A stretch of DNA of 64,000 nucleotides from a virus. The stretch covers positions 19,780-83,779 of IMG/VR virus record IMGVR_UViG_3300044961_000262; one strand, written 5' to 3'. The position numbers were made by a program, and so were the translations under genes. This document shows, piece by piece, positions 1-64,000 of the stretch (within the stretch, counting starts at the first letter, position 1; every line of letters begins with the position of its first letter). The notes beneath the pieces were generated by a model, which worked only from the letters and a program-made list of their open reading frames with translations, did no database searches and was not told the DNA's origin.

Positions 1-712
1 ATTTTTTGCAAAATTTCTTTAAACAGTATTGCTTAGAAAACATTCCCATTGTTTCATGTAAACTTAGACGTGAACCTTCTATGTTTTCTTGTGATAGTAA
101 ACTTATATGGTCAGTTATAACGAATACCCACAAGTTTTCATCAGTATATTCATATCCCTTAGCTTCAGTATTATCTGAATCATGTATTTCTTTTCCTGTT
201 TCAGGATTATCGAAATATCGTTTTACATGTTTATAAATACCTGTTGGATTTGAAACGTGGTCTATTACTTCTATGTAATTTTCCATATCTGTTACAATAT
301 TTTCACATTCAGCTATTTTTTCTATTACTGATTCTTCTAAATTAAAGTTACCTAATGATTTTAATTGGCTTGGTGATATATTAATTTGATATTTTTCGTA
401 TAAAATCGTAGATATGATACCTAACCAAAAATCCTCTTTAGTTTCTTCTAAAGCAAAATAAAATATTTTGTATTTTAGGTGAGGATTAGATTTAATGAAT
501 TCGTAAACTGTTGTAATTGATAGAAATTTAGCCAATTTAGTTTTACCAATACCGGAATTTGCAGTAAGTAAATAATACTTACCTTTCTCCCATCCAGGAA
601 AACTTTCAGAAAATCTTTTAAAGGGAAAAACAATACTATTTTGTTTACCTTCATCTTTATTTTTCTTATTAGTTTTGATTTTTTGATAAAGACTATTAAA
701 AATCTTCTCCAT
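1..712 (-). CDS. DnaB-like replicative helicase, partial (3' end beyond window)
   Basis: Reading the minus strand from the ATG at 712 gives an open frame to the window edge. It contains a Walker A loop (TANSGIGKTKL, about residues 50-60), a following FALEET segment like the one after Walker A in RecA/DnaB-type ATPases, and a hydrophobic strand ending in a Walker-B-like acidic residue (VFVITDHISLL). This layout matches SF4 (DnaB/RecA-fold) replicative helicases, which crAss-like phages commonly encode. Expected role: unwinding DNA at the phage replication fork. The start overlaps the upstream gene by 17 nt, which suggests translational coupling. The N-terminal helicase domain of cellular DnaB appears absent, because the ATPase core begins within about 45 residues. 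The C-terminus is not in the window. Confidence 0.75.
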   Translation of the reverse strand, partial: MEKIFNSLYQKIKTNKKNKDEGKQNSIVFPFKRFSESFPGWEKGKYYLLTANSGIGKTKLAKFLSITTVYEFIKSNPHLKYKIFYFALEETKEDFWLGIISTILYEKYQINISPSQLKSLGNFNLEESVIEKIAECENIVTDMENYIEVIDHVSNPTGIYKHVKRYFDNPETGKEIHDSDNTEAKGYEYTDENLWVFVITDHISLLSQENIEGSRLSLHETMGMFSKQYCLKKFCKK

Positions 713-1280
713 TGACAGCTTCTCCTTTCATTCTTCTAATTGAATCTAACATCGGTTTAGTTAAAAACTTATCTAATTTGCAATTAATTAGATTTTTCTG
801 TCGAGCAAATTTAATTAATTCTATTACTTCTTCATGCTTTTTTTGAGAATTTTTTATAATCTTTTTATAATCACTAGATAATTTATCTAAATCTCCAGTT
901 TTTGTAAAAAAAGCTGAACCTTGAACAGTTATTGTATCGGGATAAGCATCTAAAACTTCCTCAAAAGCAATGTCAGAATTAATAAAAAATAATTCAGAAA
1001 ATTTAGGAGTAATTATAAGCTGATCAATAGAATAATTACTTTTATTGATAGGTATCAGGTACCCTTTACTTTCTAAATCTTCGACCTCATTAATTGTCCA
1101 TCCGCTACCTTCATTTTGCCATTTATATATTGATCCTGAAGAACTATACTTTAAACTACCTTGCGAATCTCTCACCATTTGCTCAGTAGATAGAAGATAT
1201 AGTAATAGAAATTGATTACAAGTTAACTTATTTTTTGTTAAAAAGTTAACATACTCTGTTACATTGTCTAATATTCCCAT
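696..1280 (-). CDS. Putative replication accessory protein upstream of helicase
   Basis: A 194-residue protein directly upstream of, and overlapping, the DnaB-like helicase gene. Residues about 18-80 alternate short helices with a strand-like segment (WTINEVEDLESKGYLIPI), which resembles the recognition and wing part of a winged-helix domain. The C-terminal third is helical and Lys-rich. Position and overlap suggest a helicase loader or primosome organiser, as in many phages where the loader gene abuts dnaB; this is inference from context. No loader motif (AAA+ P-loop) is visible. About 110 nt separate it from the upstream small Cys-rich ORF. Confidence 0.6.
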   Translation of the reverse strand: MGILDNVTEYVNFLTKNKLTCNQFLLLYLLSTEQMVRDSQGSLKYSSSGSIYKWQNEGSGWTINEVEDLESKGYLIPINKSNYSIDQLIITPKFSELFFINSDIAFEEVLDAYPDTITVQGSAFFTKTGDLDKLSSDYKKIIKNSQKKHEEVIELIKFARQKNLINCKLDKFLTKPMLDSIRRMKGEAVNGEDF

Positions 1281-1390
1281 AATATTTATATTTGTGAATT
1301 GTCAACCAATCACATCTTTAACAGAGTATTCATATGAACTACTTGATAGTTTTTTCTTTAAATTTTCTTTTATAGCTTTTGATTTTTTTT

Positions 1391-1489
1391 TTAATATTGT
1401 ATTTTTTTTTCAAAATGAATATCTTCACATTCACCTAAAATAGAACGACAATACGTAGGATCTTTACATTCCTTACATGGTATTTTCAT
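1391..1489 (-). CDS. Small Cys-rich ORF (32 aa)
   Basis: Starts MKIPCKECKDPTYC and has four cysteines within its first 21 residues (C5, C8, C14, C21), spaced like half of a zinc ribbon or a small knuckle. It is too short for ordinary gene calling. The start overlaps the end of the upstream 34-residue ORF by 17 nt, the compact tiling seen elsewhere on this strand. No family recognised. It could be a chance ORF, but the cysteine clustering and overlap make a real microprotein plausible. The roughly 110 nt after its stop (1281-1390) hold no further gene that I can see. Confidence 0.35.
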   Translation of the reverse strand: MKIPCKECKDPTYCRSILGECEDIHFEKKIQY

Positions 1490-1577
1490 AAAAATCTTCT
1501 TCTATTTCAATTACACTTTCGTGTTTAATAAAATGAAGAGCTTCTTCTATCTCATTCTGAGATAGAGGAAGTTCCAT
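1473..1577 (-). CDS. Small ORF (34 aa), possible microprotein
   Basis: Begins MELPLSQNEIEEALHFIKHE inside the 3' end of the DnaA-domain gene (26-nt overlap) and is acidic, with an amphipathic helix over its first 18 residues. A longer version starting at 1697 would overlap the DnaA-like gene by about 150 nt in another frame and looks like a shadow, so the short start at 1577 is preferred. Function unknown. The tiling (overlap with the genes on both sides) is the main support. Confidence 0.35.
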   Translation of the reverse strand: MELPLSQNEIEEALHFIKHESVIEIEEDFYENTM

Positions 1578-2079
1578 TAATGGTTTTTTCAGTTTCAATT
1601 GAAGACTCACTAAACTTATGTTGTAATTCAGATTGTTGTCTAACGAATTCTCTTTCGATTTCATCCGATAATTTTTTATGTTCTTTATCTGTATCATTAA
1701 GATCTAAATGCTGTAGGAAAGAGTGCATAATCGTAGTATGATCTCTATTTCCTAAATATCTTCCTATTTCTGAATATGAAATTTTAGGTATATGTTTTTT
1801 TGATAAAAAACAAAATATATGTCTATATTCTGAGATTTCTCTAGATACCCTAGCGTTAAGTCTTAAAGTAGATACAGGAACATTTGTTTTTTCGGAAACT
1901 ATTTTAATTAAAAGTTCTAAATCCGGATTTTCGTGCCTTTCTTCAAGTTTAACTTTTTTTTCTAATCTAACTTTTTCAAGTTTATTTACTTTAGATTTTA
2001 AAACTCGAATTGTTGTTTCAAGTTTTTTAATTTGACTTTCATATTCTTTCTGAGATAGTTTTCTTTTTTTCAATGTCAT
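1552..2079 (-). CDS. DnaA domain IV-like DNA-binding protein
   Basis: Residues 1-50 form a charged coiled coil. Residues about 54-122 match the C-terminal DNA-binding domain of bacterial DnaA: the ISEYRHIFCFLSKKH helix, then the signature segment SYSEIGRYLGNRDHTTIMHS (101-120), close to the DnaA GRDHTTV.HA motif. There is no AAA+ ATPase domain, so this cannot be a full initiator. It probably binds DnaA-box-like sites to direct phage replication or to interfere with host DnaA. It overlaps the upstream SF2 helicase gene by 41 nt and lies two tiny ORFs away from the helicase-loader/DnaB pair, which supports a role in origin recognition. The residues contacting DNA in DnaA (R, D, H, T of the signature) are all kept. 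Confidence 0.8.
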   Translation of the reverse strand: MTLKKRKLSQKEYESQIKKLETTIRVLKSKVNKLEKVRLEKKVKLEERHENPDLELLIKIVSEKTNVPVSTLRLNARVSREISEYRHIFCFLSKKHIPKISYSEIGRYLGNRDHTTIMHSFLQHLDLNDTDKEHKKLSDEIEREFVRQQSELQHKFSESSIETEKTINGTSSISE

Positions 2080-3334
2080 ATTGTATCAAATTATAAATGT
2101 CTTCTATTCTTTTTAACCAAAAGACATTAGATTGTTTTTTAAGAGATTCTTTTAACCATCTTTCATCTTGAGTATCAGGAACGTATAATTCAATAAAGTA
2201 TGCGGTTTTACCTTCTACGAATCTACAAATTCTACCTAAAGTTTGAGTAGCTCTTAACGATTTTGATGTTCTGGACCAACATATTCCTAATTCTAAACCT
2301 TCAACGTTAAATCCTTCTTCTAAAGCTTTACATGAAGAAATATATTTGACTTTAGTTCTTCCGTCAGTAAGTTTTTTAATAGCATCTTTTTTTTGAGAAG
2401 ATTTTAATTTAGAATGATAAAGAACACATTCATTTCCTAACATTTCAGCTATTTGATCGGCTCCTTTTTGAGATTGACCAAATAAAATAGTTTGAAGTTT
2501 TAAATGATTAGCTATTTGAGCAGCAGCTACAATCTTACTCTCAACATGATAAAGAAAATCTTTTCTCATTCTCATGTTCCTGTTCCAATTAAAAGTAGCT
2601 GCGTTAACTCTTTCAATTTTCCAACCTAGTTCGTTAGCTAATCTATTTCTTTCTGAAGAATCAGTAACACATTTCATAGCCAATTGGAAATCAAAGTTAA
2701 ACATTGCAAAATGCTTATTGAATTCAGAGTGCATTTTATCATAAACTTCTCTATCGTATTCAGATAAATGAATGGGAACACATAAAACTTTATATTCGCT
2801 AATCCATCCGTTATTCATTGCTTCTTTAGCTGTAACTTTTCCGCAAGAACTGAAACCTCTTTCTTCTAAAAATTGTTTATGTTTAAATTCTAATGTCGCA
2901 GATAACGCTAATGCCCAATTAAACTTTGTTCTTTGAATAACTGTTTTAAAAGTGTCTGAACTTTCATTAGAGTATCTATGACATTCATCCATTATTAATA
3001 ATGCACATTCATGTAATGATGTTACATATGTATTAACGACATAAACTCTTACATTTTTTAAATTATGAATTTCAATATGTCCTTTAACCCATTTTTTAGA
3101 TTTTCCTTTACCTGTCCAATAACCAGTCCAATCTTCAAGTAATTTAGTAGTTGGAACAATTACGTTAATATAAGCTTCAGAGTGTCGGGAATTACATTCT
3201 TTAATTGCTAAAATTGCAATGTAACTTTTCCCGACACCCGTAGCTGCTTCAATATATCCTTTAGCTTTAACTTGTTTCCAATTTTCAATAACTGATTTTT
3301 GCCATAAAGTTCTGCTGCTATTAGGATTTATCAT
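2039..3334 (-). CDS. Superfamily 2 DEAD/DEAH-type helicase
   Basis: A 431-residue protein with the classic SF2 motifs in order: motif I ATGVGKSYIA (31-40), motif II DECH (116-119), motif III SAT (145-147) and a motif VI-like segment QTLGRICRF near residue 385. The length is that of a two-domain helicase with no extra modules, comparable to phage UvsW-type or crAss SF2 helicases. Likely role: remodelling of recombination or replication intermediates. It is translationally coupled with the DnaA-like gene downstream (41-nt overlap) and follows a 145-residue gene with only 2 nt between them, so it sits in the middle of the replication operon. Confidence 0.85.
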   Translation of the reverse strand: MINPNSSRTLWQKSVIENWKQVKAKGYIEAATGVGKSYIAILAIKECNSRHSEAYINVIVPTTKLLEDWTGYWTGKGKSKKWVKGHIEIHNLKNVRVYVVNTYVTSLHECALLIMDECHRYSNESSDTFKTVIQRTKFNWALALSATLEFKHKQFLEERGFSSCGKVTAKEAMNNGWISEYKVLCVPIHLSEYDREVYDKMHSEFNKHFAMFNFDFQLAMKCVTDSSERNRLANELGWKIERVNAATFNWNRNMRMRKDFLYHVESKIVAAAQIANHLKLQTILFGQSQKGADQIAEMLGNECVLYHSKLKSSQKKDAIKKLTDGRTKVKYISSCKALEEGFNVEGLELGICWSRTSKSLRATQTLGRICRFVEGKTAYFIELYVPDTQDERWLKESLKKQSNVFWLKRIEDIYNLIQYDIEKKKTISERI

Positions 3335-3336
3335 TT

Positions 3337-3774
3337 TTATTTAACTAAAAGTTTTTCAATTTTAGCCATTGTTAAAGCTTTCTGATCTTCAACTGATAAG
3401 AATCCACGAACTTCAGAAATTAAAGCTTCAAGTTCTTTTTTACGAGTTTCATGAGTAATGATTTTAATTCTTAAACTGATATCTTCTTTCCAATCGTTTT
3501 TAGATCCTCCGCTTAATACAAAAGCAGGTACTTCATCAAGACCTAATTCATTAGTTGCATCAAAATAAGCTTTTTCTCTTACTATTACTGAAGCATAAGC
3601 TTTAACTAAAGAACTTAAATCCGTCATAATTTTAATATCACCAACACCCTCTAATATACCAGATGTTCTATAATTCGATTCAGTTACTTCCTTAATACTT
3701 TTAAGTTCATTTTCTAATAAAACTATTAATGAAGGAACATCGTTTGTTTTTGCAATTTGTTTATTGTTTACCAT
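3337..3774 (-). CDS. Conserved-looking phage protein of unknown function
   Basis: A 145-residue, largely helical, charged protein with no recognised motif. It lies 2 nt before the SF2 helicase gene, and its start overlaps the stop of the upstream coiled-coil gene by 7 nt, so it is cotranscribed with replication functions. The helical heptads around residues 10-40 and 100-145 suggest an oligomer or a partner-binding protein. A replication accessory role is possible from context only. Confidence 0.6.
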   Translation of the reverse strand: MVNNKQIAKTNDVPSLIVLLENELKSIKEVTESNYRTSGILEGVGDIKIMTDLSSLVKAYASVIVREKAYFDATNELGLDEVPAFVLSGGSKNDWKEDISLRIKIITHETRKKELEALISEVRGFLSVEDQKALTMAKIEKLLVK

Positions 3775-3971
3775 ATTGTTTGTTTTTTTAATTTTTCTAT
3801 TTCGGTTTTTAAATTTTCTATTTTTTCTTCATAATCTGATACTTCACATTTTAAATCATTTACTTTTTTTGTAAGGTTATATATTTCATCAGATTTATTA
3901 GAATTTTCATATTCTAAAGTTTCTACATAATTTTGTAAATTAGTTATTAATTTATCAAATTCTTTACTCAT
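3768..3971 (-). CDS. Small coiled-coil protein (67 aa)
   Basis: Almost the entire protein is one predicted coiled coil: heptad-like I/L/V spacing in a Lys/Glu-rich helix from about residue 8 to 62. No enzymatic motif. It is tightly packed between its neighbours (2 nt downstream of the 95-residue gene, 7-nt overlap with the next). Probably a scaffold or a partner of one of the replication proteins. Confidence 0.5.
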   Translation of the reverse strand: MSKEFDKLITNLQNYVETLEYENSNKSDEIYNLTKKVNDLKCEVSDYEEKIENLKTEIEKLKKQTIW

Positions 3972-3973
3972 AA

Positions 3974-4261
3974 TTAATAAATTGGAAATGAATTAACTAT
4001 TACATCTTTCGGCATATTTTCAATTAATATATTATTTATAGGATCTTTCAAATGCCAATTTACTTCTTCTGGAATAGCCTGTCGCCAATCAGATTGATTA
4101 GCTTTACTTGTACCTCCTACTTCACTATAATATAAAGTATCGGAGCTATATTTACGTATTTTATAAATTTTTCCTATTGTTCTATTTGTAGATCCTTTTA
4201 AACCTATACATACAGCGTATCCGGGATATTCTATTCTTCCCCATATTAATTGTTTTTCCAT
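3974..4261 (-). CDS. Unknown small phage protein (95 aa)
   Basis: A beta-rich small protein with no family I can name. It reads as a compact domain (a GRIEYPGYAVCIG start, then charged strands). It is spaced 2 nt from both neighbours, so it belongs to the same operon. Many crAss-like and other Bacteroidota phages carry such small beta-barrel-like early proteins of unknown role. Confidence 0.55.
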   Translation of the reverse strand: MEKQLIWGRIEYPGYAVCIGLKGSTNRTIGKIYKIRKYSSDTLYYSEVGGTSKANQSDWRQAIPEEVNWHLKDPINNILIENMPKDVIVNSFPIY

Positions 4262-4263
4262 AA

Positions 4264-4746
4264 TTATTTCCAGTTAATTTTAGGACAGTAATTTTTATAC
4301 CAAGATTTACAATAATTTACAATTATATTATTAGATATTTTATCTTCTAAAGTATATTTTACATTTTTTTTAATCCATATTTCTCTAATAATTAAAATAC
4401 ATATTATAATTGATATTATTCCTCCTAATGTAGCAAGAGTTGAATTGTAATTATCGAAATTCAATGCCCATAAAATATAATGATATATTCCTATAATATA
4501 AAATATAATTATAGTTACAATTGTATATATTATTATACCTATACCAGTTCTTCCATCTCCTTTATGAAAACCGTCTTTAGTAATCATATTTACAATACTT
4601 ACAGGTAATCTTAAAATAAGATTAGGAATGAATAATATTATTGCCGTTACTAATTTCCAAAAAAAAGGGCATAAGTTTTCAGGTAATTTTGAATTGTATG
4701 TATAGTTATATAACCATACATACCATGATTTCGTTTTTAATTCCAT
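4264..4746 (-). CDS. Multi-pass membrane protein, unknown
   Basis: A 160-residue protein with at least three hydrophobic segments (about residues 28-52, 70-95 and 100-122) separated by short polar loops, so an inner-membrane protein. The C-terminal tail contains CKSWYKNYCPK, similar in pattern to the SKGWYKKYNPK segment near the N-terminus of the 13011-13505 protein, a shared short motif in otherwise unrelated proteins. An early membrane protein could act in superinfection exclusion or host takeover; this is inference. Confidence 0.55.
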   Translation of the reverse strand: MELKTKSWYVWLYNYTYNSKLPENLCPFFWKLVTAIILFIPNLILRLPVSIVNMITKDGFHKGDGRTGIGIIIYTIVTIIIFYIIGIYHYILWALNFDNYNSTLATLGGIISIIICILIIREIWIKKNVKYTLEDKISNNIIVNYCKSWYKNYCPKINWK

Positions 4747-4755
4747 GTTTATTTT

Positions 4756-5208
4756 TTATTTAATTAAGTTTTCTAAGCAATAGATTATTGCTGCTTCTTT
4801 AGCTTCTTCTGGTGTGTCAAAGTTATACCCAACATCTATAATGTCTGATGGGTTATTAGGGTTAAGTTTACAAATATTATAATTATATCTTATTGTATCT
4901 TTTTCATAATTCCATTTAATTATTTTTGATGTAATATAAATATCAAAATTTACAAATACCCAGTCAATAGCTAATTGTTGTGTCGGTGCTAAAAACACAT
5001 TTTTACGGTTTAACGCAACATATTCTCCAATAACGTACAGTTTATTTTTTACATTTTTTATTAGATAATTTCTACCATGTTCATCAATACCAAATACTTT
5101 ACTATTTGGTTTCATGTAAAAGAAAGAACAGTAAGCATCAAATCCTTTTCCTTTTAACAGCTTAGCTGCTTCAAAAGATACTAATTTTTCTTCTATATTA
5201 TTATTCAT
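4756..5208 (-). CDS. Unknown phage protein (150 aa)
   Basis: The frame is open from 5253, but the start at 5208 (MNNNIEEKLVSFEAAKLL) is preferred. It leaves a 20-nt gap to the upstream gene, whereas the longer start adds a hydrophobic, unlikely N-terminus and overlaps that gene. The VSFEAAKLLKGKGFD...CSFFY opening resembles small unknown proteins common in Bacteroidota phages. No catalytic motif recognised. Part of the leftward early operon. Confidence 0.6.
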   Translation of the reverse strand: MNNNIEEKLVSFEAAKLLKGKGFDAYCSFFYMKPNSKVFGIDEHGRNYLIKNVKNKLYVIGEYVALNRKNVFLAPTQQLAIDWVFVNFDIYITSKIIKWNYEKDTIRYNYNICKLNPNNPSDIIDVGYNFDTPEEAKEAAIIYCLENLIK

Positions 5209-5228
5209 AATTTTAATCTTAATTGATA

Positions 5229-5480
5229 TTATAAAGTATTTAAAATAAACCATTCAAGCCATATTTTAACCTTATATGTTTTTCCAAAACCACCTTTTAA
5301 TTCTAAAATTTTAGAATATTCTATATTTGGATTTTCAGTATTAACGTTATTTATTACTTTATAATCTCCGTAATATTTTTTAATAATTTCTTCAGCATTT
5401 TCAATTGAATCAGCAACACCTATTATGATATGTTCATCATCATCAAAGTCTTTCTCATGTATTACTATTACTTTTTTCAT
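5229..5480 (-). CDS. Unknown small phage protein (83 aa)
   Basis: An acidic N-terminal half (HEKDFDDDEH), an alpha/beta pattern with a central helix (SIENAEEIIKKYYGDY), and a C-terminal strand region KTYKVKIWLEWFIL. The pattern is typical of small Bacteroidota phage proteins of unknown role. It is separated from its neighbours by 20 nt on each side and transcribed leftward with them. Confidence 0.55.
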   Translation of the reverse strand: MKKVIVIHEKDFDDDEHIIIGVADSIENAEEIIKKYYGDYKVINNVNTENPNIEYSKILELKGGFGKTYKVKIWLEWFILNTL

Positions 5481-5502
5481 TTTTTATACCTTATTAATAT
5501 TT

Positions 5503-5778
5503 TCATTTTATAATTCTTTTAATCGGTATAAAATATGCACTATCACCTGTTTTATCTTCACTACCTAATGCAAGAATAGCTTCTTCATGAAACCAATCTT
5601 CTTCCATATATTCTTGTGATTCAGGCCATTGTATTAAACAATATCCATTTTCAGTATGATCTAATATATCATTTATAATTTTTACTTTTTCATTATTTTC
5701 ATTATTTTCAGGATTTAATATATCAGATGTTGATTCTCTTATAAATCTTATTGCTGCTTCAAATTTTGTTTTTATCAT
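5503..5778 (-). CDS. Unknown small phage protein (91 aa)
   Basis: The C-terminal half (CLIQWPESQEYMEEDWF, then HEEAILALGSEDKTGDSAYF) is a pattern familiar from hypothetical proteins of gut Bacteroidota phages. Its function is not known to me. The N-terminal 40 residues are helical and Asn/Glu-rich. Adjacent genes are similarly small and cotranscribed. Confidence 0.6.
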   Translation of the reverse strand: MIKTKFEAAIRFIRESTSDILNPENNENNEKVKIINDILDHTENGYCLIQWPESQEYMEEDWFHEEAILALGSEDKTGDSAYFIPIKRIIK

Positions 5779-5816
5779 AAATGTTTATTTATTATTAATA
5801 TTATTTAGTAATAATT

Positions 5817-6590
5817 TTAAATTTTAATTTCAATTACTTCTCCTTCTGAAGTTAATGTTGTTTTGATTATTAAACAGTTAGGATAAAAGCAATTATTGTT
5901 TAATGAACAACTTGAACCTTCTTCTTTGATACCATTTTTAGTACATTCCATCTGCAAATTAATTACGTCAGGTAGTTTAGGTTGGTTTTTCAGTTTTTCA
6001 GTTAATTCTTCAAAAGTTATTGAATTACCTGATGTTTTCCAATATTCTTGACCGCCTTTCCATATTATTTTAGCTTCTTCTTCTGTATATTTCTTATCAG
6101 AAGATTTAGCTTGGTTGTAAAGCATTGTTGCTAATTTTGTTCTACCATAAAAACAATTGTCACAACCGCAATCTAATTTTGAAAATTCACCATAAGAAGC
6201 TATTTCTTCTTTGTCATACCCAAATTCTTCTGATAAAGTTTCTTTTATTCCATCAGGATTTCTTAAATCATAATAACAAAGGTTAGTTAAAATTTCTTTT
6301 TCAACACTCTGTTCTACAAATTTGATTATAGGTATTGATTTATCAATCAATTTTCCGATTGATGCTATAATTTTAATAGCTCCAAAATTATTCTTTTTAA
6401 GAGGATTATATATCTGAACTGCTTTATTTCCAATAGGGTCAAAAACCCAATTCAGATGTTGTAATTTAGCTTTTGTATCAACAACTACCCAATAATCATC
6501 TACTTTAATAGGTTTTAAATTATCTGATATTTTGCCATTTACAGATACCGCTGCAAATATGTGTTCATTTGGTATTTCTATTACTTTCAT
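5817..6590 (-). CDS. Unknown phage protein with Cys-rich C-terminal half (257 aa)
   Basis: The N-terminal ~100 residues are beta-rich. The remainder carries clustered cysteines (CGCDNCFYG around residues 143-151; CSLNNNCFYPNC near the C-terminus) that could hold a metal site. No enzyme motif recognised. It is the most upstream member of the 1-6590 leftward cluster. To its right the sequence changes character (see the 6607-8315 island), so its own promoter may lie in 6591-6800, but I cannot point to one. Confidence 0.6.
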   Translation of the reverse strand: MKVIEIPNEHIFAAVSVNGKISDNLKPIKVDDYWVVVDTKAKLQHLNWVFDPIGNKAVQIYNPLKKNNFGAIKIIASIGKLIDKSIPIIKFVEQSVEKEILTNLCYYDLRNPDGIKETLSEEFGYDKEEIASYGEFSKLDCGCDNCFYGRTKLATMLYNQAKSSDKKYTEEEAKIIWKGGQEYWKTSGNSITFEELTEKLKNQPKLPDVINLQMECTKNGIKEEGSSCSLNNNCFYPNCLIIKTTLTSEGEVIEIKI

Positions 6591-6606
6591 AGTTTTATTT
6601 TAAAGT

Positions 6607-6723
6607 TTATTTTAAAGAATTTAAATACTCGTACATTTCTTTTGTTTGGGCAAATTTGCAATTTGTAATTAGAAAATATACATCATCATAGCTTGGGTTT
6701 AATGATTTGTAATAATCTAACAT
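6607..6723 (-). CDS. Very small ORF (38 aa), possibly the tail of a decayed gene
   Basis: The protein-like sequence (LDYYKSLNPSYDDVYFLIT, then a basic/aromatic tail) stays open nine codons upstream of the only ATG without another start, as if the 5' part of a longer gene had been lost. It sits between the 5817-6590 gene and the cassette-like island. Could be a microprotein or a remnant; I cannot decide from the sequence. Confidence 0.3.
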   Translation of the reverse strand: MLDYYKSLNPSYDDVYFLITNCKFAQTKEMYEYLNSLK

Positions 6724-6800
6724 ATCCCGTGTCTGTGCTTTTGGATAATTTACTATTAATCAGCGTAAATTATTTTTTACGTCTATTGTTATGTGAAATT

Positions 6801-7112
6801 TCAGAACCACCCACAAGAAATCAATTCTACAATAGTTTTTTCACTATTAACGGTATCATATCGCAATATTTTCCATTTTTTTCCTAATGGTTTAGGTAAT
6901 GGGAATTTTAATGTTTTCCAATCTGCACTATTATTACTATTTGCAATGAAATTATTACAAACAGTAACATCACAATTATAAAAATTTTTTGGTATCTCTA
7001 TCTTAATTATTTTGCTTGGCTTCCTAAAGAAACTTCGCACAACATTGGTTTGTGGCAAGTGCGGCTGACGTGGTTTAACCAGATTTAGTAATTCTAATAA
7101 TCTTCTGTACAT
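6801..7112 (-). CDS. Unknown small protein in foreign-looking island (103 aa)
   Basis: Starts MYRRLLELLNLVKPRQPHLP and has a basic N-terminus followed by mixed alpha/beta sequence. It is flanked on both sides by non-coding spacers containing short inverted repeats (for example CGTAAA/TTTACG around 6762-6780). Base composition around its start is GC-richer than the surrounding arm. No family recognised. It belongs to a run of tiny genes separated by 55-170-nt spacers, unlike the overlapping genes elsewhere on this strand. Confidence 0.45.
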   Translation of the reverse strand: MYRRLLELLNLVKPRQPHLPQTNVVRSFFRKPSKIIKIEIPKNFYNCDVTVCNNFIANSNNSADWKTLKFPLPKPLGKKWKILRYDTVNSEKTIVELISCGWF

Positions 7113-7171
7113 ATTTTCAAAATTTGTGTTTCAAAATCTGCACCTGACCACAAGTTAAGTGCCGTTAGTGA

Positions 7172-7453
7172 TCATTTCTTTTTACGTTCTAACCATTCTA
7201 TAAAATATTTCATCGCTGCCCATCCTTCTGCATCGTAATGAAAAGGTGTGTTCCAATCAGACATTTCTTCATCTCTGTATTGTTCTAACAAAGATTTAAT
7301 TTCCGCAAGCAACGAACCGCTAACAGGTTGTTGGCGTAATGTTACTTCCATCTGTCCAATTAAGGTTAGTAAATCATCGTGCTGCCTACCTCTTGCAGTT
7401 TTTACTTGCCCAGTTGCTACCCATTTTCTAAGTATTTCCAAATGTTCTTTCAT
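7172..7453 (-). CDS. Unknown small helical protein in island (93 aa)
   Basis: A helical protein with codon use unlike its neighbours (Arg CGT/CGC/CGG, Gln CAG), suggesting recent transfer. Residues 20-35 (TARGRQHDDLLTLIGQ) and the C-terminal FHYDAEGWAAMKYFIEWLER look like a compact helical domain. No function recognised. Downstream spacer 7113-7171 and upstream spacer 7454-7527 are non-coding. Confidence 0.5.
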   Translation of the reverse strand: MKEHLEILRKWVATGQVKTARGRQHDDLLTLIGQMEVTLRQQPVSGSLLAEIKSLLEQYRDEEMSDWNTPFHYDAEGWAAMKYFIEWLERKKK

Positions 7454-7527
7454 TCTATTGTAATTTATCGTTAATAATTCACACTACTCCAACCACCAAC
7501 ACATTAGGTGTAAGTGCTATGACACTG

Positions 7528-7749
7528 CTACCAAGCATCATCTGTAATTCTAACATTTAATTTTATTTTACCATCAGACCATCCAATATCGTGATTTTCT
7601 TTTTTAACCTCACATCTTTGAGTATCTATTGGGTAAGGGTATGCACGTTGCATAAGTTCATTTTTTGGAACTTCTTTTTCCACTTCAATTTCAAAAATAA
7701 AATCATCAGGAATAGATGAAATTAAATCTTTTAATTCTTTGATTGTCAT
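7528..7749 (-). CDS. Unknown small protein in island (73 aa)
   Basis: Opens MTIKELKDLISSIPDDFIFE, the pattern of many small phage and mobile-element proteins of unknown function (an amphipathic helix followed by acidic strands). The upstream spacer (7750-7804) carries a clear stem-loop with GCACCA/TGGTGC arms. Ends in TAG. Cotranscription with its neighbours is likely but not shown. Confidence 0.5.
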   Translation of the reverse strand: MTIKELKDLISSIPDDFIFEIEVEKEVPKNELMQRAYPYPIDTQRCEVKKENHDIGWSDGKIKLNVRITDDAW

Positions 7750-7751
7750 TT

Positions 7752-7802
7752 TCGTTTAATTTACCGCACCAGCCACTAACAGCGGTTTGGTGCTATTATT
7801 TT
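7752..7802 (-). repeat. Stem-loop spacer between island genes
   Basis: Contains outer arms GCACCA and TGGTGC with an inner CCGC/GTGG pairing (one wobble) around a TGTTA loop. No T-run follows, so it does not look like an intrinsic terminator. It resembles the secondary structure of recombination sites more than a transcription signal, but integron attC core sequences are not intact here. Confidence 0.45.
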
Positions 7803-7804
7803 AC

Positions 7805-7903
7805 CTAACTTTCTTCTTGCGGATAAGAACTAATATCGGCAAAAATTCTTTTACCATCAGTGCTTACTCTTAATCTTTCTTCGCTTGGAATATGTATTTC
7901 CAT
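7805..7903 (-). CDS. Microprotein ORF in island (32 aa)
   Basis: MEIHIPSEERLRVSTDGKRI, then an acidic tail ending in TAG. It is well spaced between two inverted-repeat spacers, as each other gene in this island is, which is the main support. The sequence reads like a small beta-hairpin protein. Function unknown. Confidence 0.4.
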   Translation of the reverse strand: MEIHIPSEERLRVSTDGKRIFADISSYPQEES

Positions 7904-7944
7904 TTTCTTATTTATTTAAGTTGTTAAAAATTCATTTAAAAAGG

Positions 7945-8062
7945 GCGGCGTATAACGGTGGCTAAAATAAATTGTAGCATTTGTTTTTAGATTGAAGTTT
8001 TAGATCTCCAAAACCCTAACTTCTTTAGCCGTAAAAAATTAGCGACAAAGCTATACAACCTT
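7945..8062 (-). repeat. Imperfect inverted repeat spacer with attC-like layout
   Basis: On the minus strand this spacer starts with GTATAGC and, further in, CGCTAA, and ends with TTAGCCACC followed by GTTATAC. The two ends are imperfectly complementary over about 18 nt, with about 70 nt of further self-complementary sequence (AACTTC/GAAGTT type) between them. That is the geometry of an integron attC site placed just after a gene. The core triplets are only partly matched (GTATAGC instead of a clean R'' box), so identity is uncertain. Confidence 0.3.
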
Positions 8063-8075
8063 CCAACTATCAATT

Positions 8076-8315
8076 CTAACTAAATATTTCCTTTATATAA
8101 ATTTTCCATAAATCTTCAATTCCACCATCATTATCTCTACCTCTTTCAACACGTCTATCCATAAAATACATTTTACCTTTATATAACCTCACATTAGATT
8201 GAATTGAAGATGTATTCTTCGTAATCTATATAATGAAATTAACTGTATCATTATTAACATCAGATATATTCAAGTTTTCTTGGTTTTCTTTGAAACTTTT
8301 TATTTTATTTTTCAT
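8076..8315 (-). pseudogene. Small ORF interrupted by an in-frame TAG
   Basis: The ATG at 8315 opens 29 codons, then an in-frame TAG at 8226-8228. The same frame continues for 49 sense codons (ending GGIEDLWKIYIKEIFS) to a second TAG at 8076-8078. The protein-like composition on both sides suggests one gene broken by a nonsense change. Readthrough or amber suppression cannot be excluded, but other genes here use TAG as a normal stop. The downstream part contains ATGs (MYFMDRRVERGR) that might be used on their own. Confidence 0.4.
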
Positions 8316-8339
8316 TTTTAATTTTATTTACTAATAATA

Positions 8340-8368
8340 AAAAAAAGAAGTATCCGAAGATACTTCTT
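8340..8368 (-). terminator. Intrinsic terminator of the tmRNA gene
   Basis: Perfect 9-bp stem AGAAGTATC/GATACTTCT (8346-8354 and 8359-8367) closed by a TTCG tetraloop on the minus strand and followed by a run of T. It lies about 45 nt past the mature tmRNA 3' end, so it ends the tmRNA precursor. Confidence 0.85.
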
Positions 8369-8412
8369 TTCCACCTTTTAATCTAATCAAGCATATGACA
8401 AAATTTGATTTG

Positions 8413-8790
8413 TGGAGATGTGGGGAATTGAACCCCAGTCCAGATAACTGCTATATAACAACTTTTATTACATGCTTAAATCTAATATTTCTATTTGATT
8501 AGTATTAAGCTTAACTGAAATTAAGCTTCACCAGTTAATCTTTAATATTATTATACTCCTAATAGATTAACAAACTTGGGAGTGAAAATTAAGCAGCTAA
8601 AACTACTTCTTTTTCTGCAACAGGAGCAAAAGCAATTACCATTGCTTCTACTTTATCAGCAAAAGTCCTAGACTCGTCTGATATATTGTTATTGTTTGCA
8701 TTTGTTTTTTGATAGTAATTTAGATGTAATCTATCATCCATCGCATGATTGTTATAAGGCTAAACGTTACTGTCAAATCCTGTCATCCCC
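8413..8790 (-). ncRNA. ssrA: tmRNA (SsrA RNA) with a predicted 36-residue tag
   Basis: The 5' end GGGGATGACAGGATTTGACA and the 3' end pair as a 7-bp acceptor stem with a G3-U70 pair, the alanine identity element. The T-arm is TGGGG/CCCCA with TTCAATT loop, and CCA is not encoded. The conserved TAAGCATGTA of the 3' H2/H5 side is present. Pseudoknot 1 can be drawn (GATG/CATC plus GATAG/CTATC). Exactly 11 nt after it, as in E. coli, lies the resume codon GCA at 8697-8699. The tag frame runs ANNNNISDESRTF... to ...EKEVVLAA, then TAA at 8589-8591: 36 residues, far longer than the usual ~8-15, but still with an LAA degron end. An 8-bp hairpin AAGCTTAA/TTAAGCTT lies in the 3' pseudoknot region. Expected role: trans-translation and ribosome rescue during infection. 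Confidence 0.93.
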
Positions 8791-8797
8791 TAAATAG

Positions 8798-9064
8798 CTA
8801 ATCTTTATCAGCTATTTCTAATTTCTGCAAAGCTAATTTTTTTTCTTCAATTCTTTGTTTTAAAACTTCATCAAATTGTTCTACAAAATTTGTAAATTTT
8901 TCATACAAATAGTAGTGCATTTCGTTTTTTTTTAAACAAATTTTACGAAATTTAATTAACTCGTCATCTGTTAATTCCGATATTGGTTTTAACGAACCGT
9001 CTTTCATTTTCCAAATGAGTTCTTTTTCATCTGTTTTGAGCATTATTTTGTTAACTGGTGTCAT
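8798..9064 (-). CDS. Unknown small protein of a WKM-G-L paralog family (88 aa)
   Basis: Residues 14-44 (ELIWKMKDGSLKPISELTDD, then ELIKFRKIC) follow the same pattern as the start of the 14621-14896 protein (VYWKMRNGNLINVDDMDNNH). The two are likely diverged paralogs of a small family common in phages, function unknown. A helical, charged C-terminus follows. The gene ends 7 nt before the tmRNA 5' end, so the tmRNA may be cotranscribed and released by RNase P. Confidence 0.6.
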   Translation of the reverse strand: MTPVNKIMLKTDEKELIWKMKDGSLKPISELTDDELIKFRKICLKKNEMHYYLYEKFTNFVEQFDEVLKQRIEEKKLALQKLEIADKD

Positions 9065-9086
9065 ATGTTTATTTATTAAAAAATGA

Positions 9087-9116
9087 ATAAAAAGAAGAGT
9101 CTTTCGACTCTTCTCT
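9087..9116 (-). terminator. Intrinsic terminator after the SSB-like gene
   Basis: Perfect 8-bp stem GAAGAGTC/GACTCTTC (9094-9101 and 9106-9113) with a 4-nt loop, followed on the minus strand by TTTTTATT. Located 18 nt past the stop of the 9134-9604 gene, it separates that gene from the 8798-9064 gene. Confidence 0.8.
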
Positions 9117-9133
9117 TTAAATTAAACTAAAAA

Positions 9134-9604
9134 TTAAAATACAGGAGCTTCTTCTACTTGAGATACTACAGTTGTATTTACTGGTTCTACAACTTCGTGT
9201 CCACGTGATTTAAATGCAGATTTAACTGTAGATTCCCAAGCTGGAGAAGCTGTATCTCCGAACACAACCGTAGTATAAGTATTTACAGCGCGAATTCCGC
9301 CATCTTTAGATTCGATGTCGTACTCTCTTACATTACGATTTTCAATTTTACCTTCAAAATAACCTCCCGCTTGAGGATTTCTTTCATTGAAAATAGGTGC
9401 TGAATAACCTGGATCTGGTTGACCAAGATAATTTAGTTCATACTGATTTACAGATGTTGAACGGCATTGGCTCAATGGTTTAGGCATTGGTCCAAATTGA
9501 GTGTTTAACATAGTACGTTCAGTAAATGTAACTGTTTTGTAGTTACGTCCGTTTTTGTCTTGTTTGATAGCTGATTCAGCTGTTTTTACGATAATGTGAT
9601 TCAT
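9134..9604 (-). CDS. Possible single-stranded DNA-binding protein
   Basis: A 156-residue beta-rich protein with an acidic, Val-rich tail ending EEAPVF. Strand-like segments (IKQDKNGRNYKTVTFTE near the N-terminus, EGKIENRNVREYDIESKDGG and NTYTTVVFGD in the middle) resemble an OB fold, and the acidic tail is in keeping with phage SSBs. Codon choice is GC-richer and more regular than in its neighbours, and the gene is monocistronic between two terminators, both suggesting strong expression. No tight SSB signature is present, so the call is by overall look and context. Confidence 0.45.
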   Translation of the reverse strand: MNHIIVKTAESAIKQDKNGRNYKTVTFTERTMLNTQFGPMPKPLSQCRSTSVNQYELNYLGQPDPGYSAPIFNERNPQAGGYFEGKIENRNVREYDIESKDGGIRAVNTYTTVVFGDTASPAWESTVKSAFKSRGHEVVEPVNTTVVSQVEEAPVF

Positions 9605-9696
9605 TTTGTTTTAAATTATTTAAAGCGATACTAAAATGCGTAATCTTGTCGTTGAAACGCTTCACGCCCACATAGGTTATACTGATTGGGTCCAGT

Positions 9697-9752
9697 TAAA
9701 AAAGAAAAAGTTACAGTAAAACTTGGCAAATGCTGTAACTTTTCTTTTAAAA
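9697..9752 (-). terminator. Intrinsic terminator after the 9769-10086 gene
   Basis: Ten-base-pair stem AAAGTTACAG/CTGTAACTTT (9707-9716 and 9733-9742) with a 16-nt loop, followed on the minus strand by a T-rich run (TTTTTCTTTTTT). It isolates the SSB-like gene from the cluster to its right. The remaining 9605-9696 is a leader of about 90 nt that should hold the promoter of the SSB-like gene, but no clear TAnnTTTG box is visible. Confidence 0.8.
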
Positions 9753-9768
9753 ATAATACAAAGAACGA

Positions 9769-10086
9769 TTAGAATAATTCTGCTTGAAGAGCTATTAGAT
9801 TGTTATAATCTACTTCTGCATTTTCCAAATTGTATTTTGCTGCCAAAATAACTGAAGAATTAAAATTTAAATCAGATTTAGCACGGTCTAATACTGCTTT
9901 AGCTAAACTTACAGCTTTTTTAGCTTGAAGAATATCGTGTTGAATTTGAATACGAGCTTCTTCTACTTTTTCAAGAACTAATTCTTGATTTTTAGTTTCG
10001 TTAGATTTTGAAAGAAGTGATTGATACAAACACGTTTTTGTTGATTCAGTTTCTTCAGAAACTACTGTTTTTTTTGAAGTTGTCAT
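9769..10086 (-). CDS. Small coiled-coil protein (105 aa)
   Basis: Residues about 30-100 form one long amphipathic helix rich in Ala/Lys/Glu (ARIQIQHDILQAKKAVSLAK). The N-terminal 25 residues are Thr/Ser-rich and polar. Its start overlaps the stop of the upstream gene by 4 nt (coupling). Codon choice is like that of the SSB-like gene, suggesting good expression. Function unknown. Confidence 0.55.
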   Translation of the reverse strand: MTTSKKTVVSEETESTKTCLYQSLLSKSNETKNQELVLEKVEEARIQIQHDILQAKKAVSLAKAVLDRAKSDLNFNSSVILAAKYNLENAEVDYNNLIALQAELF

Positions 10087-10289
10087 TGTTTTGATTTAAC
10101 TTTAATTACTTGATAACCCGGTACTGTTCTTTTAAATCCACTTCGTACCGGTTCAAAAGTAGATCTTGTTGTTTGGTGAGAGATTGTTTTTTTTTGAATA
10201 ATTTTTTCCTTATTATCTTTTTTAAAATTAAGTGTTATCGGAACTTTTTTCATTGCATCTTTGATGTCTTTTGCTATTTGCGATTTCAT
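10083..10289 (-). CDS. Small basic protein (68 aa)
   Basis: A strongly basic small protein (about one third Lys/Arg), starting MKSQIAKDIKDAMKK, with a Ser/Thr/Arg-rich C-terminal half. Nucleic-acid binding is plausible from charge only. It overlaps the upstream membrane-protein gene by 62 nt and the downstream gene by 4 nt. Confidence 0.45.
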   Translation of the reverse strand: MKSQIAKDIKDAMKKVPITLNFKKDNKEKIIQKKTISHQTTRSTFEPVRSGFKRTVPGYQVIKVKSKQ

Positions 10290-10443
10290 TTTGATATAAT
10301 AATAAAAATGTAATAAATAAAATAAAAAATAATAACGATACTATCCATGCTATAATTTCTTTTAAATTTATATTAATATACACTAATAATAGTGCTATTA
10401 TAAAAAATATTATAGAAATAGATAAATAAAATAATTTTACCAT
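10228..10443 (-). CDS. Small two-span membrane protein (71 aa)
   Basis: Two long hydrophobic stretches (about residues 4-24 and 28-50) and a polar C-terminal tail of about 20 residues, so an inner-membrane protein with both ends on one side. The start codon shares one base with the stop of the upstream gene (TAATG). Unknown role; early phage membrane microproteins often modify host envelope functions. Confidence 0.5.
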   Translation of the reverse strand: MVKLFYLSISIIFFIIALLLVYININLKEIIAWIVSLLFFILFITFLLLYQNEIANSKRHQRCNEKSSDNT

Positions 10444-10577
10444 TAAAATATTATATTTATTGCAAATGGACCAATGAAAATAAATAAAGTGTTTTCATCA
10501 AGATCAATAGCTGCTCCTAAAACAAACATTGCTGCAATGTCTATTTTAACTTTAGGAATTAGATTTTTTTTGTTCAT
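10443..10577 (-). CDS. Small hydrophobic protein (44 aa)
   Basis: MNKKNLIPKVKIDIAAMFVL, then a second hydrophobic run at the C-terminus (LFIFIGPFAINIIF). It is below the usual size cut-off, but it starts inside the 3' end of the upstream gene (26-nt overlap), and its TAA overlaps the next ATG by one base. That perfect tiling argues for a real gene. Probably membrane-associated; function unknown. Confidence 0.55.
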   Translation of the reverse strand: MNKKNLIPKVKIDIAAMFVLGAAIDLDENTLFIFIGPFAINIIF

Positions 10578-10845
10578 TTTGATTAAGAGTTACATGTTGT
10601 GGTTTAAATGCAGATAAATCTTCTATTTTTTTAGAAAGTTCTGTCATTTGTCCTGATTTAAGTGAAATAAAGTAAACATTTTTAGATTTGAAAAGTAGAT
10701 AACCGTATTCTATTAATTTATTAATTAAAACTTTAGATTCTTTACTGAAATTTTCAATATTTACGGTATTTCCGTAATTCATTTTAAGAAATTCAGCTGC
10801 GGATTTCATACTAGTCATTTTACAAAAAGATTCTTCGTTTATCAT
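10552..10845 (-). CDS. Unknown small protein, possible winged-helix (97 aa)
   Basis: Helix-rich N-terminus, then KVLINKLIEYGYLLFKSKNVYF, which looks like a recognition helix and beta wing. The polar C-terminal tail is likely disordered. Its start overlaps the upstream stop by 4 nt. A DNA-binding regulator is possible; this is inference from the secondary-structure pattern only. Confidence 0.45.
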   Translation of the reverse strand: MINEESFCKMTSMKSAAEFLKMNYGNTVNIENFSKESKVLINKLIEYGYLLFKSKNVYFISLKSGQMTELSKKIEDLSAFKPQHVTLNQNEQKKSNS

Positions 10846-11108
10846 AATGGTCTATGAATTATTTCTTTATTTATTAATTCTCCAGTATGCTTATCAATAC
10901 ATGTAATATATTGAATGTAGAATTTGTACCCGTTACTTCTAGACTTTTTAATTCTAGTTTTAACGTGTGTAAATTTAGGATTAGAATTTTTTTCTTTCTT
11001 AGGTTTAACTATAGGTTTTTGTTCAACGTCTTCTATAACGCTAAGAGTTACTTTATAATCTCCATTTTGATTTTTTTTGGTAAGTAATCTATGAATTGTT
11101 TTTAACAT
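10842..11108 (-). CDS. Small basic protein (88 aa)
   Basis: A very Lys-rich central region (PIVKPKKEKNSNPKFTHVKT) followed by a strand-rich end with CIDKHTGELINKEIIHR. Possibly nucleic-acid or ribosome binding by charge. It follows the frameshifted small gene at 11111-11238 with a 2-nt gap and overlaps the next gene by 4 nt. No family recognised. Confidence 0.5.
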   Translation of the reverse strand: MLKTIHRLLTKKNQNGDYKVTLSVIEDVEQKPIVKPKKEKNSNPKFTHVKTRIKKSRSNGYKFYIQYITCIDKHTGELINKEIIHRPL

Positions 11109-11110
11109 AA

Positions 11111-11238
11111 TTATGATATTAATAAAATTTCGATAATATTTTTTTTTTGACGATCTAATTTTCTAATAACTGAAATTACAATATTGCATTTATCATCATT
11201 TGATAAAGTATTTTTATTCTATCTAACTGTATTTTCAT
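11111..11238 (-). pseudogene. Small gene split by an apparent -1 frameshift at an A-run
   Basis: The ATG at 11238 overlaps the upstream TGA as ATGA, a strong coupling signal, but the frame ends after 20 codons. A -1 slip at the run of five A in codons 8-10 joins it to a frame that stays open to 11111 and gives a well-formed 42-residue protein (MKIQLDRIKNTLSNDDKCN...). It could be a programmed slip, a decayed gene, or one missing base in a homopolymer. The joined product reads more naturally than either part. Confidence 0.4.
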
Positions 11239-11615
11239 TTATATGTAACTAAAATTGTCCAACATTTAAATTCTTTAGAGTATTGTAAAAACAGTTTTCT
11301 TTCTTCATGTTCGTAAATATTTTTAGATACATATTTCCATCTAGTTTCTTCAATAATAGAAATTGCTTCATTTTCAGTTATATCTAAAGTAAATAAAATA
11401 CCTATACAATAATTTTGTTTACTCATATAATAAACATGAAGTACGGAGTTTTTAAATGTAGTTAAACACTTAGTTCCATCATCTAATTTAATTACTTCTA
11501 CAGAATATCCGTTAGATTCTAGTTCTTTCCTAACTTCACTTGCGCTCATACCTAAGTCTTGAGCATTTAACAATCCTCCAAAGAGAATTGATACGATTAA
11601 TAATAATTTTTTCAT
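11235..11615 (-). CDS. Secreted/periplasmic protein with signal peptide (126 aa)
   Basis: Residues 1-19 (MKKLLLIVSILFGGLLNAQ) are a textbook signal peptide: a Lys-Lys start, a hydrophobic core, and an A-Q end of the kind very common in flavobacterial exported proteins. There is no lipobox cysteine, so it is predicted to be released in the periplasm. The mature part is alpha/beta with one Cys pair possible. Exported early phage proteins often block superinfecting phages or alter the envelope; that role is inference. It starts 3 nt after a small membrane-protein gene and is followed by an ATGA-coupled gene. Confidence 0.65.
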   Translation of the reverse strand: MKKLLLIVSILFGGLLNAQDLGMSASEVRKELESNGYSVEVIKLDDGTKCLTTFKNSVLHVYYMSKQNYCIGILFTLDITENEAISIIEETRWKYVSKNIYEHEERKLFLQYSKEFKCWTILVTYK

Positions 11616-11618
11616 GAT

Positions 11619-11717
11619 TTAATTTTTTAATTCTTGTAAAACAGCTACAATAACCAATGCCAATATTGCTAATACCGAAAATGATACTAATAATATTTCT
11701 TTAATTTTTCTTTTCAT
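11619..11717 (-). CDS. Single-span membrane microprotein (32 aa)
   Basis: MKRKIKEILLVSFSVLAILA, then more hydrophobic residues and a charged end (LQELKN): a basic N-terminus, one 20-residue hydrophobic helix, and a short polar tail. Its stop lies 3 nt before the ATG of the secreted protein gene. Too short for standard ORF calling, but shape and packing support it. Confidence 0.5.
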   Translation of the reverse strand: MKRKIKEILLVSFSVLAILALVIVAVLQELKN

Positions 11718-11731
11718 TTTTTATTTAAAGA

Positions 11732-11963
11732 TTAATAATTTAAAAATAATAAACTTGACCCATCTATTGTGAGAAAATTGTCGAAACATTTTTCAGGGAA
11801 GCAGTAACAATATTTCTTAAAATCCTATTTGTTTTAAAAAAGTATTATTAGCTGTTACAATAACTATACTCTTAATTATTTTGTAAGTAAAGCTTTGATA
11901 ATGTAATTTTGCAATTTTGCAAAAATTAATAAACTCACCGGTTGTCATTTTTACATTTTCCAT
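11732..11963 (-). pseudogene. Small gene split by an apparent +1 frameshift at TTT-TAA
   Basis: The ATG at 11963 opens 48 codons ending ...LKQIGF then TAA at 11817-11819. Skipping one T at the TTTT/TAA junction (+1) enters a frame that continues KKYCYCFPEKCFDNF to a stop at 11732, giving one coherent protein of about 77 residues. The second frame has no start codon of its own. A slippery UUU directly before a stop codon is the arrangement used by +1 programmed frameshifts such as prfB. Gene decay or a one-base homopolymer error are equally possible. Confidence 0.45.
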
Positions 11964-11975
11964 GTTTTTAATTGA

Positions 11976-12161
11976 TTAAAGGTAATAAATTTGATTTCTT
12001 TTTTTCTTTTTTTTAGTTTTAATTAATACTACACTAATTATAGCTATTAAAGCAGTTAGATAACAAACTGATGATACGATTATTTCTGTTTTTAAAAAAA
12101 GTGGAACGAATCCAAAAAATAATCCGCAGATTAAAATTAGTAGTTTTTCTTTTCTAGTCAT
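11976..12161 (-). CDS. Small two-span membrane protein (61 aa)
   Basis: Two hydrophobic segments (about residues 6-24 and 28-48) and a strongly basic tail (KTKKKKKRNQ), so both ends are predicted to face the cytoplasm. It is the first coding gene after the large structured RNA to its right. Unknown role. Confidence 0.5.
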   Translation of the reverse strand: MTRKEKLLILICGLFFGFVPLFLKTEIIVSSVCYLTALIAIISVVLIKTKKKKKRNQIYYL

Positions 12162-12202
12162 ATTATTGTTGATTAAAATTAGGTTTTAGATTTCTTTATT
12201 TT

Positions 12203-12232
12203 TAATAAAAAGCAAGAGGTAGTTCTCTTGCT
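12203..12232 (-). terminator. Intrinsic terminator of the large structured RNA
   Basis: Perfect 8-bp stem AGCAAGAG/CTCTTGCT (12211-12232) with a 6-nt loop, followed on the minus strand by TTTTTATT. It sits 40-70 nt upstream of the next gene start and closes the folded region 12203-12728, fixing the direction of that RNA as leftward. Confidence 0.85.
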
Positions 12233-12728
12233 AGTTTGTAAATACTTTACATATTGTAATAGTATTTACATTTTTTAACACAAACACCATCAACATTTGC
12301 AACTGTTGATATATAAATTTATTCTCCACTTACCTTTAAAAGTTTCGTAGTTTCTAAAACTATTTTATATTCGTATTTGTGTTGTAGTAAGTAAATAGCT
12401 GACAGTGCAGTTCATTTAAACCAATTTGTCCTATTAATAAGGATGGTCACTTTTACTTACCAAAACCTAAAATCTACTTAGGTAAGGATAAAATTGTGTT
12501 GTCAAGTCATTAATTAAAAGGATATACCAAGCATCATACTTAACTTGCTATTTGATACGTCAGCCGTTTAATTACTAATTCCTTTCGGAACAACACAATT
12601 TTAAATTGTTAGGTAAACTGTTTGTAGTCACGAATACTACCAGCTCAAGTATGTAGGGTTGAATACCTACTATGCCCAGTTAATTTTTTTCATCCTAACA
12701 ATTTATTACAACTCCTTAATTGTAATTT
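12203..12728 (-). ncRNA. Large structured non-coding RNA (~525 nt), class not recognised
   Basis: No ORF fills this interval on either strand, but it can pair extensively. A 13-bp helix joins 12490-12502 and 12590-12602. An 11-bp helix joins 12603-12613 and 12694-12704. A 9-bp helix joins 12387-12395 and 12452-12460. A 10-bp hairpin lies at 12237-12270, a TTCC-GAAA-GGAA hairpin (GNRA loop on the minus strand) at 12579-12590, a 7-bp hairpin near 12287-12310, and further short hairpins at 12620-12670. It ends in a strong terminator and begins right after the stop of the 12730-13002 gene. Size and multi-branched layout resemble the big ornate RNAs of phages (GOLLD and ROOL type), but I recognise no conserved sequence of those classes. 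Confidence 0.75.
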
Positions 12729-12729
12729 T

Positions 12730-13002
12730 TTATTCAATTTCACTAGCTTTTTCAACAGCCAATTCTAATTCATCTACTGTTTCTTTAAACCATTTTGAAT
12801 ATTTTAAAATTTCTTTAAAATAATCATCATCTTTTAAAGATTTAATTTTTGTAATAGTACTTGCATAATCTATAGCGGGTATTTTTTGACCTATTTGTAT
12901 TTCTTTAGGTTTATTTCCCGTTACTGCATTAACTATTTCTTTAATTTCATTTTCGGTAGCTTTAATTAAAAAGCCTTCATTTGTTTTTGCTATTACTTCC
13001 AT
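12730..13002 (-). CDS. Unknown small phage protein (90 aa)
   Basis: MEVIAKTNEGFLIKATENEI then a helical remainder with an acidic C-terminus. A pattern often seen in small Bacteroidota phage proteins (beta hairpin plus helices); function unknown. It is followed immediately by the large structured RNA, which may be cut from the same transcript. Confidence 0.6.
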   Translation of the reverse strand: MEVIAKTNEGFLIKATENEIKEIVNAVTGNKPKEIQIGQKIPAIDYASTITKIKSLKDDDYFKEILKYSKWFKETVDELELAVEKASEIE

Positions 13003-13010
13003 AATTTTAA

Positions 13011-13505
13011 TTAGTTTTTAAATATTTCTTTAATTTTTTTATTACTCACTGAATTAGACAAAGGTAACACATTTTTATCCGGTTTAATTTCTATCCATTG
13101 AGATTTTTCTAATCTGCTAAATTCAGATAAACAATATCTTACAGCAGCTTCATTTATATCCCATTCAGGAAATACTTCATCTTTTTTTGGATTTATCCAA
13201 CCATTTTGATTAGTATAATATCCATATTTCCAACAATTGTGTGGTTTGATTGCTTCAAAAAAATCAGTAATAGTTCTTGCGTTACCTGTTAATGGTATTC
13301 TACTCATTTGACTAACTAATAAATAAGCTATTCTGTTTTTCTTTTGTTCTAAAGAATCACTTTCTAAACAACCTAAATAACCATCAGCTTGAATAAGTAT
13401 TTCTAAATCATCCCAAATAGTTTTTCTTTTAGTAGATTTAGGATTGTATTTTTTATACCATCCTTTACTGTAAAGCACAATGTGTTGTAATGTGAATTTT
13501 TCCAT
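13011..13505 (-). CDS. Unknown phage protein (164 aa)
   Basis: A helical protein beginning with a conserved-looking segment (LQHIVLYSKGWYKKYNPKS, then TIWDDLEILIQADGY) found in several gut-phage hypothetical proteins. The WYKKYNPK element recurs at the C-terminus of the 4264-4746 membrane protein. No catalytic residues recognised. Lies 8 nt upstream of the next gene and 5 nt after the preceding stop, so it is in one operon with both. Confidence 0.6.
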   Translation of the reverse strand: MEKFTLQHIVLYSKGWYKKYNPKSTKRKTIWDDLEILIQADGYLGCLESDSLEQKKNRIAYLLVSQMSRIPLTGNARTITDFFEAIKPHNCWKYGYYTNQNGWINPKKDEVFPEWDINEAAVRYCLSEFSRLEKSQWIEIKPDKNVLPLSNSVSNKKIKEIFKN

Positions 13506-13510
13506 AATTA

Positions 13511-14248
13511 TTATTTTAAATTATTTTCGATCCATTCTTTTGGTATATTAACACTGTTATAATAACCATCTCTACCATAATATAAAGTGTCTTTTTCATA
13601 TTGATAAATTAATTCAATAACTTCATCTCTACTCCAACTCTCTTTTACACTTGAAATATTAATAGTGTTATCTGGATTTATTTTTAATCTTATATCAATA
13701 GTAGATTCACCATCAGATAATCCATAATTACCAACTGCATATTCTTCATATTCAACCATTACATCAGTAATAATATTACCTTTGTTATATTCATAAATAT
13801 AATAGGCAATAAATAATTGTGGTATTTGAGGTAACTTAAACAATTTTGGTAGTTTTATATTTTCTGATTTACTACCAAACATATTTGTATCAAAACTATC
13901 AATACCATAAATTGAATTCGTAGTTAAAGAACTATCAGTTGTAGCTATTACTTTTTTGCAAAAATCTTTTTGTGTTGCTAAACCATTTAAAGAATCCGCT
14001 AACCAAATATCATCACCTGTAACATCATTATCATAAGAAGATTTTACTTGCATTATATTATCTTCATTATATAATACCCAATCTCCTTCTTTAATTTCAT
14101 CATCAGATAAAATGTAAAGATGTTGATTAGTCCATGTATTACTTGGTGAATTTTGATTTTGTAATCCTCCTATTTCAAAACTTGTGTCCAAACAAATATT
14201 ACTTGATTTATCAGTAGGTAACATAATTATTTTACAGTGTTTTTTCAT
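13511..14248 (-). CDS. Unknown phage protein (245 aa)
   Basis: The first half is beta-rich with the segment LYILSDDEIKEGDWVLYNED. The second half has PQLFIAYYIYEYNKGNIITD and SWSRDEVIELIYQYEKD. These are hallmarks of a widespread hypothetical protein of Bacteroidota phages, whose role is not known to me. It is the first gene downstream of the 14275-14620 folded RNA, so it may be translated from a transcript with a long structured leader. Confidence 0.6.
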   Translation of the reverse strand: MKKHCKIIMLPTDKSSNICLDTSFEIGGLQNQNSPSNTWTNQHLYILSDDEIKEGDWVLYNEDNIMQVKSSYDNDVTGDDIWLADSLNGLATQKDFCKKVIATTDSSLTTNSIYGIDSFDTNMFGSKSENIKLPKLFKLPQIPQLFIAYYIYEYNKGNIITDVMVEYEEYAVGNYGLSDGESTIDIRLKINPDNTINISSVKESWSRDEVIELIYQYEKDTLYYGRDGYYNSVNIPKEWIENNLK

Positions 14249-14274
14249 AATTGTTTTTTTTTTGAGTTAATTAG

Positions 14275-14620
14275 TAAATTTTACCCATCTGCATTTATAG
14301 AGGCTTTGGACTCTCAATGATTAATCATTGGCTGCATTAATAAATCAGTAAACAATGGCGCAATCTTCGTCAAGACCGCTTATTTTCATTGTTTACCTAC
14401 CTGTTTGTAGATGGTTCTGCCATCGCAACATTAACTTTCATTAAGGAGCTACCTTAATTACTCGAAGGTCTTCTTCAAGTTTACTCGTAGAGCTGTTTTC
14501 CTTGCGCTAGGTTTTACAGATACTTGGATTACATGAAAATGCCATGTAGCAGGAACAATTAAATCCATACCCTATTCCTACTTTAAGGTATTTAAGACGG
14601 TTTAACTCACCGACAGCTTT
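14275..14620 (-). ncRNA. Structured non-coding RNA (~345 nt), class not recognised
   Basis: The interval has no ORF, is GC-richer than flanking genes, and is full of pairings: a 10-bp helix 14348-14357 with 14387-14396 enclosing an 8-bp stem-loop 14360-14379, and hairpins at 14315-14330 (perfect palindrome), 14410-14424, 14442-14456, 14461-14479 and 14500-14511. A nested pair of stems lies at 14526-14566 (GGATT/AATCC outside ACATG/CATGT). Two stems keep pairing only with G-U pairs on the minus strand (GCGGTCTT/AAGATTGC and CTTGAAG/CTTCGAG), so the RNA is leftward. I see no group I, RNase P or tmRNA core. It could be a free RNA or the leader of the 13511-14248 gene. Confidence 0.7.
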
Positions 14621-14896
14621 TTAATAAATATCTATTTCACAAGCATCAAATCCACAACAATATTCTCCTAAATGCTCTTCACCACAATTAGGACAAGTTT
14701 GTGAATTATTAAAATCTTGTGCAATATCACCTTTCAGTTTAAATTTAGTTACAGACTTACTATTATTCTGTTGTAACTTTTGGATATTGCGTAATAGCAT
14801 CTTAAAAGCATTTCTAACATGGTTATTATCCATATCATCAACATTTATAAGATTGCCATTACGCATTTTCCAATAGACAGGCGAATTATCCTTCAT
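14621..14896 (-). CDS. Small protein with WKM-G-L segment and zinc-ribbon-like tail (91 aa)
   Basis: N-terminal VYWKMRNGNLINVDDMDNNH matches the pattern of the 8798-9064 protein; these two look like paralogs. Its C-terminal 25 residues add TCPNCGEEHLGEYCCGFDAC, whose Cys spacing suggests one zinc ion. Overlaps the upstream gene by 11 nt. Function unknown; the zinc tail may bind nucleic acid or a partner protein. Confidence 0.6.
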   Translation of the reverse strand: MKDNSPVYWKMRNGNLINVDDMDNNHVRNAFKMLLRNIQKLQQNNSKSVTKFKLKGDIAQDFNNSQTCPNCGEEHLGEYCCGFDACEIDIY

Positions 14897-15179
14897 AAGA
14901 TTGATTTTTTAATGAATTTAATTTAGATTCGTTTTTTAAATCAAGATATTTCTGATATTTAAGACAATCTAATTCATCAGTTAGTTCTGAAATTGCATAA
15001 TTCCATTCTAAACGATATTGATAATTATCTGAAACATCTTCAATATCTTCTAAAGATAATCTATTTTTACTTTTTAAATCTTTCAGTTCTTGCAATTCTT
15101 TTTCAACCTGTCTAATTCTTTCTTCTATATCAGAAGGAAAATAAGGTTGCATTTCATCGAAATACTTAGGCTTTTTCAT
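14886..15179 (-). CDS. Small coiled-coil protein (97 aa)
   Basis: Two long charged helices (about residues 18-45 and 60-92) with a tight turn between them, a helical hairpin layout. Start MKKPKYFDEMQPYF. No family recognised. It is the first gene downstream of the structured 15180-15498 stretch and is coupled to the next gene by an 11-nt overlap. Confidence 0.55.
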   Translation of the reverse strand: MKKPKYFDEMQPYFPSDIEERIRQVEKELQELKDLKSKNRLSLEDIEDVSDNYQYRLEWNYAISELTDELDCLKYQKYLDLKNESKLNSLKNQSYEG

Positions 15180-15498
15180 TTTGTTTATTATTTAAGTTTT
15201 ACAACTAACTCTCAGCATAGTTGAACTCTGAATTTGAATAGTTTATTCTATTTTTCTGTTTCGATGCTCAATTACATCATCATCAGTATGAACAATAGTC
15301 CATAGACAGATATTATAAAAATAACTCTCAACCATTAGGCTTTATGATTGAGAGTTATAGTTGCGAGTTCTCGCTGCAATTTACTGAGTTTACATGATCG
15401 TAGTTTTAAATTAACAAAATAAAGAAACAGTGTATCTATAAAGGTAGAGGTTAATTACTCCTTTTTTGGTTCACCTTGTGGATTTTTACCACAGTAGC
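15180..15498 (-). other. Non-coding structured interval with terminator
   Basis: No ORF of note. On the minus strand, 3' of the 15499-15894 gene, lie a GTGG/CCAC hairpin (about 15476-15492), a GCGAG/CTCGC hairpin (about 15363-15375) and then an 11-bp stem ATAACTCTCAA/TTGAGAGTTAT (15321-15331 and 15348-15358) followed by TTTTATAAT. The rest (15180-15320) should contain the promoter and leader for the 14886 gene, but I cannot point to a convincing box. Confidence 0.55.
15311..15358 (-). terminator. Intrinsic terminator after the 15499-15894 gene
   Basis: Eleven-base-pair perfect stem (15321-15331 with 15348-15358), 16-nt loop, and a T-rich tract on the minus strand (complement of 15311-15320). 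It is about 140 nt past the stop codon, leaving a long structured 3' untranslated region. Confidence 0.75.
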
Positions 15499-15894
15499 CT
15501 ACACTATTTCTTTAACAATAGGAGCAACATTCATATACCTAATTTTAGGTCTACGATTGTTATTCCTTGCTACAGCTTCAATTTCCTTATTACTAAGGTT
15601 ATTATCGCCATAGCTTCTTTCTAATTCATACTGATATACATCTTCAAGATAGCCTTTTTCTTGTTGATTCATATAGTTAATGAATTTTTCAGCATCAGAA
15701 TCACGAATTAGATATAGAAATTTATTTTCTCCATCTTCTTCGTAAACTGTTCTTCCTTCATTTAATCCCCAAAATGAACACATAATATATGGAGGTTCAT
15801 CATTAGGAAATGTATGTTTGTGGATAATAGTATATCCTTTTACTTTTTGTCCAACATACGGAAATAACAAAAAGAGTTCTCTTGATTTGTTCAT
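15499..15894 (-). CDS. Unknown phage protein (131 aa)
   Basis: Beta-rich first half (VGQKVKGYTIIHKHTFPNDE, MCSFWGLNEGRTVYEEDG) and a helical, charged second half. No family recognised. It stands alone between two terminators, so it is an independent early transcript. Ends in TAG. Confidence 0.55.
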   Translation of the reverse strand: MNKSRELFLLFPYVGQKVKGYTIIHKHTFPNDEPPYIMCSFWGLNEGRTVYEEDGENKFLYLIRDSDAEKFINYMNQQEKGYLEDVYQYELERSYGDNNLSNKEIEAVARNNNRRPKIRYMNVAPIVKEIV

Positions 15895-16102
15895 TTTAAT
15901 ATTTTTTTTGAGTTTGAGCTACCATTTATTTTAATTCTTTGGGAACATTAAGAATTTGTTTAAGTGTAAAAACAAAAAACCTTACTAAGTACGAAACTTT
16001 TCAGGTTTTATGACAAATCCGCGTGATTTGTTCAGACACGCTCATAATCAACAAGTTACATTGTTGAATTTAAAGTTTTACTTTAATTTTTATATTAAAC
16101 CA
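15895..16102 (-). other. Non-coding structured interval upstream of the 15499-15894 gene
   Basis: No ORF. On the minus strand, downstream of the repeat palindrome, there are hairpins TTAAAGT/ACTTTAA (about 16068-16084), CAACA/TGTTG (about 16048-16065), GCGTG/CACGC with an alternative ACAAAT/ATTTGT pairing (about 16011-16040), then a terminator at 15966-16009. The last 65 nt before the 15894 start are A-rich leader. Confidence 0.5.
15966..16009 (-). terminator. Probable intrinsic terminator of the first leftward transcript
   Basis: Seven-base-pair stem AAAACCT/AGGTTTT (15976-15982 with 16003-16009), 20-nt loop, followed on the minus strand by TTTTTTGTTTTT. It ends the transcript that starts with the 16211-16549 gene, about 200 nt beyond its stop. 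Confidence 0.6.
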
Positions 16103-16198
16103 GTTAGCAAGTTTAGCAAATTTAGCAATATTAGTAAGTACGAATAGTTAGCAACATTATCTGAAGACAATGTGCTAACTATGCTAACAATGCTAAAC
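16103..16198. repeat. Palindromic array of 9-bp repeats
   Basis: TTAGCAA occurs at 16104, 16113 and 16122, with the variant TTAGTAA at 16131, exactly 9 bp apart, and once more at 16148. The reverse form TGCTAA follows at 16173, 16182 and 16191, also 9 bp apart. The two halves face each other around 16160, so the whole forms a ~95-bp imperfect palindrome with a perfect 9-bp core stem (ATAGTTAGC/GCTAACTAT) and an inner ACATT/AATGT pairing. Candidates: replication origin iterons, a multi-site operator, or a structured RNA, since it is probably transcribed leftward as 3' UTR. Confidence 0.8.
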
Positions 16199-16210
16199 AA
16201 CCTATTGTCC

Positions 16211-16549
16211 TTACATTTGGACAATAAGTTGTGTGCCGAATACAGAAGCGGCTTTCGCAAATTCAGTTGCTGAACCTGCACCGTCAAACGATTTGAATTC
16301 CATAGATTGTTTCAAACGTGTAACAGTTTCGCCTTTAAGAAACAACGGTTTACCGTCTTTTAACGTTTTAGAGTCGTTTTGGGCTATAAATTTGTCGCCA
16401 ACTTCGTTGATAACGATAGACACGATACGTGCTCCATTATTTGAAGTGTCGCCATTAGCCCAAACGGTTCCGTTAGGTGTTTCGATAGCGGTTTTGCCCA
16501 ATTTTTCGATAAAACGTTGGGCAATAATTGGTTGATTTTCAAATTTCAT
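16211..16549 (-). CDS. First leftward gene; unknown beta-rich protein (112 aa)
   Basis: The frame opens at 16600, but MKFENQPIIAQRFIEKLGKT at 16549 is the natural start; the upstream extension is leader-like. Beta-rich, with many Thr/Ser/Val. Its codon choice (GC-rich third positions, GCG, CGT, TCG) is unlike that of most left-arm genes and resembles highly expressed genes. It is the first gene of the leftward arm and has a long folded 3' region. Function unknown; abundant early protein is the best description. The gene's last codons form part of an ATTGTCC/GGACAAT hairpin (16204-16225). Confidence 0.6.
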   Translation of the reverse strand: MKFENQPIIAQRFIEKLGKTAIETPNGTVWANGDTSNNGARIVSIVINEVGDKFIAQNDSKTLKDGKPLFLKGETVTRLKQSMEFKSFDGAGSATEFAKAASVFGTQLIVQM

Positions 16550-16819
16550 AATGATAGAATTAAAAGGTTGAAGAATAAGATACGGGTAACATCCCCGCAA
16601 AATTGGAGAGGGGGATCTTTGTATGACCTAGAACACATTCACATATTTTTCTCAAAAAAAAAATTCCAAAAAAAAATTTTTAAAAAATAAGCATGTTCAA
16701 AACGCAAACATCTAACTCTCTGATAATCATTCAGAAACGTAACGAAAATTTGCTATATATATTCTCTATAATTTGACAAGATTTCTCTCTGAATATCAAC
16801 AACTTAACACTTTCCTTTT

Positions 16820-16832
16820 TGAACATTGTTCA
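16820..16832. promoter_or_regulatory. Palindromic operator candidate TGAACA-T-TGTTCA
   Basis: Perfect 6+1+6 palindrome. It shares the TGAAC/GTTCA half-site with the palindrome over the -7 box 26 bp downstream and covers the probable -33 TTG (16826-16828). Two spaced copies of one half-site pair at a promoter suggest a dimeric repressor, perhaps the winged-helix protein encoded just downstream (autoregulation, inference). Confidence 0.6.
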
Positions 16833-16861
16833 TTTTATTAAATTTGTTCATATATTTGAAC
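16826..16861 (+). promoter_or_regulatory. Rightward promoter with overlapping operator
   Basis: -7 box TATATTTG (16851-16858) matches the Bacteroidota TAnnTTTG consensus. TTG at 16826-16828 lies 22 bp upstream, within the range reported for flavobacteria. The box is embedded in the palindrome GTTCA-TATATT-TGAAC (16846-16861), so a bound protein would occlude it. Drives 16875 onward. Confidence 0.7.
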
Positions 16862-16874
16862 CGCAATAAAACAA

Positions 16875-17405
16875 ATGAGTAAACAAGTACCAGATTCCAT
16901 TAAACAAGCTAAATCTCCTTTTATTCAGGAGCTTAAAATACCTGTATTTAATAAACAGGTATCTGAAGATTTAGCCGTTATGGATAGATTAAGTGTTGAA
17001 AATGATGTAGTTATCTCTTTAGGAGCAACTCATACTATCAAAAGAGGATACGTTATTGAAAAGGATAGAAAAGTAAATCTTTATTATGAAAATGATGGTG
17101 AAGATCTTAGACCCGCATATTCTTCTTTATCTAAAGAAGGTAGAATGTTATTAGAGTATATACTATTATATTGTCTTAGGGAAAATAAATTGTACTGTTA
17201 CATTGATTTTAAAGACTTTATGGAAAAGTATAATGTGTTTTCTAGAACTACGGTGTGGTCATCTAAAAAAAATCTTATAGATCATATATTTATTGCTCCA
17301 ACTTCTCATAACGGATGGTATTGGATTAATCCTAAATATATGTTTAAAGGATATAGAACTAAGGTTTACGAATTACAAGATAACCTTAAAATTAAAGAAG
17401 TGTAA
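16875..17405 (+). CDS. RepL-like winged-helix DNA-binding protein
   Basis: A 176-residue protein. Residues about 90-165 form a helix-turn-helix plus wing: a helix LLEYILLYCLRENK, then SRTTVWSSKKNLIDHIFIAP, then the wing GWYWINPKYMFKG. The last element closely resembles plasmid RepL-type initiators, which end their DNA-binding domain with a similar WINP..F.G strand. Likely a replication initiator or the regulator of the divergent promoters. The adjacent GTTCA/TGAAC palindromes and the 9-bp repeats are candidate targets. First gene of the rightward arm. Confidence 0.6.
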   Translation: MSKQVPDSIKQAKSPFIQELKIPVFNKQVSEDLAVMDRLSVENDVVISLGATHTIKRGYVIEKDRKVNLYYENDGEDLRPAYSSLSKEGRMLLEYILLYCLRENKLYCYIDFKDFMEKYNVFSRTTVWSSKKNLIDHIFIAPTSHNGWYWINPKYMFKGYRTKVYELQDNLKIKEV

Positions 17406-17423
17406 ATTATAATAAGAAAAAAT

Positions 17424-17834
17424 ATGAAAGAAAGAGAAAAATTAGCAGTAGACAAAGAAGGAAATTTAATTCCTACCGGTCAAAAACAAATATCAATTGA
17501 TGACATTAATGAATTACAAGAATGTAATTACGTTCCTTATGGACATGAAACACTATTACAAATGTTATCGACTAAAGAACAGGTAACTCAATCGGGTATT
17601 ATTTTACCTAAAACTGAAAGAGGTGAAATTAAAGCGATTGTAGCTGCAACCAATGAACATTCTGGATTAACTAGAGGTCAAGTAGTTAGATTAGACGGAA
17701 TGATGTTTGGACAAACGGGTGTTTGGATTGATTATATTGAAGGTAAACCTTTTACTCAGGTACCTAATCATTTCATTAAAGGAGTTTATCAAGGAATTAA
17801 TTTAAGTAATTGGAAAAACAATGAACATAACTGA
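17424..17834 (+). CDS. GroES-like co-chaperonin fold protein (putative)
   Basis: Residues 35-125 follow the GroES order: a first strand with a preserved loop (LLQMLSTKEQVTQSGIILP), then EIKAIVAATNEHSGLTRGQV with the L..G..V turn, then a strand pair and a closing IKGVY strand. The spacing between the GIILP end of the mobile-loop equivalent and the L(T)RGQVV turn is as in Cpn10 proteins. Phage co-chaperonins (T4 gp31 type) adapt host GroEL for capsid-protein folding, a plausible role here. Sequence identity is low, so the call is tentative. Overlaps the next gene by 14 nt. Confidence 0.5.
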   Translation: MKEREKLAVDKEGNLIPTGQKQISIDDINELQECNYVPYGHETLLQMLSTKEQVTQSGIILPKTERGEIKAIVAATNEHSGLTRGQVVRLDGMMFGQTGVWIDYIEGKPFTQVPNHFIKGVYQGINLSNWKNNEHN

Positions 17835-18078
17835 AGAATCTAAAGAGTTTGAAACTCCTCAAGTAGAAAGTATTCAAGAAGCAATTGAAGCTCTTAAACA
17901 AACAGGTAATGTTTTTAAAACAATTAATGTTGGAAATGAAGAAGTTAGATTGTTTCAATCTTATTCAAATCAAAGATTACCTGAAGAATCTTATTATGAA
18001 TATAAAATTAGACAGTATATTATGAAAGAAAGCCTTAAATCTCATAAACGCAATGGGTACTCTGGTAGTAACGTATGA
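17821..18078 (+). CDS. Unknown small protein (85 aa)
   Basis: Acidic N-terminus, a central strand pair (FKTINVGNEEVRLFQSYSN), and a helical basic end containing YEYKIRQYIMKESLKSHKRN. The C-terminal pattern is shared by small proteins near the packaging genes of many crAss-like phages. Tightly packed: overlaps both neighbours. Function unknown. Confidence 0.55.
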   Translation: MNITEESKEFETPQVESIQEAIEALKQTGNVFKTINVGNEEVRLFQSYSNQRLPEESYYEYKIRQYIMKESLKSHKRNGYSGSNV

Positions 18079-18211
18079 GTTTAATGAATTAAGTGAGTTA
18101 TTAGTAGGTACAGAGAGATATAAATCTTTGTACCGAACTAATAATTTAACTTTCAATTATCAAATGTTTATTGGTAATAATAAATTTATAAGTATTTTTG
18201 TACTGAAATGA
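18053..18211 (+). CDS. Unknown small protein (52 aa)
   Basis: MGTLVVTYEFNELSELLVGT, then a strand-rich remainder ending FISIFVLK. It overlaps the upstream gene by 26 nt, and its TGA overlaps the next ATG as ATGA, the typical coupling used here. Below normal gene-calling length, but the only frame filling this stretch. Confidence 0.55.
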   Translation: MGTLVVTYEFNELSELLVGTERYKSLYRTNNLTFNYQMFIGNNKFISIFVLK

Positions 18212-18462
18212 ATCAAAGGAATATACTATTTACAACAAACTATGCTGTATATTATGATAGTTGGGTTAAAGTTCCTTCTGAAGGAAGACCTAAAGGTTTT
18301 TTCGATACTTACACAAGAAAAGATTATACAATTAATGTTACTTCTGGCGAATTCTATCTATTATTAGAAATAATAGATTCTAAAAATAAAGTTGTTTTTA
18401 AAGGAACAGTTAGAACGATTCCGGATTACATAAAGTTAAAAAGAAAATTAAAATGGATTTAA
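18208..18462 (+). CDS. Unknown small protein (84 aa)
   Basis: A beta-rich domain (an FTTNYAVYYDSWVKVPSEG start, then YTINVTSGEFYLLLEIIDSK). It may be a small sandwich or barrel. No family recognised. ATGA-coupled upstream, 10-nt overlap downstream with the HU/IHF-like gene. Confidence 0.5.
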   Translation: MNQRNILFTTNYAVYYDSWVKVPSEGRPKGFFDTYTRKDYTINVTSGEFYLLLEIIDSKNKVVFKGTVRTIPDYIKLKRKLKWI

Positions 18463-18746
18463 AACAATTAAATAGTGAATTTGTTAAGTTAGCTCGTAAA
18501 CATGAATTAACTGTAAGTCAAATTAAATTAATTTATAATCACCAGTTTAAGCTTATTATGAATAAAATTCATGAAGATTTTGAAAAACCGATTAACGAAA
18601 GAGATTCTATTAAATTGAGAGGATTGGGTACTTTAAAATTTAATCCATATCTTGCGAAACGAATAACAGAAAAAAAAGATAATTATGAACAAAAAATTTT
18701 ATTTAAAGGCTCTTCCGAAAATGGAAACGGAGCTGAATCTAATTAA
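18453..18746 (+). CDS. HU/IHF-like DNA-binding protein (putative)
   Basis: A 97-residue protein with a helical N-terminal half and IKLRGLGTLKFNPYLAKRI at residues 52-70. This strand-turn-strand resembles the start of the HU/IHF beta-arm region (their ..L.GFG.F......R). crAss-like phages are known to encode IHF-like subunits in this genome region. Likely bends DNA in replication, transcription or packaging. The Asn/Ser-rich tail overlaps the next gene. Confidence 0.5.
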   Translation: MDLKQLNSEFVKLARKHELTVSQIKLIYNHQFKLIMNKIHEDFEKPINERDSIKLRGLGTLKFNPYLAKRITEKKDNYEQKILFKGSSENGNGAESN

Positions 18747-18921
18747 AACAATGATTGATGTTTTAATTTATGAAAAGAATGTAGCGGAAAATCCTAACAT
18801 TGAAGTAATTAACATTGCTCAAAATACTATGAGAGAAACCGTTTTAAATATTAAAAAGGTTTTGTCTAATCCTAGTAAATATGATAATAGATTAACTCCC
18901 GAAGACGATTTATTATCTTAA
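18721..18921 (+). CDS. Small helical protein (66 aa)
   Basis: The frame opens at 18685, but METELNLIKTMIDVLIYEKN at 18721 is preferred: it cuts the overlap with the HU/IHF-like gene from 62 to 26 nt and removes an unhelical basic leader. Two helices joined by a proline-containing link. Unknown function; it lies 2 nt before the exonuclease gene. Confidence 0.5.
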   Translation: METELNLIKTMIDVLIYEKNVAENPNIEVINIAQNTMRETVLNIKKVLSNPSKYDNRLTPEDDLLS

Positions 18922-18923
18922 TT

Positions 18924-19694
18924 ATGAAACAAAAAATTAAACGTCTATATTTCGATATAGAAATAAGTCCGAATGTTGTATATTCTTGGAATACAGGATA
19001 CAACATAAAAATTGATCCTGAAAATATAGTAACTGAAAGAGCTATTATATGTATATGTTATAAATGGGAAGATGAAAAAAAAGTACACTACTTAACTTGG
19101 GATAAAGGGAATGATAAAAAGCTATTAAAAGAATTTATAGAAATAATAAATTCAGCGGATGAAGTTGTAGGTCATAATTCCGATAAATTCAATATTAAAT
19201 GGGTAAGAACAAGATGTTTATATCATAGAATTCCGGCAATGCCTAAGTATAAATCTATTGACACATTAAAGCTTTCTAAAAGTCAATTTAAATTTAATTC
19301 TAATAAATTAGATTATATATCTAAATATTTAGGTTTCGGAGGTAAGATTAAAACGTCTTATGATTTATGGAAAAGAATAATGAATAATGATCAGAAAGCT
19401 TTAGATCAAATGGTTAGGTATTGTAAAAAAGATGTTTTAATTTTAGAAGAAGTATATAAATCAATACAGCTATATTCTCCACATAAGACTCATGTAGGAG
19501 TTCATTTCGGAGGATATAAATCGGATTGTCCTAAATGTGGCTCCGAAAAAGTTCATTCTAGAGGTTATTCTACAACAGCTGCCGGTACTATTAGCAGAAG
19601 ATGTAATTGTAAAGATTGTAATACTTGGTTTAGTGTACCCTTAACAACATTCAATAAAGAAAATAGAATTAAAAATAATGTCGCAAAAATATGA
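18924..19694 (+). CDS. DEDD-family 3'-5' exonuclease with C-terminal zinc ribbon
   Basis: RNase H-fold exonuclease of the DnaQ/PolB-exo class: motif I D11-I-E13 in YFDIEIS, motif II GHNSDKFN (D87), and motif III Y166-x3-D170 in YCKKDVLI, so all four DEDD residues are present. The C-terminus carries CPKC (202-205) and CNCKDC (227-232), a zinc ribbon that probably grips nucleic acid. Likely role: DNA proofreading-type or end-processing exonuclease. It is a stand-alone enzyme, since no polymerase domain follows. Coupled to the next gene by a 4-nt overlap. Confidence 0.8.
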   Translation: MKQKIKRLYFDIEISPNVVYSWNTGYNIKIDPENIVTERAIICICYKWEDEKKVHYLTWDKGNDKKLLKEFIEIINSADEVVGHNSDKFNIKWVRTRCLYHRIPAMPKYKSIDTLKLSKSQFKFNSNKLDYISKYLGFGGKIKTSYDLWKRIMNNDQKALDQMVRYCKKDVLILEEVYKSIQLYSPHKTHVGVHFGGYKSDCPKCGSEKVHSRGYSTTAAGTISRRCNCKDCNTWFSVPLTTFNKENRIKNNVAKI

Positions 19695-19975
19695 AATTTA
19701 TTAAATTAGAAGTTCTTTATTCGTCAGTTAATGATGATGAAACGGATTCATATAAAAATGTATTAAAAGAAATAGGTGTAGATTCGGAAGAAGATGCTGT
19801 TTTTAAAACTACATATTTTAATAATGAAAACTTTAAAGAAGAAATATTTTGTATAGCAGCAAGAAAGGATAATCCTGATAATTCAGTTATTGAATTTTTT
19901 GACGGTAAAAGTATAATTGTAAATGAAAAGCTTGAAAATTTAATTTTAAAATTAAATGATACCGAAACAGTTTAA
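19691..19975 (+). CDS. Unknown small protein (94 aa)
   Basis: An alpha/beta small domain with an acidic surface (SSVNDDETDSYKNVLKEIGV). No motif recognised. Overlaps the exonuclease gene by 4 nt and the metallopeptidase gene by 20 nt, so it is cotranslated with them. Confidence 0.5.
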   Translation: MKFIKLEVLYSSVNDDETDSYKNVLKEIGVDSEEDAVFKTTYFNNENFKEEIFCIAARKDNPDNSVIEFFDGKSIIVNEKLENLILKLNDTETV

Positions 19976-20279
19976 AATATTAAACCATACAATTGATGTA
20001 ATATTCGACAATGAATATTGTTATCAGAAAAATGCTTTCGGTATATTTTTAGCAAATGAAAATAAAATAATATTAGCTGATAGCTATAGAACAAAGAAGC
20101 AATGGAGAAAATATAAACCTGAAATTGTAGAACATGTCTTTCATCATGAAATGGTTCACGTAATATTGTATTATATGAATCATTCTCTTTTTGAAAATGA
20201 AGAATTTGTAGATAATTTTGCAGGATTATTAGCTCAAATAGAACAAACGAAAAAATATGAAATTAATGAAAGTAACTGA
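19956..20279 (+). CDS. Putative zinc metallopeptidase (HExxH)
   Basis: A 107-residue protein with HHEMVH at residues 63-68, giving H64-E-M-V-H68 as the zinc and catalytic motif, inside a helix (VEHVFHHEMVHVILYYM). Acidic residues 14-18 further on (NEEFVDNFA) could supply the third ligand, as in ImmA/IrrE- or SprT-like families. Small minimal peptidases of this kind occur next to packaging genes of crAss-like phages. Possible roles: cleavage of a host repressor, or procapsid maturation. Substrate unknown. Confidence 0.7.
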   Translation: MIPKQFKILNHTIDVIFDNEYCYQKNAFGIFLANENKIILADSYRTKKQWRKYKPEIVEHVFHHEMVHVILYYMNHSLFENEEFVDNFAGLLAQIEQTKKYEINESN

Positions 20280-20856
20280 AGATCTTCAACTTGAAGTTCT
20301 TCCCGAAACAGTTTTAATACCGGAATTTAAAGATATAATTAAAAAAAATAAAACAGTCGATGGAGCTAAAAAAGATTTTGCTTATATTTATCATATGGCT
20401 AATCATGATGGTCCTTATTCAAGTTATCCAATTCAAGAACGACAACAAAGATTAGCTAATGATTTATATTTAGATCACACTTGGGTTCCTGACGAATACA
20501 TTAATAAAGCCATTGAAAAATATAAAGAGTTAAATAATAGTCCTTCAACTAAAGCTTTGACTACTATTATTAATGCCATGTATAAAACTAATAAAATAGT
20601 AGATACGCTTATTAATGAGATAGAACAGAACTTAGCAGATAATAAACATAAAGTTGGTATTAATAACAAAAGAGGTCAAGTTGTTTCAGGTATTGAATTA
20701 ATGCTCAACGACTTAACGGCTTTAATGAAAGCTTCTAAAGAAGTTCCGAATCTTATAGATCAATATGAAAAGTTACAAGATAAATTAATGAAAGAAAAAA
20801 TGGAAGCCGCTTCCAAATTTAGAGGAGGAGCTTCGATAAGTGAATTTGAAAGATAA
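20257..20856 (+). CDS. Conserved crAss-type protein upstream of TerL; candidate small terminase
   Basis: A 199-residue helical protein with a conserved-looking block near residues 43-75 (AYIYHMANHDGPYSSYP, QERQQRLANDLY) and a long helical C-terminal half. Position directly before the large terminase gene (TAATG junction) and the all-helical make-up fit a small terminase subunit or packaging factor, but I see no clear helix-turn-helix. The ATG at 20266 is an alternative start that shortens the overlap with the metallopeptidase gene from 23 to 14 nt. Confidence 0.55.
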   Translation: MKLMKVTEDLQLEVLPETVLIPEFKDIIKKNKTVDGAKKDFAYIYHMANHDGPYSSYPIQERQQRLANDLYLDHTWVPDEYINKAIEKYKELNNSPSTKALTTIINAMYKTNKIVDTLINEIEQNLADNKHKVGINNKRGQVVSGIELMLNDLTALMKASKEVPNLIDQYEKLQDKLMKEKMEAASKFRGGASISEFER

Positions 20857-22934
20857 TGTTTAATTTAGATATATCACATATAAACGTAAATGAATTTAGA
20901 AGACCAGCTCTCGACTTTTTAGAAAATGAAAAAAAGTACGGAAGAGGAAAAGGATTTTATATTGAAGCACCTAAAGGTTCAATCGAATATAAAAACTATT
21001 GGCAATTACAAGAACATTACTGCCGTAATGGATTTTCTGTAGGAGGAATTAAAATTACAGGAGAACATTATTTCTATCTTAACTTTTGTCAAATATCTCT
21101 AAAGTTATCCGCAAAAGCAGATTCAGTTGAAGAATTAGTTGGTAAAAAGAAAAAAGTATTAACGTCAGTTACTTTTCCTGATTTCTGGGATAGTGACTGG
21201 TATTACTTCAATGAATGTAAAAGAGCTGAAGAACTAGGTCTTCATATGATCGTTTTAAAACCTAGACGTAGAGGTTATTCTTATAAAAATGCAGCTAAAT
21301 GCGCATGGACATATACATTTAGTAAAACAATGTCCAACTCTTTAATATTAGCTGAAGATAAAAAATATTCTGAAGAAACTATGAGAATGGCTGTAAGTTA
21401 TTTAGATTTTTTAATTAAATATACAGCTTTTGGTAGACAAAGACAGCATATTAATAAACCTAGAGAAATGGTTCAAGCTTCTTATGAAGAAATAACTGCT
21501 GACGGAAGAAAGATACCGGGAGGATCAATGTCAAGAATAATGCAATATTCTACTTTAAATAATCCAGATGTTGTTCGTGGTAAAGATGCTAGAGTAATTT
21601 TATTTGAAGAAGCCGGTTCAATGTCGAACTTAAAAGCTACCTATACTGTAACGAGACCAACTGTTGAAAGCGGTACTTCGGTTTCAGGACAAATATTTGT
21701 TTATGGAACCGGTGGTGACTTTAGTGGAGGTATGGTAGATTTTGAAGAAATGTTTTATGATCCAAATAGTTACGGGTTTTTAGCTTATGATAATATGTAT
21801 GATGAAGGAAGTACTCAACAAATAGGATACTTTCTTCCAGATTCGTATTCAAAAGAAGGATATATTTCAAGTCAAGGTAAATCTTGGCATAAAGAAGCTG
21901 AAGTTGCAATATTAGCTGAAAGAGAGCGTCTTAGAAGAACTACTAAAGATATAAATTTAGTAGATAAAATGATTTGCGAAAATCCTCTTAAACCTTCTGA
22001 AGCAATGTTAAAAATGGGTACTAACATTTACCCTAAAGCTGAAATTAATAGACAAATATCCCGCATTAAATCTGACGGAATGATTCGTAATCTAGGTATT
22101 ACTGGTTATTTTGAAACAAATGAAATGGGAGAAGTTAAGTTTAATCCATCTACTGATGTTAAACCTATACTTAACTTTCCATATAAACAAGATACTGATG
22201 GAGAAGGCTGTGTAATAATTTATCAGCATCCATTTAAAATGGGAAATATTATTCCAAATGAACTTTACTACATCTGTACAGACCCTTACGCAATGGATAA
22301 AGATAAATCTAAAGAATTAACTAAAAGAGATTCATTAGGAGCAGCTTATGTAATAAAGAGAATTAATAATTTTTCTAAACCTTTCGATATAATTGTAGCC
22401 GAATATGTGGCTAGACCTAAATTTCAAGATGATTTTAATAGAACTCTTTTTCAATTAGCTGAATACTATAATGCTAAAATTGTATTTGAAAATGATAGAG
22501 ACGGTAATATAATATCTTATGCTAGAACTCATAAATTACTTAATCGTCTTGAAGAAGAGTTAACAGTTTACGATTCTAATGACCAACCTAGAAGAAAGTT
22601 AGGTAGAAGTTATGGAGTTTCAATGTCTAATATTGAAGTTAAAAAACAAGCAGTTCAGTATTTTAGAGATTGGTTATTAGCTCCTAGAGAAAAAAATGCT
22701 GAGGGAATTCAAGAACTTAATTTACATAAAATTTATTCCGTACCGTTACTTGAAGAAATTCTTAAATTTAGTTATGACGGTAACTTTGATAGACATTCGG
22801 CTATGTTAGTTGCAATGTTATATAAAAAAGAATTGTTAATGAAACCTGAAGTTAAAAAAACGGAAGAATCTCCGTTTAAAAGTGAGTTTTTTCAAAACTT
22901 AGATAACTCTCTTGGAATTAGGCAAAACATATGA
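20856..22934 (+). CDS. terL: Terminase large subunit
   Basis: A 692-residue packaging motor. The ATPase domain has a variant Walker A (KPRRRGYS, residues 135-142), as in crAss terminases, and Walker B VILFEE (247-252) with the catalytic glutamate. The nuclease domain starts near residue 470 (YICTDPYAMDKD supplies the first metal-binding Asp) and has further acidic residues in ENDRDGN. It would translocate DNA into proheads and cut concatemers. Start by TAATG overlap with the upstream gene. Its 3' end contains the promoter for the portal gene. Confidence 0.93.
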   Translation: MFNLDISHINVNEFRRPALDFLENEKKYGRGKGFYIEAPKGSIEYKNYWQLQEHYCRNGFSVGGIKITGEHYFYLNFCQISLKLSAKADSVEELVGKKKKVLTSVTFPDFWDSDWYYFNECKRAEELGLHMIVLKPRRRGYSYKNAAKCAWTYTFSKTMSNSLILAEDKKYSEETMRMAVSYLDFLIKYTAFGRQRQHINKPREMVQASYEEITADGRKIPGGSMSRIMQYSTLNNPDVVRGKDARVILFEEAGSMSNLKATYTVTRPTVESGTSVSGQIFVYGTGGDFSGGMVDFEEMFYDPNSYGFLAYDNMYDEGSTQQIGYFLPDSYSKEGYISSQGKSWHKEAEVAILAERERLRRTTKDINLVDKMICENPLKPSEAMLKMGTNIYPKAEINRQISRIKSDGMIRNLGITGYFETNEMGEVKFNPSTDVKPILNFPYKQDTDGEGCVIIYQHPFKMGNIIPNELYYICTDPYAMDKDKSKELTKRDSLGAAYVIKRINNFSKPFDIIVAEYVARPKFQDDFNRTLFQLAEYYNAKIVFENDRDGNIISYARTHKLLNRLEEELTVYDSNDQPRRKLGRSYGVSMSNIEVKKQAVQYFRDWLLAPREKNAEGIQELNLHKIYSVPLLEEILKFSYDGNFDRHSAMLVAMLYKKELLMKPEVKKTEESPFKSEFFQNLDNSLGIRQNI

Positions 22935-22942
22935 TAAATTTG
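22912..22942 (+). promoter_or_regulatory. Promoter for portal/capsid genes
   Basis: TTG at 22912-22914 and TAAATTTG at 22935-22942, spacer 20 bp, matching the flavobacterial TTG/TAnnTTTG pair. It overlaps the end of terL and lies 13 nt before the portal ATG. Confidence 0.65.
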
Positions 22943-22955
22943 TAATAAAAAAACA

Positions 22956-25280
22956 ATGTCTGAAGATATAAAAGTTTCCGGTAATTTACTTCCTGTACAA
23001 ACAGTAAGTTATGATGAAAAGATTAAAGACAATTTTGCGTGGGCAAAACAAACTATGCAATCTTTAATTGGACGTTCATATTTTGCTACAACTCAACATA
23101 AATTAGCTATAAAAAAATTATATGACTACTATAATGGTCATGTTGACATTAAAGATTATAAAATGATCACCGAACCTTTCGGTATTAAAATGGAAGGAGA
23201 TTGGTCAGATGTAGTTAACTATCCTATCATTAAACCTAAAATAGATTTACTTAGAGGTGAATTTGCTAAAAGACCGAATCAGTTTGAGGTATATATAACT
23301 AATTCTGATGTAGTTAATCAACAGTTACAAGCTAAAAATCAAATGATTTTACAATCACTTGAGCAGATTTTTGTTAATACTTTAAACGAGCAAGGTTTAA
23401 ATACAGGAGTTCCTACAGAGCAACCTCCGCTTCCGGAAGAAATAGAAAAGGAATTCGCTTCTAGTTATCGAGATAAAAGAGCAATTAATGGTCAAAATCT
23501 TTTAGAATATATTCGCCAATATAATAAAATAGATGAAAAATGGAGATTAGCTTGGTTTCATTGGTTAATTGCAGGAGAAGTTTATACTTGTCATGGAATC
23601 GAAAACAATGAACCTTATGAAGAAATAGTTAATCCTTTAGATATTGATTATGATAAAGATCCGGATATAGAATTTATTGAAGATGCTGAATGGGTAGTTA
23701 GACGTAAGTTTATGAATCCATCAAGTATTGTTGAGTTTTTTTATGAAGATTTAGGAAAAACAGATGAAGAAATTAAAGATGCAATTCAGAAAATAGAAAA
23801 TATGGCGACAAATACTACAATGTTTTCGTCAACAACTCCTCATATATCGGATCGTACAGGACCTCAACAAGTATATAATAGATTAGTTGAAGTAAAACAT
23901 GTAGTTTGGATAAGTAAAAAAAGAACTGGAATTTGCACATTTACTGACGAATATGGTCAAATTCAATCAATGGAAGTTGATGAAAATTTTAAACCGTTAA
24001 CTGAAATAGGTCAGGAAGTAGAATGGTTTTGGGTAAATGAAATATGGGAAGGATATTTAATTGGAGTGGATATGTATTTAAAAATACGTCCTGTTCCTGT
24101 ACAAAGAACCGCTTTAGATAATATATCTAAATGTAAACTTCCGTATAATGGTAGAATTTTACAAGCAATTAATTCTCAAAACATATCTTTAGTAATGTTA
24201 GGAGTACCTTATCAGATACTTTATAACGCTACTTTTCATCGTCTTAAATTAGCTATGGCTAAAATGAAAGATGATATGATACAACTTGATATTAATCTTA
24301 AACCTAAAGACATGTCTCTCGAGAAGTGGTTACTTTATGGAGATATGACTTCCATTTTATTTGTCGATTATACTAAAGACGGATATAGGGGTTCTTCAAC
24401 TCACCAGTCAGTTCTTAAAATGGCATCTACAACTGTAGCAAGCTATATTGAACTTTTAAGATTTATTAAACAAGAATGGGAAGAAGTTTGCGGAATATCT
24501 AGGCAGCGTGAAGGACAAATAGCAAATTCAGAAACAGTAGGAGGAGTTGAAAGAGCGGTAGTTCAATCATCTTTAATTACTGAAATTTATTTCGATTTAT
24601 TCGATCAATTTAAAGAACGTGAACTTCAAGCTTTATTAGATTATTCTAAATTTGCTTGGGCTGATGGTAAAAAAACATCGTTTATATTACCTGATTCCGG
24701 TAAAATTGTATATTTAGATGTGGATCCAATTGAACATACTGAAGCTGAATATGGAATTTTTGTAGCAATGTCAGGTAAACAATTAGAAAAACGTAAACAG
24801 CTTGAAGCTCAATTACAAAACTTTATTCAAAATAATAGTAAACCATCTACTATAATTGACATTATAGATTCGGATAACTTCGCTGATATTAAAGCTAAAG
24901 TACTTTATGCTGAACAAAAAGCTGATGAATATAATCAACAAATAGAGCAGATGAAAGGTGAACAGCAAAAACAAATTTTAGCGATGCAAGATGAAATGGC
25001 TCAAAAACAACATCAATATAAACTTGAAGAAATAGATAGAAAAGGTGAATGGGATTTACGTAAAGCTGAAATAGTAGCTTATGGTTTCGATGAAGGTGAT
25101 GATAATGATTTGATTAAAAATGCTACGAATGAAGCTCTTAAACGTGAAGAACTTAACATTAAACGTCAAGAACTTAGTCAGAAAGAAATAGATTCTCAAC
25201 GTAAAGCGAATACTGAAAAATATAAAATCGATAAACAAGTTGAAATAGCAAAAACTAACAAAAATAAACATGATAAATAG
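22956..25280 (+). CDS. Portal protein
   Basis: A 774-residue protein between TerL and the scaffold/capsid genes, the standard portal position. The N-terminal two thirds show the mixed helix/strand pattern of the portal wing, stem and crown. From about residue 650 the chain is a long Gln/Glu/Lys-rich coiled coil (EQMKGEQQKQILAMQDEMAQ), typical of podovirus-like portals with an extended barrel. It forms the dodecameric ring for DNA entry and tail attachment. Ends in TAG; an 83-nt gap with no gene follows. Confidence 0.9.
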   Translation: MSEDIKVSGNLLPVQTVSYDEKIKDNFAWAKQTMQSLIGRSYFATTQHKLAIKKLYDYYNGHVDIKDYKMITEPFGIKMEGDWSDVVNYPIIKPKIDLLRGEFAKRPNQFEVYITNSDVVNQQLQAKNQMILQSLEQIFVNTLNEQGLNTGVPTEQPPLPEEIEKEFASSYRDKRAINGQNLLEYIRQYNKIDEKWRLAWFHWLIAGEVYTCHGIENNEPYEEIVNPLDIDYDKDPDIEFIEDAEWVVRRKFMNPSSIVEFFYEDLGKTDEEIKDAIQKIENMATNTTMFSSTTPHISDRTGPQQVYNRLVEVKHVVWISKKRTGICTFTDEYGQIQSMEVDENFKPLTEIGQEVEWFWVNEIWEGYLIGVDMYLKIRPVPVQRTALDNISKCKLPYNGRILQAINSQNISLVMLGVPYQILYNATFHRLKLAMAKMKDDMIQLDINLKPKDMSLEKWLLYGDMTSILFVDYTKDGYRGSSTHQSVLKMASTTVASYIELLRFIKQEWEEVCGISRQREGQIANSETVGGVERAVVQSSLITEIYFDLFDQFKERELQALLDYSKFAWADGKKTSFILPDSGKIVYLDVDPIEHTEAEYGIFVAMSGKQLEKRKQLEAQLQNFIQNNSKPSTIIDIIDSDNFADIKAKVLYAEQKADEYNQQIEQMKGEQQKQILAMQDEMAQKQHQYKLEEIDRKGEWDLRKAEIVAYGFDEGDDNDLIKNATNEALKREELNIKRQELSQKEIDSQRKANTEKYKIDKQVEIAKTNKNKHDK

Positions 25281-25363
25281 TGTATAATATAATAAGGAGA
25301 GATTAAAAAACTTTTCATAACTAATTGACAAATAAATAAACATATATTAATTTTACAACAGAA

Positions 25364-26464
25364 ATGGCAGAAGAACTAGAATTTGATGATTTCGGTCTGG
25401 AAGACCCAATCTCAACAGATGAAAATTTAGAAACCGATAATGGATCGGCAACTAATGACACTACAGCTGATTCTCAAACAGACCCTGAGAATCAACCTGA
25501 ACCTAAAAAGAAGGGTCGACCTAAAAAAGATGTACAAAACAAGGGAGTTTCAACTAACGATGGAGCAGAAGAAACGTCTGGAAAAGACGATTTTACTGAT
25601 CCAAAAAAGAAAGAAATTAATGAAGAACTCTCGGAAGAAAGTATCATCAAATCAATGGCTCAAAAATTGGGTATTGAACTTGAAGATGAAATTGAAGATA
25701 GTGAAGAAGGTCTTGAGCAATTTGTTCAGTTAGCAGCAGATAATATTGCTGATGCTAAACTTAACGAATGGTTACAAAGTCTTCCTCCTGTGGCTTCAGA
25801 TTTTTTTGATTATCTTCAGTTACTTGGAGAAGATGCAAATGAAGATAACATAAAACAGTTCTTTTCAACAGTTAAACCCGAAATAGATTATAAATCTATT
25901 GACATTAACAACGAGGACGTTCAAAAATCTGTAATGAGAAGTTTCTTTAAAAAAATGGATTATACCGATGAAGAAATTAAAGAAGCTATCGAAGATATGG
26001 AAATAAGTAACACTCTCAGAAAACAAGCTGAAATTGCTTCTAAAAAATTAGCGGCAATGCAGGAAAAAGAAAGAGCTAAACTTATTGAACAAGAAAAAGA
26101 ACAAGAAAATTTACGCAGACAAAATACTCAAAGGTTTTTTAGTAACGTAAAACAGATTTTGGATCAAGGAAAAGTAAATAACTTTACTATACCTGTAACA
26201 GAACGTAAAGCAATTTTTGATTACGATACTAAAGGTCAATTTATGGAAGACCTTAATGCTGCTTTGAAAGATCCAGCTAAACGTGTTGAATTAGCGATTG
26301 CTTTAAAAAATAAATTTAATCTCAGTAAATATGTAGCTGTAGCGGCAACAACTGCAAAAGCTAATACTTTAAAAGAGAAACTGTTAGCATCACAAGGTAA
26401 AACTAAAAATGGTGCAAACACTTCTCAAAGTATTAACAGCGATATTGATTGGGATACATTATAA
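25364..26464 (+). CDS. Acidic scaffold-like head protein
   Basis: A 366-residue, highly charged protein. Residues 1-90 are acidic and probably disordered, interrupted by an AT-hook-like KKKGRPKKD (about 47-55). Residues 150-300 are helical/coiled coil, and the C-terminal ~50 residues are conserved-looking. Its place between portal and major capsid protein, with such composition, fits a scaffolding or internal head protein. The AT-hook-like element could touch DNA. Its stop lies 30 nt before the capsid gene. Confidence 0.7.
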   Translation: MAEELEFDDFGLEDPISTDENLETDNGSATNDTTADSQTDPENQPEPKKKGRPKKDVQNKGVSTNDGAEETSGKDDFTDPKKKEINEELSEESIIKSMAQKLGIELEDEIEDSEEGLEQFVQLAADNIADAKLNEWLQSLPPVASDFFDYLQLLGEDANEDNIKQFFSTVKPEIDYKSIDINNEDVQKSVMRSFFKKMDYTDEEIKEAIEDMEISNTLRKQAEIASKKLAAMQEKERAKLIEQEKEQENLRRQNTQRFFSNVKQILDQGKVNNFTIPVTERKAIFDYDTKGQFMEDLNAALKDPAKRVELAIALKNKFNLSKYVAVAATTAKANTLKEKLLASQGKTKNGANTSQSINSDIDWDTL

Positions 26465-26494
26465 GTAAATTTCTAAAAAACCAATAAAATAAAA

Positions 26495-27925
26495 ATGGCA
26501 AGAATTATCACAAGTCAAACTTGGAATGAGGAAATGAAGACTAATGATGCTAATCTTAGCAACATGCTTCTTTTACAACCAGAGAAAATATCTCCGGTCC
26601 TCACCTATTTAATGGGTAGCGAAGACTCACGTTTTCCGCTACATTATTTATCAGAAGGTATGCGTTCAACCGAAGAAATCGTAGGTGACGAATACGAATA
26701 CGACATTATGGGTCGTCTATTTAAAGCTGTTCCTCTTGCTGAAGCAGTTAACATTACTGAAGCAGGTAAAGGATATAGCGAATTTATTATGAAGTTTAAT
26801 GAAGGTATTTTCCCTGAAAAGTACACTATCATTTCTCCTCGTCAATACCAATTGACAATTGTTAGTCGTAAGAGCATTAGCGGTCAATGGCATTACAAGG
26901 TAAGATTAGCTTCACCTAAATCCGCTAATGAATCAATTCCCGCAAGTGAATTACAAGCTGGTAGTTTGTATACACTAGGATGGTACGCAGCTTCAAGCTT
27001 TGGATCACGTGGTTCTGAATCAACTTCAACTGCTCCATTTAAAGTACGTGGACACGTTTCAACTATTCGTAAATCTTACAAATGGGAAGGTAACGTAAAA
27101 CATCGTAAAGCAATGGGTATTGAACTTGGAACTAAAGGTGGAGGTTCGAAACAATTATGGTGGTCATTTGAAGAATGGCAACATAACCTAAGTTTCCGTA
27201 GAGAATGCGAAACTAACTTCTGGTATTCAAAATCTAACGTTGACGCTAATGGTCAAACTCACGAATTTGATGAAGAAGGAAATCCAATTTATCGTGGTTC
27301 AGGATTGCTAGAACAAGTTATTAATAAAGATACTTACTCTGAATTAACAGCTGAAAAACTTAAACAAGTTGTTCGTGATGCTTTCTTTGGAATGAGCGAT
27401 GCCCAAAACAAATCAATTACTTTATTTACCGGTACAGGTGGACGTGATATGTTCGATACCGCAATGAAGAATGAATTGTTAGGTGCTGGTTATATTAAAC
27501 TTTCTGATAACAAATTTGTTACAGGCGGTGGATATAGCCTTAAATTAGGTGGATACTTCGATACTTACCAACATGTTGACGGTTACACAATTAATATTGT
27601 AACTAATCGTCTTTATGATGATGGTCCTGCTGCTAAAGGTTTATTTCATCCTAAAACCACTTTACCTCTCGAATCATATCGTATGACTTTTGTTGACACT
27701 TCAGTTTATGACGGTCAATCTAATTTAACGATGATTACTAAAAAAGGACGTTCTATGGTACGTGCTATGGTAAAAGGTATCAATGAAGTAAGTCAGAATC
27801 TTCAAGGTAACGATTTAGTTGCTACCGATAAAGATGCTAGTTCACTTCACATGTTAAAAACCGGACAAGTTGTACTTCGTAGGTTCAATACTTCTATTGA
27901 CCTTCAATGTGTCGCTGGTTTGTAG
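26495..27925 (+). CDS. Major capsid protein
   Basis: A 476-residue protein in the crAss MCP position, with strong, GC-richer codon use typical of the most abundant virion protein and a strong terminator behind it. Opening MARIITSQTWNEEMKTNDAN and the overall length match crAss-like HK97-fold capsid proteins. Beta-rich with a long helix (residues about 285-310). No cleaved prodomain is evident. Ends in TAG. Confidence 0.9.
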   Translation: MARIITSQTWNEEMKTNDANLSNMLLLQPEKISPVLTYLMGSEDSRFPLHYLSEGMRSTEEIVGDEYEYDIMGRLFKAVPLAEAVNITEAGKGYSEFIMKFNEGIFPEKYTIISPRQYQLTIVSRKSISGQWHYKVRLASPKSANESIPASELQAGSLYTLGWYAASSFGSRGSESTSTAPFKVRGHVSTIRKSYKWEGNVKHRKAMGIELGTKGGGSKQLWWSFEEWQHNLSFRRECETNFWYSKSNVDANGQTHEFDEEGNPIYRGSGLLEQVINKDTYSELTAEKLKQVVRDAFFGMSDAQNKSITLFTGTGGRDMFDTAMKNELLGAGYIKLSDNKFVTGGGYSLKLGGYFDTYQHVDGYTINIVTNRLYDDGPAAKGLFHPKTTLPLESYRMTFVDTSVYDGQSNLTMITKKGRSMVRAMVKGINEVSQNLQGNDLVATDKDASSLHMLKTGQVVLRRFNTSIDLQCVAGL

Positions 27926-27931
27926 AAATAT

Positions 27932-27956
27932 AAGGGAGGGTAAAACCTCCCTTTAA
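27932..27956 (+). terminator. Intrinsic terminator after the major capsid gene
   Basis: Eight-base-pair stem AAGGGAGG/CCTCCCTT (27932-27939 and 27946-27953), 6-nt loop, followed by TTAAT. It is 6 nt past the MCP stop. The T-run is short, so partial readthrough into the head genes downstream is likely. Confidence 0.75.
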
Positions 27957-27958
27957 TA

Positions 27959-28033
27959 TCGGGTTGTAGTGTTAATGGCAGCACAATAATTACGAGAATT
28001 ATTAGATGGGGTTCGATTCCCTGCCCCCGACCA
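27959..28033 (+). tRNA. tRNA-like element with atypical anticodon loop
   Basis: Clear parts: T-arm TGGGG-TTCGATT-CCCTG; D-arm GTGT...GCAC with TAATGGCA loop; a perfect 5-bp anticodon stem ATAAT/ATTAT (7 bp if extended); an outer stem TCGGG/CCCGA; and an encoded CCA-like end. Problems: only five acceptor pairs form, and the 7-nt anticodon loop TACGAGA has A instead of the invariant T33. It may be a decayed tRNA, a divergent one, or a tRNA mimic used for RNA processing between the capsid terminator and the next gene. Confidence 0.5.
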
Positions 28034-28053
28034 CTTTAAAATAAAAAAGAAAA

Positions 28054-28920
28054 ATGAGTAGAAAAATCAGATTAGTAAGAAAAGAAGCCGTTAGATACGG
28101 GCTTCCTAAAAACTTAGCTGCCGAAAGAGTTTTAAACATCGGTAGTTCATTAGACAAAAACGGTAATCCTGTTAGAGGATTAAGTCATGAAGAAGAAGAT
28201 AAACTATTGCCTTCGGTAGTAAGTTTACAATCAAGTGATCCGGGATTTAGAGTTTCGGTAACAAATCTTTACAAAAACATTAGAATCCCTTTGGATTCAG
28301 CAGGTAAAGAACTGGAAATCGGTTTAGATGATTACGGTAATCCTCTTAATATTGAAGATTACATTAAATATAAAATTGCAATAAAACACCCGTGGTTTGC
28401 AAAAAGTGAAGAGGAAGCTTATAAAAATGACCATCTTCAGTTTTGGGTAGTTGATCCTGAAATTGAAAAAAATCAAGAATCTGATAAACTTCAATTCGCT
28501 AAAAAAGCTTACGTTGAGTTTGCTAAAGTATCTGAAGATTCAGAAAAAATGGATTGGATTTTACGTAACTTAATTGCTAAATATCCGGAAATAGGTTCTA
28601 TTTCAGATTTAGTTAAATTAAAACCTAAAGATAAAGAATTAACTTTAAGTAAAATTGTAAAAGATGATCCTGAATATTTCATTAAAGTAGTTGAAGATAA
28701 GGATATGTTCTATAAAGCTGAAATCGCTTCTTTCGTGGAAGCCGGAGTTTTGGTACTTGAAGGTAAGAAATATATTAATGGAACCGAAACTTTAGGAGCT
28801 TTAGATTCTACAATTGCTTGGATGAAAGATCCTAACAATGCTGAATCGTATGAAATCTTAAAAGCGAGGTTATCTGAATATGGACAACCTTTAACTAAGT
28901 CAGTAAAAAAAGGTAAATAA
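28054..28920 (+). CDS. Conserved head protein downstream of capsid gene
   Basis: A 288-residue protein, basic N-terminus (MSRKIRLVRKEAVRYGLPKN) then alternating helices and strands; the C-terminal 100 residues are helical. The position right after the capsid gene is kept in crAss-like phages, where such proteins are virion components (head auxiliary or connector). I cannot assign the exact role. Its stop overlaps the next start by one base (TAATG). Confidence 0.6.
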   Translation: MSRKIRLVRKEAVRYGLPKNLAAERVLNIGSSLDKNGNPVRGLSHEEEDKLLPSVVSLQSSDPGFRVSVTNLYKNIRIPLDSAGKELEIGLDDYGNPLNIEDYIKYKIAIKHPWFAKSEEEAYKNDHLQFWVVDPEIEKNQESDKLQFAKKAYVEFAKVSEDSEKMDWILRNLIAKYPEIGSISDLVKLKPKDKELTLSKIVKDDPEYFIKVVEDKDMFYKAEIASFVEAGVLVLEGKKYINGTETLGALDSTIAWMKDPNNAESYEILKARLSEYGQPLTKSVKKGK

Positions 28921-29987
28921 TGATTATACAAGATATGCACATAGCTATAGATTTGGAGTTAAATAAAGTTAACTCCAATCTATACGATATCGTTCTTCCT
29001 GAAGAGAAAGATTATTTTCTTAATCGTGCTCAAGAAAGGTTTATAAAACAACGATATGGCGCAAAATCTAATAATAAAGGAGAAGGTTTTGAAATGAGTC
29101 AAAAGAGAATCGATGATTTACAAAATCTTCTCGTTCCTAACTATTACGATAAAGCTTATAGATTACCTCAATCTGATTTTGATTATGAAAGTAAAGTTAG
29201 ATTTTTTCTTCCGAATGACTATATGTTTCTTACGTCTCAACGCAGTAAAGTAATGCTGAATGAATGCGGAAACATTGTTCCTAAAGAAAACGTTAAGAAT
29301 GAAAAATATTATATATTAGATATAAATCTTTTAAATAACGTTACTAATGGTTACTCTACTTTTAAAATTAAAAGAAATTCTGATAACTTAATTTATATTG
29401 AAAATTTAAATTACCAAATTGAAGATAGAAGTTTATTTGTAACTGATTTAATTAATACGTGGAACTCTTTAACTAATAATCCCGGATATGATATTTACTA
29501 TGAAAGATATAGAGATATAGTTAGTTCGGGTAATTTAATATTTGTAGCTAAAGATAATAATTTTCCTATTAGTTGGCAATATGGAGAAATAACTGTTCCT
29601 ATGGATTTAATTATTAAACCTTACACTTATTTTACGGCAACTTGCGCTGAAGAAAAAATTGTAACAAACGTATTTGCTCAACAAGATGATATTTATAAAA
29701 TGCAAATGGATCCTTTTAATAATACTAATATGTGGGGCCCATTAACAATTATAAATAATCAATTTATTGATGTTTTTATAAACTTAAATAATTTTGTTGT
29801 AAAAGAAGTTTCAATATCCTATATTCGTAAACCGAAATTAATATCATTAAAATTAAATCAGTCTTGTGAACTTGCAGAAGAAACTCACGCTGAAATAATT
29901 AGAGATGCTGTTAATTTAATGCTTGAAAATTTTGAAGCAAGTAATAGATTACAAACTTCATTACAAGTAGAGCAAACTAATGAATAA
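28920..29987 (+). CDS. Head-tail connector/ring-type structural protein
   Basis: A 355-residue protein with a helical N-terminus (residues 1-40), a beta-rich middle (60-290) and a closing helix CELAEETHAEIIRDAVNLML. The end pattern (L..ETH.EII..AV...L) is seen in several crAss structural proteins near the portal. Probably an adaptor or head-completion protein. One-base overlap with the upstream gene. Confidence 0.6.
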   Translation: MIIQDMHIAIDLELNKVNSNLYDIVLPEEKDYFLNRAQERFIKQRYGAKSNNKGEGFEMSQKRIDDLQNLLVPNYYDKAYRLPQSDFDYESKVRFFLPNDYMFLTSQRSKVMLNECGNIVPKENVKNEKYYILDINLLNNVTNGYSTFKIKRNSDNLIYIENLNYQIEDRSLFVTDLINTWNSLTNNPGYDIYYERYRDIVSSGNLIFVAKDNNFPISWQYGEITVPMDLIIKPYTYFTATCAEEKIVTNVFAQQDDIYKMQMDPFNNTNMWGPLTIINNQFIDVFINLNNFVVKEVSISYIRKPKLISLKLNQSCELAEETHAEIIRDAVNLMLENFEASNRLQTSLQVEQTNE

Positions 29988-30026
29988 TTTTTTTAATTTT
30001 TAACAAATAAATAAAACAAAACAAAA

Positions 30027-31331
30027 ATGGCTAAATCCGTTTTAATTAGTAACTTGACTGGAACAGTCAATTACACTTCCGCTGTTTCTCCAAATGCTTT
30101 AACCGCAGGACAAATTGGCGTTTATTCTATTGCTGAATCAGGTGCTTATACTCTGATTACAACTACTCCATCAGCAGCTCAACTTAAACTACCTATTTTG
30201 GTAGCAGTAGGTTTAGGTTCAGGTGAATTTAAAGCTGTAACAGTAAAACCTGGTCAAAAAATAGCTTATGCTCAAACAAATTATGTTGCTCCAATACCTC
30301 ACGTAGCTATTGCGGGGTTTGACGGAACAACTTATGATCTTGTAAGTGGTGCAGCCGGAACTTATGGTTATAAGTTGCAAAACTTAACTTTAGGTAATCC
30401 TCCTTTCCCAACTTACAGTTCAACTCCTTATTTTGCTGTAGCTAATCAAGCAACTTCAACTGCAATTGCTCAAGCTATCGTTAAAGATATTAATGCTCAA
30501 GTACTTAATAGCGTTAACGAAGTAATGCCGGAACAATTCTTTGCATTTGTGGAAATGCTATCTAATGCGAATTCGGTACAATTAGTTACTTCGGCTCCTG
30601 CTAACGTAACCGGTACATTTACTGTAGGTTCAACTTCAGTTACTTTATCTGGTTCAACTGTCGGTGGTTCAACTCCACTTGTTGCGGGCGATTATCTTCG
30701 TGTTGGTCACGCAACAACTAAAACACTTGCTGTATATAAAGTAGCTTCTGTATCAGGTACATCTGTAGTTTTAGAAACACCTTACGTTAATCCTTCTTTA
30801 GCTCTTGGAGCTTCAGTATCGGGAGTAGCTTTAGGTTATATTGCTGCTGCGACAATCGTTTCTACAGCTGCTGGAATTAGAGCTACTGAAATTGGAAACG
30901 TATTTAACGGATCTAGAGTTCAAGCTCCTCAAACCAATAAGTTAATTAACGTTTCATGTAATGTTAACTTGGAAGGAACTCCTGTTCAAGACAATAAAAT
31001 AGTAAGTAGGGCTTTTACAGGTGCTAACGGAACTATTACTTCAGGTGTTTATACTGAAGGTAACGGTACTTACGCTCAAATTTTCAAACAAGAATTAGAA
31101 GCTGCCGGATATAGAGGATTTAATAACAGAAGTTTCTTACCTGATAATTTTCCACTTTATTCTGTAAGCGATAATACTTATGCTACAACTGCATTTACTT
31201 TTATGCAACCGGCAAAAGATTACACAGGAATGGGTTTTCAAACAGGTACTGAATCAACTGTGATTATTGCTACAGCTACATCTACAGGTACTCAATATTC
31301 TGTACTAAATACTATTCTCTCAGCTTACTAG
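30027..31331 (+). CDS. Major virion protein with Ig-like insertion
   Basis: A 434-residue, Thr/Ser/Ala/Gly-rich beta protein with codon use as strong as the capsid gene, so highly expressed. Residues about 195-270 (FTVGSTSVTLSGSTVGGS... to ...VVLETPYV) look like an Ig-like or carbohydrate-binding beta sandwich inserted in the chain. It has its own strong terminator. Likely an abundant outer virion component, such as a head decoration or fibre protein. Exact role unknown. Ends in TAG-TAA tandem stops. Confidence 0.6.
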   Translation: MAKSVLISNLTGTVNYTSAVSPNALTAGQIGVYSIAESGAYTLITTTPSAAQLKLPILVAVGLGSGEFKAVTVKPGQKIAYAQTNYVAPIPHVAIAGFDGTTYDLVSGAAGTYGYKLQNLTLGNPPFPTYSSTPYFAVANQATSTAIAQAIVKDINAQVLNSVNEVMPEQFFAFVEMLSNANSVQLVTSAPANVTGTFTVGSTSVTLSGSTVGGSTPLVAGDYLRVGHATTKTLAVYKVASVSGTSVVLETPYVNPSLALGASVSGVALGYIAAATIVSTAAGIRATEIGNVFNGSRVQAPQTNKLINVSCNVNLEGTPVQDNKIVSRAFTGANGTITSGVYTEGNGTYAQIFKQELEAAGYRGFNNRSFLPDNFPLYSVSDNTYATTAFTFMQPAKDYTGMGFQTGTESTVIIATATSTGTQYSVLNTILSAY

Positions 31332-31357
31332 TAATTAACATTAATCGTAACTACTTA

Positions 31358-31389
31358 GGGGAAAAGAAATTTTCCCCTTTGTTTTTTTT
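31358..31389 (+). terminator. Intrinsic terminator after the 30027-31331 gene
   Basis: Perfect 8-bp stem GGGGAAAA/TTTTCCCC (31358-31377) with GAAA tetraloop, followed by TTTGTTTTTTTT. Strong. The TTG in its tail also serves as the -33 element of the next promoter. Confidence 0.9.
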
Positions 31390-31409
31390 ATTTAATTACA
31401 TTAAATTTG
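31379..31409 (+). promoter_or_regulatory. Near-leaderless promoter for the first fibre gene
   Basis: TTG 31379-31381, 20-bp spacer, TAAATTTG 31402-31409. The ATG follows 4 nt after the box, where transcription itself should begin. Confidence 0.65.
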
Positions 31410-31413
31410 AACC

Positions 31414-32226
31414 ATGACAATACCTAAATTTAAATTTCAAGGTTTATTTAACCAATTAAAAACGTATGTTAAATTATATGTTCAGAACAAAGAATATGAT
31501 GTTCCGTTAAAAGATTTGTTTGCTTCAATAGATAGTACAGACATAGACATAAATGAACTATTGCCGTATAAAACTTATACAGCTAAATTAACTCAAACTG
31601 GTTCACCTGAAGTATTAAGTTCACCTACTTCTTTAGTTATAGGAAGAAAATATACTATTGACAATTATATTTCTCAAAAAACTTTTGTTTCAGGTACTTT
31701 AACTGTAGGTTATACTTACATTATAAATAATCTTAATATGACTGATAATTTTTTTAACGTAGGATTTGTATCATTAGGTACACCTTTCGTTGCTACTGGT
31801 ACTACTCCTACCGTTTGGACTGGAGGAACTGAAGTTCTTACTGCTATACCTGATGATTTTACAAACGTTGGTGCGCCATCTAATGCAACCGGAGTAACTT
31901 TTATAGCTACGGGAACTACTCCCGCTTCTTGGGAAAATAACTCACAACTAGTATATAATGCAGATCCAGTAATTGAAGTTTTTGAAAATACAATTGGAAA
32001 TTTATCTGTAACATATTCTGGAGAAGGAAACGCTAAAATTCAAAGTTTATTACCTTTATTTGAATTTAATAAAACATTTGTTCAAATTACATCAGGTACA
32101 AACGGAGTTTCTCAAAATTTATCAGCTGAAAGAATTAACGCTAATGAAATAGGTATAGTCGCTAAAAATAATAATGTAGCTGAAAATAATTGGACTGCTT
32201 ATTTACAAATTAAGTTATATAAATAA
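31414..32226 (+). CDS. Virion appendage/fibre protein with tandem ATGTTP-W domain
   Basis: A 270-residue protein with two copies of a short module, each ending in a (F)VATGTTPTVW / FIATGTTPASW block preceded by an F-NVG turn (about residues 100-135 and 145-175). This module is common in phage tail fibres and surface proteins. The N-terminal 50 residues probably anchor it to the virion; the C-terminal 90 form another beta domain. Shares one base with the next start (TAATG). Confidence 0.6.
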   Translation: MTIPKFKFQGLFNQLKTYVKLYVQNKEYDVPLKDLFASIDSTDIDINELLPYKTYTAKLTQTGSPEVLSSPTSLVIGRKYTIDNYISQKTFVSGTLTVGYTYIINNLNMTDNFFNVGFVSLGTPFVATGTTPTVWTGGTEVLTAIPDDFTNVGAPSNATGVTFIATGTTPASWENNSQLVYNADPVIEVFENTIGNLSVTYSGEGNAKIQSLLPLFEFNKTFVQITSGTNGVSQNLSAERINANEIGIVAKNNNVAENNWTAYLQIKLYK

Positions 32227-32963
32227 TGTTAAAATTAATTCCTAAATTAGTAGATACACTTAAATGTTCTGAAATTATATTTTCAGATACAACCGGAAAC
32301 GATCTTACCGGATATCAAGAACTATTTTCTTCGGAGAATATACATTCGTCTAAACTAATAATTTCATTATTAAACTGTAGTGAAGAAAACATTTATAATT
32401 TTAATCAAGCTAAAGCTATTGATTTAGCTAATCAAAATGATACGTTTACTATATCTGACTATGAAGACAGTAATGTAATTAAATCTGAATATATAGTTTT
32501 TTTTGAAGCACCTAATGAAACATTGTTTTCGATAGTAAATGGAAGTAAGAATTTAATTATTACAGGTAGTGAGTTTGATGATTATTTGAATTTCAATTAT
32601 GTTCTTCTTGATAATCAACCTTATAAAGTAGCTTCAATAATAGTTGATACGGATATAACTGTGGTATTAGAAACCGAATATACAGGACCAACGTTAATTG
32701 ATTATCAAGGAATTTTTGGTTATGCTAAAAATTTTTATCATGCTCATATATGTACAATTAATAAATGTCTTCATGGTAAAATTGCTACATTAAGTACCGA
32801 ATCCTGTTCATGTAAAGATAAATCAATAGATAAAGTTTCAAGATATTTATTTATGTTTTTTGGAATTGAAGTGCTAATTGAAGCAATGAATTATAAAAAA
32901 GCTCAGGAAGTAATCGATTCTTTAAAATTAATATGTCAATCTGATAAAACTTGTGGTTGCTAA
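32226..32963 (+). CDS. Unknown structural-region protein with Cys-rich C-terminus (245 aa)
   Basis: Beta-rich N-terminal 170 residues, then a helical end with HAHICTINKCLHGKIATLST, SCSCKD and a final TCGC. The spaced cysteines may bind metal or form cross-links. This type of gene pair (this one and the next) is common in fibre clusters of Bacteroidota phages. Overlaps the next gene by 13 nt. Confidence 0.55.
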   Translation: MLKLIPKLVDTLKCSEIIFSDTTGNDLTGYQELFSSENIHSSKLIISLLNCSEENIYNFNQAKAIDLANQNDTFTISDYEDSNVIKSEYIVFFEAPNETLFSIVNGSKNLIITGSEFDDYLNFNYVLLDNQPYKVASIIVDTDITVVLETEYTGPTLIDYQGIFGYAKNFYHAHICTINKCLHGKIATLSTESCSCKDKSIDKVSRYLFMFFGIEVLIEAMNYKKAQEVIDSLKLICQSDKTCGC

Positions 32964-33238
32964 TGAGTTGTGTAGTATATACAAGAGAAGAATATAATAG
33001 AGTATTCGGTCAATTAAAAGAATGCTTTGGAAAAAGTGTATCTATTAATGCTAAAGAAATTTTATATAAAACTAAATGTAAAGAAGATAATTTGAAAGAA
33101 TTATTTTTATACATTTGGGCTTTAAATGATTGGACAATGATAAATAATACAATACCATCTGAAGATAATTTTTTAACTATAGAAGAGTTTGATAATATTG
33201 TAACTAGAGTTTTATCTATTTGTAATTGTAATGTTTAA
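32951..33238 (+). CDS. Unknown small protein in fibre cluster (95 aa)
   Basis: Helical, with Cys in ECFGKSVSINAKEILYKTKC and a CNCNV end. It is translated in an overlap with both neighbours, so it is made in step with them; may be a chaperone or small subunit of the fibre assembly. No family recognised. Confidence 0.5.
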   Translation: MWLLMSCVVYTREEYNRVFGQLKECFGKSVSINAKEILYKTKCKEDNLKELFLYIWALNDWTMINNTIPSEDNFLTIEEFDNIVTRVLSICNCNV

Positions 33239-33704
33239 ATTAAAACCTACTGAAGAAACTTGTAATTTATCAAATAAATTATCATTTGAAATAAATGATG
33301 TTAATTCTGAGTGCGGTGATGCAAGTAAATTTAATTTTGATATTAAAGACGGTAAATGTTGCGATAATCAATCAAATATTGTTTGTGATGACGTGGAAAT
33401 TGAAATAAATGGTAATTTATTTTTGGAAGTACCTTCAGGAAATACTATAAATGTTACTCTTATAGATAAAGATAATAATATTTACAATCCTTATGTAACA
33501 AATACTGTTTTAAGAATAGCAAAAGAACGAAGAAGTGACTTTGTTTCTCCTTATAGTTATGTAGGATACTCTCAATACTTGTCAGATGAAAGCGCAAATG
33601 TATGGAGAGTAGCTAGGATAACCGTACTTGCAGATGGAACTACGACAGTAGGGGTAGCAACTAACGTAAATTGGACTGACAGATATACTCACACTTATAC
33701 ATAA
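33231..33704 (+). CDS. Chimeric fibre-cluster protein with WDDR-type C-terminal domain
   Basis: A 157-residue protein. The first ~95 residues are AT-rich and acidic with several Cys. The last ~55 (YSYVGYSQYLSDESANVWRV then VNWTDRYTHTY) are a common C-terminal beta domain of Bacteroidota phage tail proteins with a W-x-x-R...Y end. The base composition rises within the gene around 33540, suggesting a recombination join inside the coding sequence. Confidence 0.55.
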   Translation: MFKLKPTEETCNLSNKLSFEINDVNSECGDASKFNFDIKDGKCCDNQSNIVCDDVEIEINGNLFLEVPSGNTINVTLIDKDNNIYNPYVTNTVLRIAKERRSDFVSPYSYVGYSQYLSDESANVWRVARITVLADGTTTVGVATNVNWTDRYTHTYT

Positions 33705-33709
33705 AAATT

Positions 33710-33991
33710 ATGAAACTACAATTAAAAACACCGATTCAACACGAAGATAGCACGTATCCCTACGCTAATCTTCGACTAAGCGTAAGCACACAGTACGGAA
33801 ACCCTGATGGCTACTCATTTGCAATGACAGTAACACCTTATAGAATTACCGATTCAAACGAGGTAGAGTTATTGAACTCACACGCAATGAACTTTAATTC
33901 ATTGAACGCTTTAGAAGATGCGAACTTGTTGCTAAAAGATTGTTCTACCAACGTAATTACAGAGATTCAAAACCTTTTAAACAATCTATAA
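33710..33991 (+). CDS. Unknown small protein in exchanged fibre module (93 aa)
   Basis: Codon use (CTT/CGA/CTA, AGC, GTA, CAG, CCC) is clearly unlike the surrounding late genes, supporting transfer together with the next gene. Beta-rich N-terminal half, helical end. One-base spacing to the next gene. Function unknown; perhaps an adaptor for the adjacent fibre. Confidence 0.5.
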   Translation: MKLQLKTPIQHEDSTYPYANLRLSVSTQYGNPDGYSFAMTVTPYRITDSNEVELLNSHAMNFNSLNALEDANLLLKDCSTNVITEIQNLLNNL

Positions 33992-33992
33992 T

Positions 33993-35387
33993 ATGGCACA
34001 ATATAGAAGAAACGCAACGGGTAATTGGAGTACCGTTTCAGAATGGAGTACGTGGAATGGTTCAACATGGGTAACTGCAAGTGTTGTACCGGGAGCTGCG
34101 GATGATGTGTTTGCAAATAACTTCACTACAACCATTGACCAAGATATTATGGTTCTAACATTGCGAAATACAAATACAGGTGCATTGGGAACAGGTACAA
34201 ATAACGGTGGTGTTTATTTAATTAGTACAGGGGGCTATACTATTAGTTGTACGGGTGTAGGTACAAATATATTAATTGGGGCTGTCAGTATAATAAACGT
34301 AACTGCTGCATCAGGTGTTACTACAATTAATGGGAATATTGTTGGGAGTACCACAGCAAATATAAACGCTATTACAAAATCAGGGGCAGGTACTTTAAGT
34401 TTTATTGGCAATGTTAGTTTATCTGCAACAAATAGCGGCAATGCTACTATCAATATTTCAGATGGTACATTAAATGTTGTTGGCAATATAATCTCAAACT
34501 TAGGGGCTGCGCAATCGGGTGTGATAAGAGTTACAGGTAATTGTACAGTAAACATTACTGGGGATTTAGTATCGGGCGCAGGTACAAACTGTCATGCCAT
34601 TTGGGTTAGTAGCGGTATTTCTACAATTACGGTGACAGGCAATGCCACAAGTGGGCATATCCAAATACTTGTCAATTTAGCTTCACAAACAACATTTACA
34701 TTGACTGGAATAGTATCTTATTCAGCAGCATCTAGTGGTGCAATTATATCTTCATCTAATGCAAACTCTGCAATTTATATTAACGGGAACATCTTGGGCA
34801 ACCTTTCTGGTGGCACTGGTATAAATATAAATTGTACTGCTCCTAATTATGTAAAAATAGTCGGCAGCATAACCGCAGGTGTAACAGTTACAAGTGTTTC
34901 AAATATTGCAGCAGCTAGCGCTATAACAATATGGGGTGGCGGGAAACTAACATCTTCTAGTTACGGTATATTGCCAATTGCTGCAACCAGATTATTTATA
35001 ATAAATTCCTCTACAGTTGAATATGAATTTGCATCTGACCAATACAACGGTGCGACAACTCCTCCAATACCCGCAAGATATTCGCTATATTCAGCCAATA
35101 CACTTGCAGACGCACCAATAGCAGCCGATGTAAGAGAGGGTACTGTATATGCTTTAGGTTCACAAACAGGTACGTTAATCGTACCAAGTCCTGCAAATGT
35201 AGCATTGAATGTACCTACAGATAATACGGTAGGTACTGCCGTTATAACTAAAGAAGCAGTAAAAGAAGCTGTATGGGATGCTTTATTAAACGACATAACA
35301 GAGCCTAATAGTATTGGAGTGCGACTTAAAAACGCAGCAACGGTAGAATCTACTGGTGCTCAATTAGCTAATTTGATAAATACTTAA
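33993..35387 (+). CDS. Beta-helix-like tail fibre protein
   Basis: A 464-residue, Asn/Thr/Gly/Ser-rich repetitive protein. It opens with RRNATGNWSTVSEWSTWNGS and PGAADDVFANNFTTTID, typical of secreted or phage adhesin leaders; short strands repeat to residue ~360 as in right-handed beta-helix fibres. The C-terminus has the VREGTVYALGSQTGTL...GTAVITKEAVKEAVWDALL block found at the end of phage fibre subunits. GC-richer than neighbours, so probably part of an exchanged host-range module. Confidence 0.65.
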   Translation: MAQYRRNATGNWSTVSEWSTWNGSTWVTASVVPGAADDVFANNFTTTIDQDIMVLTLRNTNTGALGTGTNNGGVYLISTGGYTISCTGVGTNILIGAVSIINVTAASGVTTINGNIVGSTTANINAITKSGAGTLSFIGNVSLSATNSGNATINISDGTLNVVGNIISNLGAAQSGVIRVTGNCTVNITGDLVSGAGTNCHAIWVSSGISTITVTGNATSGHIQILVNLASQTTFTLTGIVSYSAASSGAIISSSNANSAIYINGNILGNLSGGTGININCTAPNYVKIVGSITAGVTVTSVSNIAAASAITIWGGGKLTSSSYGILPIAATRLFIINSSTVEYEFASDQYNGATTPPIPARYSLYSANTLADAPIAADVREGTVYALGSQTGTLIVPSPANVALNVPTDNTVGTAVITKEAVKEAVWDALLNDITEPNSIGVRLKNAATVESTGAQLANLINT

Positions 35388-35403
35388 TTTTTAATTATAT
35401 TTG
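35373..35403 (+). promoter_or_regulatory. Near-leaderless promoter for fibre gene
   Basis: TTG 35373-35375, 20-bp spacer, TATATTTG 35396-35403. The ATG at 35408 is 4 nt after the box, so the mRNA would start at or within a few bases of the start codon. Confidence 0.7.
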
Positions 35404-35407
35404 CCAC

Positions 35408-36685
35408 ATGTGCAATTGTCCAGAAAATAATACCAATCCTTGTCCTGATGGTTCAACTAATAAAATAGTAGTTAAATGGTCAGATATTATAAATAAACCT
35501 GATTGTTTTACTCCATGTTTAAATGATTTAAATTTAGTTTTACAGTCTAGAACTTTAAGTATTAATGGAATAACTTATGACTTATCTCAAAATAGAAGTT
35601 GGACAATAAATTCAGGAGTTTCTAATTTAAGCGAATTAGATGACGTTAACGTAAATACTCCTATGTCAGGTAATGTACTTATATTTAACGGAAGTGTTTG
35701 GGTAAATGAAACTCTCGAAGGTTCTAAATGGACAGCTACAGGAAGTAATATTTTTAGAAATAGTAATGTTGCGATAGGAACTACGGAAATTAGCGGTAGA
35801 TTACATGTATCTGGAAACCTTCATTTATCTGGAGGAAACGTAAATGTATTTAATGTTACTAATAATAATTTATCTTTAGGTACAAATAACTTAGAAAGAA
35901 TTAGAATTGAAAATACAGGAATTGTAGGAATAGGTATTAATTATAACCATATTGGGTCAAATTCTACAACCGATAGATTATTATTGGGAGTAAATACAGT
36001 TGCTCCTAATAATGTTAATTATGATATTTTAAGATTAATTACTAATCCTCTTTCAGCTCAACCTAAATATGTAGGTATTAATTTTGAGGTAGCTACTTCA
36101 AGTTCAATTTTTGGTTTAGCCGCAATAAGAGCTTTTGATATGGGAGTATTTAAAGGAGATTTAACTTTTTGGACGGATCCCGGAATTAATAACATATCTT
36201 ATGTTGAAAGAATGAGAATTACATCTGAAGGTATAGTCGGTATTGGAACTTCTAGTCCATCTTTAGCTTCTCGACTTCATGTAATTGGATCAGGAATATT
36301 TAGTGAAAATTTAACTGTATCAAATTCACTTCTTGTTGGGTCTTCGATTAATGTTAATGGAGGTTTAACTGTTTCTGGACCAACAACTTTAAACAACTCT
36401 TTTAAATTAATTACAAACAATACTACAGTACTTGACGTTAATTATGTAACTACAGCAACTGATAATATTTTGTATTTTTCAACTACAGCTGTTAGAACAT
36501 TAGATTTACCTGATCCTTCCACAAATGTTGGTAGAATTATATATGTTTATAATAACGGTAGTCATAACATAATTACATCAACTCCAACGGGAAGTATCGT
36601 AGGTATACCTAACGTAAATGCCGGAAAAGGAAAAGTATTTATATGCTTTAGTACAACAGTATGGTTAGCTTTAACTACAGAATAA
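35408..36685 (+). CDS. Tail fibre protein
   Basis: A 425-residue protein with a Cys-rich start (MCNCPENNTNPCPD), a short anchor, then repeats containing IVGIGTSSPS..SRLHV and GIVGIGI, the G(I/V)GIGT..P..LHV motif of phage fibre beta-prism and beta-helix shafts (two to three copies, residues ~120-180 and ~275-300). The C-terminal 100 residues form a beta domain likely to touch the host surface. Its own promoter lies directly before the ATG. Confidence 0.75.
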   Translation: MCNCPENNTNPCPDGSTNKIVVKWSDIINKPDCFTPCLNDLNLVLQSRTLSINGITYDLSQNRSWTINSGVSNLSELDDVNVNTPMSGNVLIFNGSVWVNETLEGSKWTATGSNIFRNSNVAIGTTEISGRLHVSGNLHLSGGNVNVFNVTNNNLSLGTNNLERIRIENTGIVGIGINYNHIGSNSTTDRLLLGVNTVAPNNVNYDILRLITNPLSAQPKYVGINFEVATSSSIFGLAAIRAFDMGVFKGDLTFWTDPGINNISYVERMRITSEGIVGIGTSSPSLASRLHVIGSGIFSENLTVSNSLLVGSSINVNGGLTVSGPTTLNNSFKLITNNTTVLDVNYVTTATDNILYFSTTAVRTLDLPDPSTNVGRIIYVYNNGSHNIITSTPTGSIVGIPNVNAGKGKVFICFSTTVWLALTTE

Positions 36686-36686
36686 T

Positions 36687-37106
36687 ATGAAAATAACATT
36701 TAAAGAATTAAACGAAAAAAGAAAAATTTTATTACATTTAATTGCTAATGAAGAAGAAATGTCTAAAATTAAATATGCTGTCCTTAAATGGGATAAAGAG
36801 GTTTCTAAAATCTTATCTGAAATTCAAGCTGAATATACCGATAAGTTTGCTGAACTTAAAGAAGAGAAAGAAATTTTTTACGCAATAGAAAAAGATGGAA
36901 TTTTACTTAAAAAAGATGATAAATATCAATACAATAAAGAAAATTCCATACTTTTGTCAAAAGAACTTTTTTCTATTAAAAAACAAATAGAAAATGAATT
37001 AGCTAATCACATAATTGATTTTGAACCTTACATTTTAAAAGATGAAGCTGTAATAAATCAATTAGATGTTTTCGCAAAAGAAGAGTTAAAAAATATATTT
37101 ATATGA
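36687..37106 (+). CDS. Coiled-coil protein (139 aa)
   Basis: Nearly all helix: a Lys/Glu-rich coiled coil over residues 5-75 and again 95-135. It starts 1 nt after the fibre gene and overlaps the next by 4 nt. May be a fibre assembly helper; no family recognised. Confidence 0.5.
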   Translation: MKITFKELNEKRKILLHLIANEEEMSKIKYAVLKWDKEVSKILSEIQAEYTDKFAELKEEKEIFYAIEKDGILLKKDDKYQYNKENSILLSKELFSIKKQIENELANHIIDFEPYILKDEAVINQLDVFAKEELKNIFI

Positions 37107-37363
37107 CAACATTAGAATCATTAGTACAAACAATATTTAGAAGTTTTATTACTAAATCTATAATTCGACCTATAGTGTCTAATACAAAATTCGGAAACGA
37201 AAATGTAGTTAAAGAACTAACTGTAGTTTTACAGGTTGACGGTCAACTTTTTATTGAAAATGTCGCTTTTGAATGTTTAAAAGGAATACCTTATACTTTT
37301 AAATATGTAAATCTAAATAATTGTAGTGCTAATCAGAATGGAGCAATAGCAATTTATTTATGA
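37103..37363 (+). CDS. Unknown small protein before lysis genes (86 aa)
   Basis: A beta-rich C-terminal half (VVLQVDGQLFIENVAFECLK) after a basic helical start. Overlaps both neighbours by 4 nt, so it is translated with the coiled-coil protein and the amidase. Function unknown. Confidence 0.45.
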   Translation: MTTLESLVQTIFRSFITKSIIRPIVSNTKFGNENVVKELTVVLQVDGQLFIENVAFECLKGIPYTFKYVNLNNCSANQNGAIAIYL

Positions 37364-37800
37364 GAAGGATTGATCACATAGTAGTTCATACAACCTATAC
37401 TTCTCAAAAAGCTACATTAGAGGATTTAAAGAAAGGATGGAAAAGTTTAGGATGGAAAAATAATGGTTATCATTATATAATTCATTCTAATGGAGATATT
37501 GAAAACATTACTCCTGAAGAGAATATAGCTAACGGTGTAGCAGGATTTAATTCTAATTCTATACATGTAGCTTATATTGGAGGAAGAGTTAATAATAGAC
37601 CAAAAGATAATCGAACCGAACTTCAAAAAGCTGCTTTAATTGTAATTTTAACAGAATTAAAAATTAAATATCCAAAAGCTAGAATATTAGGTCATAGAGA
37701 TTTTAGTCCTGATACGAATAAAAACGGTAAAATAGATACTTGGGAATTTATAAAAGAATGTCCTTGTTTTAACGCAATAACAGAATATCAAAACATATGA
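37360..37800 (+). CDS. N-acetylmuramoyl-L-alanine amidase (endolysin, T7-lysozyme-like)
   Basis: A 146-residue amidase_2-fold enzyme. It has zinc ligand H10 in IVVHTTYT, the GYHYIIHSNG segment (residues 36-45), the late GHRDFSP histidine near residue 116, and a final CPCF cysteine as third ligand, the arrangement of T7 lysozyme (His, His, Cys). Between the last two ligands is DTNKNGKIDTWE, which fits a calcium-binding EF-hand-type loop. Cleaves the amide between MurNAc and the stem peptide. It is followed with 4-nt overlaps by spanin and holin genes, a compact lysis cassette. Confidence 0.88.
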   Translation: MRRIDHIVVHTTYTSQKATLEDLKKGWKSLGWKNNGYHYIIHSNGDIENITPEENIANGVAGFNSNSIHVAYIGGRVNNRPKDNRTELQKAALIVILTELKIKYPKARILGHRDFSPDTNKNGKIDTWEFIKECPCFNAITEYQNI

Positions 37801-38261
37801 AATATATAATTATTTTAATCGCTTTATTATCAAGTTGTTCAGCTGAATGGCATTTAAAAAGAGCTGTAAAAAAGAATCCTAAGTACGGAGATTCAACTAA
37901 AGTTTACATTCCGTATATAAAAGATACTACGATTTATGTGCAGTTACCGGGAGATACTAACGAAACTTCTTTAAAGTTTAGAGATTGGTATAATAGAGCT
38001 AAAGATAGTACCGCTACTTTATATAAAGATAGTATGTTACATATCTATCAAAAACTAGATTCGTTAGGTAACGTAAAGACAAAAATAATTAGAACTCCTT
38101 ACATTTTAGAAGTTCCTATAACCATTCATGATACAATACCTGTAAATTGTCCGCCAACTATATCAGTTGAAGATAATAAATGGTCAACTTTTGATTGGAT
38201 ACTATTATTTGTATCTATTGTATTATTTTTACTATTAATTATTCAATATAAATTAAAATGA
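37797..38261 (+). CDS. Unimolecular spanin (u-spanin) candidate
   Basis: A 154-residue protein with an N-terminal lipoprotein signal (hydrophobic core, then LSSC with the lipid-carrying Cys14) and a single C-terminal membrane helix (WILLFVSIVLFLLLIIQ, about 133-150). The middle is strand-rich and would span the periplasm. Outer-membrane lipid anchor plus inner-membrane helix in one chain is the definition of a u-spanin, which fuses the two membranes at lysis. Lies between amidase and holin genes with 4-nt overlaps on both sides. Confidence 0.75.
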   Translation: MKYIIILIALLSSCSAEWHLKRAVKKNPKYGDSTKVYIPYIKDTTIYVQLPGDTNETSLKFRDWYNRAKDSTATLYKDSMLHIYQKLDSLGNVKTKIIRTPYILEVPITIHDTIPVNCPPTISVEDNKWSTFDWILLFVSIVLFLLLIIQYKLK

Positions 38262-38650
38262 AAGAAGTTTATAGTAAATTATTTACAATTGTTTCCGTAA
38301 CCTTAATTACTTTTTTTACTCCCATCAGTAAAGATCTTTTTTTTGTAGGAAGTTTAGTAATAGCTGATTGGATCACTGGAATGGCAAAAGGAGTAAAAGA
38401 AAGTAATTTTAAAAGTTCTATAGCTATTAGAAAATTTTGGGTATCTGTAGGTTACTTTATCGGCATTATAATTTCTGTAATTGTTCAGAATTACTTCGGA
38501 GGAGAAATACCGTTACTTAAAGCCGTTATAACTATTATTGCTGTATCTGAATTACAATCTTTACGGGAAAATATAATATCTTTGAATGGAGTAGACATTC
38601 TTAAACCGATAATTAATTTAGTTCGAAAAATTAAAAAAAATGGCAACTAA
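38258..38650 (+). CDS. Holin (phage_holin_4-type)
   Basis: A 130-residue membrane protein with helices at about residues 8-26, 30-42 and 62-82. The segment LVIADWITGMAKG after helix 2, with the conserved D-x-x-T-G, is the hallmark of the class; a charged C-terminal tail (ENIISLNGVDILKPI then basic residues) follows. Forms the inner-membrane lesion that releases the endolysin. Overlaps the spanin gene by 4 nt and the next by 11 nt. Confidence 0.85.
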   Translation: MKEVYSKLFTIVSVTLITFFTPISKDLFFVGSLVIADWITGMAKGVKESNFKSSIAIRKFWVSVGYFIGIIISVIVQNYFGGEIPLLKAVITIIAVSELQSLRENIISLNGVDILKPIINLVRKIKKNGN

Positions 38651-39299
38651 AAAAGAAATAATTTATAACATTCTCAATTTAATTGAAGGAGGTAGATTAT
38701 CAGATGATGTTATTCCTTCCTATCGTCAAATCGGTTTTATACTCGATTATAAAAGAGCACAATATCTTCGTCAAGATCAAACTAAAAACTGGTTTGATAT
38801 GGATACAATTTATCAGGATTTAGGTGTTCTTAAAATGATACCTGTAGATTCATCTGAATGTTGCGCTTTTGAAACAGGATGTACAGTTTATCGTACATCA
38901 AATAAAATACCTGAAGTTTTAAGATTTAATTTAAGAAACGCTATAAAAGTTAATGCTATTGATAAACGTAAAAGATTTGAAATAGTTTTACCCGAAAGAT
39001 TTGATTTTGTAAGTTATACTAAATTCGGAAGATTAACTGAACCTGTATATTATTTAAACGGATACATTTATTCTAAAGAAATTTACGCATTAAATGTTAG
39101 AGCCGCTCTAATTAATCCTGAAGAAGCTAAAGGATTTATATGTGGAGACGGACCGTGTTTTACGGATAATAGTCAATATCCATTACCCGCAGATATTATT
39201 GATTTAGTAACTAAAGATATAATATCTACTGAAATGAACGTACTTCTTCAAACAATAAATGATTTAGAAAATAATGCTAAAGACAATAACGGTAGGTAG
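38640..39299 (+). CDS. Tail ring/tubular structural protein
   Basis: A 219-residue protein starting MATKKEIIYNILNLIEGGRL with helical N-terminus and mixed remainder; residues 75-85 have paired Cys. Its place between the lysis genes and the 39763 and 40497 tail genes, and the general look, match crAss tail-ring proteins stacked below the portal. The role is inferred from order. Overlaps the next gene by 26 nt. Ends in TAG. Confidence 0.6.
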   Translation: MATKKEIIYNILNLIEGGRLSDDVIPSYRQIGFILDYKRAQYLRQDQTKNWFDMDTIYQDLGVLKMIPVDSSECCAFETGCTVYRTSNKIPEVLRFNLRNAIKVNAIDKRKRFEIVLPERFDFVSYTKFGRLTEPVYYLNGYIYSKEIYALNVRAALINPEEAKGFICGDGPCFTDNSQYPLPADIIDLVTKDIISTEMNVLLQTINDLENNAKDNNGR

Positions 39300-39750
39300 T
39301 TTATTATCGGATGAATTACCGGTAAATGTTTCTACTAAAATATATCAAGATGTTTGGTACATTATTAATCAAAAAATAGCAGACTCTTTAGTATATGATG
39401 GAGGTAAGAAATTTTACATTAATAGATACTTCGGAGCATTGTCTATCATTAGATATAAAAAGAAAATTAAAATAAATAAATTTGGTAAACCTAATACCCC
39501 CGTCAATTGGGGAAAAACTTTAAAATATAGAAAAGAGGGTCTAATAGGAGAAAATAAATTTATATATTCTTCTTCGCAATACGGTTACAGATTTGTTTGG
39601 TATAGATATGACGGAATAAAAGGTTCTTCTCCTTATAAATTTATTCCTTCAAGAACTAACGGAAAAAATTCTAAATCCGGTTTAGCAAATAAGTTATATT
39701 CTTTTTTAGCTGAAAACGATACTAATTATCTTAAATTTGAACTTAAATAG
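39274..39750 (+). CDS. Small tail-region structural protein (158 aa)
   Basis: A basic protein (many Lys, Tyr) with a beta-rich centre. It is translated in an overlap with the upstream ring protein and followed immediately by the promoter of the next gene. A neighbour of this kind is usual in crAss tail clusters, but I cannot name its part. Confidence 0.5.
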   Translation: MLKTITVGSLLSDELPVNVSTKIYQDVWYIINQKIADSLVYDGGKKFYINRYFGALSIIRYKKKIKINKFGKPNTPVNWGKTLKYRKEGLIGENKFIYSSSQYGYRFVWYRYDGIKGSSPYKFIPSRTNGKNSKSGLANKLYSFLAENDTNYLKFELK

Positions 39751-39758
39751 TATATTTG
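39751..39758 (+). promoter_or_regulatory. -7 box TATATTTG directly before a tail gene
   Basis: A perfect TAnnTTTG copy; ATG follows after 4 nt. No well-spaced TTG is visible (the nearest is only 11 bp upstream), so strength is uncertain. Confidence 0.45.
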
Positions 39759-39762
39759 CTAT

Positions 39763-40497
39763 ATGAATTATAGAACTATATCTTCTAAACATATTGTTGA
39801 AAGGGTCTTTGGATTATTAGGTAATACTATATCTCAAGATTCGGATAGATTTTTAGGTAACATTATTGAATGGATTGGTGGAGGATTAGAATTAATTGGT
39901 ATTCTTCCTGCTATGAAGAAAGAATCTGTTATTTATAAAGTAAACGGAGGAAGAATTCCTCTTCCTTGTAACTTATATTTAATTGAATCTGTAGCTTACG
40001 ATAGTCAATGGCTTCCTTACGGATCTCAAACTTTTAATTACGATTTGCATTGCGAAGAATGTGTAAATGCTACTCAAGCTTCAAGTTTACCTTTTTCTTA
40101 TACGGTAAATGATAATTATTTAATGACAAATGTAGAAGACGGTGAAGAAATATGTATAACATTTTTTTCATTTGCCGTAGATGAAGAAGGATTTCCTGAA
40201 ATTCCAGATAAAGAAACTGTCAAACAAGCTTTATTTTGGTTTGTATTAAGATCGTTAATGTTAGGAGGATTTGAACATCCTAATAAACAAATTACATTTA
40301 GTACAGTAGATGAAATGTGGACAAGATACTGTGGTCAAGCTAATGTTGATTTAAATATGATGGACACACCTAGACTTGAAACATTTAAAAGAATGTGGGT
40401 TCGTCTTATACCTGAAGTTAATTGGGCTGATAATTTTTTTGCTACCGGTACCGAAAAAGAAATCGTAAAACAACATTATAATATAAGAACTAGATAA
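39763..40497 (+). CDS. Tail stopper/tubular protein (P22 gp4-like in position)
   Basis: A 244-residue protein; N-terminal helices (residues 8-52), then a beta domain with the GGRIPLPCNLYLIESV segment, and helical VKQALFWFVLRSLMLGG. It resembles the head-completion or tail-accessory proteins that bridge portal and tail hub in crAss-like phages. One-base overlap with the giant tail gene (TAATG). Confidence 0.6.
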   Translation: MNYRTISSKHIVERVFGLLGNTISQDSDRFLGNIIEWIGGGLELIGILPAMKKESVIYKVNGGRIPLPCNLYLIESVAYDSQWLPYGSQTFNYDLHCEECVNATQASSLPFSYTVNDNYLMTNVEDGEEICITFFSFAVDEEGFPEIPDKETVKQALFWFVLRSLMLGGFEHPNKQITFSTVDEMWTRYCGQANVDLNMMDTPRLETFKRMWVRLIPEVNWADNFFATGTEKEIVKQHYNIRTR

Positions 40498-43400
40498 TGG
40501 CAATTCCTAATATAATGTGGACAGATGCGGATGTTTCTAGAAATCCTCAAGGAACTACTCGTATTGTGTTTAATGCTAACATGGATGTTAAGAAAGGAAC
40601 CTTAACTCAAGAAGAAGCTTTTGAATTAATTCATGAATTAAATAGTAATTTATTACCTATAGGATTTATTTCTTTACCTGATCAAACATGTTTAATATTA
40701 TCTTCTTTAAAAGAATTTTCAGATTATAAAAACGAAATAGGAGCATTAAATATATCGTCTGGTAATTATCAAGTTGTACTTAGAGATAACTTGAATATAG
40801 ATGTAAATTTTAATTTTAGCAAAGAACACTTAATAAAAGGAGTGTCTAAACAAAACGTTAACGGAGATATTATAGCTTACTGGGTTGACGGTTTTAATTT
40901 TGACAAATATTTAAATATTACAAATCCCATAATAAGTAGAGATAATGATTTAAAAATAAATTCTAAAGAAGATTTTATCTTGTTAAGTCAATTTAGGACA
41001 GCATCTTCGATAAATATAGATTTTGAAGAAGTATCCTCTGGAGGAAACTTAACTTCCGGAGTTTATTACATTGGTGTACAACAATTAGATAGAGATGAAA
41101 ACTCTACTCAAACTGTAAATTTAAGTAATCCGATATCAATAACCAATGGTACTAGCGGAAGTTTCAATAATAATTATGACGGTTGTCCTGCGGGAACACC
41201 TACATCTTCTGCTATAAAAATTAGAATAAATAATTCTGAGTTAAATCTTTCTTTTCCTTTTTTAAGATTTATTGTAATAAAAAAAGAAAATCAATCTTTA
41301 TCGGCTCATTTATTACCTAAATTTAATTTAAGTTTAAGTTCTGAATATGTAATTTCTACTTTAAATAACTCTACTCCAGTAGCTATTGATTCCATCATCA
41401 ATGATTCTAATTACATTACATCTAAGTCAATTACTCAATTAGATAACGTTTTATATAAAGCTAATTTAAAATCAAATGATAATTACGATCTACAACCTTA
41501 CGTTAATAATATAAGAGTAAACTATATAACAGATACTAAAAACATTCTAGATACAAATGATAATTACAGAAATCCTTATGTAATTTTCGAAGATAAGTCT
41601 TTTATGTGGGATGAAATTTACGCACTATACGTTTCGTTTGATATGGAAACAGAACACGGAATTGTTGAAACAAAAGCATTTCATTTACCGGGTAGACCTT
41701 GTTCTGATATTTTTATTGATGGAAATTTTTATTCTGAAAGAGATTCTTTAGAGTCGATAAATACAGTAATACCTAATTTTTTTGACAAAAACGATAATTC
41801 AGGACTAAAAAAATATTGGCCGGGAAATCAAATGTATAATGTTAATCCTAACGCTAAATTACACCACGCTATAGATACTTCAGATAATCCTTTAGCTTCA
41901 ACTAATATGGGATTTTGGGAAAATGTTTCTGAAACTTATTCTAACGAAGATAAATGGCTTATAAAAAATTCTAATGATACCGTTATAGGTAGTTTAAAAG
42001 GAGAACGTGTAAGACATCATAGATTTCCTGAATCTATAATTAATAGAGGATTATATCATCCTACAAAATCTAATTTAGTAAACGTTTTAGGTATACAACT
42101 TACAAATGTTTTATTACCCGAAAAGTATAAAATTAAAAACGTTAAAATATACTACGCTAAAAGAGATATATCTAACAGAACAATATTAGGACAAAGTTTA
42201 GGATTAAATTGTTTAGGTTATTATAAACAATCATTTCCGAGTTCTAATGTAACTCCCGAAAAAGAAAATGTATATTCTTCAATCGGTAATATAAATTTAA
42301 ACAATCTAAAAATACAAGATACGGGTCCACAAATTGAAGCGAATTTAATAACTTTAGGTGTAAGACTTGATAATTTTTTTTATTATCAACATAGCTTTGA
42401 CGCAGCTAAATCTGATAGTGGTTATATAAAATGTAAACCTTTCGATTTATTATCGCAAAATGTTTCAATAAACGGAGCAACGCATGTAAAAAACGTGTAT
42501 AGAATAAAGCATCGTTACGATGCTGGATTATCTAACGGACCTATCGCAATAGATAAGAATTTAGATTTAAAATTTATATTCGATATTACTCAAAGAGATA
42601 ATAACGCTAATCAAACTTTTATATCCGATAGTTCTACAAATATTCCGGGAATAAATAGAATTAGAAAAATTAAAAACATTGATTATGTAAATAATAATTC
42701 AGGAGATTCGAAAGCGGGAGTTTCTTCAGATTCATATTCTTTTTCTCAATTTGTAAATAATCCTGAAGGGGATAGAGCTATTTGGATTGAAATGGACGGA
42801 ATGTTACAAGGACTTCAAGCTAATCCTTTTAAATTGTATGAACAAGATGATTTAGCTTTTTTTCCTCTATCCGGACAATTTCCTGCTCCTGGTTTTACTA
42901 AAGATACTGCTGCACCGTATTTAACTAATATATGTGCATTTAAAGAAGATTTGTTTTTAGGATTTGATAATTATACTTTATGTTATACCGGAAAAGCTTT
43001 TCTTTACGGTCAAGATGCTACTCAACCATATGAAGTTTTTGGTGGAGATACTTTTAGTTCGTATTATGGAGAAAGAAGTACTTTGACATTAGAAGGAAAT
43101 ATGGTAGGTAATCAGTATCAGAGTCCTGTTAGAACAATAGGTGTGTTTAGAAGTTTACATTATTATATTTGTCAATCAACATCTAATATTAATTATAGAC
43201 ATGAAGGTCCTAATAATATAGAAAAATATTTTCCTAAAAGTGCAAATTTTGAAATTTTAAATTTACCCAATTTTGTAGATAACTGGTATGGATATAATAC
43301 TGATTACTCTTCGGTAAATGATATAATTCAACCATTAATAGAACAAAACGGCATTTCAGATTTTATAAATACTTTTAAAAATAGAATAATTCGTTCAGCT

Positions 43401-45152
43401 AATAATAATCCTGAATTAAAAAGTGATAATTACAGAATATGGGAACCGGGTAACGAATATGATGTAGGGATCGATAAAGGAGAAATTTGGGATATTAATG
43501 GTTTTACTAATAAACTTTTTATTCAAACAGAAAGAAGTATATTTCAAACCATTGGTCGACAAATACTTAAAACTGAAAATTCAGAATCATTTATAGGTTC
43601 AGGAAATATATTTGAAGTTTTACCTCAAGAACTCGTGTCTACAAGCGGAGTTTATGGAGGAACTCAATCTAGATTTACGACAGCCATTAGTCAATACGGA
43701 TTAATGTTTGCTGATTCAAATTCAGGAATCGTATTTAATGTAGTAGACAATAGATTAGATGAAATAAGTAAAAACGGTCAGGAAATATTTTTTAGAGATA
43801 ATTTAAGATTTAGTTTACCGGAATATGTTGATAACTTAACTTATAATAATGCTTCTAATTGGCAATTTACGGAATATTTTAAAGGTCAAATAGTAAAATA
43901 TAACGGAACTATATATGAATGTATAGCAGACTCTTCATTTAATGTTCCGACATCTTCTGATTGGAAAGAAGTTAAATGGAAATTTTCAAAAAAAGAATCT
44001 ATTTTAGATGAACAATCTGTGGGAATAGAATGCGTATTTGATTATAAGTATAGAAGATATATTCTTACTAAAAAAGATTACGATACTGATACTCAAAATA
44101 ATGAATTTTATCTATTATATAAGGGGTATTTAGATATAAATAATATTTCAGAAAACAATATTTATTTGTATAAAGGTGATTATATAACTGTTCAAATGCT
44201 ATTCAATCCCGAAAAATATGATTATGAGTTCGGTAATAATTTATACGGAACTAAAATAAAATTTAGTGATTACTTTTTAAGTAAAAATTTTACAATAGCT
44301 TACTATCCGGAATTAAAAGGTTGGGTTTCATTTTATACATATTTTCCTAATAGAATTTATTCTACTCAACAAGGAATTATATCTTATAAAAATAATTTTT
44401 ATAAACATAATTCAAATAACAGCTTTTTATATTTTTATGATGGGTTACATGATATGATTATAGACTATCCTATTGTATATCCTGAAGTAAACAGACTAAG
44501 TAACATAATGACTAAAACTATAGTTACGGATAGAAAAACTAATTTAAGAAAGTATAATAAAACTTTTGATGAAAATTTAGTTTATAATTCATACCAATGC
44601 TCTTATCCGTTAAATTTAGTTAATATCAAAACTCAAAGAAACTCAGAAGGTTACTGGATATTAAATAATTTTAGAGATTACGTAGTAGATCATAATAAAC
44701 CTTTCTTATTTAGAAACGATAATTATTTTAACTTACTATCTTTAAGTAATCAAAACAATTCTTCAAATGTAAGTCTATCAAAACATTGGTCTAAACTTAA
44801 AAAGTTTGTAGATTATTGGTTTATTAGTAGATTTATTTATAAAAATAAATGGGAAAGAATTTTAGGATTTACTAATCAACCTGAACAATTAACGTATAGA
44901 GCGTTAACTGATTCTTTCAATTTTATTGAAGGAGTAAATACTGGAGAAATGTTAAGATTAAACAATACTACTATTATTAAAATAACTTCAATAATTTCAG
45001 GTAATTCATCTTTCGCTTCAATATTAAAGTTCCACGTAGTATCAGGAAATTATCCTTCTGATGGTCAAACGTATTCAACAGTAGAAAGATTAAATAATGA
45101 TCTTTTAGAAATTCATGATATAAGCGCACTTTCATTTAAAAACTACAGATAA
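40497..45152 (+). CDS. Giant tail (muzzle/stabilisation) protein
   Basis: A 1551-residue protein with a long beta-rich, Asn-rich chain. The opening IPNIMWTDADVSRNPQGTTR and position after the ring proteins match the large crAss tail protein that forms or stabilises the tail nozzle. Repeated strand motifs and few helices suggest a beta-propeller or stacked sandwich body. One base shared with the next start. No enzymatic residues recognised. Confidence 0.75.
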   Translation: MAIPNIMWTDADVSRNPQGTTRIVFNANMDVKKGTLTQEEAFELIHELNSNLLPIGFISLPDQTCLILSSLKEFSDYKNEIGALNISSGNYQVVLRDNLNIDVNFNFSKEHLIKGVSKQNVNGDIIAYWVDGFNFDKYLNITNPIISRDNDLKINSKEDFILLSQFRTASSINIDFEEVSSGGNLTSGVYYIGVQQLDRDENSTQTVNLSNPISITNGTSGSFNNNYDGCPAGTPTSSAIKIRINNSELNLSFPFLRFIVIKKENQSLSAHLLPKFNLSLSSEYVISTLNNSTPVAIDSIINDSNYITSKSITQLDNVLYKANLKSNDNYDLQPYVNNIRVNYITDTKNILDTNDNYRNPYVIFEDKSFMWDEIYALYVSFDMETEHGIVETKAFHLPGRPCSDIFIDGNFYSERDSLESINTVIPNFFDKNDNSGLKKYWPGNQMYNVNPNAKLHHAIDTSDNPLASTNMGFWENVSETYSNEDKWLIKNSNDTVIGSLKGERVRHHRFPESIINRGLYHPTKSNLVNVLGIQLTNVLLPEKYKIKNVKIYYAKRDISNRTILGQSLGLNCLGYYKQSFPSSNVTPEKENVYSSIGNINLNNLKIQDTGPQIEANLITLGVRLDNFFYYQHSFDAAKSDSGYIKCKPFDLLSQNVSINGATHVKNVYRIKHRYDAGLSNGPIAIDKNLDLKFIFDITQRDNNANQTFISDSSTNIPGINRIRKIKNIDYVNNNSGDSKAGVSSDSYSFSQFVNNPEGDRAIWIEMDGMLQGLQANPFKLYEQDDLAFFPLSGQFPAPGFTKDTAAPYLTNICAFKEDLFLGFDNYTLCYTGKAFLYGQDATQPYEVFGGDTFSSYYGERSTLTLEGNMVGNQYQSPVRTIGVFRSLHYYICQSTSNINYRHEGPNNIEKYFPKSANFEILNLPNFVDNWYGYNTDYSSVNDIIQPLIEQNGISDFINTFKNRIIRSANNNPELKSDNYRIWEPGNEYDVGIDKGEIWDINGFTNKLFIQTERSIFQTIGRQILKTENSESFIGSGNIFEVLPQELVSTSGVYGGTQSRFTTAISQYGLMFADSNSGIVFNVVDNRLDEISKNGQEIFFRDNLRFSLPEYVDNLTYNNASNWQFTEYFKGQIVKYNGTIYECIADSSFNVPTSSDWKEVKWKFSKKESILDEQSVGIECVFDYKYRRYILTKKDYDTDTQNNEFYLLYKGYLDINNISENNIYLYKGDYITVQMLFNPEKYDYEFGNNLYGTKIKFSDYFLSKNFTIAYYPELKGWVSFYTYFPNRIYSTQQGIISYKNNFYKHNSNNSFLYFYDGLHDMIIDYPIVYPEVNRLSNIMTKTIVTDRKTNLRKYNKTFDENLVYNSYQCSYPLNLVNIKTQRNSEGYWILNNFRDYVVDHNKPFLFRNDNYFNLLSLSNQNNSSNVSLSKHWSKLKKFVDYWFISRFIYKNKWERILGFTNQPEQLTYRALTDSFNFIEGVNTGEMLRLNNTTIIKITSIISGNSSFASILKFHVVSGNYPSDGQTYSTVERLNNDLLEIHDISALSFKNYR

Positions 45153-45538
45153 TGACACTTTCAGATAAAATAAAAAAATCAGAACCAAAATACACAATTT
45201 CTCAACTTTGTGTAGAATTAGTACATTCAGCTCATGTAGCTCAAATTGAACATTGGAAAACTAAATCTTACGCTCAACATATGGCTTTAGGTACTTATTA
45301 TGAGGATATTCCGAAATTTGCTGACGCAATAGCTGAAGAATATCAAGGTCTTTATGGTATTCAAAATTATTCAGAAAATAAATTAAAATCAACTAACTTT
45401 GTAGAATACCTTAAACAATTATACGAATATGCTACTAATGCTCAAAAATCATGTGATTGTTCTAATGTAATAAATAAAATAGATGAAGCTAAGTCATTAA
45501 TATCATCTACTTTATATAAATTAAATAATTTGTCATGA
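45152..45538 (+). CDS. Dps/ferritin-like helical protein
   Basis: A 128-residue, all-helical protein with a Dps-type metal pattern: H-x3-IEHW (about residues 27-34), a later H (about 43), then DAIAEEYQGLYG (57-69). The family pattern is H...HW...H...D.IAE. All these side chains are in place. Dps proteins oxidise iron and protect DNA; here, between the giant tail gene and ejected cargo genes, it could be a virion or early-injected protein that handles iron or reactive oxygen, or a ferritin fold reused structurally. Overlaps its neighbours by 1 and 4 nt. Confidence 0.55.
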   Translation: MTLSDKIKKSEPKYTISQLCVELVHSAHVAQIEHWKTKSYAQHMALGTYYEDIPKFADAIAEEYQGLYGIQNYSENKLKSTNFVEYLKQLYEYATNAQKSCDCSNVINKIDEAKSLISSTLYKLNNLS

Positions 45539-48522
45539 AGAAAAAAAGCTTAAATAAATTTCCAGAAGGTGGAAAAATTAAATCTATTATGAAAAGAAAA
45601 TTACCTAAACATCAAAATGGCGCACTTGTCGGTCAAGTTGCGGGAACAGCAATTGGAGCATCTACAGCTGCAATTCCTGTAGTCGGTCCTTTTGTAGCTC
45701 CAATGTTAACTCCTATTTTATCGCAAGTAGGGTCTAAATTAGGAGACCAGGTTTCTGGAGATGAAGCTAAAAGAAAAAGAGATGAAGAAACTAATAAGAA
45801 TCTAATGCAATCTTATCAGAAATTAAATACTGTCAATAATCCTAATTCTACTAGAGTTAATACTGGTTCTAATTTTCAATTTCCATACGGAGGAGAAATA
45901 ACTGAAGATATGATAAACCCTAATGCTGAATTAGAATTAGAAGAAACTTTTCAAACACCTGACGGAACAGTTGGTCAAGTAAATGCGCCAAGTCATGAAG
46001 AAGGAGGAATTGAAGTAAATCTTCCTGAAGGTACTAGAGTTTTTAGCGATAGACTAAAATATAAAGGTAAAACTTTCGCTAAATTAACTAAACCTATTAA
46101 TTCTAAAATAGCTAAAATAGAAAAGCAATTAGAAAGTAATCCTATGGATTATCGTAAAAAAAATTCATTAACTCTTTTAAATCAACAACTTGATCATTAT
46201 TTTAATATACAAGAAGCTTCAAAAAAACAAGCTGAAACAAAACGTAGTTTAAATACTATGCGCAAAGGAGGATTGATTAAATATAATTTGGGAGGAGGTA
46301 CTCCACCAGATCCGTTTAATAATCCTGTAGAATACCAAGTTTGGTTAAATAATCAACCGAAATCTTTAGTTCAAAATCAATTACAAGAAAATGCTATTAT
46401 TCCTACTAATGATAATTATTTGATTAAAGGACAACCTAGAAATTTTGATCGGTCGGTAAATAATAATCCAACTTTTAAAAATAATTCTATTGCTACCGAT
46501 ATTAATAATGATAATAATAATAATTTTCAGAATAATAATCAAAATCAAGTAAACAATTGGACTAATTTTGCTCAAAGAACCATTCAGCCTCAATTAACTG
46601 AAATGGACCCTAATCAATTAACTAATCAACCTGCTTCAACTGTAACTTTTGAAGACACGGCTCAACCGACTACATCTACATCGTCTACTAAAAATTCTTG
46701 GGCTAATAAAAATATAGGTAATATAGGTCAAATTGGATCGGCTATTGGAACTAATATTGCTCAAAATATTAATTTAAATAGAGTTAAAGCTCCAAGAAGT
46801 ATTAATCCTATATCAACAGCTAGTAAAGTTATGGCTCCTCAAAAAGTTAACTTTTCAGCTAACATTGATGCTATTAATAGACAAACAATGGGGGATTACG
46901 AAGATATTAATAGAAGTTTCGCTAATTCAGCTACAGCTAGAGCTTTTAAAAATAAAGCTAGATTAAATCAAGCAGCTAATGTTGGACAAGTATATCAAAA
47001 TCAAGAAAATACAAATACTCAAATTGAAAATAACTATCGAAATTTATTAGGTAAAGCTATGGGTCAAGACGTAATGTCTAATATGGAAATTGATAGATAT
47101 AATCTTGAAAATAAATATAATTATGATTTGTGGAGAACCGGAGCTAAAAACAAAATGATTGCAGATTTAGGAAATACTTCAGGACAATTATTTGGAAAGA
47201 TGACTGACTTTAATAATCAATTAAGTCTAGCTAATATTCTTGCTAATCAATATGATAGTTCCGTAATAGCTGATCAAATTGCTGGTAATAAACAACTCGC
47301 TGATATATACTTAGCTCAAGGTAAAATTTCTCAAAAAGATTACGATAGAATTAAACATACTTTCGCTTGCGGAGGAACAATTAGAAGTTTACGTAAATTT
47401 CCTAACGGAGGAAATATAAATAATGAATATCGTAAAAAATTACAAACAGTTATTAATGAAGAAACAATAAATAACGCTCAATTAATGGATGATGAATATG
47501 CTGCTGCTTTAGAATCAGGTAAAGATAAATATACATCTTCTGTTACTGGTTTAGATTATAAAGTTTTACCTAAAGCTGAAAAACATCTATTAGCCGCTAA
47601 TATGTGGAAAGAAACTCATGGAACAGCTCCAACTAAAAAACAAGAAGAAGCTACTGTAAAAGCTATTGAAGGTAAAGCTACTGGTTCTACTAAAGCTAAA
47701 ATAGTTGCTGAAACAGTAAATAACGGTAAGACTATGGCAGATATTGTAAACAGTAAATGGTCAAACCAAAAACCTGAAGGATACGTTAGTAAGCAACAAT
47801 TACCTATTAATCAATCTAACGATCAATTTAATTGGAGAGAATTCGCTAAAAGTCAAGGTGCTCAATTAATAGATGCTGTAGGAAGCTTAGGTCTTTCGGC
47901 AATAGGTAATCCTTTATATCATGAATTTGGAGTTGATTTATCTGAATACGGAATTCCTCATACTGATTTAAGTCGAGAAGCTGTTGATGAAAAGGTAAAA
48001 AATCCTAATGAATATGCTGATGCTGCTTCAAATGCAATGTTAGGTATTATGACAGGAAAATTAGCGGGAATGGGAGCGAATCAAATAGTAAAATCTGCGA
48101 TTCCTAAACCAAAACCTAAATATTATAAAAATAATGAAGTTGATGAATTACTTTTAAAACAAAAAACAAAAGTCGGTAAAAATTCATATAAAGGACGTCA
48201 AAATAAAACTAATGAAAAAAATCTTGATTACTGGAACGATTATCAATCATTGGAATTTGCATTAAAAAGAAAATCTCCAGAATTTCAAAAAAAATTAACT
48301 AATAGAATTTCTAAAATGGAAGATGAAAATCTACCAAATGATTTATTAAATTTCAAATTAGATAATTATGAAATTCCTTCTTTTCAACAATTAAAACTGA
48401 AAGAAATGGGAAAAGATTTACAAAAAGCTAAAAACGAAGGAAATATTGTACAATATGCTGAAATACTAAAAGAAATGCAAAAATATATAAAATCTTTTCA
48501 AAAAAAGCGTTCTTTAAAATAA
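45535..48522 (+). CDS. Cargo/ejection protein with SHEEGGI-type segment
   Basis: A 995-residue protein. The N-terminus is basic (MKKKSLNKFPEGGKIKSIMK), followed by a Gly/Ala hydrophobic stretch (about 30-65) and the APSHEEGGIEVNLPEGTRVF segment near residue 152 that marks many crAss virion cargo proteins. The centre is Asn/Gln-rich and disordered; helical parts lie at 415-600. Short GG-I elements recur (RKGGLIKYNLGG near 245, ACGGTIRSLRKFPNGG near 620), perhaps processing or linker sites. Probably packed in the tail or head and ejected. Terminator follows. Confidence 0.7.
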   Translation: MKKKSLNKFPEGGKIKSIMKRKLPKHQNGALVGQVAGTAIGASTAAIPVVGPFVAPMLTPILSQVGSKLGDQVSGDEAKRKRDEETNKNLMQSYQKLNTVNNPNSTRVNTGSNFQFPYGGEITEDMINPNAELELEETFQTPDGTVGQVNAPSHEEGGIEVNLPEGTRVFSDRLKYKGKTFAKLTKPINSKIAKIEKQLESNPMDYRKKNSLTLLNQQLDHYFNIQEASKKQAETKRSLNTMRKGGLIKYNLGGGTPPDPFNNPVEYQVWLNNQPKSLVQNQLQENAIIPTNDNYLIKGQPRNFDRSVNNNPTFKNNSIATDINNDNNNNFQNNNQNQVNNWTNFAQRTIQPQLTEMDPNQLTNQPASTVTFEDTAQPTTSTSSTKNSWANKNIGNIGQIGSAIGTNIAQNINLNRVKAPRSINPISTASKVMAPQKVNFSANIDAINRQTMGDYEDINRSFANSATARAFKNKARLNQAANVGQVYQNQENTNTQIENNYRNLLGKAMGQDVMSNMEIDRYNLENKYNYDLWRTGAKNKMIADLGNTSGQLFGKMTDFNNQLSLANILANQYDSSVIADQIAGNKQLADIYLAQGKISQKDYDRIKHTFACGGTIRSLRKFPNGGNINNEYRKKLQTVINEETINNAQLMDDEYAAALESGKDKYTSSVTGLDYKVLPKAEKHLLAANMWKETHGTAPTKKQEEATVKAIEGKATGSTKAKIVAETVNNGKTMADIVNSKWSNQKPEGYVSKQQLPINQSNDQFNWREFAKSQGAQLIDAVGSLGLSAIGNPLYHEFGVDLSEYGIPHTDLSREAVDEKVKNPNEYADAASNAMLGIMTGKLAGMGANQIVKSAIPKPKPKYYKNNEVDELLLKQKTKVGKNSYKGRQNKTNEKNLDYWNDYQSLEFALKRKSPEFQKKLTNRISKMEDENLPNDLLNFKLDNYEIPSFQQLKLKEMGKDLQKAKNEGNIVQYAEILKEMQKYIKSFQKKRSLK

Positions 48523-48550
48523 CCCCCTCTAAATTAGTAATTTAGAATCG

Positions 48551-48583
48551 ACCCTAAGATTAATTTCTTAGGGTTTGTTTTTA
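48551..48583 (+). terminator. Intrinsic terminator after the 995-residue cargo gene
   Basis: Nine-base-pair stem ACCCTAAGA/TCTTAGGGT (48551-48559 and 48566-48574), 6-nt loop, then TTGTTTTTA. Its T-rich tail contains the -33 TTG (48575-48577) of the next promoter, so terminator and promoter overlap. Confidence 0.8.
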
Positions 48584-48603
48584 TATTTAAAGTTGTATAT
48601 TTG
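48575..48603 (+). promoter_or_regulatory. Promoter for the second cargo gene
   Basis: TTG 48575-48577, 18-bp spacer, TATATTTG 48596-48603. A 21-nt leader leads to ATG at 48625. The same TATATTTGTAAAGTAT block recurs before the virion polymerase gene at 54800. Confidence 0.7.
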
Positions 48604-48624
48604 TAAAGTATAAATTATAATAAT

Positions 48625-50553
48625 ATGCCGATAAATTTTGGACAAGCTGATTACTATTCACCTAAAATTGAAATAGTTGGAAAAGAAGTACCTTTAGCTG
48701 CACTTGAAAAAACAGGAGCCGTACTTCAAGATAGATATGATAAAAGCTATGAAAATGAAACTAAAACTCAAGCTTTAATTAAAAAATTAAAAATGTCAGC
48801 AGATGAAAAAGATAAAGAATTAGCTGAACAAATCGGAAAGGTTTACGAACAAAGACTTAAAGAAAGATCCGAAAAAGGAGATTTTCATAATATGAGATGG
48901 CAAACTCAACAAGATGCTATAGAATTTGCTGATATTTACACGGGATTATCTGAAAGAGCCAAAAAAATGCAACAATATCGTGATGCGATTAAAACATACA
49001 AAGGAATTAACGACCCTAATAGAAGAGAATACGAATTAAAAAAGTGGTCAGAATCTCAATCTTCTTCTCAATTTGATCCGGAAAACAGAATGTTAACGGG
49101 TTTAGCTGTAACTGCACCTCAACTTATAGATGATGTTAATATGGCTAAATGGGCAGATACTTACGGTAAAGGGTTTGAATCAGATGTTGTAGCTTCTTCT
49201 AATGGACAATTTGTTAAAATTGAAGCCGGTCAAAAAATACCGGCTAATGGACAAATAGCTCCTATTTCTGGATTTTATGATACTAAAACGGGAAGAAAAG
49301 TTGAAAAAGTAGATGAAGCTCAAATAAAATCTTCATTAAATAAATTTTTATCTGCTGATCCTGAAGTGCAATCTTATAAAAATGCTTTAATGGATTATTA
49401 TGTTAATGGGCTAAAAATGAATCCTGAAGAAGCTAAGTTTAAAATAGAATCTGATATTACAAATTCAGCTGTACAAGCCGCCATGACTAAATACGGCTTT
49501 GTAAAAGATATGAAAGAATCAGACGTTACTTTAAATTCAGGAGCTACATTTAATTCTGGGAGTGGATCTGAAGGAAAATATACACCGGTAACTTTAAATA
49601 ATCCTTTACAGGAAGAAGGTAAAAGAGAATATTCAACAGATTTAATTAATTCTTTTGCTGGAGATGTAAAAGCTATTTATAATACTCGTAATATTTTATC
49701 AAATTTAATTTCTCAAGCGGAAAATTCAGGAGATATTAAAAAAGCTGCTAAATATACTAAATATTTAAACGATATTATAACTATACAAAATATTACAGAA
49801 AAATATCCGGAATTAAGACAATATATGGTTCCAAATAGATTAGATAATACAGGTATTATTTCTTTAAAAACCATTGTAAAAGATGGAAAACTTAATATAG
49901 CACCTGAAGATAAACTTGCTATTTCTAAAATATCAACTGATGTAGGTACTGCGGGTAAAACAACTGGTGAAATGAATACTTGGTTTGATAGAGAAGCAGA
50001 TGATGATTATGAAAATTATAATCAGTCTGGATTTCGCAATATAAGTATGATGCAACCAGATTTATTAGATGATCAAACTAGAAATAAAATTGAAAAATTA
50101 TCTAAAGGATTGACTATAGATAATTTTAATATTCCTGAAAAAACTAAAAATTCTTGGGGAGATAATAAAAGTTTAGAAATTGTATCTTGGTCAACAGAAC
50201 CTATGGGAAATGGAGTAGGGATATTATTCGGTATAAAAAATCCAAAAACCGGAGAAATTGTATATACTACACCTAAAAATAGAAGAAAAGACGGATTAAT
50301 TCAACAAATTTCAAAACATTTATATACTCCTGCTGACGCATACGATCAAATGAGTAATTTACCTAGTCCTACGAAAAAAACAAAAGTAGATTCTTTATTA
50401 AAAACAGCGGAATTATCTGAAGACAACTTCAATATAGATGTTAATGATGAAGTAGAATTTGAAAACGGTAAATATTTTTTATCAAGTAATCCTCAAGAAA
50501 AATTCGATAGTATTTATCAATTATTTTATAAAAAGATAAATAGAAATGGCTAA
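48625..50553 (+). CDS. Cargo/ejection protein (642 aa)
   Basis: Helical and charged, starting MPINFGQADYYSPKIEIVGK. Residues 20-130 are a long helical stretch, and the remaining chain is mixed. Located between two other very large cargo genes in the crAss cargo order. No enzyme motif recognised. Overlaps the next gene by 8 nt. Confidence 0.65.
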   Translation: MPINFGQADYYSPKIEIVGKEVPLAALEKTGAVLQDRYDKSYENETKTQALIKKLKMSADEKDKELAEQIGKVYEQRLKERSEKGDFHNMRWQTQQDAIEFADIYTGLSERAKKMQQYRDAIKTYKGINDPNRREYELKKWSESQSSSQFDPENRMLTGLAVTAPQLIDDVNMAKWADTYGKGFESDVVASSNGQFVKIEAGQKIPANGQIAPISGFYDTKTGRKVEKVDEAQIKSSLNKFLSADPEVQSYKNALMDYYVNGLKMNPEEAKFKIESDITNSAVQAAMTKYGFVKDMKESDVTLNSGATFNSGSGSEGKYTPVTLNNPLQEEGKREYSTDLINSFAGDVKAIYNTRNILSNLISQAENSGDIKKAAKYTKYLNDIITIQNITEKYPELRQYMVPNRLDNTGIISLKTIVKDGKLNIAPEDKLAISKISTDVGTAGKTTGEMNTWFDREADDDYENYNQSGFRNISMMQPDLLDDQTRNKIEKLSKGLTIDNFNIPEKTKNSWGDNKSLEIVSWSTEPMGNGVGILFGIKNPKTGEIVYTTPKNRRKDGLIQQISKHLYTPADAYDQMSNLPSPTKKTKVDSLLKTAELSEDNFNIDVNDEVEFENGKYFLSSNPQEKFDSIYQLFYKKINRNG

Positions 50554-53500
50554 AAAATATAATCCTTTTAACAGTAAAGTTATAGATCCTGTTACTTCTA
50601 CAACATATTCGGGTATAGATTTAAATAAATATACTAAGTATCTTGCTTCAGAAGAAAATAGATATATTGAGGGAGATGTAGATTTAGAAAGATGGAACGA
50701 TGATAGAGCTAAAGCTCAAAACGGATTTGCTAAATTTGGAAATTCAGTTGGGCAAATGATTGGTACTTTCGGTACGGCATTAGCTTCAACTGTAACAGCT
50801 TTAGGATCGGGAGTAGTAGCTTTAGGAGCTGAAGCTGTTGACGCATCTTTATTAGAAGGAGATCAAGTAGATGGAATGGATATTTTTCTTAATAATCCTA
50901 TTATGAAAGGTATTAATGATTTTGATAAGTTTCTTAAAGAAGATATACTTCCAACTTATTACACTAAAGAACAACAAGAAAGTTTATTTTCAGCAAGTAC
51001 CGGTACAGATTTATTAAATGGTATTGGATTTTTAGCTTCAAATATATTACCTAACGCTGCTGTAGGTAAACTTTTTGGTTCTTGGGCTAAAGTTGTAGCA
51101 TTAAATAATGTTGGAAAATTAACTCCCGCATTAGAAGCTTTAGTTCAAGCAGGAAAATTAACTACTCAAGAATTAGCTATTATTTCTAAAACTGCCGGTA
51201 GAATATCTAAAGCTGGACCTATGGTAGGAGCAGTTGTTGGAAGATTAGGAGAAAGTGCAATTGAAAGTTATGATACTTATGAATCAACTAAAGAATTGTT
51301 AACTGCTGAAAGAGATAAAGCTAAATATGAATTAGATACTTACGGAATAACTGATAATCCTAAATTAGCTGAATTAACTGACACAGATATTGAACAAAAA
51401 GCTAAAGATGCCAGAGGAAATGTATTTAGAGGTAATATGATTTTAGCTGCATCCGATTTAGCGCAGTTTACTCGTTGGTTTAAAGGTCCGGGAATAGGAG
51501 AAAAACTTATAAAACAAGGAGTTAAAACTATAGCTAAAGAAGTCGGTAAAAAAGATTTAATTAAAGGTTTATTACTAGAATCAGGTCAAGAAGCAGCTGA
51601 AGAAGGATTTCAATTCTTATTACAAAAAGGAGCAGAAAAACAAGCTCGTACAGGTCAATCATTTTATTCAGGAATTGAAGAATCAACTAATGAGTTATTT
51701 ACTACAGTTGAAGGTCAAAAATCAATGTTACTTGGTGCAATACTTGGCGGTGGAATGGGAAGTTTAATGAAATTTAAAGATAGAGCACAATTAAAATTAG
51801 ATATTGAAAAAGCAATGAATCAATATACTTCTTTAGGTGATACTAAAGAAAGATATATAAAAGATGAAAACGGTAAATATATACTTAATCCTGAGTTAAG
51901 TAAAGTCGCTAATGACTTTATGAAATATGAAGAGATTAAGAAAAAAGCTCTTGAAAACGGTAATTTAAGTGAATATGAATTAGCTGAAAAAATGCAGTTT
52001 GGTTCACTTGTATTAGCTAAAAAAAGTTTTGGAGATTATGACGCGTTTATTGATGAATTACAATCAATGGGCAAAATGTCTAAAGAAGAAGCTAAAGCTT
52101 ATTTTGGAGAACTTCCTATGAAAAACGGAAGAGAAATGACTCCTCAAGAAATTATTTCTGAAAAAATTAAATTTGCTGAACGTATAAAAAATATGGCTGA
52201 AGGATTAGATAGAATTGAATCTATTAATCCTCTTTTACCTAAACAAAAAAACTATGTTGTTTCTGAAATAATTAATCAAGAATCTTTACGTGATCAAATT
52301 ATAGAAAATAGAGACAAAATATCAAATATTCAATCTCAAACTGTTTTAAACCCTATAACTAATGAAAACGAATTAACTGAATCTCAACAGCTTGAAATTA
52401 AAAAATTAGAATCAACCAACACACTTTTAGAACAAATATTTAAAGAAAAAAGTAAAAAAGTTACTGAATTAATTAGTAAACCTTCTAAAATTGAAAAAGA
52501 AGTTGAAAAACAAGAAGATGAAAAAATAGAAGAAATATTAGATGAAGCTGAACAAGAAATATTAAATAATCAAGAAAAACTATCTAATATTATTAATAAT
52601 CAAGAACCTATAATTATACAAACTCCTGAAGGCCCTAAAGAAACTGTAATTACAGGATTTGATGAAGAAACAGGTAATCCAGTAGATGAAGAAGGAAATG
52701 TACTTACTCCTGAACAAGTTATTGAAGGAAGTAAATTAATTGAAGAATCTGAACAACCTGAAGTTCAAGACGAAATTCCTGAAGATTATAGTGAAAATTC
52801 AGAAGTAAGGGAAGGTTTACAAAAACCTTCTGTTATGAGTACTTCAACAAGAGGTCATTTATATAACGAACAAGGTTATAAATTTACAGAAGTTACCGGT
52901 TCACCTACAGGTGAAGTAAAATTCGCTTTAGATTTATCTCAATCTCATATAATAGTTGAAATGAGTAAACCTGAAAATACTCCCTCTGATACAAAAAAAT
53001 ATCACGTTGAAGTAATTATTCGCGAACTTAACGATGAACAAAAAATAGCACTTTTAAATGATATAAATAAAGCTAGAAAAGCTAGAGGTTACGGAAAACA
53101 ATTACAGCTTTCTGATTTAGAATTAAATGAACATTTGCCTTTAGATGTTATTATATATCAAAATGGAAAAAGATTTTCAAATGATAGAATGTCATTTCAT
53201 GATGTAGATTATGTTGAAAAAACATCTGAATATCAAAGAATTCAAAATAGTGATAAATTATCAGAAGAAGAAAAAAAAGTTAAACTTCAAGAATTAAAAG
53301 ATGAATTTTTAAAACAAAGAACTAAAATCATTAATGCTTTAAAAGAAGGTAAAAAAGTTACAATTCCTATAATATCTAAATCAACCGGTGTTGTAAATTA
53401 TAATCCTCTTGTTAAAGGTAAAAAACAAGTTAATCCTTTAATTGGCGGTAAAGGAATAGGTGTATTTAATCATTTTAGACCATCAGGTAAAGCTAAAGGT

Positions 53501-54796
53501 TTAGGTGTAGTTACGGAAATAACTGATGAAACGTTTATTGTTGAATTTGCAGATAATACTAAAGTAGAATTTTCAAAATATGATACTTGGGTAGATCCAG
53601 TATTAGGTAAAACCTTTTTTCATACGATAGCTGCTAATGATACTCCTATTTTAATAGATGCAATTACATATTCTCCTTTTTCTGAAGAGCAAATTTCATC
53701 AATAGCTAATTTAGTTAGTCATAGATTATTTAACGGTAATTCTATATATAAAGGTAAAAATAGATTTGAAATAGTTAATTCTAATAAAACAGGAATTTTA
53801 AATCAAATTTTATATTTGGGTAATAATAAAAATGCTCCTGAAAAAAGTATTTATTTTACTAAAGCTGGTAATTTAAGAGTGGGAAGAAATGAATTCACTT
53901 CAGAATCTAATCCTGAAGAAGTTAAACAAGCTGTCGAAATATTTATTGAAACTTATAAAAAATATAGTAAAGTTCCTATCGGTTCTTTAGATACTCAATT
54001 TATATTACCTTCAGAAATATCTGAAGAAGGAGAAATATTGAGTGATGAAAAAATACAACCTGTTTGGAAATTTTTATTTGAAGGAAATACACCTCTTGTA
54101 GGTTCAAATGTTAATTCTGATATTAATTTTATTAATAGTTATTTTACATACGGTAATGTTCAAATTGAACAAAGTCAACCTGAACAATATGCTTCAGAAT
54201 TATCAAACGAAAAGAAAGAAAGTTCTGTAACTGAACCTATTAAAACAGAAGTAAATGAAATACAAACTGAAGAATCTAAAGAAAAAGATAGAACATTAAA
54301 CGGTAGACTTGAATATAGTTATCCTGAAACAATTGGAGGAATTTCTTCACAGACAATGTTAAAATTCATTGAGAAAAAATTTAAATATAAAGATAGTGTT
54401 GATGAAGAAATTACTGAATTAAATAAAGGAGATAATAAAGTTTATGATATTTTATCTCAATATTTTGATATTACGACAAAAGAAGAATTAAATTTTATAA
54501 CTGAAAATTTTTCAGAAAAACAAGCTCGAGATTTTATAGATTATTATACTAATAATACTGATTTTTTAGGAGAAGAATATAACCCAAATTTTTCAATAAG
54601 TACTTTATTTAAAGATTTATTGCAGTATCATGAAAAAATAGAAGATAAAGCTCAAACAAAAATTGAATTTCCTGAAACAAATGTTGATTCAATATTGGAG
54701 CAAAAAACTCAAGATTGTAGTAAAGAGAATACAGATAAACCTATTACTCAAGGTAATAACAAAAAAATATTTAATGTAAAGAACTTTAAAAAATAA
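50546..54796 (+). CDS. Cargo/ejection protein with membrane-active segments (1416 aa)
   Basis: Three Gly/Ala-rich hydrophobic stretches (about residues 65-100, 155-190 and 390-410, for example GQMIGTFGTALASTVTALGS) lie in an otherwise polar, helical chain. Residues 640-760 are extremely acidic (E-rich coiled coil and disordered). Such stretches fit a protein that inserts into the host envelope to form or line the DNA-ejection channel. Position before the virion polymerase gene supports ejection with it. No catalytic motif recognised. Confidence 0.65.
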   Translation: MAKKYNPFNSKVIDPVTSTTYSGIDLNKYTKYLASEENRYIEGDVDLERWNDDRAKAQNGFAKFGNSVGQMIGTFGTALASTVTALGSGVVALGAEAVDASLLEGDQVDGMDIFLNNPIMKGINDFDKFLKEDILPTYYTKEQQESLFSASTGTDLLNGIGFLASNILPNAAVGKLFGSWAKVVALNNVGKLTPALEALVQAGKLTTQELAIISKTAGRISKAGPMVGAVVGRLGESAIESYDTYESTKELLTAERDKAKYELDTYGITDNPKLAELTDTDIEQKAKDARGNVFRGNMILAASDLAQFTRWFKGPGIGEKLIKQGVKTIAKEVGKKDLIKGLLLESGQEAAEEGFQFLLQKGAEKQARTGQSFYSGIEESTNELFTTVEGQKSMLLGAILGGGMGSLMKFKDRAQLKLDIEKAMNQYTSLGDTKERYIKDENGKYILNPELSKVANDFMKYEEIKKKALENGNLSEYELAEKMQFGSLVLAKKSFGDYDAFIDELQSMGKMSKEEAKAYFGELPMKNGREMTPQEIISEKIKFAERIKNMAEGLDRIESINPLLPKQKNYVVSEIINQESLRDQIIENRDKISNIQSQTVLNPITNENELTESQQLEIKKLESTNTLLEQIFKEKSKKVTELISKPSKIEKEVEKQEDEKIEEILDEAEQEILNNQEKLSNIINNQEPIIIQTPEGPKETVITGFDEETGNPVDEEGNVLTPEQVIEGSKLIEESEQPEVQDEIPEDYSENSEVREGLQKPSVMSTSTRGHLYNEQGYKFTEVTGSPTGEVKFALDLSQSHIIVEMSKPENTPSDTKKYHVEVIIRELNDEQKIALLNDINKARKARGYGKQLQLSDLELNEHLPLDVIIYQNGKRFSNDRMSFHDVDYVEKTSEYQRIQNSDKLSEEEKKVKLQELKDEFLKQRTKIINALKEGKKVTIPIISKSTGVVNYNPLVKGKKQVNPLIGGKGIGVFNHFRPSGKAKGLGVVTEITDETFIVEFADNTKVEFSKYDTWVDPVLGKTFFHTIAANDTPILIDAITYSPFSEEQISSIANLVSHRLFNGNSIYKGKNRFEIVNSNKTGILNQILYLGNNKNAPEKSIYFTKAGNLRVGRNEFTSESNPEEVKQAVEIFIETYKKYSKVPIGSLDTQFILPSEISEEGEILSDEKIQPVWKFLFEGNTPLVGSNVNSDINFINSYFTYGNVQIEQSQPEQYASELSNEKKESSVTEPIKTEVNEIQTEESKEKDRTLNGRLEYSYPETIGGISSQTMLKFIEKKFKYKDSVDEEITELNKGDNKVYDILSQYFDITTKEELNFITENFSEKQARDFIDYYTNNTDFLGEEYNPNFSISTLFKDLLQYHEKIEDKAQTKIEFPETNVDSILEQKTQDCSKENTDKPITQGNNKKIFNVKNFKK

Positions 54797-54799
54797 TTC

Positions 54800-54807
54800 T
54801 ATATTTG
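54800..54807 (+). promoter_or_regulatory. -7 box TATATTTG before the virion polymerase gene
   Basis: A perfect TAnnTTTG copy ends 6 nt before ATG 54814 and shares the block TATATTTGTAAAGTAT with the promoter at 48596. No TTG at the right distance is visible, so it may be weak or assisted. Confidence 0.45.
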
Positions 54808-54813
54808 TAAAGT

Positions 54814-57800
54814 ATGTTCAAATGTATTAATTTTAGTCTTCCGACTACAAAAGCTATTGCTGAAAAAATTGCAATAGACTTAAATGAAATGATTACTCCT
54901 CGTCAAGTAGCTTTAATTTGGGATATATGGTTAAATGAAGACTTTGAAAATAGAAAATCAATAGAACCTACATCAAAAGATATTCTTGAAATATATGCTA
55001 ATTTTGCAGTATCATCTAAACAAGAAGTATTAAATTCTGAAAAAATTAAAGATCAAGAAAAAGTAGTAGATTTTTTACAATCTTTATTTTTTACATTATT
55101 AGAACAAGAAGTAGGTTCTCCTTTAATTACTAGAGAAGATATTATTAAACATAAAACTGAACTTTTAAAAGCTTTTCCTAAAAATCTTAGAGAACAAGGT
55201 TTTCCTTTTATAGCTGATAATTTTGAACATTATAGAAGTTATCTTGAATCTCAAAGACTTAGTAAATTTTCAATGCCGGAAACAAGTATTGAAGATATGG
55301 AATTTAAAGAAAAAGATCAAGTTTCTTCTCAAAGTAGCTCTTTTTACGACAATAAACATAAAGCTTCGGATGAAGCTGTATATTTAATAGCTTCATTAAC
55401 TTCAGATGAAGAAATTTACGGTTTACCGAAACCTCTTAATTTTTCTGAAACATGGAATATTATTCAAAATTTATTAGCTGATAGCTTAGATTTTGAAGAT
55501 CAAATTAATATTCTTGAAGAAAATAGAAATACATATCCTTTTATTAATCAATTACTTAATAAATTAGGAATTTCTGACGGAATTCAAATAGATTCTGAAA
55601 GACATATTCGTGTAGGTCAATCTTTTAGTGAAGCTTTTTTAAAACAATTTTCCGATATTAGTATAGCAACTACTTCAGGTAAAGATAGTTATTCATCAAT
55701 TGATGGTCAAACTGAAAATTCATTAAAAGAAAAATTTAAAAATAAATTCTTTTCAAGTAAAAATGTTGTTAAAATAAATGGTTCTTTAGTTACTAATATA
55801 GATGCTTATCGTAAATTAGAACTTAAAGGATTTAGTGAAGCGGAATTAAAAACGTTTTTAGAATTTTTTGGAATACCTTCAGATATAGAATTTAATGATG
55901 ATATAAAAGCTGATTTACGTCAAATTAAAAAACAAGTGGATGGAGCTAAATCTATGATTTGGTTAGACGATAATGATTTAGATATTAAAGGAAGATTATC
56001 TTCTATTATTAAGTTATTTGTACCTCAAGAGCAAGCAAATAAAAATTTATCTACTTTAAATGCTGAAGGTAAACAGCAATACGCTATTCATAATGCTAAT
56101 TATTTTAGTAGATTTGTAACTAAGCTTAAAAAAGGTAGAATAGAAGCTAAAAATTATTTTGATAAAGTTTTCAGTTTAGGTATAGCTAAAAAAGAAATTA
56201 TTTCAGGATTACAAGATGATAAAAAAATAAATACATCTGTATTTTCAGATTTATCTTTAACTGATATTGCTCATACTGTTATTACTAATATGTTTAGTAA
56301 TAACCCTATTATTCATATTCCGAGAGTTTCTGACAAATCTCAAGAGAAAGGATTTAAACTAGAAACTGAAGGAAACAATGATGACTTTATGGCATTTACT
56401 AAAATATCAAATGTCGTTTTAAAAAATTTATATAATCTTTATAATCAAGATATAAATGAAACATTACATCCTGATTGGATATATTATAATAAAGAGATAA
56501 ATACTCCTGAAGCTTTTTGGAAAGAAATAGGTATTGAAAGAGGAGTAACTTTTGAACAATTTAAATCTAAAATACTTGAATTTGTAAATTCTCAAAAAGA
56601 AGAAACCAAAAAGATGTTAGAAGATTTAGGTGTAATATATCAACCTTTAGACAAATACGGTGAACCTTTAAATATATGGAAAATCAATTTTAGTAATGCT
56701 GCCGTTAATAAAATACTCAATAAAAATTGGGAAAATGCAAATTTTTCAGAAAGAGATGCTGCTTTAAACACTCTTATAAATAATTTTACATTTAATATGT
56801 TTTATTGGTCAGTAGGTTATACTAAATCTATATATGGATCATTAGTTATGACAAAACCTTCTAACATGTTTAAACGATTTTCCGCAGCTGTAGCAGAAGG
56901 ACGTCAGGTTTCTTTATCTCCAAATTTAAATCAAGAAATTGCTAGAGATTATAAAAAACATGGATTACTTAATCATATTCCTACTCAATTAAAAGTCTAT
57001 ATTCATTCAGAAACAATTAGTGCTAGTACAACTAAAGATTTAAATAAAATATCAGAAAGTTATGACAAAAATAACGTAGATGATGCTCAAGGAATAATTT
57101 TATTTCCTGTATATAGAACATTATTGAAAGGAGTTAATCAATGGACAGATAATCAAGAAGAAGCTTATCAGAAATTAATGAAAGGAGAAAAAATAAATAA
57201 AAACGTATTTCCTCCTTTAAAACCTGTAGGATATTCTTTAGTAAATATTGATGGTAAAAAAGTACCGGTATTTATTAAAACAAGTATTTATCCAATTTCT
57301 CCTGCCGATACTTTAGGTACTTATAATGGTTTAAAATATGAATACGCTATTGAAAACGGAGTATCTCTTTTTATTCCTACATCTGGTATTAAAATAGCTA
57401 TTCCAAAAGGAACTTCACCTGTTATTTCCGATGGAGTTGTTTCAAATAATCCAACTGTAGATTTTCCAATTGAAGATTTTAGAATACAATTAGATTTAAA
57501 TGTTAAAACTTCTGAAGACTTACTTCAAGGAACTCAACAAAGAAAATTAATATTTGCTAATGCTTTTTCTGGAGGAAAAGCTGTCGATTCTAAATATGAA
57601 GAAATTAAAAATAAATATATTGATACTTTAGAAAAATTAGCTTCAATAGAAGAAAAAAAATTATTTGAAAGATTAGGTGTTGAAAATACCAAAGATGGAG
57701 TTATAATTAATAACCTTTCTCTATTGAAAGATATGTTGAGATCTGATATGATTTCAAACGAAATGTCAATGAATGTTGTAAATTCAATTAATGAAGTTAT

Positions 57801-60800
57801 TAATAGTGAAGGTCAATTAGTAGGTAAAATAGATACTTTACCTGAAAGACAAAAAATAATGAATTTACTTAATTCTTTTATTACCAATAATCTCATTAGA
57901 TTATATATTAACGGAACAAGTTTAGTTCAAGCTTCAAATCAAGGATGGGAAATAACTACTCCCGATGGACCAACTTCTATTGATTTTATATCTAAAGAAC
58001 ATCAGAAAAAATATTATGAAAATAAAGGTTTAAAATTCTTTGAACTTGGAGATAAAACCGGTGCTGCTGAAGTTCTTTTACCAGCTAAATATAAAAAATT
58101 TGTAAAAAAGAATGAAGAGGGAGATTATATTATTGATGATGAAAAAGTTCTCATTAATATAGGTTATCGTATTCCTACTCAAGGACATAATTCAATTTTA
58201 CATTTAAGAGTTGTTGGATTTATTCCCGCTCACTTAGATCAATTAATAATTGTACCTAAAGAAATTACTACTCAAGGAGGTTCCGATTTTGACGTAGATA
58301 AATTAAATTTATTTATACCTAATACTATCAATTTAGACGGTAAAATTCAGTATATATCTGAAGATATGAATGGTTCAGAGATATATGATAAGAAAAAAGA
58401 AAAAATAGAAGCTTTCATAAAATATTTAGAAAATGGCATTGAAAGAGCTAAGTTAGAAATGGAACAGTCTTTAGGTCAAGATGAAGCTGTTGATAAATTA
58501 ATGGAAGCTATATTTGGAAGTAAAGCTTCGGATGTTAATTTAACTAAACAGGACATTGAAGAAATATTAGAGTTTGCTGGGTATAGAAAAAACGAACTAG
58601 ATATTCAAATTAAAAAATTATTAAAATTAGGAGAAAAAGATAAATTTATTGAAAATTTTAAAATTAAACAGCTTGAAAACATACTAATTCAATCTACAGT
58701 AGATATTCTTTCAGATCCTTACTTTAGAAAATCATTACTTACTCCCAATTCCGCTAATCAATTAAGTTCAGCTGCTCAAGAAATGACTGATAATTTAATA
58801 AATGCCGGTTTAAAAACTAAAAAGCCGGTATTAAGTTTCGGAAATATATTTAAAGCTAATACTTTAATTAATACAATTTATCAAATGTTTGCTTCAAAAG
58901 CTTTAGTTGGAGTATTTGCTTCTCAATCTACTCACCATACTTTAGCTCAACAAGTAGGTTTACATTTCAAATCAGGAAGAAAATTCTTTTTTGAACATAA
59001 TAAATTAGAAAACGGAGATATGGATTTATCCGCCATTTATGATAAAGACGGTAATGAAATATCGGATGTTTTAGGTAATAATTTATTAACTGCTGCGGTT
59101 GATGCGGCAAAAGATGATTATCTTACTGAATTAGGTATTAATTTACAAACCGGAGATTTTGCAGCGGCTTTTAAAAGAGCTGGAGGTAAAAGTCAATATC
59201 TTTTTCATTGGTTAAGATTACCTATAATTCAAGATTATTTAGCTGAAGAAGCTAAAAATGAATCTATATTATACAAATCATCTAATAGAGTTGTAAGTAA
59301 ATCTAAATTAATAGATAAAGTTTTAAAAAAATATAATTTAAGTAAGGATTCTTCAGAATATGTTCAAACAAAGTATAAAAACAAAGCTAAAGGAAAAGAA
59401 TTAAATGAATTTAGAGAAAAAAGAGGAGAATATACTGTTGATGAATTAAAAAAACTTTTATTTTCAAATGAATCTAAACATCCTGAAATGTTAATGGATT
59501 TATTTGATGAATTTTTATTTTTTAAAGACGCAGCTATAATATTAAGAAAATCTATAGCTACTTCAAAATTTGATACAGCTGGACCCGGTAAAAATTTAGT
59601 AGAAGCTAAATCTTTACAATATTCATATAATAAATTTGTATCTGAAATGAAAAGAAATGACGAATATACATTAGGTACACTTTTAAATGGAGAAACTGCT
59701 CCATATGAAAGATTAATTAATGAAACTGTACTTAAAGTGTTTTTTCCAAATTCGTTTCCTTTGGTACTAAATTTATATAAACCATTAACTGTAATGGGGT
59801 TAAATAATAGTATTGAAAAATTACTTGATTCTTTTATTAATTCTGAATACGGCATTGTAAAGAAAATACCTGAATCTTTTACTTTAGATATAGTTTATTC
59901 AGCTATTACTAATTATATGGTTCAAAATTCAATAGGTTACGAAGAATCTTTGTTTTTTGGAGATAATACTTTAGGACATAGATTAAATGAAATACAAAAA
60001 GATGAAACCCATCCTTTATACTATAACGATTTTATTCAAAACTTTTTTAATATTGAATTAAGTCGTGATGCCGTTACTCCTACAATTTTATCTCCAATTA
60101 AAAAAAGATTATCTGCTGAAGATCAAAATCATTTTACTGGACAATTAGAAGAAATAAAAGAATACGATAATAAACTATATGAAGATATAATAAAAGTTTC
60201 TTTATTTCAAACAGGATTTCAACAATCACCCGTATCTTTTTATAATATTATTCCGGGTCACGATATGATTCCTTTAGTTAATAAAATGATATTAAATGCT
60301 ATAGATATTACTGATCAAAGAGCTGTTGAACCTATTATACAAAACATATCAAATAAATTAAATGAAATTAAATTTGTACAATTAAGCAATAAAGCTTTTG
60401 TTTTACCTAATGGTGAATTACAACTTACAGATGAGGATATTGAAAAAGTAAATAGATTATCTTATTTTAATAGTAAGTATGGAATATTTAAATTCAATGG
60501 AATGGGCTTTGTAAGAGTTGAAACTAAAAACCATAAATCTTTATTTTATAATTATACTAAAGAAGGAATTGAATTTGAAAATATGATAGATGATAAATTA
60601 GTATTTGAAAATGAAGAAAGTAATGAATTTTCTGAAACTGATTCTATTGATATTCAACCTGAAAATATATCTTCTAAAGATTCTGAATTTGATAAAAAAC
60701 TTAATCAATTAATTGAGGAAGTTGCTGATGAAGTTAAAAATAGCGATAATTCACTTACATTAACAGACATTCTTACTGAAAAACTAAAACAAAATCCTGA

Positions 60801-61578
60801 ATTAGTCCAAGGTATTAATAAAAGAGGTGGATTAGCTTATATAGAACAATCTACTAATAATGTTATAGAAGATAAGTTTTGGGAAACTGGTAGTATAAAA
60901 GAAAGAGAATACACTCCTGAGAATATCACTACTTTAAAACCTAATGAAGTATTTGTATTTGGAGCAAATACAGCAGGAGGACATGGTGGAGGTACAGCAG
61001 GTTTAGCACAAAGAGGAACTACTTCTTCTAATTATACAGCTTTACCTATTGGAACTAAAGGTAAATGGTCTGAATATGGAGTAGTTGATAAATTAATGCA
61101 AGGAACAGAAGGTAAATCTTTCGGCATTGTTACTAAAGCAGCAACTATTACAGGAACAACTTTAAAAATAGGAAGTAAAAGAAGTGTTCCATTAAGTAGA
61201 ATAGAAGAATCTATAGATGCTTTAATTAAAACAGCTAATGAAAATCCAAATTTAAAGTTTTTGGTAACTAAGTTTGGTACTAATATGGCAGGATTTTCTG
61301 AACAAGAAATGAAATCTTTATTAAAAAACAAAAGTTTACCAGATAACATTGTTTTACCTAAAGAGTTTGAAACAAGGTCTGAGTTTACAGGTCAAAACAA
61401 ATTTATTGAAGCATTAGCTCAAGCTTATAAAAATGTAATTAATAACCAAAATACAAATACAGTTAATGATAACGATATAGATTATAAAGAATGGGCGGAA
61501 GATAATTATTGTCCTTGGGAATCAGAAGAATGGAATAGAGAATATTATAATAATTGTGTAAAAAATAAAAATAAATAA
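54814..61578 (+). CDS. Virion RNA polymerase with C-terminal macro-like domain
   Basis: A 2254-residue protein. TTQGGSDFDVDKLNLFIPN holds the metal-binding D1158-F-D1160-V-D1162, the double-psi barrel motif of crAss virion RNA polymerases (phi14:2 gp66 is of similar length), single-chain relatives of cellular beta/beta' and eukaryotic silencing polymerases. Injected with DNA, it transcribes early genes. The first ~150 residues are helical and could bind the virion; residues ~1980-2040 are an acidic linker. Residues ~2045-2205 form a separate Gly-rich domain (VFVFGANTAGGHGGGTAGLA ... LVTKFGTNMAGFS ... NIVLPKEF), like small phage and bacterial proteins of macro/NAD-handling look. Start chosen at the ATG 6 nt after the promoter box. 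Confidence 0.85.
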   Translation: MFKCINFSLPTTKAIAEKIAIDLNEMITPRQVALIWDIWLNEDFENRKSIEPTSKDILEIYANFAVSSKQEVLNSEKIKDQEKVVDFLQSLFFTLLEQEVGSPLITREDIIKHKTELLKAFPKNLREQGFPFIADNFEHYRSYLESQRLSKFSMPETSIEDMEFKEKDQVSSQSSSFYDNKHKASDEAVYLIASLTSDEEIYGLPKPLNFSETWNIIQNLLADSLDFEDQINILEENRNTYPFINQLLNKLGISDGIQIDSERHIRVGQSFSEAFLKQFSDISIATTSGKDSYSSIDGQTENSLKEKFKNKFFSSKNVVKINGSLVTNIDAYRKLELKGFSEAELKTFLEFFGIPSDIEFNDDIKADLRQIKKQVDGAKSMIWLDDNDLDIKGRLSSIIKLFVPQEQANKNLSTLNAEGKQQYAIHNANYFSRFVTKLKKGRIEAKNYFDKVFSLGIAKKEIISGLQDDKKINTSVFSDLSLTDIAHTVITNMFSNNPIIHIPRVSDKSQEKGFKLETEGNNDDFMAFTKISNVVLKNLYNLYNQDINETLHPDWIYYNKEINTPEAFWKEIGIERGVTFEQFKSKILEFVNSQKEETKKMLEDLGVIYQPLDKYGEPLNIWKINFSNAAVNKILNKNWENANFSERDAALNTLINNFTFNMFYWSVGYTKSIYGSLVMTKPSNMFKRFSAAVAEGRQVSLSPNLNQEIARDYKKHGLLNHIPTQLKVYIHSETISASTTKDLNKISESYDKNNVDDAQGIILFPVYRTLLKGVNQWTDNQEEAYQKLMKGEKINKNVFPPLKPVGYSLVNIDGKKVPVFIKTSIYPISPADTLGTYNGLKYEYAIENGVSLFIPTSGIKIAIPKGTSPVISDGVVSNNPTVDFPIEDFRIQLDLNVKTSEDLLQGTQQRKLIFANAFSGGKAVDSKYEEIKNKYIDTLEKLASIEEKKLFERLGVENTKDGVIINNLSLLKDMLRSDMISNEMSMNVVNSINEVINSEGQLVGKIDTLPERQKIMNLLNSFITNNLIRLYINGTSLVQASNQGWEITTPDGPTSIDFISKEHQKKYYENKGLKFFELGDKTGAAEVLLPAKYKKFVKKNEEGDYIIDDEKVLINIGYRIPTQGHNSILHLRVVGFIPAHLDQLIIVPKEITTQGGSDFDVDKLNLFIPNTINLDGKIQYISEDMNGSEIYDKKKEKIEAFIKYLENGIERAKLEMEQSLGQDEAVDKLMEAIFGSKASDVNLTKQDIEEILEFAGYRKNELDIQIKKLLKLGEKDKFIENFKIKQLENILIQSTVDILSDPYFRKSLLTPNSANQLSSAAQEMTDNLINAGLKTKKPVLSFGNIFKANTLINTIYQMFASKALVGVFASQSTHHTLAQQVGLHFKSGRKFFFEHNKLENGDMDLSAIYDKDGNEISDVLGNNLLTAAVDAAKDDYLTELGINLQTGDFAAAFKRAGGKSQYLFHWLRLPIIQDYLAEEAKNESILYKSSNRVVSKSKLIDKVLKKYNLSKDSSEYVQTKYKNKAKGKELNEFREKRGEYTVDELKKLLFSNESKHPEMLMDLFDEFLFFKDAAIILRKSIATSKFDTAGPGKNLVEAKSLQYSYNKFVSEMKRNDEYTLGTLLNGETAPYERLINETVLKVFFPNSFPLVLNLYKPLTVMGLNNSIEKLLDSFINSEYGIVKKIPESFTLDIVYSAITNYMVQNSIGYEESLFFGDNTLGHRLNEIQKDETHPLYYNDFIQNFFNIELSRDAVTPTILSPIKKRLSAEDQNHFTGQLEEIKEYDNKLYEDIIKVSLFQTGFQQSPVSFYNIIPGHDMIPLVNKMILNAIDITDQRAVEPIIQNISNKLNEIKFVQLSNKAFVLPNGELQLTDEDIEKVNRLSYFNSKYGIFKFNGMGFVRVETKNHKSLFYNYTKEGIEFENMIDDKLVFENEESNEFSETDSIDIQPENISSKDSEFDKKLNQLIEEVADEVKNSDNSLTLTDILTEKLKQNPELVQGINKRGGLAYIEQSTNNVIEDKFWETGSIKEREYTPENITTLKPNEVFVFGANTAGGHGGGTAGLAQRGTTSSNYTALPIGTKGKWSEYGVVDKLMQGTEGKSFGIVTKAATITGTTLKIGSKRSVPLSRIEESIDALIKTANENPNLKFLVTKFGTNMAGFSEQEMKSLLKNKSLPDNIVLPKEFETRSEFTGQNKFIEALAQAYKNVINNQNTNTVNDNDIDYKEWAEDNYCPWESEEWNREYYNNCVKNKNK

Positions 61579-61579
61579 T

Positions 61580-62359
61580 ATGGGAAAATGTTTAAATATA
61601 CGTTCATCAGATGTAAAAAAGATGCTTGAATTTATTCCTAATGAAACTTCTTTAGTTAGTATCATACAGATGATAGGAGAAGATAAAGCTACTGTTAAAA
61701 ATGTTTATAACTATTATATTAATAGTGGTATACCTAAAGTAGCTTACGGATTAACAGGAAACGAACAATTATATAAAAATAATAATCTTTTAAATAAGGA
61801 AGGTAAAATTAAAAGTGTAGATGGTCTAACAAATGCCCAAATTAAAAATTGGATCGATAAATTAAATATTAAATCTGAAAATAGAGGTAGATACGAATTT
61901 AGATTATCAAATACTACAGGAGGTAAAAAAATTTTAATTTATCCTGTATTAAAAGAACCTAAAGATGACGATAATATTTCTGAAGGACAATTATTATTGT
62001 TTGATGAATCGGCTTTTAACAAATCTAATAATAATATTAAACCTGGAGTAGAAAAACTATTTAATGAAAATCTTGAATTAGCTAACCAAGTATATAGAGT
62101 ATTAGGATTTAATACTATTAATGAATCTGAAATAACATATACAGATGAAGAAGGTAATCTTTGTGCTAAAGAAGGTTTAAAATCTGATAAATTTACCAAA
62201 GGTGGTAAATGGGAAATTATTAAAGAATTTAAAGGAGCTTCTCATGAAAGAGGTGGTATTGATATTGAAATAGGTAATGGAAATATTAAAATGACTGGTA
62301 AACAAGGTCAAATTAAAGCTAAATTCGGTTTAGTTATAAATTCAAATAGTATTAAATAA
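61580..62359 (+). CDS. Cargo-associated protein with SHERGGI-type segment (259 aa)
   Basis: Helical N-terminal 95 residues, a mixed centre, and a C-terminal segment GASHERGGIDIEIGNG followed by a short strand pair. The SHE-x-GGI element also occurs in the 995-residue cargo protein. Begins 1 nt after the polymerase stop. Probably a virion cargo or its packaging tag. No enzyme motif recognised. Confidence 0.55.
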   Translation: MGKCLNIRSSDVKKMLEFIPNETSLVSIIQMIGEDKATVKNVYNYYINSGIPKVAYGLTGNEQLYKNNNLLNKEGKIKSVDGLTNAQIKNWIDKLNIKSENRGRYEFRLSNTTGGKKILIYPVLKEPKDDDNISEGQLLLFDESAFNKSNNNIKPGVEKLFNENLELANQVYRVLGFNTINESEITYTDEEGNLCAKEGLKSDKFTKGGKWEIIKEFKGASHERGGIDIEIGNGNIKMTGKQGQIKAKFGLVINSNSIK

Positions 62360-62360
62360 T

Positions 62361-63470
62361 ATGAAAAAACAAATAGAAGTAGAAGGCGGAGAATTAGCAA
62401 TCCGTAATTCACATGGAGATATAGTAATTATACCTAAAAAAAATAGAATAGAAGTTGAAGGTATGATTAAAGATAAATGTTGGAGTTGTGTAGATGCTTT
62501 TGTAGATACATTGCCGGTAATGGCTGATTATGCAGAAGATGGTAGTTTAATTATTGATTGGGGTAAAATTAAATCTAAATTAAACCCCTATAATTGGGGA
62601 GTTGATGATTATACAGATAAAGGAGATTTTAATTCTGCGTATTTTTCTGCAAAAAAAGAAGGAAAAAAGGAATTTATGTGGAATAATAAAAGATATAATG
62701 TCTATTATGCCGGAACACCAAGACAAGAAGTGGGTAAATATGGTATAAATAATAAAGAAATTAATCCTTTAGAAATTAATCATCCTGTTCAAGTTAATAA
62801 ATATGACCCTTTAAAAAAGTATGTTCCTGGTCATATTGAAGCTCAATTAACAGATTATTCGGAGAATAATCCTTCTGTAAATTATTCTCCAAAAGGAAAT
62901 TACCCTTTAGGTATAAATACAATAAAAGAAGCAGGTAAAAAGACATATAATGTTTATGGGGATGTAGATAAACAAAAGTTTGAAAATAAGGCTTATTCAT
63001 TACCCACAGGAAAATATTCAATTTTATTAGGGTTAAAAGAAGAACCTTCAGATTGGAATTTATTTACAAATAATTGTGCGGATAATGTTTGTGATGCTTT
63101 TAATATACCAAGAGCAAAAGGTTTAGAAACTCCAAATAATACGTTAAAAAAAATAATAGAAAAGTATCCAACAATAGAAGTTACAGGTAGAACTTATGAT
63201 GATTATTTAAAATTAAGTAAAGATATTCAAGATAAAAATTCAAAAGATGTGTTGAAAAATTCAAAAAATTTAATAGGATTAAGGTATAGTCCTGATTTAA
63301 TAAATACAAAAGTTGATAAAAATATTATAAGTAAAATTCAAAAATCTTTAGTAGAAGAAGGTTATAAACTACCAAAATCTACTAAAAAAGATGCTTCTTT
63401 TGATGGAATATTTGGAAATGAAACTAAACAAGCATTACTAGATTGGCAAAATAAAAATAAAACAAAATAA
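62361..63470 (+). CDS. Virion-associated peptidase with peptidoglycan-binding domain (putative)
   Basis: A 369-residue protein. N-terminal IEVEGGELAIRNSHGDIVI resembles the tag-like segment of other cargo genes. A central domain contains PGHIEAQLTD (His near 157) and TNNCADNVCDAF (Cys239). This His-before-Cys order and the NNCAD.V..A pattern fit permuted NlpC/P60- or LRAT-like thiol peptidases. The last ~50 residues (IQKSLVEEGYKLP, DGIFGNETKQALLDWQ) are a peptidoglycan_binding_1 domain. Likely opens the cell wall during DNA entry. One base separates it from the upstream gene. Confidence 0.65.
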   Translation: MKKQIEVEGGELAIRNSHGDIVIIPKKNRIEVEGMIKDKCWSCVDAFVDTLPVMADYAEDGSLIIDWGKIKSKLNPYNWGVDDYTDKGDFNSAYFSAKKEGKKEFMWNNKRYNVYYAGTPRQEVGKYGINNKEINPLEINHPVQVNKYDPLKKYVPGHIEAQLTDYSENNPSVNYSPKGNYPLGINTIKEAGKKTYNVYGDVDKQKFENKAYSLPTGKYSILLGLKEEPSDWNLFTNNCADNVCDAFNIPRAKGLETPNNTLKKIIEKYPTIEVTGRTYDDYLKLSKDIQDKNSKDVLKNSKNLIGLRYSPDLINTKVDKNIISKIQKSLVEEGYKLPKSTKKDASFDGIFGNETKQALLDWQNKNKTK

Positions 63471-63472
63471 AA

Positions 63473-64000
63473 ATGAGCTGCAAACCAACATATAAAGGAA
63501 TAAGATATAATTCTTTAGAAGAATTGTATAAAAGTGTTAATACTATAACATCTGAACAAAAATATAAAGCTATACAGCTTTATTCTGACTATGTAAATAA
63601 TACTGGTAGAAAAGATATAGAAGGATTTAAAAAGTTTGTAAATAAAAATTTTTCTAATAATGAAGTAAATCAAGGATTAAAAATAATAGATATACTTCAA
63701 TCTGATAAAGCAAAACAAGTATTTGCTAAAGGAGAAAAAAATGGTTGGGATTTAACTAAAATACTTACAGAATTAGGTGTATCTAAACAACAACAAGAGT
63801 TGATTGATGTAAGTAAATTAGATAATAAAAATAAAATAGCAGGTAAAAAATTAAGTATTGTTGCAGAAAGAAAAAAACTTGCAACAATAAAAGATTTAGA
63901 AAATTCACAATTAATAAAAAATATTAGAGTTGATAAATCTCAATCTAAAGATATTAAACCTAATCAGGCTGATAAAAATTTGGCATCTATAATGTTATAT
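63473..64000 (+). CDS. Unknown cargo-region protein, partial (continues past window)
   Basis: An ATG at 63473, 2 nt after the peptidase stop, opens a frame to the window end (176 codons). It starts MSCKPTYKGIRYNSLEELYK, is helical and basic, and has no recognised motif. The opening Y-K-G-I-R/Y-x-S-L-E-E-L resembles short leaders of other large phage cargo proteins. The length is unknown because the window ends. Confidence 0.55.
   Translation, partial: MSCKPTYKGIRYNSLEELYKSVNTITSEQKYKAIQLYSDYVNNTGRKDIEGFKKFVNKNFSNNEVNQGLKIIDILQSDKAKQVFAKGEKNGWDLTKILTELGVSKQQQELIDVSKLDNKNKIAGKKLSIVAERKKLATIKDLENSQLIKNIRVDKSQSKDIKPNQADKNLASIMLY

Follow-up and report, generated by a model that had tools for sequence, protein, structure and literature searches.

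A crAss-like phage genome carries a tmRNA gene with a predicted 36-residue tag, and long tags recur in crAss-like and other flavobacterial phages

A full-length tmRNA gene with a predicted tag of 36 residues lies in a crAss-like phage genome, within the 64,000-nucleotide stretch analysed here (the window), which is part of an 83,779-base IMG/VR record. Such a long tag is not confined to this phage, and recurs both in crAss-like phages and in other flavobacterial ones. Phages are known to carry tmRNAs, but we know of no function that has been settled for these. We consider it fairly probable that the window encodes a working phage tmRNA that depends on host SmpB and adds a long tag combining a ClpXP-type end with a second element. 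The features of the gene and its surroundings are collected in Table 1.

Table 1 Features of the tmRNA gene and its transcription unit in the window.
Feature	Position	Strand	Basis
tmRNA (ssrA) gene	8410-8790	minus	Rfam RF00023, 92.2 bits; folding z -4.8 against shuffled sequences
Mature tmRNA without CCA	8790-8413	minus	
Acceptor stem, 5' strand GGGGATG, carrying G3 of G3-U70	8784-8790	minus	direct reading
Acceptor stem, 3' strand CATCTCC, carrying U70	8414-8420	minus	direct reading
Pseudoknot 1: S1 GATG/CATC, S2 GATAG/CTATC	8711-8742	minus	direct reading and pseudoknot scan
Tag reading frame: 36 codons from resume GCA (8699-8592), then stop TAA (8591-8589)	8589-8699	minus	translation and position relative to pseudoknot 1
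H-type pseudoknot 3' of the tag: ACTCC/GGAGT and GTTAATCT/AGATTAAC	8534-8583	minus	direct reading
Hairpin AAGCTTAA-TTTCAG-TTAAGCTT	8507-8528	minus	direct reading and fold
Conserved TAAGCATGTA	8469-8478	minus	direct reading and Rfam alignment
T-arm	8421-8437	minus	Rfam alignment
Intrinsic terminator with UUCG loop	8341-8372	minus	terminator scan
88-aa ORF just upstream of the tmRNA	8798-9064	minus	ORF list
Terminator of the preceding gene, upstream bound of the unit	9088-9119	minus	terminator scan

The Rfam tmRNA model matches over its whole length (model positions 1-374, E 1.4e-34), and the score is well above the gathering cut-off of 47 bits. The match lies on the minus strand, whereas the first-pass annotation named no strand. 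G8788 stands opposite U8416 in the acceptor stem and forms the G3-U70 pair of alanine identity. The discriminator is A8413, and CCA is not encoded. The full-length match and direct reading together bear out the initial claim that all tmRNA landmarks are present, namely G3-U70, the T-arm, TAAGCATGTA, pseudoknot 1 and the terminator. ARAGORN called no tmRNA in the window. The score is lower than that of most Bacteroidota tmRNAs (92 bits versus mostly 105-198), which, together with the absent CCA, could point to a decaying remnant of a host-derived gene. We regard decay as highly improbable, as all landmarks are intact, the frame is open, the tag is unlike the GENNYALAA type of the hosts, and related phages keep their tmRNAs. 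A tag copied from the host was rejected on the same difference from the Bacteroidota type.

The tmRNA gene probably shares one transcription unit with the 88-aa ORF; the stop codon of this ORF sits 7 nt before the tmRNA, and terminators lie on either side. The downstream terminator starts 37 nt 3' of the Rfam match. The 88-aa ORF has no Pfam or PHROG match, and a Pfam search of ten neighbouring genes returned nothing informative. We note that this ORF and another on the minus strand (14621-14896) have a common W-K-M-[KR]-[DN]-G-x-L motif.

Judged by its capsid (Crass_capsid, E 3e-70), terminase (phrog_6681, E 8e-121) and portal (phrog_6547, E 8e-113), the phage is crAss-like. Its nearest terminases among named phages, ~32-34% identical, belong to human-gut crAss-like phages and Flavobacterium phage FpV4. 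A prophage attachment-site remnant was ruled out, as the gene is full length and lies in a crAss-like genome. No SmpB was found in a search across the phage record, so tmRNA function would rely on the host. A search for tRNAs found none in the window and none in the initial 20 kb of the record. The tmRNA gene is missing from most terminase relatives long enough to judge, and is thus dispensable.

The tag frame begins at GCA 8699, separated from pseudoknot 1 by the 11-nt spacer AAAAAACAAAT (10 nt when a further U-A pair is included), and it encodes ANNNNISDESRTFADKVEAMVIAFAPVAEKEVVLAA, which ends in VLAA directly before the stop codon. The resume codon is nucleotide 92 of the RNA, and resume codons in 29 Bacteroidota tmRNAs lie at nucleotides 90-103. 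Direct reading and translation thus agree with the first-pass annotation on the spacing of the resume codon, the 36-residue length and the retained degron end. By a rough estimate, 36 open codons would arise by chance in ~6% of cases at the base composition of the window, and the open run by itself is weak evidence for a tag. The support comes from the position of the frame, its ending and its relatives. The tag has an Asn-rich start followed by an acidic and hydrophobic, helix-prone stretch, and a single-sequence prediction places a helix at residues 8-35 (mean pLDDT 77).

The unusual length of the tag, also claimed at the outset, holds against both the likely hosts and the database. Cultured crAss-like phages infect Bacteroidota. 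Among the 29 Bacteroidota tmRNAs, 19 encode tags of 9 residues and 10 encode tags of 10; these are the best-scoring of 41 genomes drawn evenly across the phylum and may favour typical forms. Their tags were called by ARAGORN, and the position of their resume codons indicates that the tags were not called too short. Tags of 10 residues are also the commonest in the tmRNA database (PMC11915505).

Relatives were gathered by two pattern scans of IMG/VR and by terminase-guided searches, and the counts come from contig fragments. Records with a crAss-type terminase or capsid contain at least 11 further distinct tags of 26-50 residues (L003, L044, L048, L088, L114, L326, L327, L328, L330, L332 and L451), of which the 50-residue tag comes from a 33.8-bit match, below the family cut-off. 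This locus (L332, record G080, reverse complement 1501-1770) is a very short tmRNA-like gene of 270 nt, with a consensus resume context followed by the 50-residue frame. A separate tag family of 31-34 residues (L005, L437 and L426) was found in records without a crAss-type terminase. Ordinary bacterial tmRNAs sitting at prophage ends made up most of what the first pattern scan matched. Among the matches listed, which give no estimate of prevalence, tmRNAs at prophage ends have ordinary tags, and many other phages, including many marine ones, have tags of 9-15 residues. An [LVI]A(A) end is present in nearly all phage tags compared.

Three other tmRNAs are recorded here as separate observations. 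A phage-contig tmRNA (L452, 5982-6414, 111.8 bits) has a strongly basic 38-residue tag, AKSKLVNGLLDRFNPSKKVATRKVVARKSVARQLAAVA, unlike all others. Unannotated permuted two-piece tmRNAs were found in Synechococcus phage S-CAM1 (L162, 2943-3257; RF04321, 99 bits) and in cyanophage S-CRM01 (L163, 2940-3249; RF04321, 82 bits). The S-CAM1 tag, ANTSDSAANNIVAFSRSTVAA, resembles a cyanobacterial tag of the ANNIV type that is extended by seven residues at its start.

Long tags are also present in cultured flavobacterial phages, with 35 residues in FpV4, 38 in phi14:2 and 30 in phi38:1 and Calle_1. The tag peptides of phi38:1 and phi14:2, which infect Cellulophaga baltica, are GNNTNAVNAQIEANMEAVNAILNLEVAVGV and GNDTDNTQLKANMTVVHNILNGSDALIGSSVQKLAMVA. 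Of the seven named phages examined that are crAss-like or related, a tmRNA is present in FpV4 and phi14:2 and absent from the other five, all human-gut or Bacteroides phages. The FpV4 tmRNA is unannotated, and 29 Flavobacterium phage records contain it with 99-100% identity. The phi14:2 match scores 46.0 bits, one bit under the cut-off. In blastn, however, its 5' part matches the phi38:1, phi40:1 and Calle tmRNAs, with 87-88 bits in the case of phi38:1 and Calle_1. Of these three, only the Calle records carry a tmRNA annotation. We note that FpV4, phi14:2, phi38:1, L326 and L327 have CAGC/GCUG where tmRNA segments usually pair CAUGC/GCAUG, apparently a compensated variant.

Within five families of related phages, the tag frame is conserved as protein. 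Summed over six comparisons of related phage tags, 37, 34 and 85 differences fall at the first, second and third codon positions, respectively (p 1.4e-7, only indicative because the pairs were hand-picked, one or two per family). The tags of FpV4 and L326 are identical at 26 of 35 residues, and 11 of these are encoded by different codons. A NAQ[IV]EANM core, far from the C-terminal degron, is kept in metagenomic phages as well as in FpV4 and phi38:1, and phi14:2 has a weaker version of it. These patterns of substitution show purifying selection on the tag frame in the phage relatives, and conservation of the tag middle argues that the extra residues matter. The pseudoknot-to-resume gap is 9-11 nt in 17 of 22 long-tag tmRNAs. 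The first-pass annotation named two outcomes that would refute the tag, a resume codon much further downstream and a tag region that varies with loss of its frame; checked in the phage relatives, neither was borne out, as this gap and the third-position excess show. For the tag of the window itself, no close relative was found. Close relatives of the window tmRNA were not found by blastn or tblastn against phages; relatives of a neighbouring gene (9134-9604) and of the terminase included none with a related tmRNA, and a helicase search gave one distant match, again with no related tmRNA. The window tag has KVEAMVIAF instead of the NAQ[IV]EANM core. Its overall similarity to the FpV4 tag has p 0.011, uncorrected, and it also resembles the L003 tag (VAEKEVVLAA versus VAEREVAVA; p 0.002, ~0.03 corrected for 16 comparisons).

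The frame in the window is open upstream to an ATG at 8741, and an ordinary small ORF of 50 aa could thus overlap the RNA by chance. We give this explanation almost no credence. Its upstream part would pass through pseudoknot 1. In 14 of 23 long-tag tmRNAs, moreover, the stretch from the upstream stop to the resume codon contains no ATG, GTG or TTG and the frame is still conserved, so ordinary initiation cannot account for the conserved start. Another explanation is that the tmRNA works, with the additional residues being nothing more than a passive linker, or a consequence of RNA structure in the tag region, and having no partner of their own. Tag lengths among phages span 21 to 50 residues, most families have no shared sequence, and a 12-bp hairpin is predicted within the tag region of the window, all of which would fit a linker. 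We nevertheless think it unlikely, given the protein-level purifying selection along the tag in relatives and the recurrence of the NAQ[IV]EANM core.

In the reading that we prefer, the expressed tmRNA would be charged with alanine by the host enzyme through G3-U70, bound by host SmpB and EF-Tu, and would enter ribosomes stalled on broken mRNA during infection. A tmRNA is highly expressed during infection by mycobacteriophage Wildcat (PMC7474061). Alanine and the phage-specified 36-residue tag would then be added from GCA, with release at TAA by normal termination. The rescued ribosomes would be freed for phage translation, and the unfinished proteins would be passed to host AAA+ proteases. 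The LAA end should serve ClpXP-type recognition. The residues before it may make up a second element for recognition or engagement, whose likeliest partner would be an adaptor or an AAA+ protease of the host, Lon for instance. A broader proposal, which we hold as tentative, is that overwriting of the host tag code is common in crAss-like and other flavobacterial phages, and that it is done with a long, conserved tag whose helical core recruits a specific host factor, either a non-ClpXP protease or an adaptor. If a host factor does read the core, the fate of rescued proteins would be redirected during infection. Alternatively, the RNA could act as a decoy or a regulator, by titrating SmpB or by blocking trans-translation in the host, with a tag that hardly matters, since a tmRNA-like RNA without a tag from phage DS6A inhibits the endogenous tmRNA (PMC4131195, PMC11915505). 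The window RNA, however, has a complete mRNA-like part with correct resume spacing, a stop codon and a conserved degron end, and the tag frame is conserved in relatives, which makes a decoy very unlikely.

Long-tag tmRNAs of flavobacterial phages are mostly unannotated or mis-called. ARAGORN misses 8 of 24 long-tag loci, the window included, and places the tag start too late in 9 more; for short phage tags it agrees with our call in 13 of 13. An ARAGORN survey reported tmRNA in 402 phages among 18,146 genomes (PMC9004378), and the failures on the window and FpV4 suggest that such a survey would overlook these genes. Phage annotation thus undercounts and truncates long-tag tmRNA genes. We found no report of tmRNA in crAss-like phages in the open-access literature. 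The long tags form a recurring class, about three times the host length and conserved as protein. Their presence in cultured Cellulophaga phages offers a direct experimental route to the question of why phages encode tags of their own, and makes the effect of the extra length testable.

The window tmRNA shares the whole anatomy, the resume codon and the degron-like end of the bacterial one-piece tmRNA (ssrA, RF00023), and differs in its tag of 36 residues versus 9-10 in Bacteroidota and a mode of 10 overall (PMC11915505). It is phage-borne and complete, like the tmRNAs of mycobacteriophages, phage G, Melnitz and pelagiphages (PMC4131195, PMC9004378); the phage G tag has 13 residues, versus 26-50 in the crAss-like phages found here. 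FpV4, phi14:2 and phi38:1/Calle_1, which infect Bacteroidota, have long tags like the window, and differ from it in their CAGC/GCUG pairing and NAQ[IV]EANM-type core. The nearest precedent is the Mycoplasma and Mesoplasma tag, which is also longer than usual and has its own protease recognition, by Lon (Gur and Sauer 2008; Ge and Karzai 2009; cited through PMC9382460 and PMC3985003). Mycoplasma lacks ClpXP, and its tag ends in AFA; this end is absent from the window tag, which keeps LAA.

Follow-up and report, generated by a model that had tools for sequence, protein, structure and literature searches.

GOLLD and ROOL RNAs are carried by phages or prophages, are often found near tRNA islands and, in the account given in PMC12286853, form nanocages (PMC12286853). 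Among the papers listed by searches of an open-licence library, none dealt with a structured RNA in crAss-like phages. These phages are among the most abundant human gut viruses. Here we analyzed a 64,000-nt stretch of DNA (the window) that forms part of an 83,779-base virus record (G000; IMG/VR IMGVR_UViG_3300044961_000262). The capsid protein of G000 matches the Crassvirus capsid family (E 3e-70), while the search with its large terminase gave 157 phage records, every one at <60% identity, the 12 listed being mostly crAss-like at 32-34%. As the capsid match is to Crassvirus and terminase identity to the matches listed is 32-34%, G000 is, judged from these proteins, a crAss-like phage distant from the named crAss-like phages. 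A first-pass annotation of the window had proposed a large non-coding RNA in a stretch of approximately 525 nt; the analysis below indicates that a conserved RNA, read leftward, is almost certainly real.

The RNA occupies positions 12203-12728 on the minus strand and is approximately 520 nt long, with a putative 5' end near 12728 and a putative 3' end near 12203. It lies between the stop of a leftward 90-aa gene (12730-13002, minus strand) and a leftward terminator-like site (12232-12211). As the first-pass annotation had stated, there is no substantial ORF between these two boundaries: the longest ORF wholly inside the interval encodes 32 aa from a GTG start (12231-12329, minus strand), on which ground a protein-coding reading was rejected, and two more ORFs, of 54 and 21 aa, extend across the 5' boundary of the interval. 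Between 12100 and 14700, two terminator-like sites were found versus 0.4 (sd 0.7) in shuffles; promoter sites of the sigma-70-like type, the one type scanned, were not above shuffles (14 versus 17.6). The 90-aa gene, which belongs to no recognised family, sits directly upstream of the RNA and is its most informative neighbour, although the first-pass annotation had overlooked it. Its product has no PHROGs match and no significant family match, with the best Pfam match (E 0.0048) weak and below the cut-off, and a weak match in PADLOC (E 0.0075). As the predicted structure is also poor (pLDDT 48.6), a partner role, or any function, for the 90-aa protein has no support. Among eight neighbouring proteins there was no convincing defence-related protein, two giving weak matches (E 0.004-0.008).

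A search with the 90-aa protein returned one locus, L002, on an 85,621-base IMG/VR record of a crAss-like phage. At L002 the protein is 88% identical in amino acid sequence (4001-4270), and the gene is directly followed by an RNA of approximately 420 nt in which the parts come in the same order and the tips are short. Over the gene, 254/270 nt are identical (dN 0.044 and dS 0.096 over codons 1-77), and the L002 copy contains an in-frame TAA after codon 77, which may be a sequencing error. The L002 RNA also holds a 21-aa frame that shares FIYQQLQML with the 32-aa ORF of the window; the DNA is near-identical there, and the start and end of the two frames differ.

Folded as the minus strand, 12203-12728 has a minimum free energy of -130.4 kcal/mol versus a shuffle mean of -97.7 kcal/mol (sd 5.5; z -5.93), and none of 100 dinucleotide shuffles folded as well; the plus strand gave a z of -4.10. 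The RNA of L002 folds with a z of -7.21, and the P4 domain alone gave -3.95 in the window and -5.50 in L002. A background of 98 same-length folds sampled in the window (49 positions, both strands, eight shuffles each) had a mean excess over shuffles of -5.6 kcal/mol (sd 7.1, best -23.6) versus -32.9 kcal/mol for the RNA interval, which thus has the greatest excess among the folds sampled. Elsewhere in the window, 15601-16126 also folds much better than its shuffles, with an excess of -23.6 kcal/mol on one strand and -21.2 kcal/mol on the other; this stretch is partly the gene at 15499-15894 and partly a largely noncoding part beyond it, and contains repeated TTAGCAA-like units.

The helices described by the first-pass annotation were close to those measured. 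Where it gave perfect helices of 13, 11, 10 and 9 bp, we found perfect inverted repeats of 14 bp (12489-12502/12590-12603), 12 bp (12602-12613/12694-12705) and 10 bp (12237-12246/12261-12270), a helix of 11 pairs that includes one G-U, and a terminator stem of eight pairs; the inverted-repeat search as a whole returned 25 pairs of repeats in this AT-rich DNA. The GNRA-capped stem that it had named (UUCC-GAAA-GGAA) is present in the sequence, but the probability of its four pairs is only 0.04-0.27, as helix P2 takes up part of the stem, and L002 has a different hairpin at this position. Overall, the RNA is mainly a series of stem domains set side by side, with branching inside the P4 domain, rather than a single closed fold with many branches. 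Loop-loop pairing was not above shuffles, the best being matched by 47% of 200 loop shuffles for the window and 16% for L002. In both phages, the 5' arm of P2 has a second potential partner in the 5' arm of P4 (9 bp; 12377-12385 with 12590-12598), which makes an alternative fold possible. A search of the phage's own genome for antisense matches to the RNA gave no long match, the longest being 13 nt.

To compare the window with L002, helices were anchored by hand, and the pair table from MAFFT was set aside because the variable tips misalign the whole-RNA alignment. Seven helices are pairable in both sequences: H0 (9 pairs), P1 (12), P2 (13), P3 (10), P4 (11), P5 (7) and the terminator (8). In unconstrained folding, P1-P5 and the terminator have mean pair probabilities of 0.77-1.00 in both sequences. 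The first-pass annotation had named compensatory changes in homologues, together with folding against shuffles (above) and a search of Rfam (below), as checks on the RNA, and one homologue with such changes is now at hand. Across the 46 pairs of P1-P4, which carry 12 substitutions, 37 are unchanged, six changed on one side with pairing kept, three changed on both sides and none is broken. When the substitutions were placed at random (five and seven per side), approximately 9.1 pairs broke on average and none of 200,000 runs left every pair intact; the runs that broke none numbered 59/200,000 for P1 alone and 576/200,000 for P2-P4 alone. As this test rests on two sequences and the helix arms were picked for their pairing, the evidence for covariation is limited to one comparison between two members. 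The preservation of P1-P4 pairs in L002 despite the in-frame stop in its gene suggests selection on the RNA itself. The shared helices include four wobble pairs in the window and five in L002, each of which would turn into an A-C mismatch if the plus strand were the RNA, and the terminator has the matching orientation; this favours the single leftward RNA that had been proposed.

From its 5' end, the RNA (all parts on the minus strand) begins with the hairpin H0 (12705-12726), whose arms are identical in both phages and whose last base is common with P1; its mean pair probability is 0.90 in the window versus 0.01 in L002, the sequence of which favours a competing fold. The P1 domain (12602-12705) consists of a 12-pair base helix (12694-12705/12602-12613) and a variable tip, and its base helix differs from that of L002 by eight substitutions, with three pairs changed on both sides, two on one side and none broken. 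P2 (12491-12601) likewise has a variable tip on a 13-pair base helix, which shows two one-sided changes, no broken pair and mean pair probabilities of 0.96 in the window and 0.92 in L002. A conserved linker, J2/3 (12462-12490; UAUCCUUACCUAAGUAGAUUUUAGGUUUU), can pair locally as a hairpin or with the 5' arm of P3, one of the six pairs of the latter being broken in L002. The P3 domain (12386-12461) has a 10-pair base helix with one one-sided change and none broken, and a tip of 56 nt in the window versus 8 nt in L002. P4 (12277-12383) has an 11-pair base helix that closes the branched region and differs by one change, U-G to C-G, again with none broken; one of the eight pairs of its inner helix P4b is unpaired in both sequences. 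Within P4 lies the P5 hairpin (12289-12310; loop GUUGCAAA), identical in both phages and with pair probabilities of 0.98 and 0.99. The stretch that separates P4 from the terminator forms P6 (12237-12270) in the window, a simple hairpin of 10+5 pairs; L002 has a different, longer domain instead. The RNA ends in an intrinsic terminator (12207-12232), the hairpin of which is identical in both phages and consists of the stem at 12232-12211 followed by a T-run. The distal parts of P1, P2 and P3 differ between the phages in both sequence and length, and as the DNA of the adjacent gene is so nearly identical, the differences between the tips probably arose through replacement and not through gradual drift.

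Scans of IMG/VR placed the RNA only on the L002 contig. A search with nhmmer of 114 of 123 loci (L001, L002 and L035-L041 being set apart) returned L006, which is on the same contig as L002, followed by L009 at E 0.0072, with a profile that could miss relatives of the 5' half because its MAFFT alignment misplaces that half. The L009 match was rejected as a GGTAAGT-repeat-rich stretch beside a different phage gene. A search with a capsid alignment returned 25 loci. The L002 RNA was then run against the full length of the 24 records besides that of L002, most of which are fragments; four had matches at E<=1, all just 14-26 nt long. With a covariance model of P4-P5, strong matches among 31 records were confined to the two members, although 13/31 had something at E<=1; the next best, in G002 (E 0.018), lies, as judged by eye, in an open frame. 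Applied to 70 loci, the same model recovered the window together with four matches at E 0.9-3.9. In phages, the RNA gave only short matches, with E of at least 0.1, among the records listed (20/65 and 20/45), and the 90-aa protein had no match; no match was found in plasmids, and a pattern scan of a genome collection gave 25 matches, none of which had E <1 by nhmmer. In two overlapping draws of 395 genomes each, from the phyla of a Flavobacterium and a Bacteroidaceae genome, matches at E<=0.001 occurred in 18 and 22 genomes, with at most two candidates scored per genome; these matches spanned 22-77 query bases and were judged to be AT-rich chance. In two Bacteroidaceae loci, L114 (6090-6150) and L122 (3700-3750), the linker motif CTTACTACAACACAAA is immediately adjacent to a terminator-like hairpin of the other strand, and neither site contains an Rfam RNA at gathering score. 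An antisense relation to a host RNA at these sites was judged to be probably chance, as the motif had served as the search pattern.

The two phages that carry the RNA are only distantly related, their proteins being 33% identical for the terminase, 29% for the capsid and 28% for the 774-aa protein that follows the terminase. At the RNA locus, however, their DNA matches piecewise from the gene to the terminator: 92% at 12696-13044, which includes the gene, 78% at 12274-12396 and 97% at 12208-12239, the terminator. In a comparison limited to ORFs of at least 60 aa at E<=1e-5 and to blastn at E<=1e-3, no match between the window and L002 is listed from 6591 to 12207 or from 13045 up to 20256. As the gene product is 88% identical in amino acid sequence versus 33% for the terminase and 29% for the capsid, the gene, RNA and terminator appear, from this pattern of identity, to be passed as a single unit from one distant crAss-like phage to another. 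The phages also have three protein segments of 64-108 residues in common (72-91% identity), from 61580 to the end of the window at 64000, one of these right-end genes having a weak peptidoglycan-binding match below the cut-off, and a 91-aa protein (5503-5778) is 59% identical to the L002 phage over 90 residues. Exchange is thus not special to the gene-RNA unit, and the shared stretches suggest gene exchange between two phages that perhaps have a common host.

Across the whole window, Rfam 15 at its gathering threshold identified only a tmRNA at 8410-8790, and no family was reached in the RNA interval, in agreement with its first-pass designation as an unrecognised class. A cmscan of 11700-14700 at E<=5 listed four matches, none of them GOLLD, ROOL or OLE; the sole match touching the interval was to nse_sRNA on the other strand at chance level (19.7 bits versus a cut-off of 75; E 4.1). 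At E<=0.5, the L002 locus gave two weak snoRNA matches, both outside the RNA. Neither ARAGORN nor Rfam found a tRNA in the window, and Rfam gave no match of any kind in the other 19.8 kb of G000 (L041), while the L002 record has one tRNA approximately 69 kb from its RNA. PF00078, the reverse transcriptase family expected as partner of a retron or DRT-type ncRNA, was present in neither of the two records, which are possibly incomplete, and in 3/14 control genomes.

The first-pass annotation had placed the RNA next to the tmRNA, which in fact lies 3.4 kb away on the same strand, separated from it by 11 leftward ORFs (40 aa or longer, some overlapping). As the 85.6-kb record of the homologue, which may be incomplete, contains no tmRNA at the Rfam threshold, adjacency to a tmRNA is not common to both members. 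The tmRNA itself is a full-length phage tmRNA (minus strand; 92.2 bits in Rfam) that ARAGORN does not report, and an open frame inside it ends ...VVLAA. On the other side of the 90-aa gene, a second noncoding structured stretch (14249-14620; 372 nt; z -3.4) has on its 3' side a twister-P1 ribozyme candidate (14281-14343, minus strand) that falls short of the family cut-off (60.3 versus 67.2 bits). Of this stretch, 56 nt match the crAss phages cr7_1 and cr124_1 (Suoliviridae) at 82%, and no match to it was found in the L002 record.

The reading that we favour, at about even odds, is that the two RNAs represent a new, small and unclassified family of structured crAss-like phage RNA, probably a trans-acting scaffold with exchangeable tips; a trans-acting role taken by itself we hold slightly more tentatively. 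Transcription would run leftward, with the RNA forming either the 3' part of the 90-aa gene's transcript or a separate transcript, and would stop at the strong terminator. The base helices P1-P4, the linkers and the P5 hairpin would form a fixed frame on which helix tips are replaced between phages. Protected by the terminator, the RNA may accumulate, possibly after cleavage from the mRNA. In the infected cell it could then serve as a trans-acting scaffold, perhaps bound by the 90-aa protein, and use its exchangeable tips to contact targets of the host or of the phage. A fuller version, in which the 90-aa protein and the fixed frame make up a mobile phage ribonucleoprotein and the exchanged tips set what the particle binds in the host, seems unlikely.

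The main rival, which accounts for much of the same evidence and which we regard as possible but less likely, is a large structured 3' UTR acting in cis, which would guard the 90-aa mRNA from 3' exonucleases, tune its decay, or both, the RNA itself being targetless. That the RNA begins right at the gene stop, ends in a terminator and accompanies the gene fits this explanation, as does the outcome of the searches for a trans target, which yielded none. However, a plain terminator hairpin would suffice for the end of an mRNA, yet several more stem domains and linkers have been kept, and the base helices of L002 are intact where the gene is interrupted, an argument that weakens if the stop is a sequencing error. 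These two points are what favour an RNA acting on its own.

A less probable explanation, which we doubt, is that the RNA is a counter-defence decoy or sponge. It would imitate or soak up either a host RNA or a defence protein that senses RNA, its tips following changing targets. A conserved frame with replaced tips would be expected of such an RNA, and the right-end stretches common to both phages, with their one weak peptidoglycan-binding match, perhaps point to a shared host; the eight neighbouring proteins, on the other hand, offered nothing convincing in the way of defence. An RNA-only nanocage or multimer of the GOLLD or ROOL kind is very unlikely. The first-pass annotation had seen a resemblance to these RNAs, and the size, the phage origin and the many long helices are compatible with it, but size and origin are all that the likeness amounts to, given that neither model matched at E<=5, that no tRNA was found in the window and that loop-loop pairing is not above shuffles, and the L002 RNA is just approximately 420 nt with short tips. 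That there is no RNA gene, only chance inverted repeats of the kind that AT-rich intergenic DNA yields in number, is hardly credible, as the fold exceeds both dinucleotide shuffles and the sampled rest of the window and the P1-P4 pairs have been kept through 12 substitutions. An RNA that accompanies a small gene as one unit, with constant base helices and swapped tips, would offer a clean system for probing the roles of large phage RNAs, in which the exchange itself tells frame from cargo.

Among described RNAs, GOLLD is similar in being large and phage-borne, in having one conserved and one less conserved part and in having no function described in the relevant part of PMC12286853. It differs in that many GOLLD RNAs exceed 800 nt and are often near tRNA islands (PMC12286853), versus approximately 520 nt and no tRNA found in the window here, and in that its covariance model has no match at this locus at E<=5. 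GOLLD assembles into a 14-mer nanocage. ROOL is closer in size, the solved ROOL being 659 nt, and shares the phage origin, the many helices and, in the same part of that source, the lack of a described function (PMC12286853). Its model also has no match here, and ROOL is described there with multiple pseudoknots (PMC12286853); the best loop-loop pairing of the present RNA does not rise above shuffles. OLE is likewise a large ornate RNA and is known to act together with partner proteins; it is a class of approximately 600 nt from extremophilic or anaerobic Gram-positive bacteria, and its model gave no match at this locus. As a self-contained and horizontally exchanged unit in a phage genome, the gene with its RNA also resembles a phage moron. 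Morons usually bring their own promoter and a protein cargo, whereas here the scan for sigma-70-like sites gave no support for a promoter and the structured RNA makes up over half of the unit.
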